From IMG/VR virus record IMGVR_UViG_3300017922_000011, positions 1 to 25,053 of that record: a stretch of 25,053 nt of DNA; one strand, written 5' to 3'. Position 1 is the stretch's first letter; every line of letters starts with the position of its first letter. This DNA comes from a virus. A program made the position numbers and the translations under genes. Under the pieces are notes generated by a model that saw nothing but the letters and a program-made list of their open reading frames with translations, did not search any database and was not told where the DNA came from. Below are positions 1 to 25,053 of the stretch, piece after piece.

Positions 1-9
1 GGTTTCTTA

Positions 10-28
10 GGGTGGTTTTAGGCCACCC
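10..28 (+). other. Short GC-rich hairpin at the window edge
   Basis: GGGTGG (10-15) pairs with CCACCC (23-28) around a 7-base loop. No T-run follows, so this is not a clear terminator. No gene is visible in 1-138, and the gene upstream lies outside the window. It may be a mRNA structure at the end of the preceding phage gene. Confidence 0.35.
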
Positions 29-68
29 ACCTTATTTAGGAGTTAAAACAAGTTTATATTTTTTACCA

Positions 69-102
69 AGCCCTGAAGCAAATTGCTTTTCAGGGCTTTT
101 TA
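69..102 (+). terminator. Intrinsic terminator upstream of the packaging genes
   Basis: AGCCCTGAA (69-77) pairs with TTCAGGGCT (89-97), and the inner bases AGCAA/TTGCT can extend the stem. A T-run follows. It probably ends the early or middle transcript left of the window. Genes to the right then need readthrough, antitermination or a promoter that I do not see. Confidence 0.75.
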
Positions 103-138
103 ATGCCCACGAAAGTTACGGCAAAGGAGTTTTAATAA

Positions 139-345
139 ATGCATAAATGCAAACGCTGCGTCTGGGGAACATGGTATGCCCGCAAAAAGGTGTACTGCAT
201 GTTCCCCAGCTGCGTTAAGAAGGTGAAACAAAATGCCCCGGAAACCCAAAAGCCCCTGTCGGTACCCCGGCTGCCCGGAACTGACAGAAGGAAGGTACTG
301 CAAAAAACACCAGAAAGAAATGGAGAGAGAATACAACCGTACTAG
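139..345 (+). CDS. Small Zn-ribbon phage protein overlapping the HNH gene
   Basis: A 68-residue reading frame preceded by AAAGGAG at a good distance from its ATG. The first 30 residues hold a CxxC...CxxxxC pattern (Cys4, Cys7, Cys20, Cys25), which suggests one zinc site. Short Cys-rich proteins of about 30 residues are common just upstream of phage HNH genes. From position 233 this frame runs 113 bases into the HNH gene in another frame, and the C-terminal 38 residues look like out-of-frame reading rather than conserved protein. The real domain is therefore probably only the N-terminal part, either with an overprinted tail or after loss of an earlier stop codon. Function unknown. Confidence 0.5.
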   Translation: MHKCKRCVWGTWYARKKVYCMFPSCVKKVKQNAPETQKPLSVPRLPGTDRRKVLQKTPERNGERIQPY

Positions 346-613
346 CAGACCTTACAAGAAACTCTACAACAGCAGCCGGTGGCAGAGACTACGGAAGCAC
401 GTTTTAAGTAAACAACCCCTCTGCGTGGAGTGCTTGAAGGCGCAAAGGTTAACACCGGCAACGGTAGTTGACCACATAAAACCCCATGAAGGTGACATCA
501 CCTTGTTTTTTGATGAAGAAAACCTGCAGTCTCTCTGCAAGCCCTGTCATGATAGAAAGACCGCCAGGGAAGATGGTCGCTGGGGGAAGAAAGGAACTGT
601 CTACACTTATTGA
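233..613 (+). CDS. HNH endonuclease of the phage packaging machinery
   Basis: A 126-residue HNH nuclease. The N-terminal Cys9, Cys14, Cys23 and His26 form a small zinc-finger-like cluster. The nuclease part has CVEC (Cys64, Cys67) and CKPC (Cys102, Cys105) as structural zinc ligands, the catalytic Asp-His pair at 80-81, Asn97 and His106. An AAGGTG ribosome binding site precedes the ATG. Such HNH proteins sit beside terminase genes in cos-type phages; HK97 gp74 is the known example, where it stimulates terminase cutting at cos. The position next to the G-rich block at 641-734 fits this role. Family assignment is strong; the role in cos cleavage is by analogy. Confidence 0.9.
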   Translation: MPRKPKSPCRYPGCPELTEGRYCKKHQKEMEREYNRTSRPYKKLYNSSRWQRLRKHVLSKQPLCVECLKAQRLTPATVVDHIKPHEGDITLFFDEENLQSLCKPCHDRKTAREDGRWGKKGTVYTY

Positions 614-640
614 TGTAACAACTTTTGTAGCAGCTTTCCT

Positions 641-734
641 GGGGGTAGGGGGGTCAATTTTTTTAACTCTTGCCTCTCCCAGACCGGGCGCGTGCCTTCG
701 CGCGAGAATTCGCGAAATTCAAGGGTGGGGGGGG
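641..734. other. Candidate cos (packaging cut) site
   Basis: A 94-base non-coding block between the HNH gene and the next cassette. It opens with a G-run (GGGGGTAGGGGGG, 641-653) and closes with another (723-734). Between them lie a 5-bp GCGCG/CGCGC hairpin (688-692 with 699-703) and the near-palindrome GAATTCGCGAAATTC (706-720). Symmetric GC-rich elements next to an HNH gene and close to a P27-family terminase are what one expects of a cos site. The cut position cannot be read from sequence alone. Confidence 0.5.
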
Positions 735-738
735 TAAC

Positions 739-764
739 AAAAAAACAGCCCTCTTTTGAGAGCT
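739..764 (-). terminator. Terminator of the RelE/AbrB cassette
   Basis: On the minus strand AGCTCTC (764-758) pairs with GAGGGCT (753-747) around a 4-base loop, followed by a run of seven T (745-739). It overlaps the toxin stop codon by two bases. It closes the leftward toxin-antitoxin transcript and keeps it from reading into the candidate cos site. Confidence 0.75.
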
Positions 765-1053
765 ACTTAATATACTTTTTTAGTTGTTCATAAAAATTTT
801 CCCGGGTTCCGGCCAGAAGAACAACAACTTTTTTGCCGTTTGTTTCATGGATAGTATAGGCGATTTCATAGTTTGCACCCTGATATTTTACATCGTAACC
901 ATAAATACCGGCCAAATCGCCACGCTTGGGTTGACCGATATAAGGGTCTTTAGAAATTTCCAATAGAGCTTCTTTGTAAGCATTTTTAAGGGGTTTTTCC
1001 TTTATTTTTTTGAAAAAACGCTCTGCGGCGGAGCTGAACAATATCTCATACAT
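763..1053 (-). CDS. RelE/ParE-type toxin
   Basis: A 96-residue basic protein of the RelE/ParE superfamily. It shows the family layout: two N-terminal helices rich in Lys (residues 8-35), then strands around GDLAGIYGYDVKYQGANYEIAYTI and a final VVVLLAGTRENFYEQLKKYI segment, matching the usual core where the protein becomes an mRNA interferase or gyrase poison. The length is typical. It starts two bases after the antitoxin stop, so both are co-translated from one leftward mRNA. The cassette runs against all surrounding phage genes. Whether it cuts mRNA (RelE) or acts on gyrase (ParE) cannot be decided here. Confidence 0.85.
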   Translation of the reverse strand: MYEILFSSAAERFFKKIKEKPLKNAYKEALLEISKDPYIGQPKRGDLAGIYGYDVKYQGANYEIAYTIHETNGKKVVVLLAGTRENFYEQLKKYIK

Positions 1054-1055
1054 AA

Positions 1056-1424
1056 TCAGTTCTCCGCATCGAAAACGTCATCAAATTTAGCAGCTTTTTT
1101 ATCACCGGAGGCAATTTCATCAGCCTCTTCAAGCATATTACCGACAGCGCTTTTGATGTTTTTGTTTTGCGCTTCGAACTGCTTTATTAATTCATCACCT
1201 GAATACCCCTGAGAGATAAGGTCTTTCAATATTTCAACCGAAAAGTCGTTGGTATCTCGATAAACAGGTCTAATGACAATAGCTCCGTCTTCTAAGGAAC
1301 ACTCGACTTCATTTCCAAGCCCAAGCTTTCTATAAAACTTTAAGGGTATGGTAATCTGACGCTTCTTGGAAACGTTGATTATTTTTCTCTCCATACTATC
1401 ACGCTCCCTAGCAGTTATAGGCAT
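1056..1424 (-). CDS. AbrB/SpoVT-type antitoxin
   Basis: A 122-residue protein with an N-terminal swapped-hairpin AbrB domain (about residues 11-55, with the typical segment SKKRQITIPLKFYRKLGL), followed by an acidic helical tail (60-122) likely to wrap the toxin. I place the start at 1424, not at the longer frame opening at 1496, because AAAGGAGGTGG (1430-1440) sits at the right distance before this ATG. The extra 24 residues would also cover the promoter region. AbrB-fold antitoxins bind their own promoter, and a dyad overlaps the -10 box here. The partner is the RelE-like toxin just downstream. Confidence 0.85.
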   Translation of the reverse strand: MPITARERDSMERKIINVSKKRQITIPLKFYRKLGLGNEVECSLEDGAIVIRPVYRDTNDFSVEILKDLISQGYSGDELIKQFEAQNKNIKSAVGNMLEEADEIASGDKKAAKFDDVFDAEN

Positions 1425-1486
1425 ATATGCCACCTCCTTTATAGTATATGCAAAGAGCGTAAAATAATACTTATTTCTTTGAAAAT

Positions 1487-1515
1487 ATAATATCAAAGAA
1501 ACAAAGAAATATCAA
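1487..1515 (-). promoter_or_regulatory. Promoter and probable operator of the RelE/AbrB cassette
   Basis: On the minus strand TTGATA (1515-1510) and TATTAT (1492-1487) are separated by exactly 17 bases, a good sigma-A promoter. The inverted repeat CTTTGA/TCAAAG (1477-1482 and 1493-1498) covers the -10 box. Two tandem TTTCTTTG units fill the spacer. Both are natural binding sites for autorepression by the AbrB-type antitoxin. Confidence 0.65.
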
Positions 1516-1534
1516 CCAGTATTGAGGTGATATC

Positions 1535-2779
1535 GTGGATGTTCAAAAAATACCGCTGTCAAAATTAAACCCAGCCAAATATAACCCCAGGAAAGACTTA
1601 AAACCAGGGGACCCGGAATATGAAAAACTCAAAAAATCCATGGAAACCTTCGGCTACGTGGAGCCAATCATCTGGAACAAACGGACCGGCCATGTTGTAG
1701 GCGGCCACCAGCGCTTAAAAATTTTGCAGGAGCAGGGCCAGGAAGAAATTGAGTGCGTGGTGGTAGATATGGATGAGCCGGAAGAAAAGGCATTAAATGT
1801 TGCATTAAATAAAGTAAGCGGCCAGTGGGATTTACCCAAACTGGCGGATTTAATCAGCGAACTGGACAGCAGCATGTTCGATGTCAGCCTTGCAGGCTTT
1901 GACGCCGCCGAAATTGAAGACCTGTTTTCCAAAGTACATGATAAAGAAGTAAAGGAAGACGACTTTGATGCAGACGCAGCCCTGGAAGAAATAGAAGAAC
2001 CCATCTCCAAAAAGGGAGATGTCTGGCTTTTAGGAAAACACAAACTGCTCTGCGGAGACGCCACCAACTTAAGCGACATTGAAAGATTGATGGAAGGTAA
2101 AAAGGCCAACCTCTGCGTCACCGACCCTCCATATAACGTTAACTATACTGCCGGAAGGGAAAAGGAAAGAACCATTAAAAACGATAACATGGAGGATAAG
2201 AAGTTCTATGAATTCCTCCTGGCAGCATTTAAGAACATCTATGCAGTCCTTGATGACGGGGCGGGAGCATACATCTTCCATGCTGATACAGAAGGATTAA
2301 ATTTTAGAAAGGCTTTTAAAGATGCAGGTTTTCACCTGGCCAATGTCTGCATCTGGGCCAAGCAGTCTTTAGTTCTGGGGAGATCCGACTACCAGTGGCA
2401 GCACGAGCCTATCCTTTACGGCTGGAAGCCAACAGGAAAACACCGCTGGTATGCCGACAGGAAGCAGACTACACTCTGGAACTTTGACAGGCCCACAAAA
2501 AGCCCGGACCACCCAACCATGAAACCGGTGCAGCTGGTGGCCTACCCCATTCAAAACAGCAGCATGACTAACTGTATTGTACTGGAGCCCTTTGCAGGCA
2601 GCGGCTCCACTATAATTGCCTGCGAGCAGACGGGAAGAATCTGCTATGCAGTGGAACTGGATGAGAAATACTGCGATGTAATTGTAAAAAGGTATATTGA
2701 AACCGCCGGGGAGGAAGAAGTTTTTCTTCTTCGAGATGGGGAGAAAACACCGCACAAAAACATTCAAAAACCAGCATAA
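1535..2779 (+). CDS. ParB-domain / DNA methyltransferase fusion
   Basis: A 414-residue protein starting at GTG, with GAGGTG upstream. Residues about 4-90 form a ParB/Srx-like domain (segments PAKYNPR and GGHQR). The rest is a beta-class amino-methyltransferase: catalytic motif IV DPPY at 197-200 comes before the SAM-binding FAGSGST at 353-359. DPPY favours N6-adenine methylation, though N4-cytosine cannot be excluded. Fusions of this kind are common in Firmicutes and other phages near the terminase genes. They may protect phage DNA from host restriction or mark packaging sequences. No cognate restriction enzyme is present, so it is an orphan enzyme. Target sequence unknown. Confidence 0.92.
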   Translation: MDVQKIPLSKLNPAKYNPRKDLKPGDPEYEKLKKSMETFGYVEPIIWNKRTGHVVGGHQRLKILQEQGQEEIECVVVDMDEPEEKALNVALNKVSGQWDLPKLADLISELDSSMFDVSLAGFDAAEIEDLFSKVHDKEVKEDDFDADAALEEIEEPISKKGDVWLLGKHKLLCGDATNLSDIERLMEGKKANLCVTDPPYNVNYTAGREKERTIKNDNMEDKKFYEFLLAAFKNIYAVLDDGAGAYIFHADTEGLNFRKAFKDAGFHLANVCIWAKQSLVLGRSDYQWQHEPILYGWKPTGKHRWYADRKQTTLWNFDRPTKSPDHPTMKPVQLVAYPIQNSSMTNCIVLEPFAGSGSTIIACEQTGRICYAVELDEKYCDVIVKRYIETAGEEEVFLLRDGEKTPHKNIQKPA

Positions 2780-2792
2780 AACCCTTGCTATT

Positions 2793-2833
2793 CCTGTGTT
2801 TTGGAGTGATATATAGACTACCAAAAACACGGG
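2793..2833 (+). other. mRNA hairpin next to a ribosome binding site
   Basis: CCTGTGTTTTGG (2793-2804) can pair, with one bulge and a wobble, with CCAAAAACACGGG (2821-2833). The 3' arm runs into GGGAGGG, the ribosome binding site of the gene starting at 2844. No T-run follows, so translation control or RNA processing is more likely than termination. Confidence 0.4.
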
Positions 2834-2843
2834 AGGGATTTGG

Positions 2844-3587
2844 ATGGATAGGAAAAACATTGTACAGGTTTTAAGTGAACATTTTCAGGTTAAACCACAG
2901 TATTTAGGAGCCCCAAGCTTTGCCTACCGGGTAGGTGATTACACCGTGGCCCGGGACGGAAGCATCGTGGATAAACAGGGGCAGGAAATGGAACTGGAAA
3001 AGCTGCTCGGAAAAACAGCACCGGCAGCAGAGGAGGAAACGGAATTGGAAACCATGACTAATCAAGAAACAGCTGAAAAGGCCCTGGAAGTACAGCTTCC
3101 CCTGGAGGGCTATCAGGGCCAAAGCCTCAAGAACCTTTTACACATGATCTACAATAAACAGCCTTTAATTAAAAAGGCCCTGGGTATTGCTACCGACCTG
3201 GTGAGTGAAGAAGTCACTGTTGCTTTAAGCCAGTCCCCGATGGTTACCCTGGAGCACTTTAAGAAAGCCATGGAAGGTAAAAGCTGCCCTGGTATTGATT
3301 TTGACTACGAGAAAGAAACCATCACTTTTAAGCTGGGCCAGGGCGGGGATGACCCGGAGAAAATAAAAGCCGCCACTCAGCTTTTAGAACTCTTAAACAA
3401 AAGCGCCCGGCAGCAGAAACGAAATGTTTCAGCTAAGGTAAAGCCTACCGACAACGAAAAGTACACCTTCAGGACCTGGCTCTTGCGCCTGGGGATGATA
3501 GGTGATGAATATAAAGAGGCCAGGAAGGTACTGCTCAAAAACCTTTCCGGCAACGCTGCCTTTAAGAAGCGGGGGCAGGTGGAATGA
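2844..3587 (+). CDS. Conserved phage protein of unknown function
   Basis: A 247-residue soluble acidic protein with GGGAGGG upstream of ATG. The N-terminus (segment VKPQYLGAPSFAYRVGDYTV) resembles proteins found beside terminase genes in many clostridial phages, which are often labelled 'virulence-related' without functional proof. A linker rich in Glu and Ala (about 50-85) is followed by a helical C-terminal part with many Lys. No catalytic motif is evident. Its stop overlaps the start of the SymE-like gene by four bases, so the two are translationally coupled. A role in packaging or host takeover is only a guess from position. Confidence 0.7.
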   Translation: MDRKNIVQVLSEHFQVKPQYLGAPSFAYRVGDYTVARDGSIVDKQGQEMELEKLLGKTAPAAEEETELETMTNQETAEKALEVQLPLEGYQGQSLKNLLHMIYNKQPLIKKALGIATDLVSEEVTVALSQSPMVTLEHFKKAMEGKSCPGIDFDYEKETITFKLGQGGDDPEKIKAATQLLELLNKSARQQKRNVSAKVKPTDNEKYTFRTWLLRLGMIGDEYKEARKVLLKNLSGNAAFKKRGQVE

Positions 3588-3772
3588 AACGAAAACTTAA
3601 AGTATACCAGGCACCCGGGGACGCCCCTGCAGATTTACCCTGCATTCGCCTGCAGGGCCGGTGGCTGGAAAAGCTCGGCTACCACCCGGGCCAGAATATT
3701 GTAGTGCGGGAAGAAAAATCCCGGTTGATAATTGAACGTGCAGAAGAGGATAAAGAAAAGATTTGTGAGTGA
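3584..3772 (+). CDS. SymE-like small protein
   Basis: A 62-residue protein starting inside the end of the previous gene (ATGA overlap). The segment CIRLQGRWLEKLGYHPGQ, followed by IVVREEKSRLIIE, matches the core of the SymE family. SymE of Escherichia coli is an SOS-induced type I toxin with an AbrB-like fold, kept silent by an antisense RNA. Here the gene lies in a phage operon. Its end is followed at once by a terminator hairpin. I see no clear antisense promoter, so toxin activity is unproven; a DNA- or RNA-binding phage protein is an equal alternative. Confidence 0.7.
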   Translation: MKRKLKVYQAPGDAPADLPCIRLQGRWLEKLGYHPGQNIVVREEKSRLIIERAEEDKEKICE

Positions 3773-3795
3773 AGGCCTTAGGAGGCCTTTTTTCT
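3772..3795 (+). terminator. Intrinsic terminator between SymE-like and TerS genes
   Basis: AAGGCCT (3772-3778) and AGGCCTT (3783-3789) form a perfect 7-bp stem with a 4-base loop, followed directly by a T-run. It sits inside the late gene run, so transcription into the terminase genes needs readthrough or antitermination. Confidence 0.8.
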
Positions 3796-3818
3796 TTGCC
3801 CGAATGGAGGTGAAAGCT

Positions 3819-4292
3819 GTGGCGACACGGGGAAGAAAACCTAAACCAACGGAACTGAAACTGTTAGAAGGCAACCCCGGTAAACGACCGCTCAATAAAA
3901 ACGAACCCAAGCCCGAGAAAAAGGCTCCCCGCTGTCCGTCATGGCTGGAGCCGGAGGCGAAAAAAGAATGGAAACGAATGGCTAAAACCCTGGAGGCCAT
4001 CGGTGTTTTAACACAGGTAGATGCCGCTGCCTTTGCCGGGTACTGCCAGGCCTATGCCAGGTGGAAAGAAGCCGAGGAGTTTTTAAGTAAACACGGCACT
4101 ATCTTTAAAACCCCCTCGGGATATATCCAGCAGGTACCCCAGGTGTCCATCGCCCAGACATACCTTAAGGTGATGAAAGACTTCTGCAGCGAGTTCGGCC
4201 TTACCCCGGCTGCCAGAACCCGTATCCAGGTTGATGCCAGCAGCCAGGATGCAGGGGACCCCATGGAAGACATCTTAAAGGTGATGAAGTAG
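3819..4292 (+). CDS. terS: Terminase small subunit, P27 family
   Basis: A 157-residue protein that recognises phage DNA for packaging and loads the large subunit. The opening GRKPKPTELKLLEGNPGKRP is the hallmark of the P27 family. The C-terminal part is helical and ends with an acidic tail likely to contact TerL. I choose the GTG at 3819 because GGAGGTG (3806-3812) precedes it; a longer frame from 3732 would run through the terminator hairpin and carry no family sequence. The TerL start codon follows its stop directly. P27-type TerS with an HNH gene points to cos packaging. Confidence 0.93.
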   Translation: MATRGRKPKPTELKLLEGNPGKRPLNKNEPKPEKKAPRCPSWLEPEAKKEWKRMAKTLEAIGVLTQVDAAAFAGYCQAYARWKEAEEFLSKHGTIFKTPSGYIQQVPQVSIAQTYLKVMKDFCSEFGLTPAARTRIQVDASSQDAGDPMEDILKVMK

Positions 4293-5852
4293 ATGTTTGA
4301 CACAGCTAAGGCAGACCGGGCAGTTAAATTTATTCAAGAGCTTAAACACACCAAGGGCGTCTGGCACGGAAAACCCTTTGAACTCCTCCCCTGGCAGGAG
4401 CAGCTTATCCGGGATATTTTCGGCACCGTTAAAGGAAACGGCTACCGGCAGTACAACACCGCTTTTGTGGAAGTGCCCAAGAAAAACGGCAAATCCGAGC
4501 TGGCCGCTGCCGTGGCCCTTTATCTAACCTGTGCCGATAACGAGTGGGGTGCCGAGGTCTACGGCTGTGCAGCGGACAGGCAGCAGGCTTCCATTGTCTT
4601 TGATGTGGCGGTAGATATGGTGGAGCAATGCCCGGCTTTAAAGAAAAGAATCAAGCCGGTACTTTCCCAGAAAAGGCTAGTATATATGCCCCTGGGCAGC
4701 TTTTACCAGGTGCTGTCGGCAGAGTCATATACAAAGCATGGATTAAATGTTCATGGGGTAATAATGGACGAACTTCATGCCCAGCCAAATAGAGATTTAT
4801 ACGATGTTATGACTAAAGGAAGCGGCGATGCCAGGATGCAGCCGCTTTTCTTTTTAATCACCACCGCCGGAAACGATAGAAACTCCATCTGCTGGGAAGT
4901 GCATCAAAAAGCAGAGGATATTTTAAGAGGGAAAAAGAAAGACCCCACCTTCTACCCGGTTATCTACAGCATTGCTGATGATGACGATTGGACTGATGAG
5001 GCGAACTGGTATAAGGCCAACCCTTCTTTAGGCCATACCATTGATATAGAAAAGGTAAGGGCAGCATTTTTAAGCGCCAAAGAGAACCCGGCAGAAGAAA
5101 ACCTCTTCCGTCAACTTAGGCTCAATCAATGGGTCAAACAGTCTGTAAGATGGATGCCCATGCATCTCTGGGAAAAGTGTTCCTTTGCAGTTGACCCGGA
5201 AAAATTAAGGGGCCGGATATGCTACGGCGGCCTGGACCTATCAAGCTCCACTGACATCACTGCCTTTGTGTTAGTCTTTCCTCCCATACCGGGAGATGAC
5301 AAATACTATGTTCTCCCCCACTTCTGGATACCGGAGGAGAACCTGGACTTAAGGGTAAGGCGGGACCATGTGCCCTACGATATTTGGAAAAAGCAAGGTT
5401 GCTTACAGACTACTGAAGGCAATGTCATCCACTACGGCTTTATAGAAAAGTTCATCGAAGATTTATGGCTAAAATATAACATCAGGGAAATCGCCTTTGA
5501 CCGCTGGGGTGCGGTGCAGATGGTGCAGAACCTGGAGGGCGCAGGCTTTACAGTGGTTCCCTTTGGGCAGGGGTACAAGGATATGAGCCCGCCTACCAAG
5601 GAACTAATGAAATTAACCCTGGAGAAAAGATTAGCCCACGGCGGCCACCCGGTACTTTCCTGGATGATGGATAATATCCATGTCAGAACCGATCCCGCCG
5701 GTAACATTAAGCCCGATAAGGAAAAATCAACCGAGAAAATAGACGGTGCGGTGGCCCTGATTATGGCTCTGGATAGGGCCATCAGAAACGAAGATAAGTT
5801 TGACTTAAACGAATATACAACTGAGAAGATGCTGGATAAGCTCTGGGGTTAG
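4293..5852 (+). CDS. terL: Terminase large subunit
   Basis: A 519-residue packaging motor. The ATPase domain has a Walker A-like VPKKNGKS (61-68) and Walker B VIMDE (156-160). The C-terminal RNase H-like nuclease has its first acidic residue at Asp315 in GGLDLSSSTD, with a second at Asp321, and further acidic residues near the KIDGAVALIMALD segment. Length and motif order match the HK97/P27-associated group of phage terminases. The start codon follows the TerS stop with no gap, indicating tight coupling. It acts at the portal vertex, cutting concatemers and pumping DNA into the prohead. Confidence 0.96.
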   Translation: MFDTAKADRAVKFIQELKHTKGVWHGKPFELLPWQEQLIRDIFGTVKGNGYRQYNTAFVEVPKKNGKSELAAAVALYLTCADNEWGAEVYGCAADRQQASIVFDVAVDMVEQCPALKKRIKPVLSQKRLVYMPLGSFYQVLSAESYTKHGLNVHGVIMDELHAQPNRDLYDVMTKGSGDARMQPLFFLITTAGNDRNSICWEVHQKAEDILRGKKKDPTFYPVIYSIADDDDWTDEANWYKANPSLGHTIDIEKVRAAFLSAKENPAEENLFRQLRLNQWVKQSVRWMPMHLWEKCSFAVDPEKLRGRICYGGLDLSSSTDITAFVLVFPPIPGDDKYYVLPHFWIPEENLDLRVRRDHVPYDIWKKQGCLQTTEGNVIHYGFIEKFIEDLWLKYNIREIAFDRWGAVQMVQNLEGAGFTVVPFGQGYKDMSPPTKELMKLTLEKRLAHGGHPVLSWMMDNIHVRTDPAGNIKPDKEKSTEKIDGAVALIMALDRAIRNEDKFDLNEYTTEKMLDKLWG

Positions 5853-5863
5853 GGGGTGATGGG

Positions 5864-7138
5864 TTGAATGTACTTAGTAAAATAAAATCCTTTTTTAAAG
5901 CGGAGGTTGTTTCAGACCCGGTAGCATTAGACGACCCGGAACTGTTGGAGCTTTTAGGCATTGAAATAGATGAAATAAACTACAGGGGCAAAAATGCGCT
6001 AAAAGAAGCCACCGTTTTTGCCTGCATCCGCATTCTGGCAGATGCTGTGGGTAAGCTGCCTACCAAAGTATACAGAAATCAAGAGGGCAGACAAAAAATA
6101 GCGGACCACTATTTAAACCCGCTCTTAAAAATCAGGCCCAACCCCTGGATGAGTGCCAGGGATTTTTTTAAATCCTTGGAGGTGCAAAGAAACATCTACG
6201 GCAACTCTTATGCCTGGCTGGAGTTTGCCACCAGGGGCAGAAACGCCGGAAGGGTGACGGGAATATATCCCCTGGACAGCACCCGGGTGAAGATATATGT
6301 GGATGACATCGGCCTTTTACCCCATAAAGGGAAGCTCTGGTATGTCTACACCGATAACCGGGGAAACGAATACCGCATAGCCCCAGATGAGATGCTGCAC
6401 TTTAAAGGTTTAACCGCTGACGGGATTGTGGGTATGACCCCTCTGGAGAGGCTTAAAAATACAGTGGAAAATGCAGGGGCGGCCAGTAAGTATCTTAATA
6501 ACTCCTTTAAGACGGGACTGCAGACCAAAGGTATCATTCATTACGTGGGTGATTTAAACCCGGAGGCCCAGAGGGTCTTTAGAGAAAAGTTCGAACAGAT
6601 GGCAAGCGGCCTGAAAAATGCCAACCGGGTGTCGCTACTTCCCATCGGCTATCAGTTCCAGCCCCTGTCTTTAAAGCTGACTGACGCTCAATTTCTGGAG
6701 AACACGCAGCTTACCATCAAGCAAATAGCTGCCGCCTTTGGTATTAAGAACCACCAGATAAACGACCTGGCCCGGGCCACCCACACTAACGTGGAGCATC
6801 AGCAGCGGGAATTTTATGTGGATACCTTGATGGATATCCTCACCGGCTACGAGCAGGAAATGACGTACAAGCTTTTTACCGAAAAGGAACTAGGGAATGG
6901 CTATTACCTTAAATTCAATGTCAACGCAATTTTAAGAGCCGACCCCAAGACCCGCTACGAGGGCTACAGAATAGCAATCCAGTCCGGGTTTTTAACGGCC
7001 AATGAGGTAAGAGCCCTGGAGGAACTGGAAGCCAAAGAAGGCGGCGATAAGCTTTTAATTAACGGCAATATGATGCCCATTGAAAGGGCGGGAGAACAGT
7101 ACGAGAAAGGTGGTGGTGAAAATGGGGAAGAAAACTAA
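5864..7138 (+). CDS. Portal protein, HK97 family
   Basis: A 424-residue protein forming the dodecameric DNA entry ring of the head. Family signs are the segments ACIRILADAVGKLPTKVY, NIYGNSYAWLE and the FGIKNHQINDLARATHTNVE region. The start is a TTG at 5864 with GGGGGTG just upstream; the ATG five bases earlier runs into a stop after two codons. It follows TerL by 11 bases, and its end overlaps the next gene. The C-terminal tail is Gly/Glu-rich and probably disordered. Confidence 0.95.
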   Translation: MNVLSKIKSFFKAEVVSDPVALDDPELLELLGIEIDEINYRGKNALKEATVFACIRILADAVGKLPTKVYRNQEGRQKIADHYLNPLLKIRPNPWMSARDFFKSLEVQRNIYGNSYAWLEFATRGRNAGRVTGIYPLDSTRVKIYVDDIGLLPHKGKLWYVYTDNRGNEYRIAPDEMLHFKGLTADGIVGMTPLERLKNTVENAGAASKYLNNSFKTGLQTKGIIHYVGDLNPEAQRVFREKFEQMASGLKNANRVSLLPIGYQFQPLSLKLTDAQFLENTQLTIKQIAAAFGIKNHQINDLARATHTNVEHQQREFYVDTLMDILTGYEQEMTYKLFTEKELGNGYYLKFNVNAILRADPKTRYEGYRIAIQSGFLTANEVRALEELEAKEGGDKLLINGNMMPIERAGEQYEKGGGENGEEN

Positions 7139-7805
7139 AAAGTTCTGGAATTTCAGGGTTTTAGGTGAAAAGACAGGGGAGCTAACCCTTTACGGGGAAA
7201 TTTCTGACACAACCTGGTGGGGAGATGAAGTAACCCCTAAAGAATTCAAAGCAGATTTAGAAGCCCTGGGAGAAATAGATACTTTAAACATCTATATCAA
7301 TTCTCCCGGGGGCGATGTCTTTGCCGGGCAGGCTATTCATTCCATGTTAAAGCGGCATAAGTCCCATAAAAATGTCTATATTGACGGCCTGGCGGCCAGT
7401 ATTGCCAGTGTCATTGCCATGGCGGGTGACACTATTTTTATGCCCCAAAACGCCATGATGATGGTTCACAACCCCTGGACCTTGGGGTTTGGCAATGCAG
7501 CCGAGTTCAGAAAGCTGGCCGATGACCTGGATAAAATCCGGGAAAGCCTGATTTCCGCCTACGAAAGCCACTCGGCACTAACCAGAGAAGAGATTATAGC
7601 CATTATGGATGCCGAAACTTGGCTGACAGCTGCTGAATGTGAAGAATACGGGTTTTGCGATGTGGTGGAGGAGGAAAAGCAGGTGGCGGCCTCTATTGAT
7701 AAAACGCTTTTAGCCCGGTATAAAAACACACCGGAAAAGCTTACTAAGCCGGACCCGGATGAAGAACTCTTAAAACAAAAAATACTACTGGAACTGGAGC
7801 TGTAA
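7122..7805 (+). CDS. ClpP-like prohead protease
   Basis: A 227-residue serine protease of the ClpP fold, which in many siphoviruses takes the place of the HK97 gp4 protease and trims the capsid precursor. Visible are INSPGGDVFAGQAI (60-73), the nucleophile Ser93 in GLAAS, the catalytic His116 in MMMVHNPW, and an acidic segment around Asp163 as third residue. The ATG at 7122 is chosen for the AAAGGTGGTGG before it; the longer frame from 7080 adds only basic residues overlapping the portal gene. It overlaps the portal end by 17 bases. The capsid follows. Confidence 0.94.
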   Translation: MGKKTKKFWNFRVLGEKTGELTLYGEISDTTWWGDEVTPKEFKADLEALGEIDTLNIYINSPGGDVFAGQAIHSMLKRHKSHKNVYIDGLAASIASVIAMAGDTIFMPQNAMMMVHNPWTLGFGNAAEFRKLADDLDKIRESLISAYESHSALTREEIIAIMDAETWLTAAECEEYGFCDVVEEEKQVAASIDKTLLARYKNTPEKLTKPDPDEELLKQKILLELEL

Positions 7806-7819
7806 AAGGCTCTTTTTTT
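7796..7819 (+). terminator. Weak terminator-like hairpin after the protease gene
   Basis: GAGCT (7797-7801) pairs with GGCTC (7808-7812) using one wobble, followed by seven T. The stem is short and includes the protease stop codon, so only partial termination is expected. It could raise or lower capsid mRNA relative to its neighbours. Confidence 0.45.
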
Positions 7820-7845
7820 ATTTCAAGAAAGGAAGGCGATTGAAT

Positions 7846-9024
7846 ATGAGCAAAGAACTGCGGGAGCTACTACAGGCACTTGAACAAAGCAGAGCCAAGG
7901 TGAGAAGCTTACTTGGAGAGAACAAGGTAGCCGATGCCGAAAAGGCCATGGATGAAGTGCGGGATTTGCAGAAAAAAGTAGCCTTGCAGCAGGAGCTAGA
8001 GGCTGCAGAAGAGATTAACCCGGATAATGCCACCCAAGTAAGTACCAGTGCTGAACGTACCGATGCGGAACTGGAGACGGAATACAAAAACATCTTCTTA
8101 AAAGGCCTGCGCCGCCAGCGGATAACTGCAGATGACTATAGTGTCATCAACCAGTACCGGGCGGCCATGCATGAAGGGGAAGCTACCACCGACCCTGACG
8201 GTGATACAGGCATCATCGTGCCGCAGGATATCCAAACAAGAATAAATGAGCTGATGCGCAGCCTAAACGATTTATCCCGGCATATCCGGGTGGAAACCGT
8301 CAGTACCCTATCCGGCTCCCGGGTACTGGAAAAGGATGAAGATATGACACCCTTTCAGGTAGTGGAGGAATACGGGGAGATCCAGGAAACGGACAACCCC
8401 AAATTTACTCCTGTAGCCTATAAACTGGTAAAACGGGCCGGGTTTTTACCACTTACCAACGAGCTTTTAAAAGATAGCGACCAGAACATTCTGAGCTATG
8501 TAACAAGCTGGATAGCCAAAAAGCATGTGGTAACCAAAAACTCTTTAATTATAGCTGTGCTGAACGCCTTAAGCAAAAAAGACCTGGCGGATATTAAAGC
8601 AATCAAGAAAGTATTAAACGTTGACTTGGACCCGGCAATCAGCCTTTCCAGTAAAATCATCACCAACCAGGACGGCTTTCAGTGGCTGGATGAACAGGAA
8701 GATGCCAATAACAGGCCCTTACTCCAGGATGATATCACCCAACCGGGCAAAAAACTTTTCAAGGGCCGCTCTATAGTGGTGGTCTCCAACAGGGTACTGC
8801 CCTCCACAGGCACTACAACTGTGAAGGCCCCGTTTATCGTTGGAAACTTTAAAGAGCTGATGGTTCTCTTTAACCGGGGTGTTTATGAACTGGCCTCCAC
8901 TACCACCGGAGGCGATGCCTGGAGAAGGGATACCACGGAATTAAGGACCATTACCAGGGATGACTGTGTCCAGTGGGATGCTGATGCAGCAGTATTCGGT
9001 CAGCTGACAATTTCTACTGGATAA
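7846..9024 (+). CDS. Major capsid protein, HK97 fold
   Basis: A 392-residue capsid subunit. Residues 1 to about 70 are a charged coiled coil, which matches the delta domain that serves as internal scaffold and is removed by the protease. The body shows family segments such as GIIVPQDIQTRINELMR, GFLPLTNELLKDS and KELMVLFNRGVYELASTTTG. A TTG at 7840 is in frame, but AGGAAGG (7829-7835) is better spaced from the ATG at 7846. No separate scaffold gene exists, as usual for HK97-type heads. A terminator-like hairpin follows. Confidence 0.95.
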   Translation: MSKELRELLQALEQSRAKVRSLLGENKVADAEKAMDEVRDLQKKVALQQELEAAEEINPDNATQVSTSAERTDAELETEYKNIFLKGLRRQRITADDYSVINQYRAAMHEGEATTDPDGDTGIIVPQDIQTRINELMRSLNDLSRHIRVETVSTLSGSRVLEKDEDMTPFQVVEEYGEIQETDNPKFTPVAYKLVKRAGFLPLTNELLKDSDQNILSYVTSWIAKKHVVTKNSLIIAVLNALSKKDLADIKAIKKVLNVDLDPAISLSSKIITNQDGFQWLDEQEDANNRPLLQDDITQPGKKLFKGRSIVVVSNRVLPSTGTTTVKAPFIVGNFKELMVLFNRGVYELASTTTGGDAWRRDTTELRTITRDDCVQWDADAAVFGQLTISTG

Positions 9025-9027
9025 TAG

Positions 9028-9058
9028 GGGGCGGTTTTTAGCCGCTCCTTTTCCTTTT
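9028..9058 (+). terminator. Terminator-like hairpin after the capsid gene
   Basis: GGGGCGG (9028-9034) pairs with CCGCTCC (9042-9048) with one wobble, followed by TTTTCCTTTT. The broken T-run suggests partial termination. That fits a design in which capsid mRNA exceeds connector mRNA. Confidence 0.6.
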
Positions 9059-9073
9059 ACGGGGTGATTTAGT

Positions 9074-9364
9074 TTGCTTATTACACTGGAAGAAACAAAA
9101 CAATACCTGCGGGTAGAGACAGATGAAGACGATGCATTGATAACCTCTTTAATAAATGCTGCGGAAACCTACTTGACTAACGCCACCGGCAACACTTTTG
9201 ATGATACTAACCACCTGGCCCGCCTATTTTGTTTGGTGCTGGTGACGGACTGGTATGAAAACAGGGGCTTAACCGTTGGCAAGGTAGGGCCTGAGATAAG
9301 GCCGGTAATTAACAGCCTGCTGGCCCAGTTAAGCTACTGCTATTCCCCGGAGGTAGAAGAATAA
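9074..9364 (+). CDS. Head-tail connector (HK97 gp6-like)
   Basis: A 96-residue helical protein starting with TTG after GGGGTGATT. The opening LITLEETKQYLRVETDEDDALITSLI pattern is typical of the gp6-like 'DNA packaging' or QLRG connector family, which binds under the portal and extends the neck ring. It follows the capsid, the standard place. It shares one base with the next start (TAATG). Confidence 0.88.
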   Translation: MLITLEETKQYLRVETDEDDALITSLINAAETYLTNATGNTFDDTNHLARLFCLVLVTDWYENRGLTVGKVGPEIRPVINSLLAQLSYCYSPEVEE

Positions 9365-9690
9365 TGAACCCGGGGGAGTTAAGGCACAGGATTACCCTGC
9401 AAAAGAAAATTACCACCACTAACGAGAATGGTTTTAACGTAGAAAGCTGGGAGGATGTTAAAACCCTCTGGGCAGCAGCTACCAACCTGCATGGTAGGGA
9501 ATACTTTGCTGCGGCAGCAGTGCAGGCGGAAAACACGGTGAAATTCACTATCCGCTACCTGGAAGGAATCGATGAAAGCATGAGAATTCTTTTTCAGGGC
9601 AGGCACTATAACATCACTTCCATTGATAATATCAAATACCAAAACCGCTACCTGGAAATAAAGGCACTGGAGGTGGAGGCAGGTGGCTAA
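9364..9690 (+). CDS. Head closure / head-tail stopper protein
   Basis: A 108-residue protein of the SPP1 gp16-like head-tail joining family, recognised from the MNPGELRHRITLQ opening and the later FQGRHYNITSIDN and YLEIKALE segments. It forms the ring that closes the filled head and meets the tail. It starts inside the stop codon of the previous gene and overlaps the next by eight bases. Confidence 0.9.
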   Translation: MNPGELRHRITLQKKITTTNENGFNVESWEDVKTLWAAATNLHGREYFAAAAVQAENTVKFTIRYLEGIDESMRILFQGRHYNITSIDNIKYQNRYLEIKALEVEAGG

Positions 9691-10054
9691 TCTAGAGCTG
9701 GAGGGAATGGATAATTTACTTACCGCAGTTGAAAAAATGGGTAGGCAAGGGAAAAGAATTGAAAACCAGGCCTTAAAAGAAGCCGGAGAGGTGGTAAAAG
9801 AGGCTATACAAAGGGAAGCTCCGGTTAGGACCGGCACTTTAAAAAAGAGCATTGCCGTTTCCAGGGTTAAAACAAAAGAGGGTAACAAGTACGTGGAAAT
9901 TGGCCCGGATAAAGACGGCTGGTACGGCAAGTTTGTGGAATTCGGCACTGTAAAGATAAGAGCAAACCCCTTTATGGCCAGGGGTTATGAAACTTCTAAA
10001 GGCAGGGCACTTGCTGCCATAGAAAAAGAACTTAAAAAGGGGCTGGGCTTATGA
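9683..10054 (+). CDS. HK97 gp10-like neck/tail completion protein
   Basis: A 123-residue protein starting at GTG. Family signs are APVRTGTLKKSI (about 46-57) and WYGKFVEFGTVKIRANPFMARG near the end. Members of this family complete the tail-head junction. GGAGGTGGAGG lies just upstream within the previous gene. The order stopper, gp10-like, tail terminator is the usual one. Confidence 0.9.
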   Translation: MANLELEGMDNLLTAVEKMGRQGKRIENQALKEAGEVVKEAIQREAPVRTGTLKKSIAVSRVKTKEGNKYVEIGPDKDGWYGKFVEFGTVKIRANPFMARGYETSKGRALAAIEKELKKGLGL

Positions 10055-10374
10055 TGAACAGCTTGGTTTTGGCAGCCCTAGACGGCATCGGGGTGCCGGT
10101 TTCCTTTCAAACCTATACCGGGGAGGCCGATACTTATATCACCTTTTTCACCTATCTGGACAGGCCGGAAGAACACGCAGATGATAAAGAGATTATTACC
10201 GGCTATTATGTGCAGCTGGATATTTGGAGTAAAGGGGATTATACGGAGCTGGTTAAGACTGTCCACCAGAGGATGGTCTCTTTCGGATTTAGGAAGCAGA
10301 ACTTTTATGACCTCTATGAAGATGAGCTTTCCATTTACCATAAAGTGATGCGATTTATGAAGGAGGTGCTATAA
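10051..10374 (+). CDS. Tail terminator-like protein (HK97 gp11 / DUF3168 type)
   Basis: A 107-residue protein overlapping the previous gene by ATGA. The segments VPVSFQTYTGEADTYITFF and GYYVQLDIWSKGDYTELV match the small family that caps the tail tube before joining to the head. A second ATG at 10054 is also possible. Family placement rests on these segments and on position between the gp10-like protein and the major tail protein. Confidence 0.82.
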   Translation: MMNSLVLAALDGIGVPVSFQTYTGEADTYITFFTYLDRPEEHADDKEIITGYYVQLDIWSKGDYTELVKTVHQRMVSFGFRKQNFYDLYEDELSIYHKVMRFMKEVL

Positions 10375-10935
10375 ATGGCACAGGTAGGCTTAAATGATTT
10401 GCACTTTGCGCTTCTTACCGAAGATACAAAAGATACTTTAACCTATGAACCTGTAGAACCGTTGGTGGGAGCAATCAACGCCACTATCAACCCTACGGTC
10501 AACACCCAGGAACTCTATGCAGACGACCAGCTGTGGGAATCGGTTTCAGCCTTGGGAAAGATTGACGTTGAATTGGAAACCGCCGATTTACCCCTGGATA
10601 TCAGGGCAAAGATACTGGGAAACAGCATAGAAGAAGGAGTTTTGGTGGAAAACAAGGACGATGTCCCTCCCTATCTGGCGTTGGGCTTTAAAAGTCTAAA
10701 AACAAACGGCAAGTACCGCTATATCTGGCTCTTAAAAGGCGTAGGCCAGCCCATGGCAGAGGACTATTCGACAAAAAAAGACAATGTGGAACACAAGACA
10801 CCCCGGGTGAAATTTACCTTTATGGCCAGGGTCCATGACGGGGAATGGAAAAGAACCGCCGATGAAGACAGCGCGGACTTTTTAGGAGCCGCTACCTGGT
10901 TTGACAAGGTGCCCGGCGACACTGCGGCTCTATAG
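10375..10935 (+). CDS. Major tail protein, phi13 family
   Basis: A 186-residue tail tube subunit with a strong AAGGAGGTG before ATG. The MAQVGLNDLHFALLTED opening and the APTINPT-like strand (AINATINPTVNTQELYADD) are typical of phi13-type major tail proteins, as is the TPRVKFTFMARVHDGEWK segment. The next genes encode the tail chaperones, as expected. Confidence 0.92.
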   Translation: MAQVGLNDLHFALLTEDTKDTLTYEPVEPLVGAINATINPTVNTQELYADDQLWESVSALGKIDVELETADLPLDIRAKILGNSIEEGVLVENKDDVPPYLALGFKSLKTNGKYRYIWLLKGVGQPMAEDYSTKKDNVEHKTPRVKFTFMARVHDGEWKRTADEDSADFLGAATWFDKVPGDTAAL

Positions 10936-10947
10936 GAGAGGTGAGAG

Positions 10948-11247
10948 ATGAATATAACATTAAAAATAGCGGGGATGGATAAGACTTTTACAGCAGGATT
11001 TATCAGTGCCAGAATGGTGAGAAGAACTATTGAAGTATCCCGGGGAGTAAACTTTGAAAACATCTCCCCGGAAGAGCTTGATACATTAATAGACTATATC
11101 GCCGAGCTTTTCGGCAATCAATTCACCAGGGATGAACTCTATGACGGCCTTTCTTCCAAAGAACTCATACCCACCATAACGGGCTGCATCAATGAAGTTG
11201 TAGGTCAGGTGGCGGAGGCTACTTCCGGTGAGGGAAAAAAAGATTAG
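10948..11247 (+). CDS. Tail assembly chaperone gpG
   Basis: A 99-residue protein that, with its frameshifted longer form, coats the tape measure before tube assembly. It sits between the major tail protein and (after the inserted Phd/Doc) the tape measure. It ends with the in-phase slippery run at 11232-11241. Ribosomes that shift -1 there continue into the frame ending at 11414 and make a protein of about 155 residues (gpGT). GAGAGGTGAG precedes the ATG. Confidence 0.88.
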   Translation: MNITLKIAGMDKTFTAGFISARMVRRTIEVSRGVNFENISPEELDTLIDYIAELFGNQFTRDELYDGLSSKELIPTITGCINEVVGQVAEATSGEGKKD

Positions 11248-11268
11248 AGGGGGATGCCATGGCTCCCC
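11232..11268 (+). promoter_or_regulatory. Programmed -1 frameshift site
   Basis: GGGAAAA (11232-11238) lies in phase as G GGA AAA, and the next A AAA AAA (11235-11241) is also in phase. The zero-frame stop TAG follows at 11245. A stimulatory hairpin GGGGA/TCCCC (11250-11254 with 11264-11268) begins 8 bases after the A-run. There is no stop in the -1 frame until 11412. All three standard parts are present. Confidence 0.85.
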
Positions 11269-11414
11269 GGGAATTTATCGACAGGCTCTACCTGGCCCTT
11301 CTGGAAAAGGGCTGGACTATGAATGATATTGACACCATGGACATTGTTTATTACCTGAAACTGCTCAATAAAAAGCTGGATACCGAAAAAGAATATATCG
11401 ATGGGATTTTATAA
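11259..11414 (+). CDS. gpT extension of the tail assembly chaperone (-1 frame)
   Basis: The -1 frame after gpG encodes a 51-residue segment from the ATG at 11259 (the fused reading starts near 11238). It contains REFIDRLYLALLEKGWTMND and ends with TEKEYIDGIL. Its main product should be the gpGT fusion of about 155 residues. The ATG with AGAGGGGG upstream could also give a free short form. In known siphoviruses the T part recruits the tail tube subunit to the chaperone-coated tape measure. Confidence 0.82.
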   Translation: MAPREFIDRLYLALLEKGWTMNDIDTMDIVYYLKLLNKKLDTEKEYIDGIL

Positions 11415-11447
11415 GAAAAACAAACTCTTTCTATTTATTTAATTAGG

Positions 11448-11477
11448 TTGAATTTATCCTAAAATCGTGGGTATACT
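11448..11477 (+). promoter_or_regulatory. Promoter of the Phd/Doc module
   Basis: TTGAAT (11448-11453) and TATACT (11472-11477) are separated by 18 bases, in an AT-rich gap after gpT. It gives the module transcription independent of the late operon. Phd-type antitoxins usually repress such a promoter. Confidence 0.65.
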
Positions 11478-11501
11478 ATAGGTAGAAAGGGGTGAACTTT
11501 T

Positions 11502-11744
11502 ATGAAGGTAAAAATCGATAATCTGGTTTCTATTTCAGAAGCTAATCAAAACTTTTCAAAGGTAGCAAGAATGGTAGATGAAAATGGGAGCGCTGTAATC
11601 CTGAAAAACAATAAGCCTCGCTATATTTTAATCGAATACAGTCAGTTAGTAAAAGATGAAATAATTGGTGATGAAGAAGTAGATGAAATATCTAAAAAGG
11701 TACTTGCAAAACATATAAAAGCCTTTGAGGAATTGGCGAAATGA
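11502..11744 (+). CDS. phd: Phd/YefM-type antitoxin
   Basis: An 80-residue antitoxin. The N-terminal half (VSISEANQNFSKVARMVDENG) is the DNA-binding Phd fold, with the VILKNNKPRYILIEY strand pair. The acidic C-terminal helix should block the toxin. GAAAGGGGTG lies before the ATG. The stop overlaps the doc start by ATGA. Base composition is more AT-rich than in the flanking tail genes, indicating separate acquisition. Confidence 0.9.
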   Translation: MKVKIDNLVSISEANQNFSKVARMVDENGSAVILKNNKPRYILIEYSQLVKDEIIGDEEVDEISKKVLAKHIKAFEELAK

Positions 11745-12115
11745 AAAGAATTACCAAGGAACAAGTTGTAAATATGCACAGCCTTCTAATTAAAGAAACA
11801 GGCGGAAATGATGGGATTAGAGACGAAGGATTATTGGAGTCTGCTCTAAATGCACCTTTTCAAACATTTGATGGGGAAGACCTATATAAAACTGTTCAAT
11901 CAAAAGCTGCCAAGTTAGGATTTCTCCTAGTAAAGAACCATCCTTTTATTGATGGAAATAAGAGGATTGGAATATTGGCGATGCTTGTGTTTCTTGAGAT
12001 TAACGGAATTGAAGTTACTTCTACAGATGATGAATTAATAAGGCTTGGACTTAGTCTAGCTGATGGGACAATAGACGATAAAGACTTATTAGATTGGATA
12101 ATAGACCACAGTTAA
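11741..12115 (+). CDS. doc: Doc-type (Fic fold) toxin
   Basis: A 124-residue toxin. The motif HPFIDGNKR (67-75) carries the Doc-type NKR in place of the GNGR of AMP-adding Fic proteins. The GIRDEGLLESALNAPFQTF segment (25-43) is another Doc hallmark. Doc of phage P1 phosphorylates EF-Tu and stops translation, and the same reaction is likely here. It is coupled to the antitoxin by a four-base overlap. The length matches the family, so it appears intact. Confidence 0.92.
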   Translation: MKRITKEQVVNMHSLLIKETGGNDGIRDEGLLESALNAPFQTFDGEDLYKTVQSKAAKLGFLLVKNHPFIDGNKRIGILAMLVFLEINGIEVTSTDDELIRLGLSLADGTIDDKDLLDWIIDHS

Positions 12116-12243
12116 GAAAAGAGATGTTTCTGCGAAAACACGAATGTAAATAGGATGGCAAGGATATGGATGATGTAAATTAGAGCTGTGCGAAAAGCTT
12201 AAAGAAGCGGAAAAGGAATAAAAAGTGTAATTGAAAGTTTAAG
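12116..12243 (+). other. Non-coding spacer after doc, possible insertion scar
   Basis: 128 AT-rich bases without a credible gene. The last part (12185-12222) reads as a short open frame ending in ELCEKLKEAEKE and a stop, which looks like the end of a helical protein but has no start. It may be a relic left when the Phd/Doc module was inserted. Confidence 0.3.
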
Positions 12244-12269
12244 CATCTGACAATTCAGGTGTTTTTTTT
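12244..12269 (+). terminator. Intrinsic terminator between Phd/Doc and tape measure
   Basis: CATCTG (12244-12249) pairs with CAGGTG (12256-12261) with one wobble, followed by eight T. It closes the Phd/Doc transcript and lies just before the tape measure ribosome binding site. Confidence 0.65.
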
Positions 12270-12294
12270 ATGCCCCGGCAGAGGAGGTGAGAAG

Positions 12295-15200
12295 ATGGCA
12301 AGTGAAATCGGGCAGTTAAACGTCAGGGTGGGTTTGGACAGCAGCGGCTTCCAAAACGGAATCAGCAGCTTAAACCGGGAAATGAAAAAGGTGCAGTCCG
12401 AGTTTAAGCTGGCCCAAAGCCAATTGGCGGGCTATGGCGAGGAACTGGACGGCTTAAAGTTAAAATCCGACAACCTCACCAAGCAGACGGAGCTGCAAAG
12501 GCAAAAGGTACAGGCCCTGGAGGCAGCCCATAAAAAGTCAGTTGAGACCAAGGGAAGAGATGCCCGGGCTACCCAGGACATGGAGATAAAACTCAATAAA
12601 GCAAGGACACAGCTTAACTATATGGAAAAGGACTTAAAGGATGTCAACCGCCAGATAGAAGTCCAGTCCTCTAACTGGTATCAGCTTGGCAAAACCCTGG
12701 AAGCTTCCGGGCAGAAAATGCAGGCTGCAGGCCAAAAGATGGAGAGTGTGGGAAGGGAGCTGACCACCAAAGTCTCGCTTCCTTTAGCAGGTCTGGGGGC
12801 TGCTGCTGTAAAGGTGGGCTCTGACTTTGAAGCAGGCATGAGTGAAGTCCAGGCCATCAGCGGTGCCGCCGGTGCTGATTTAGAAAAATTAAAGGAAAAA
12901 GCAAAAGAGATGGGAGCTACCACCAGGTTCAGCGCCGCCCAGTCAGCTGAAGCTTTAAAATACATGGCCATGGCCGGCTGGGATACCACCCAGATGTTAG
13001 AGGGTTTAGACGGCGTGATGATGCTGGCCGCAGCCAGCGGTGAAAATCTAGGTACTGTCTCCGACATTGTCACCGATGCCCTCACTGCCTTTGGCATGCA
13101 GGCCGGTGAGGCGGCAGACTTTGCCGATCTTCTCGCCAGCACCTCAAGTAAAGCCAATACTAACGTATCCATGCTCGGGGAGTCCTTTAAATATGTGGCT
13201 CCCCTTTTCGGTTCCCTGGGCTATTCCGCAGAAGACGCAGCTTTGGCTTTAGGCCTTATGGCCAATGCGGGAATTAAAGCCAGCCAGGCCGGTACCTCTT
13301 TAAGGAGTGCCGTTACCAACCTGGCCAACCCCACAGCTGCTATGGCCCAGGCTATGAATGACTTGGGACTTTCCATCACCGATGCCAATGGAGAAATGCT
13401 TCCCTTTAAAGATGTAATGGATGAATTAAGGGAAAAGTTTGCTGGATTATCCCAGGAGCAGCAGGCCCAGTACGCCGCCACCATCTTCGGTAAGGAAGCC
13501 ATGAGCGGAATGCTTGCTGTTATCAATGCCGGTGAAGAGGATTATGCCAAACTCACCCGGGCAACCAGGGAATATAGCGGGGCAGCCGAAGAGATGGCGG
13601 AGACCATGGAAGATAACCTGCAGGGGGAACTGACCAAGTTAAAGTCTGCCCTGGAAGGTGTGGGTATCCAGATATTCGAGGTACTTCTCCCCCACCTTAA
13701 CAGTCTGGTGGAGAAGATACAAGAGGTGGTAGACTGGTTTGCCAGCCTTAGCCCGCAAACTCAGGAGGCTATAGTAAAAATTGGACTTTTAGCAGCTGCC
13801 ATTGGCCCTCTTTTACTGATAGGCGGTCAGCTCATAGGCAGTATCGGCTCTATTATCGGTGTATTTAGCAAATTATCCTTAAGTGCTGCTACTGCCAGCA
13901 CCGCTGCAGGTGGAATGGCAGCGGGTTTTAGTGCTGCCGGAATGGCCGCCAAGGTTGGGGCGCTGTTACTTAACCCTTGGGTTTTAGGAATAGGGGCGGC
14001 TACCGTGGCCGGGGTAGCTTTATATAAGCACCTTCAAAAAGAAAGTATTCCCGCCGTTGAGCTTTTTGGCGACAAAGTATCAGAATCCACCAAAAAGGCT
14101 GTAGGCGGGTTTTTGGAACTAAACGATGAAGCAACTCTGGCCTTAAATCAACTCTCCTGGAGCGGCCAGGAAGTAACCAAGAAAATGGCGGATAACATCG
14201 CCGTAAATTTTTCAGAGATGGCTGATAAGGTCCAGGCTGGGCTGGACAAACACCATGAAGAGTCACTGGCTAAAATACAGGGGTTTGTAGATAACAGCAC
14301 AGCTTTATCTAAAGAAGAACAGGATGAAATTCTAAATAACCTGCATCAAGGCTATGAAAAGAGAAAGCAAAGGGTAGCCGATGGAGAGGCAAGGATAAAA
14401 GAAATCCTGCAGACTGCCTCGGAAGAAAAAAGAGCCCTAACTAAAGCAGAGCAGGAAGAGATAAATTCCATTCAAAGGGAAATGGTGGATGCGGGGATAG
14501 AGGTGCTTTCAGAAAACGAAGTGGAAGCTAAGGCCATCATGGAGCGGATGAAGGCCCATGCGGGAAAAATAACTGCCCTGCAGGCGGCGGAAGTTGTTAA
14601 AAACAGCCTCAAGCAAAAAGAAGAGTCTATTAAAGTAGCCGAGGAGCAGTGCAACGAAGTTATAAAGGAAATTATTCGGCAGAGAGATGAAGCGGGTACC
14701 ATTACCGAAGAGCAGGCCGAAAAACTTATCCGTGAAGCAACCCGCCAGAGGGATGAATCCATTAAAAGAGCAAAAGAAATGCACCAGAAGGTAGTGGAAG
14801 AAGCCAAAGCACAGGCCCAGGAACACGTAAATCAAGTAAACTGGGAAACTGGGGAAATAAAGACTAAGTGGCAGGCTATGAAAGATGATATAGCTACTAA
14901 ATCCCGTGAGATTAAAGAGGATGTCATAAACAAGTGGGAAGAAATCAAAAAAGCTACAGCTGAGAAATGGGAAAACGCAAGAGTATCCGTAGCCAATAGC
15001 TGGAGTTCCATGAAAGAAGATACAGCCGCTAAAGCCAGTGAAATTAGAGAAAATGTGATTACTACTTGGAATGAAATAAATGAGGCAACTGCTGAAAAGT
15101 GGGAAACGGTCAAAGATTCTGTAACCGATAGTATCGACATAATTAAGGATAAAATCGGTGAAGGGATAGAAAAGATTAAAGAATGGAATGCCACCAGTGT

Positions 15201-15519
15201 TAAGGAAAAGGTCTTCAGCATAGTGGAGCGCATTACCCGGGTTATCCGAACGGTAACGGGTGGCGGCGGTTCTGACAGCAACTTTCAGGGTACCAGCTTT
15301 TTCCCCGGTGGGCTGACCATGGTAGGTGAGTTAGGTCCGGAGCTGGTGGAACTGCCCAGGGGATCTCGTATCTATAATGACCAGGGAACAAAAGAAATAA
15401 TAGCCGGCCATAAAGGAATCACGCAAAACATCACCATCAACAGCCCCACTCCCCTTACCCCGGCAGAAACAGCCAGGAGAATAAAGAACGCATCCCGGCA
15501 GCTGGCCCTGGATTTGTAG
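12295..15519 (+). CDS. Tail tape measure protein, TP901 type
   Basis: A 1074-residue protein that sets tail length and reaches from neck to tip. Residues 1 to about 145 are coiled coil. A TP901-type core follows (EMGATTRFSAAQSAEALKYM and later segments, about 165-490). A long hydrophobic stretch at 494-580 may enter the host membrane during DNA injection. A charged coiled coil with Trp-containing repeats then runs to about 960. I use the ATG at 12295 because GAGGAGGTGAG precedes it; the longer frame from 12259 begins inside the terminator. By the rule of about 0.15 nm per residue, the tail would be roughly 160 nm. Confidence 0.95.
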   Translation: MASEIGQLNVRVGLDSSGFQNGISSLNREMKKVQSEFKLAQSQLAGYGEELDGLKLKSDNLTKQTELQRQKVQALEAAHKKSVETKGRDARATQDMEIKLNKARTQLNYMEKDLKDVNRQIEVQSSNWYQLGKTLEASGQKMQAAGQKMESVGRELTTKVSLPLAGLGAAAVKVGSDFEAGMSEVQAISGAAGADLEKLKEKAKEMGATTRFSAAQSAEALKYMAMAGWDTTQMLEGLDGVMMLAAASGENLGTVSDIVTDALTAFGMQAGEAADFADLLASTSSKANTNVSMLGESFKYVAPLFGSLGYSAEDAALALGLMANAGIKASQAGTSLRSAVTNLANPTAAMAQAMNDLGLSITDANGEMLPFKDVMDELREKFAGLSQEQQAQYAATIFGKEAMSGMLAVINAGEEDYAKLTRATREYSGAAEEMAETMEDNLQGELTKLKSALEGVGIQIFEVLLPHLNSLVEKIQEVVDWFASLSPQTQEAIVKIGLLAAAIGPLLLIGGQLIGSIGSIIGVFSKLSLSAATASTAAGGMAAGFSAAGMAAKVGALLLNPWVLGIGAATVAGVALYKHLQKESIPAVELFGDKVSESTKKAVGGFLELNDEATLALNQLSWSGQEVTKKMADNIAVNFSEMADKVQAGLDKHHEESLAKIQGFVDNSTALSKEEQDEILNNLHQGYEKRKQRVADGEARIKEILQTASEEKRALTKAEQEEINSIQREMVDAGIEVLSENEVEAKAIMERMKAHAGKITALQAAEVVKNSLKQKEESIKVAEEQCNEVIKEIIRQRDEAGTITEEQAEKLIREATRQRDESIKRAKEMHQKVVEEAKAQAQEHVNQVNWETGEIKTKWQAMKDDIATKSREIKEDVINKWEEIKKATAEKWENARVSVANSWSSMKEDTAAKASEIRENVITTWNEINEATAEKWETVKDSVTDSIDIIKDKIGEGIEKIKEWNATSVKEKVFSIVERITRVIRTVTGGGGSDSNFQGTSFFPGGLTMVGELGPELVELPRGSRIYNDQGTKEIIAGHKGITQNITINSPTPLTPAETARRIKNASRQLALDL
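14878..15141 (+). repeat. Two 44-residue tandem repeats in the tape measure
   Basis: Units at 14878-15009 and 15010-15141 (residues 862-949) are each exactly 44 codons. Both start with MK(D/E)D and share the pattern I(K/R)E(D/N)VI..W.EI..ATAEKWE. A degenerate earlier copy may begin near 14838. Repeat gain or loss would change tail length. Confidence 0.7.
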
Positions 15520-15529
15520 GAGGTGTGGC

Positions 15530-16381
15530 ATGGACAGCATATTAATAACCAATCAAAATGGAGAAAACATTACCTTGAGTAACCAGGCACCCTATTTTCT
15601 TGAAACTATAGATGGTGCCGGGGAAGTGCCGGTTGCAATAGAAAGCCAAAAAGCACCTTTCCAGGACGGCTCTACTTATATAGATAACACTTTAGAGAAC
15701 CGGGCTCTTAGTATTGAAGGGATGATTGTTACCAAAAGTAACCCCGGTGCTCTACTGGCAGCCCGAAGGCAAATGCAACGGGTGTTAAACCCCAAACTTG
15801 GGGAAGTGACCATCACCTATTATCAGGGAGACCAGGTCAGGGAAATTAAAGGACTGGCCGAAAGCACCCCGGTATTTCCTGCCGGGCAGGGCAACAAGGG
15901 TTTATATTATCAGAAATTCTTACTCTACCTGCTTTGCCACCAACCTTTCTGGCTGGACACCTATTTTGAGAGCCGGGAGATGTCTTATCTCATGGGTGGA
16001 ATCACGTTTAAGCTTATGCTTCCTACTGTGTTTTCCCGGCGGGGCTTTCAGCGAAAAGCGGTTAATGAAGGTGATGTAGCTACTCCGGTGGAGATCGAAT
16101 TTAAGGGACCAGCAGTAAATCCCACAGTAACCAATCTCACAACCGGGGAATTCTTAAAAGTCAACCGGGAGCTGGAAGAGAGTGATGTACTCACCATCTC
16201 TACTGACTTTGGACAGAAATATGTGCGTATCAACGGCGAAAACGCCTTTCATTATATTGATTTAGAGAGCAGTTTCTGGCAGCTGGTGCCGGGAGATAAT
16301 ATGCTGAGCTACCAAAGTAATAACGACAGTATCAAAACTCGAGTGGTGGTGCAATGGAAAAACAGGTATGTGGGGCTCTAA
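15530..16381 (+). CDS. Distal tail protein (Dit), siphovirus tail family
   Basis: A 283-residue protein with GGAGGTG before its ATG, ten bases after the tape measure stop. The N-terminal half shows the Dit pattern with ALSIEGMIVTKSNPGALLAARRQMQRVL and the VTITYYQGDQVREIKGLAE strand region. The C-terminal half is beta-rich (a galectin-like part in many relatives). Dit forms the hexameric hub linking the tail tube to the baseplate or tip. Confidence 0.9.
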   Translation: MDSILITNQNGENITLSNQAPYFLETIDGAGEVPVAIESQKAPFQDGSTYIDNTLENRALSIEGMIVTKSNPGALLAARRQMQRVLNPKLGEVTITYYQGDQVREIKGLAESTPVFPAGQGNKGLYYQKFLLYLLCHQPFWLDTYFESREMSYLMGGITFKLMLPTVFSRRGFQRKAVNEGDVATPVEIEFKGPAVNPTVTNLTTGEFLKVNRELEESDVLTISTDFGQKYVRINGENAFHYIDLESSFWQLVPGDNMLSYQSNNDSIKTRVVVQWKNRYVGL

Positions 16382-16398
16382 GAAGGGAGGAAACGTTT

Positions 16399-17184
16399 TT
16401 GGTCGAACGCTATAGATTTTTTGACTCCATCGATGGAACCGATGAGAGGAGTTACACAGCTGATGAGTTTGCCGAGTATTTTAGGCAGTTCATTAGAAAC
16501 GGGGTTTTTAACGGAAACGGCAATAACTTGCAGGTAGCTACTTTAGGCCAGGATATGAAAACCTATATTTGGCCGGGTTATGCCTGGGTAGAGGGATATC
16601 TCTATAAAGTTGAAAGTGAACCCTTGGAATTACACCACAGCAGCGCCCACGCCAGCTATAACCGCATCGACCGGGTGGTATTAAGACTGGATAAAACCTT
16701 GGAAAACCGCTATGTGAAAGCCTTTGTTCTAACAGGCACACCGGCAGAAACGCCACAGGTCCCAGAGCTTACCCGGGACGAGAATATTTACGAGTTGGCT
16801 TTAGCTCAGGTAGAAATTTTAACCGGTAAGTCCTTTATTGAGTCTTTTCAGGTTACCGATGAGCGCCTGAATAATGAAGTTTGTGGGGTTGTTACCCATC
16901 TTTTTGAACAGGTAGACACCACAGCCATTTTTAACGAGTGGCTTAACTATTTAAACCATAAAACAGCACAGGCCGATACTTCTTTTCTGGAGATGCTCTC
17001 AGTGTGGGACCAGTGGGTGGAAAATAAACTGTCCGAGCCAGGCGGCGCATTTTTTCAAGAATGGAAGACGTGGTTTGATGAAATCCAGGATACCACCAAC
17101 CTGGTGACCAAAAGCCAGTTTAAAGAACACCAGGATAATCATTCGGCCCATAATAACATGGTCAACGCTATTATTTTCGGATAG
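16399..17184 (+). CDS. Baseplate/tail-tip structural protein
   Basis: A 261-residue protein. I place the start at TTG 16399 because GGGAGG (16385-16390) precedes it and it begins right after the Dit stop; the longer frame from 16354 would overlap Dit by 28 bases. The opening VERYRFFDSIDGTDERSY and the WPGYAWVEGYLYKVE segment are typical of structural proteins in clostridial phage baseplates. The C-terminal half is helical with many Trp. It probably links Dit to the receptor-binding proteins. Function inferred from family and place. Confidence 0.75.
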   Translation: MVERYRFFDSIDGTDERSYTADEFAEYFRQFIRNGVFNGNGNNLQVATLGQDMKTYIWPGYAWVEGYLYKVESEPLELHHSSAHASYNRIDRVVLRLDKTLENRYVKAFVLTGTPAETPQVPELTRDENIYELALAQVEILTGKSFIESFQVTDERLNNEVCGVVTHLFEQVDTTAIFNEWLNYLNHKTAQADTSFLEMLSVWDQWVENKLSEPGGAFFQEWKTWFDEIQDTTNLVTKSQFKEHQDNHSAHNNMVNAIIFG

Positions 17185-17196
17185 GGGGATGACAAA

Positions 17197-18189
17197 GTGG
17201 GACTTAAAACACACACACTAACCAACCCCGCTACTTATGAATGGCTGGATTGGGTAAACGCAGCCGGTGCTCAGGCCCTGGTAGATGTTAATATCTTAAA
17301 CCGGGGTTTTGTCAGCGCCCGAATTATTTTAGCTCTGGCAGACAAAAACCGAAACATGCTTGAAGTACCGTCAAATGTACAGGCAGTGAAGATGGGTGAC
17401 CACGGCCACGGCAGACGGGCGGTAGCCCTGATAGGGTCCGGCACAGACGGGACGGTGGAGATACGAGTAAAAAAGCCCGGGGTGGAAGGGAATGAATATA
17501 CCGTTGAGGTCATCACCACTGTTATTACCAACCAGCCCTTAACGGCCAGTTTAATAGGAGAAGAAAACAAGGATTTACGGATTATTCTGGCTACAGATAG
17601 TGATGGCAATTTAGATAACGATGCCAATAAAGCCAGCCTGGTAGCAGCTGCAATTGAGGTTATTGAAAAAGACGGAGAACAAGTTTTTGTAGCTGAAGCC
17701 AGCGGTACCGGAGAAGCACCCCTGACCGAGGAAGAAGAACAAAAATCGTTCCAGGACGGGGTGGCAGGAAAAGACTATGCTTACCGGGTCAGCGCTTTAG
17801 ATGCCTCCGGTGAGACCCTGGCCTCGCAGGCCGTTATCCTGGAGGATTGCCACCCTAATATGAACGAAGACTACTATGTAGCCTTGTCCTGGGGCGGTGT
17901 TACGGGCGCAACGGGCTACAAGGTTTACGGCCGGTTGGAAAACGCAGAAGTGGCTCTGGCCGAGGTAAGTGAACCGTTTTATGAAGACAAAATGCTTGAT
18001 TATTTAGGGGAGAACCCGCCTTGGGCCAACACCACAAGTCTAAAATGCAGGCTCTGGGAGGGGGAATTAAACGCACGTTTCCTTTTGGAGATTATCGGTA
18101 GAAAGTTTTTGCTGGACGAGGATACCAAGTTCATTGCTCAGGTAAGTGAGCCCGGTGTAGATTTCACCGCCTTTGGGGCAGAGGCGTAA
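17197..18189 (+). CDS. Tail fibre/appendage protein with repeated beta domains
   Basis: A 330-residue protein starting at GTG after GGGGGATG. Residues about 85-150 (GTDGTVEIRVKKPGVEGNEY onward to LVAAAIEVI) match a beta-sandwich module found in phage fibres. Residues about 195-270 (YRVSALDASGET, LSWGGVTGATGYKVYGRLE) look like a fibronectin type III-like domain. This modular build suggests an adhesin at the tail tip. The gene order supports this; the ligand is unknown. Confidence 0.7.
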   Translation: MGLKTHTLTNPATYEWLDWVNAAGAQALVDVNILNRGFVSARIILALADKNRNMLEVPSNVQAVKMGDHGHGRRAVALIGSGTDGTVEIRVKKPGVEGNEYTVEVITTVITNQPLTASLIGEENKDLRIILATDSDGNLDNDANKASLVAAAIEVIEKDGEQVFVAEASGTGEAPLTEEEEQKSFQDGVAGKDYAYRVSALDASGETLASQAVILEDCHPNMNEDYYVALSWGGVTGATGYKVYGRLENAEVALAEVSEPFYEDKMLDYLGENPPWANTTSLKCRLWEGELNARFLLEIIGRKFLLDEDTKFIAQVSEPGVDFTAFGAEA

Positions 18190-18201
18190 AGGAGGAAAGT
18201 G

Positions 18202-19827
18202 ATGATGGATACCATGAAAAACGGTGTAAGGATATCTCCTTTGCCTTTGGGCTTTGACGGCTATGTGGGGCTTACCAATCAGTTTTATATAAGTGCCGGG
18301 GTTTTAAGCGGACCCCATTACCCCAACGGTAAACCGGCCTTTATGCAAAGCTGGGCATACTCTCGCAAGCTACACATCACCGGAGGCCGGGTAGGCCTTA
18401 TAGTCAATTTTGCCTTAGGAGTGACTGGTGGTCTATTTGTTAACCGATCAATTGCCCACTACGGCACTTATGTTTTGGAGATGCCTGAAAATCCAGATGA
18501 AGCTTACTATATTTGGGCAGAGTTGAATACTGATGGGGCTACCATGAGTTTTGGCTTTAGCACAAAAAAGAAATTAACTTACTCAAGGTTTGAACCTGAA
18601 AATCCCGTGACCGGGGATTACTGGTTTGATATTCCAAACAATATGTTGAAATACAGAAAAAGCAGAGAAGTTGAAGGGCCGAGCGGCGAGATTGAAATCG
18701 AGCATTACTGGGAAGAAGTAAAAAGGGTCATTTTAGGCTGGATTGCCCAAGGAACAGATGGATATATATACTCCATGACCAGTTTCCCACTTCATTATTG
18801 GTTTTCTAAAGAATATCCCGAATACGTTAAATACGATGGGGTCAGCTTCCAGACTGATGGTAGTTTTATTGCTGAAAATTACGAGGCCTGGAAAGACAAT
18901 GTAGATATCTGCACCAATGCTGCAAATAGTTCTGTAGCCAGGGATACTATCTATTACGAAGCAAAACTGTGGTCAGACCCGATTGGTAAGAGCAATGAGA
19001 TGCTAACGGGTAAAATGTTGGTGGGCTGGACAGAGCAAGATTTAGATGTTGGCCTTGATGCTATAAATTATACCGGTATGGACCATATTACAGATGTTGA
19101 AGAGGTTATGGAAAAGCTATCCATTTCTCCAACAGCCACAGATAGATTACTTGAAAATCAAATTGCTATGGATTGCATAGCCAGTAAAAAGATTCCTATG
19201 CAGGAACTTGCCAAGAGTTCCATTGCTATTCCTAAAGTTGTAAATAATAACTACATGATTAATGCAATATCCGAGAGTTCGGTAGCTGTTGTGGAAATAC
19301 TTAACTCAAATTTTGCACGAGAGAGTTTTACGACAGCTAATGAATATTCAAGGGCTTATTTATTTTCCCCTATTTTCTCACAACAAATATTTGGAGGCAG
19401 TTATAACGAATTCAGAGATTCACTATTTGAAGAGATTGAGATTCAAACATATAGCAGTTATCCTCAATTTGAGTACCGTGAAGACTGTTTGTATATTTAT
19501 TCTAGAAATAGTACTTCATATAGCTGTGAAGGGCGTTTTGTAACTGAGCCGGTGGATATCACTGATTTTAATAGACTCAAAATTGAGTGGCAAAATACCG
19601 GCTCTGATACGGGTAGTAATAGAAGTCGCTTTGGGTTATGCCTTGATAAGGACGATGATTTCACACATATTTTAGAAATAAGTGCAGACTTTATTAAAAA
19701 AGTTGACGAGATTGATGTTAGCGATATAAGTGGACAGTTTTGTATAGCGGCAAATGCTTTTGCTAATGCATACAGTGAAACCAGGTATAGCAGGTTGTAC
19801 ATTTACAGGATTTGGCTTGAGAAGTAA
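18202..19827 (+). CDS. Probable receptor-binding tail fibre protein
   Basis: A 541-residue protein. AAAGGAGG (18188-18195) best fits the ATG at 18202; a GTG three bases earlier is in frame. The N-terminal 170 residues are rich in aromatic beta segments and should attach to the baseplate. Residues 319-378 hold six degenerate ten-residue repeats. The C-terminal part is Ser/Tyr-rich and clearly more AT-rich in DNA than the start, as seen in swapped receptor-binding tips. I recognise no enzyme motif. Host recognition is inferred from place, length and mosaic composition. Confidence 0.7.
   Translation: MMDTMKNGVRISPLPLGFDGYVGLTNQFYISAGVLSGPHYPNGKPAFMQSWAYSRKLHITGGRVGLIVNFALGVTGGLFVNRSIAHYGTYVLEMPENPDEAYYIWAELNTDGATMSFGFSTKKKLTYSRFEPENPVTGDYWFDIPNNMLKYRKSREVEGPSGEIEIEHYWEEVKRVILGWIAQGTDGYIYSMTSFPLHYWFSKEYPEYVKYDGVSFQTDGSFIAENYEAWKDNVDICTNAANSSVARDTIYYEAKLWSDPIGKSNEMLTGKMLVGWTEQDLDVGLDAINYTGMDHITDVEEVMEKLSISPTATDRLLENQIAMDCIASKKIPMQELAKSSIAIPKVVNNNYMINAISESSVAVVEILNSNFARESFTTANEYSRAYLFSPIFSQQIFGGSYNEFRDSLFEEIEIQTYSSYPQFEYREDCLYIYSRNSTSYSCEGRFVTEPVDITDFNRLKIEWQNTGSDTGSNRSRFGLCLDKDDDFTHILEISADFIKKVDEIDVSDISGQFCIAANAFANAYSETRYSRLYIYRIWLEK
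19156..19335 (+). repeat. Six ten-residue repeats in the tail fibre
   Basis: Six 30-base units encode NQIAMDCIAS, KKIPMQELAK, SSIAIPKVVN, NNYMINAISE, SSVAVVEILN and SNFARESFTT. The first five keep hydrophobic residues at positions 3, 5 and 8-9, with I/V/Y at 3 and M/I/V at 5. Regular repeats of this type occur in phage fibre shafts and in bacterial coiled surface proteins. Confidence 0.6.
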
Positions 19828-19840
19828 GGGAGGAGTGATA

Positions 19841-20059
19841 ATGATTACACTGATATTTAAAGAAAATGGTGAAGGGCAAGTTTATGCAATAGGATATTCT
19901 ACCCTTGATTATTCAAGCAGTGACAAGACGGAAATACTAAAGAAAGTTGAAGAAGAAACATTGTTTAAGTTAAGCGGCCCAAATTGGCGAGAGAATGTTA
20001 ACCGCATAAAACTAAAAGATGGTGATGTTGTTTTCGACAAAACGGCAGGAGATATTTAA
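19841..20059 (+). CDS. Small phage protein of unknown function
   Basis: A 72-residue protein. The ATG at 19841 is preceded by GGGAGGAGTG; a longer frame from 19754 would overlap the fibre gene by 74 bases. The sequence (MITLIFKENGEGQVYAIGY, then a Lys/Glu-rich helix) matches no family that I recognise. Its stop is followed without gap by the Gp37-like gene, so the two are coupled. Possibly a tail accessory or fibre chaperone. Confidence 0.65.
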   Translation: MITLIFKENGEGQVYAIGYSTLDYSSSDKTEILKKVEEETLFKLSGPNWRENVNRIKLKDGDVVFDKTAGDI

Positions 20060-21157
20060 ATGAAGCCAATTAGAATATTATCACCAATCCTTGATTTACA
20101 GGGAGAGATAGACAACTATCTTTCCCTTTCTTTTTGCCGCAGCTACCACTTCCCCGGCGAGTTCCAGCTGGTGACCAACAGGAAAGTGCAAAATGCAGAT
20201 AAGCTGGATATCAATAGCTTAATCATGCTGGGAGCCGACCCGCACAAGACCGGTATTATCCGGCACAAAGAAATAAAAACAAATGATAATGGAGAAGAAA
20301 TTATAACAGTTAAAGGCTATGCTTTGGGGGCCATTACCCGGCAGCGTATTACCATCCCACCTTCAGGACAAGCCCATGATATCCAAGAAGCCGATGCGGA
20401 AACAGTAATGAAACATTATGTACAGCGGAACTGTTTAGATATCCCCGGCATGGAGTTTCCTATGCTGACCCTAGCTGAAAACCAACACAGAGGTTCTACA
20501 CTTAAATGGCAGAGCCGATATAAAAACCTGGGTGATGAGCTGGAGAGCATAAGCTGGATTACTGGTATAGGTTGGCACATCTATTTAGACTTTGATTTAA
20601 AGAGGTGGATATTCGACACATACAAAGGTAATAATTTTTCAGCCAATCAATCCACACTACCACCGGTCATCTTTTCTCCCGAGTTTGAGAACGTAAGCTC
20701 CCAGCAGTTTACCGACAGTTTAATTGATTATCGCAACTATGCAATTGTGGCCGGACAGGGAGAAGGTACACAGCGAGAAGTAATCATGATAGGAAGTGAT
20801 GCCGTTGGGTTGGATAAACACGTTATCTTTGTGGATGCGAGGGATATTGAAAACACCTCTGACTTACCGGTCCGGGGAGAGAGCATATTGGCTGAACACC
20901 AGAGGACCCTATTTTTTCAGTCTGAGATATTAACCCAGGGGCCATTTCAATACGAAAAAGACTGGGATGTGGGCGATGTGGTGACAGTGCAAAACAAAGC
21001 CTGGAGCCTGACCATGGACAGCCGGATTACAGAAGTGGAAGAAATATATGAAGCCGGTGGCTTTAAACTCAATGTTATCTTTGGCCACAGCCTCCCTACC
21101 CTAGCCCGGAAATTAAAGATAGCCCTGCAGGAGTTCAAAACAGAGAGTACACGGTAA
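20060..21157 (+). CDS. Gp37-like siphovirus tail protein
   Basis: A 365-residue protein of the ReqiPepy6 Gp37-like family. The opening MKPIRILSPILDLQGEIDNY, the SFCRSYHFPGEFQL strand and the C-terminal KDWDVGDVVTVQNKAWSLTM segment are typical. Relatives act like a Tal protein at the tail tip, forming the central hub below Dit. It starts directly after the preceding stop. In most phages with this family it lies next to Dit, so its place after the fibre genes is unusual. Confidence 0.85.
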   Translation: MKPIRILSPILDLQGEIDNYLSLSFCRSYHFPGEFQLVTNRKVQNADKLDINSLIMLGADPHKTGIIRHKEIKTNDNGEEIITVKGYALGAITRQRITIPPSGQAHDIQEADAETVMKHYVQRNCLDIPGMEFPMLTLAENQHRGSTLKWQSRYKNLGDELESISWITGIGWHIYLDFDLKRWIFDTYKGNNFSANQSTLPPVIFSPEFENVSSQQFTDSLIDYRNYAIVAGQGEGTQREVIMIGSDAVGLDKHVIFVDARDIENTSDLPVRGESILAEHQRTLFFQSEILTQGPFQYEKDWDVGDVVTVQNKAWSLTMDSRITEVEEIYEAGGFKLNVIFGHSLPTLARKLKIALQEFKTESTR

Positions 21158-21158
21158 G

Positions 21159-21188
21159 GACATCTTTTACAGGTGTCTATTTTTTTTA
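21159..21188 (+). terminator. Intrinsic terminator between tail and lysis genes
   Basis: GACATCT (21159-21165) pairs with AGGTGTC (21171-21177) with one wobble and a five-base loop, followed by TAT and a long T-run. It separates the tail genes from holin and amidase and may delay or limit lysis gene expression. Confidence 0.7.
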
Positions 21189-21206
21189 TGAAAGAAGGGT
21201 GATTGA

Positions 21207-21608
21207 ATGAAAGATTTGATTAACAATTTGCAGTTTGCCTTTGCCGCTATTGGCGGTTATATTGGCTGGTTTTTGGGTGGCTATGACGGTTTAGTTTTAG
21301 CCCTGGTAGCCTTTGTGTCCATTGATTACATTACCGGCCTGATGATGGCAGTTGTTGAAAAGAAGCTTTCCAGCGAGATTGGCTTTCGGGGGATTTTTAA
21401 AAAAGTAATCATTTTTGCCCTGGTGGGCGTTGGTCACATTATCGATTGCTATCTCTTGGAAAAAGGCAGTGCAGTTAGAACTGCTGTTATCTTTTTCTAC
21501 TTGTCCAATGAAGGCTTAAGCATTATGGAAAACGCCGCCAGGGTTGGGCTGCCAGTACCGGAGAAGTTAAAGTCGATACTCCTTAACCTGAAAGAAGACA
21601 AAAGATAG
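21207..21608 (+). CDS. Holin, TcdE/Cph1 (phage_holin_4) family
   Basis: A 133-residue membrane protein with hydrophobic segments at about 9-27, 29-48, 66-84 and 89-105. The segments VAFVSIDYITGLMMAVVEKK and SSEIGFRGIFKKV are diagnostic of this holin family, which also includes the TcdE toxin-release protein. It forms membrane holes that let the amidase reach the wall. AGAAGGGTGATT precedes its ATG. The amidase follows 10 bases later. Confidence 0.93.
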   Translation: MKDLINNLQFAFAAIGGYIGWFLGGYDGLVLALVAFVSIDYITGLMMAVVEKKLSSEIGFRGIFKKVIIFALVGVGHIIDCYLLEKGSAVRTAVIFFYLSNEGLSIMENAARVGLPVPEKLKSILLNLKEDKR

Positions 21609-21618
21609 GAGGAATAGC

Positions 21619-22275
21619 ATGCTGCCGATAAATAAGAAGCTAATTAAATACAACCACTCCAGTAGGAACAGCAAGTCTATCAATTATATTGTCATCCACG
21701 ATACCGGAAATCCACGGGTGGGAGCTGATGCTGAGGCACACTACAGGTATTTTAACGGCGGGGACCGGCAAGCCTCAGCCCATTACTTTGTAGATGATAA
21801 ACAGATTCTTCAGCTGGTGGAAGACTCCCGGGCTTCCTGGCACTGCGGCGATGGTCGGGGGAAATATGGCATTACCAATCAAAATTCCATAGGGGTGGAA
21901 ATTTGCATTAATGCTGATGGTGATTATGAAAATGCAGTCGCCAACACGGTTGAACTGGTAAAATACCACATGAACAAATATTCCATTCCACCGGAAAGGG
22001 TGGTCAGGCACTATGACGCCAGCCGGAAAACCTGCCCCGGCACTATGCGGGATAACAATTGGGCCAGGTGGCATATCTTTAAAAAGTCCTTAACCGAACA
22101 ACCCAGAGACAAGCTGGCAGAAGCCTTGGATGTCTTAGTAACCAAGGGGATTATTAATACACCTGAATACTGGCAAGAAAATGCCAGGGAAGGAAAAACT
22201 GTAAACGGAGCCTATGCCGCTACCTTAATTGAAAGGGTTGCGGCTTTAATATTGCAGAAAAACCCACCACCTTGA
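21619..22275 (+). CDS. N-acetylmuramoyl-L-alanine amidase (endolysin)
   Basis: A 218-residue endolysin of the Amidase_2 type. Zinc ligands are His27 in IVIHDTG, His131 in VVRHYDAS and Cys139 in KTCPG. Glu94 in SIGVEIC lies close to the active site. It cuts the bond between muramic acid and L-alanine in peptidoglycan. Residues about 160-218 (ALDVLVTKGIINTPEYW, then GAYAATLIERVA) form a small helical C-terminal domain common in clostridial endolysins and probably involved in wall binding. No signal peptide, so release depends on the holin. Confidence 0.95.
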   Translation: MLPINKKLIKYNHSSRNSKSINYIVIHDTGNPRVGADAEAHYRYFNGGDRQASAHYFVDDKQILQLVEDSRASWHCGDGRGKYGITNQNSIGVEICINADGDYENAVANTVELVKYHMNKYSIPPERVVRHYDASRKTCPGTMRDNNWARWHIFKKSLTEQPRDKLAEALDVLVTKGIINTPEYWQENAREGKTVNGAYAATLIERVAALILQKNPPP

Positions 22276-22288
22276 AGATAAAACTCAC

Positions 22289-22326
22289 AGCCTTGGACGA
22301 AAAAACTGTCCAGGGCTTCTTTTTTT
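22289..22326 (+). terminator. Strong terminator after the lysis genes
   Basis: AGCCTTGGAC (22289-22298) pairs over ten positions with GTCCAGGGCT (22308-22317), one being a wobble, followed by TCTTTTTTT. This is the best terminator of the window and marks the end of the late operon. Confidence 0.88.
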
Positions 22327-22386
22327 AACTCTAAAATCCTTAACTTTTCTTAGTAAAGCAAAGGGTAATTATTAGTGAGATATAAC

Positions 22387-22415
22387 TTGATAACCGCCCA
22401 AAGTAATTTTAATAT
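22387..22415 (+). promoter_or_regulatory. Promoter of the recombinase gene
   Basis: TTGATA (22387-22392) and TAATAT (22410-22415) with a 17-base spacer. A good GAGGGAGGG ribosome binding site follows at about 22432-22440. It allows expression of the recombinase from the silent prophage, separate from the late operon. Confidence 0.75.
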
Positions 22416-22446
22416 GCTACTAACCAATCAAGAGGGAGGGAGAAAA

Positions 22447-23304
22447 ATGCTGTTAAATCAAGCAATTAAGAGTTTTGCCAAGCACATGGAGCTTATTGAC
22501 AGGTCTCAAGAAACCATTCGGGGCTATACCATGGAACTGAAGAATTTTAATAATTTTTTAACTGTAAAGCACAACTGCCCGGTTTATGTGGAAGATATTA
22601 AATTGCAGGACATTGAGGATTACCTGCTGCATGAAAAGGAAAGGGGAATTGCCTCTGCCAGTAGAAGCCGCTCTTTGTACATTTTAAGAAGCTTTTACAA
22701 CTATTGCTGCAAAAAAGACATTTGTACCAAGAACCTGGCTAATCTTTTGGAACCGGTAAAGGTCAAGCAAAAGGAAAGAACTTATATTACCGAGGAAGAA
22801 TTTGAGGACCTTGTCAAAGCTATAACTCACCCTGTTGTTCGCACCGTGGTACAGACTATGTTTTATACCGGCGGCAGAATGTCCGAGATTATTAATTTAA
22901 AAATGGAGGATGTGGACCTGGAAAACAAAGTGCTGCACATCATTGAAGGCAAGGGCAAAAAAGACAGGGATGTACCGATTAACAATAAGCTACATGGCAT
23001 TTTAACCCATTATCTAAAACACATTAGGGAAGCAGATTCAGACCGCTTCTTTGCCATAGCCAGAACCGGCAAGGTCTCCAGCAGCTATATTAATCGCTGC
23101 ATCCATGATGCTGCACATAAGCTGGGCTGGGAAAAAAATATCAGTGCCCATGTGTTGAGGCACTCCTTTGGTACTAATTTATTGGAAAAAGGAGCTTCAG
23201 TAGTCAGTATCCAGAAACTTCTGGGCCATGCCAGCCTGGCGGTGACCACCAGATACCTGCACCAGGACACAAATAAACTCAGCGAAACTGTTAATCTTTT
23301 GTAA
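22447..23304 (+). CDS. Tyrosine recombinase / phage integrase (XerC/D-like)
   Basis: A 285-residue site-specific recombinase. An N-terminal SAM-like core-binding domain (about 1-100) precedes the catalytic domain. Active-site residues are Arg144 (TGGRMSEI), a lysine near 169-171 (GKGKKDRDVPI), His235 and Arg238 (HVLRHSFG), His261 (LLGHAS) and the nucleophile Tyr270 (TTRYLH). The ATG at 22447 lies 7 bases after the ribosome binding site; the longer frame from 22375 would start upstream of the promoter. Size is closer to Xer proteins than to large phage integrases. It most likely integrates and excises this prophage, but no attachment site could be defined. Confidence 0.93.
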   Translation: MLLNQAIKSFAKHMELIDRSQETIRGYTMELKNFNNFLTVKHNCPVYVEDIKLQDIEDYLLHEKERGIASASRSRSLYILRSFYNYCCKKDICTKNLANLLEPVKVKQKERTYITEEEFEDLVKAITHPVVRTVVQTMFYTGGRMSEIINLKMEDVDLENKVLHIIEGKGKKDRDVPINNKLHGILTHYLKHIREADSDRFFAIARTGKVSSSYINRCIHDAAHKLGWEKNISAHVLRHSFGTNLLEKGASVVSIQKLLGHASLAVTTRYLHQDTNKLSETVNLL

Positions 23305-23318
23305 AGGGGGAGAAAACC

Positions 23319-24068
23319 GTGAGTGATAAAAAACCTATTTATGATGCCAAGGTCAAGAAAATCCTGGAGATGTTAAAGTTCAAGACCCGCGATGAGGTGG
23401 CTGCGGAACTAAAGTACAAGAATTGGAAGAGTCTTGATATGTATATGAGAAGGAAAAACTTCGTATATGACAGCCGGGAAGGCCAATACATCCCAGCCCA
23501 GAATAGAGTGCAAAAATTAAACCGAGATCCCAAAAGTTATGCGCCAGGGAAGGTTGTCAGTATTATCACCGCTTTTGAAGAAGAGAATGTAGACCCCAAG
23601 GTGGTAGCCAAGCAAGAAGGATTTAAAGACCACAAGGAAATGGCTGAGTATATGAAAAATAAAGGCTATGAGTGGAACGTTTATAAAAATAACTATGTTA
23701 AAAAGGTAGGAAAGGTGGAGGATGAAGAAGGTCCACCGCCAGAGACAATGGCCCAACTAACGGGCGGGAAGACGCCGGAGAGGATAGAGGAATACCTTCC
23801 CTTCATCCGCTTTTTGTATGAAAAACGGGATGATATATACCAGCTCATATCTGGCGTCAGAGAGGATGGTAAAATACCGAGGTATGCCGTTCCAGGTCTT
23901 GTAAGAACTAAGGCAATTTACATGAGCGATATGATTGCTAAGTTGACAGGAGAATTCAGCAAGGAAAAGAATGTTACCCAAAGAGAAATCGTGGAAGCGG
24001 CCCTGGTGGAATACCTGCAGAAGTACGGGTTTAAGAGGGAGATTGAAACTCTGCTAAAAAATCAGTAA
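23319..24068 (+). CDS. Unknown protein with two DNA-binding-like repeats and a C-terminal RHH-like segment
   Basis: A 249-residue protein starting at GTG after AAAGGGGGAG, 14 bases behind the recombinase, so almost certainly co-expressed with it. Residues 13-60 and 80-128 are diverged copies of one unit: a helical part (DEVAAEL / PKVVAKQ), then KNWKSLDMYMRRKNF / KDHKEMAEYMKNKGY and an aromatic end. They resemble helix-turn-helix units. Residues 198-237 (strand, then two helices ending EIVEAALVEYLQKYG) resemble a ribbon-helix-helix domain. A recombination directionality or targeting factor, or a regulator, are reasonable guesses. I know no named family. Confidence 0.65.
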   Translation: MSDKKPIYDAKVKKILEMLKFKTRDEVAAELKYKNWKSLDMYMRRKNFVYDSREGQYIPAQNRVQKLNRDPKSYAPGKVVSIITAFEEENVDPKVVAKQEGFKDHKEMAEYMKNKGYEWNVYKNNYVKKVGKVEDEEGPPPETMAQLTGGKTPERIEEYLPFIRFLYEKRDDIYQLISGVREDGKIPRYAVPGLVRTKAIYMSDMIAKLTGEFSKEKNVTQREIVEAALVEYLQKYGFKREIETLLKNQ

Positions 24069-24072
24069 GTTA

Positions 24073-24101
24073 TTGAAGAAAAATTGGCCACGTGATATAC
24101 T
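24073..24101 (+). promoter_or_regulatory. Promoter of the DUF4160/DUF2442 pair
   Basis: TTGAAG (24073-24078) and TATACT (24096-24101) with a 17-base spacer, in an AT-rich gap after the preceding gene. The start codon of the first gene lies about 40 bases downstream. Confidence 0.7.
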
Positions 24102-24142
24102 AAAATTGTATAGTTATATGTTTTTATGAAAAGAGTGATTAT

Positions 24143-24409
24143 GTGCCAACTATAAGTATGTTTTACGGAATAATTATTAGAATGTTTTGTGCTCCAGGAG
24201 AACACAACCCACCACACTTCCATGCTTATTACGGAGAATATAAGGCAATAATTGATATAAATACTTGTGAACTAAAGGAAGGGAATCTACCAAAGAAACA
24301 GCTCAAGCTAGTTTTGGCATGGGCTGAACTAAGACAGGAAGAATTATTAGCAAACTGGACTTTAGCAATGAATGGCGAACTTCCTTTTAAAATCGAGCCA
24401 CTTAAATAG
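24143..24409 (+). CDS. DUF4160 protein (possible toxin-antitoxin partner)
   Basis: An 88-residue protein starting at GTG. The opening PTISMFYGIIIRM and the HNPPHFHAYYGEY motif (His21, His25, His27) define DUF4160. The clustered histidines suggest a metal or catalytic site. Genes of this family are very often followed by DUF2442, as here, and the pair has the layout of a toxin-antitoxin or similar two-component module. No reaction is known to me. The DNA is AT-rich compared with the phage genes. Confidence 0.85.
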   Translation: MPTISMFYGIIIRMFCAPGEHNPPHFHAYYGEYKAIIDINTCELKEGNLPKKQLKLVLAWAELRQEELLANWTLAMNGELPFKIEPLK

Positions 24410-24422
24410 GAGGTGTAGATTT

Positions 24423-24668
24423 ATGTATTTAGCTGTTACAGGAGTAGAACCTTTGAGTGATTATCAGTTGCTTTTAACTTTTGAGAATGGTGAAAAGAGA
24501 ATATTTGATATGAAACCCTATTTAGATAAAGGTATTTTTAAAGAGTTGAAAGATGAGAAGAAATTTAAATCCGTCAGAGTTAGTTTTGACAGTATTGAAT
24601 GGTGTAACCAAGCGGACATTGATCCGGAAGTTTTATATGAAAAAAGCATTGCATATTCACTACAATAA
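24423..24668 (+). CDS. DUF2442 protein (partner of DUF4160)
   Basis: An 81-residue protein. AGGAGGTG lies before the ATG at 24423; a longer frame from 24372 would overlap the upstream gene. Family signs are LLTFENGEKRIFDMKPYLD, FKSVRVSFDSIEW and the closing ADIDPEVLYEKSI. It follows DUF4160 by 13 bases on the same transcript. In the proposed two-gene module it may be the binding or neutralising partner, but this is untested. Confidence 0.88.
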   Translation: MYLAVTGVEPLSDYQLLLTFENGEKRIFDMKPYLDKGIFKELKDEKKFKSVRVSFDSIEWCNQADIDPEVLYEKSIAYSLQ

Positions 24669-24776
24669 CAACTTATCTATTAGAGAACCTTTATGAATAA
24701 TAAGCTTGTAAAACCTATCAGTATGCACAATGGTACTAATGATATAAACCGGGACTACAATGCAAAGTTAACAATG

Positions 24777-24816
24777 GCCTGAACCCTTGATTTCATGCGG
24801 GTTTCAGGGCTTTTTT
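24777..24816 (+). terminator. Terminator after the DUF4160/DUF2442 pair
   Basis: GCCTGAACCC (24777-24786) pairs with GGGTTTCAGGGC (24799-24810) with a one-base bulge, followed by six T. The stretch between the DUF2442 stop and this hairpin (24669-24776) shows nothing else I can name; an attachment site could lie in it. Confidence 0.75.
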
Positions 24817-24828
24817 ATATATCTAAAA

Positions 24829-25053
24829 GCTGCCCCCTTTAGTGCTATTACCGAAACTAAAGTAATAACTGTAAATGCAACAGTTCCAAACGCCTTTTTC
24901 GTCATATCCAAAAGTTGCTATTTTTGCATATGACGAAGAAGGCGTTGTTGGAGAAACTGCTGAAGTTATAGTTGAAGACGTAGCTATCGAAGAAGGTGCA
25001 ATTGAAGTAGAAGTGGATCTGAATATGATGTTGAACTAGGAGTTGGGTCAAAC
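24829..25053 (+). pseudogene. Decayed coding fragment, probably host surface-protein-like
   Basis: Protein-like sequence is spread over two frames. One frame gives AITETKVITVNATVPNAFFV up to about 24903. A second frame gives KVAIFAYDEEGVVGETAEVI followed by VEDVAIEEG and EVEVD, up to about 25017. The first frame then resumes with EYDVELGVGSN to the window end. Stops interrupt each single frame (TGA near 24931, TAG at 25037). Two compensating shifts in one short gene suggest decay or sequence error. The beta-rich, acidic sequence recalls secreted or S-layer-type proteins, but the family is not certain. Confidence 0.35.
24889..24946. repeat. Long inverted repeat inside the decayed fragment
   Basis: AACGCCTTTTTCGTCATAT (24889-24907) and ATATGACGAAGAAGGCGTT (24928-24946) are inverted copies with 18 of 19 positions matching, separated by 20 bases. 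No T-run follows. It coincides with the point where the reading frame changes. Confidence 0.8.

Follow-up and report, generated by a model that had tools for sequence, protein, structure and literature searches.

The junction between the tail assembly chaperone and the tape measure protein (TMP) gene, i.e., the gpT-TMP junction, recurrently serves as a slot for cargo, being filled with different toxin-antitoxin (TA) or defence-type genes, and in the virus studied here it holds a phd-doc pair. Taken as a whole, the data make it probable that this pair is a self-contained Phd/Doc moron in a recurrent slot, tolerated through a hairpin and serving the protection of the lysogen. The stretch of DNA analyzed in full, hereafter the window, is the virus record IMGVR_UViG_3300017922_000011 with 25053 bases.

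The window contains a siphophage late operon with the gene order terminase, portal, protease, major capsid, connectors, tail tube, gpG, gpT and tape measure, followed by later tail genes, holin, amidase and an integrase (22375-23304). Portal, protease and capsid were named by their place in this order, their size and their tblastn matches with annotated phages. The features at the junction are the following.

10948..11247, + strand: gpG, tail assembly chaperone, left border gene (Pfam Phage_TAC_19, 8.8e-31)
11235..11241, + strand: AAAAAAA slippery run, putative -1 gpG/gpT frameshift judged from sequence and frames
11259..11414, + strand: gpT, downstream ORF of the chaperone in the -1 frame; the cargo begins directly after its stop codon
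11415..12240, + strand: entire insert as judged against empty relatives, GC 0.337
11444..11461, + strand: TAGGTTGAATTTATCCTA, conserved imperfect palindrome of 18 bp, putative Phd operator
11448..11477, + strand: promoter-like element TTGAAT-18-TATACT, 9/12 matches
11502..11744, + strand: phd antitoxin, 80 aa (PHROG 2194; Pfam PF02604 below cut-off)
11741..12115, + strand: doc toxin, 124 aa, motif HPFIDGNKR (Pfam Fic, PHROG 577, PDB Doc chains)
12116..12240, + strand: ORF-less tail of the insert with a 16-residue stretch resembling the tail of a YefM-type antitoxin, a weak relic (score equalled in 8 of 500 shuffles)
12241..12269, + strand: terminator-like hairpin (stem 12241-12264) with T run, owned by the phage and present in empty relatives
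12295..15519, + strand: TMP, right border gene (Pfam PhageMin_Tail, 3.4e-60; PHROG 1533)

For the TMP gene, the GTG at 12259 of the mechanical ORF call was dropped, as the sequence indicates the ATG at 12295 as the likely start. Megablast of the whole window against phage records gave short matches only, in three records, and a plasmid search gave a single match of 212 bases in Treponema. Outside the late genes, the minus strand encodes a ParE-like toxin (763-1053; PF15781, 7.4e-24), immediately preceded by a 146-aa ORF without a name (1056-1496), likely a second TA pair of the same record. The overlapping DUF4160/DUF2442 genes near the integrase (24143-24409 and 24372-24668, + strand) may form another TA-like module. 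A fusion of a ParB_N domain and an N6_N4 DNA methylase is encoded upstream of the terminase genes (1535-2779, + strand).

Comparison of sequences and of a predicted structure confirmed phd-doc as a type II Phd/Doc toxin-antitoxin pair with predicted activity. The genes overlap by 4 nt (ATGA), the doc ATG sharing bases with the TGA of phd, and form one operon with phd upstream. Doc matches Pfam Fic (8.6e-20) and PHROG 577 'Doc-like toxin' (1.4e-39), and its HPFIDGNKR satisfies the motif HxFx(D/N)(A/G)NKR, quoted as the Doc consensus in passages of PMC4257102 and PMC13034048. Compared by sequence to the PDB, Doc aligns over nearly its whole length with the P1 Doc chains 3k33, 3dd7 and 3kh2, which are outscored by 9vzc, a death-on-curing protein belonging to the E. 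faecalis Phd-Doc (PMC13034048). An AlphaFold model of Doc, built from 18 sequences, reached a pLDDT of 97.3 and gave five PDB matches at E<=0.001, all of them Doc, with TM scores of 0.78-0.88 and again including 3k33, 3dd7 and 3kh2. The family match of Phd is weaker than that of Doc: Pfam PhdYeFM_antitox (PF02604) scored 1.1e-6 with 28.7 bits, slightly below the cut-off of 29.8, and the match to PHROG 2194 (4.6e-31) is to a nameless family.

To place the pair among its relatives, junctions were collected from viral contigs scanned with gpG, the TMP N-terminus and gpT and from genome contigs scanned with gpG, yielding 174 gpT-TMP junctions, 87 of them distinct by the 150 bases preceding the gpT stop. 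The close clade, defined as loci with a gpT at least 55% identical, comprises 31 distinct gpT, with TMP in view for 30. In 24 of these 30 the gpT-TMP gap measures only 39-61 bp, in one (L003) a 131-bp remnant is left, and in five the gap extends over 726-1819 bp. Locus L005, on a contig that stops short of TMP, is the sixth loaded one, resulting in 6 loaded loci out of 31. At 12 other pairs of adjacent genes between terL and the distal tail genes, none of 224 instances in the close clade exceeded 68 bp (Fisher for 6/31 versus 0/224, p 2e-6, which serves as a guide only because the loci are related). The window alone carries Phd/Doc in sense orientation at this slot. These results support Phd/Doc as a late insertion and not an ancestral tail gene, and by position the pair is a moron, since the genes on either side are adjacent in relatives. 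An earlier sequence-only reading of this DNA had described a complete, AT-rich Phd/Doc module that splits the chaperone from the tape measure. Its identity as Phd/Doc is borne out by the overlapping genes, the Pfam and PHROG matches, the Doc motif and the predicted Doc fold, and its base composition by a GC of 0.337 against 0.460 upstream and 0.490 downstream. The pair does lie between the gpT stop (11414) and the TMP ATG, and searching relatives for the same insertion point upheld the insertion, the 24 empty junctions showing that the module is not ancestral to the tail cluster in close relatives. The adjacency of gpG/gpT and tape measure, nearly constant according to that reading, is not inviolate: in the close clade this is the only junction of the operon with repeated interruptions, and gp15 of HK97 is also located there.

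When the loaded state is placed on a tree built from five concatenated tail proteins, six changes are required for the six tips with cargo, or seven when the 131-bp remnant is counted. Gain and loss are indistinguishable by parsimony counts, but most of the tips differ in their cargo. Three of the loaded loci (L044, L010 and L005) are placed among close empty relatives. In a wide, loose set, gaps of at least 300 bp were found in 10/84 gpT-TMP junctions, two of which (L212 and L216) are misplaced TMP starts according to the HMM table, compared to 5/90 for TTP-gpG, 3/19 for MCP-g9074, 1/28 for g9074-g9364, 2/83 for g9364-g9683 and 1/79 for g9683-g10051. Because tblastn had put some TMP starts of the wide set in the wrong place, the HMM table and the 55% clade were used instead. 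The gpT profile matched 7 and 8 genomes in two nearly identical samples of 391 Clostridia-class genomes; these are partly genomes already in the set, and L223-L227 are counted only in the pooled wide-set table. Around the chaperone-TMP junction of seven annotated phage records no annotated TA was present; the junction of Clostridioides phage AR1074-1 holds a 72-aa ORF of no named kind, and an Oscillospirales record has unnamed ORFs before TMP. Two further observations concern the relatives themselves. The phage in L057, a record titled Mycobacteriales MAG, is close to Bacillota phages, perhaps a binning error, and in L004 (6493-7815) ~1.3 kb of sequence, possibly an intron or intein, interrupts the TMP gene, the match to the window TMP query stopping at residue 326 and resuming at 327.

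In empty relatives the gpT stop is followed by a CACCT...AGGTG hairpin with a T run and then by the tape measure ribosome site. Because these relatives carry the hairpin right behind the gpT stop, it belongs to the phage and not to the Phd/Doc module, and a terminator as a component of the module is ruled out. A hairpin with T run precedes TMP in 8 of 8 junctions of at least 500 bp and in 32 of 34 gaps of 36-80 bp; it occurs in none of 43 gaps of up to 35 bp, which is partly built in, as such gaps hardly fit a hairpin. Covariation in the hairpin is weak, with one pair showing a double change, and is not decisive. In the close clade the hairpin is thus older than the cargo, for which it would act as a terminator. 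L044 has two hairpin copies behind its cargo and L064 has kept a degenerate left copy, which hints at recombination through the hairpin.

At the other end of the insert, the 18-bp site TAGGTTGAATTTATCCTA overlaps the -35 box of the promoter-like element, whose score of 9/12 is weak by itself (7 such sites versus 3.8 expected). Allowing up to 3 mismatches, 27 of 34 distinct phd/doc loci, the window counted, have the site ahead of phd, while shuffled controls gave a mean of 0.06 matches per shuffled window. In L267 and L273 a perfect palindrome, TAGGATAAATTTATCCTA, occupies its place. We consider the 18-bp palindrome a putative Phd operator. Of the promoter and terminator that the module had been proposed to own, the promoter-like element is present, overlapped by the conserved 18-bp site, and the hairpin is the phage's. 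As a whole, the sequence-only reading is partly supported, with respect to the Phd/Doc insertion and not with respect to a module-owned terminator or an inviolate adjacency.

At least four cargo families occupy this one position among the six loaded of 31 distinct relatives, and TA or AbiE genes make up four of the six cases. The window is one of the six, with its Phd/Doc. L010 (identical in L012) and L044 both carry a Phd/YefM antitoxin with a ParE toxin (6.1e-9 and 6.6e-18 in Pfam for L010), the toxins being 74% identical. L005, the same as L056 from a Tepidanaerobacter MAG, carries AbiEi (padloc, 2.9e-68) and a 90-aa ORF. A 474-aa SLFN_AlbA_2 protein is encoded at the slot of L033 (Tissierella creatinophila, L061) and a 232-aa protein without family at that of L064. 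In L073, on a contig that begins inside an apparent AbiEi, AbiEii (3.3e-99) is followed by the hairpin and TMP. The slot of more distant phages holds a HicA toxin (6.2e-10) and further ORFs (L054), a SHOCT/DUF4429 protein (L185) or proteins without family (L109, with an N-terminus that looks lipoprotein-like by eye, and L217). The slot is probably a parking place for genes protecting the virus and its host cell, a defence role predicted here from the AbiEi and AbiEii family matches.

The 90-aa ORF of L005 (6159-6428) joins the tails of a YefM-type antitoxin and of Phd, with the DNA-binding domains of both missing. Its first half aligned to the antitoxin tail of L010 with a score of 121 and its second half to the window Phd tail with a score of 90, each reached by none of 2000 shuffles. 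AbiEi lies beside it, with no AbiEii in view. No further viral contig with a match to the chimera was found, and no Doc, ParE or AbiEii of these kinds was detected in its genome, a MAG, in which absence is weak evidence. The ORF may be a mere deletion scar. Tentatively, and as a possibility that we would not favor, the chaperone-TMP slot could be common to unrelated siphophage lineages, with TA and Abi modules swapped in either orientation and antitoxin-only relics acting as antidotes. If so, the chimera would disarm toxins found at the slot in relatives, suggesting that phages may carry antidotes to one another's modules.

A profile of the Doc family found 53 viral loci. In 22 of them, with 15 distinct doc sequences, the portal gene starts within 1200 bp downstream of the module, a placement that matches the annotation of the streptococcal phages Javan575 and Javan29; the nearest relative (L231, 64%) is among these. 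Nine loci, with 6 distinct doc sequences and from another phage group, carry the module antisense between chaperone and TMP, the latter starting on the opposite strand immediately before phd. On the strand opposite to the module, L232, L238 and L248 continue with small chaperone-like ORFs and a tail tube protein, L238 having an additional 238-aa ORF in between; the chaperones were named by size, order and eye, as the gpG and gpT profiles gave no match there. By gene order, these nine appear to be the same chaperone-TMP slot with the module reversed. Late readthrough of Phd/Doc is hence not a general requirement, as the module is antisense to the late genes in all nine. The remaining 22 loci are at another location or on contigs too short to tell. 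A ParE relative (70%) is likewise located immediately before the portal gene in L285, where the portal gene is broken into two ORFs right behind the YefM/ParE pair (3916-5159). In L231 (741-3368) terL is interrupted in frame by ~1 kb (terL matches at 792-992 and 2019-3359), the insert having an intein-like start by eye.

These data point toward a model in which a type II Phd/Doc module would have inserted behind the gpT stop codon and ahead of a terminator-like hairpin that already guarded the TMP gene. In the lysogen, phd-doc would be transcribed from its own promoter, which Phd would repress through the 18-bp site that overlaps its -35 box while also neutralizing Doc. The transcript would end at the hairpin, leaving the TMP gene unexpressed, and the hairpin would thereby make the junction tolerant of promoter-bearing cargo in sense orientation. 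This hairpin model is not general, because Doc is convergent into gpT in the antisense cases. Upon depletion of Phd, e.g., when a superinfecting phage shuts down the host or the prophage is lost, Doc would halt translation by phosphorylating EF-Tu.

Such a module might serve addiction only, in that Phd/Doc kills or arrests cells losing the prophage but does nothing against other phages. The founding case of this kind is P1 Phd/Doc, and it is P1 Doc that the predicted fold matches. Addiction is also what the authors of a Mannheimia study propose for a late-operon hicAB, in the passages of PMC4553209. The window, however, has an integrase, a prophage in the chromosome depends less on addiction than a plasmid does, and AbiE families, which are listed as defence, are also among the slot cargo. 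Addiction alone thus appears unlikely, if worth weighing. Because the slot's other cargo includes AbiE and YefM/ParE, we judge protection of the lysogen against competing phages to be likelier than pure addiction. Rather doubtful is a selfish passenger, i.e., a TA module spreading via tolerated junctions without benefit to the phage. The same Doc family does occur in at least three settings, the loaded tips are isolated on the tree, and L003 keeps only its 131-bp remnant, but the same slot is chosen repeatedly, also among unrelated tail-gene families, and the window pair has kept its reading frame, motif and operator-like site intact. That the pair is ancestral to the tail cluster and was lost in relatives is very improbable: its position is all that speaks for it, along with parsimony counts that by themselves cannot separate gain from loss, whereas every loaded tip is unlike its nearest neighbours, 24 of 30 relatives are empty and the GC of the cargo differs from that of its flanks. 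An assembly chimera, conceivable for a virus contig, is equally improbable given an insert flush between gpT stop and hairpin, as seen for unrelated inserts in isolate genomes (Tissierella creatinophila, L061).

The gpT-TMP gap becomes a site at which new TA and anti-phage genes can predictably be sought. A terminator shielding the tape measure gene from transcripts made in the lysogen offers a simple and testable reason for this position.

The closest parallel is HK97, in which the moron gp15 lies between the frameshifted chaperone gp13/14 and the tape measure gp16, as phd-doc does in the window, with a putative terminator annotated behind it; neither gp15 nor this terminator is present in HK022. 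What is known of gp15 describes it as a superinfection exclusion gene. It is a single gene, whereas the window has a TA pair, and in HK97 the terminator travels with the moron (~20 bp separate the genes in HK022), whereas the window hairpin predates the insert. P1 likewise has phd preceding doc, and its Doc resembles the window Doc in sequence, predicted fold and motif, with ~25% identity over the fold. P1 is, however, a plasmid-prophage, and its Phd/Doc is not known to lie in a tail operon. The gene table of a Mannheimia lambda-like phage lists hicB and hicA immediately before the tape measure gene (PMC4553209), a different TA family in a different phage group at a similar late-operon, pre-TMP position; the passages of that paper explain hicAB as prophage stabilization and name no slot. 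P2-type prophage hotspots, as described in parts of PMC9519451, also combine a fixed position between conserved genes with changing defence cargo, one of them between the replication endonuclease and portal genes, whereas the window slot lies inside a siphophage tail operon. A moron has been defined as flanked by a promoter and a terminator (PMC4378225), and the window has a promoter-like element and a terminator-like hairpin, the latter being older than the insert. In the titles and abstract openings of the papers that literature searches listed, the chaperone-TMP junction was nowhere described as a TA or defence slot. The arrangement is thus of a known kind, and its new features seem to be a slot with a pre-existing terminator, a cargo consisting mostly of TA genes and the occurrence of both orientations.
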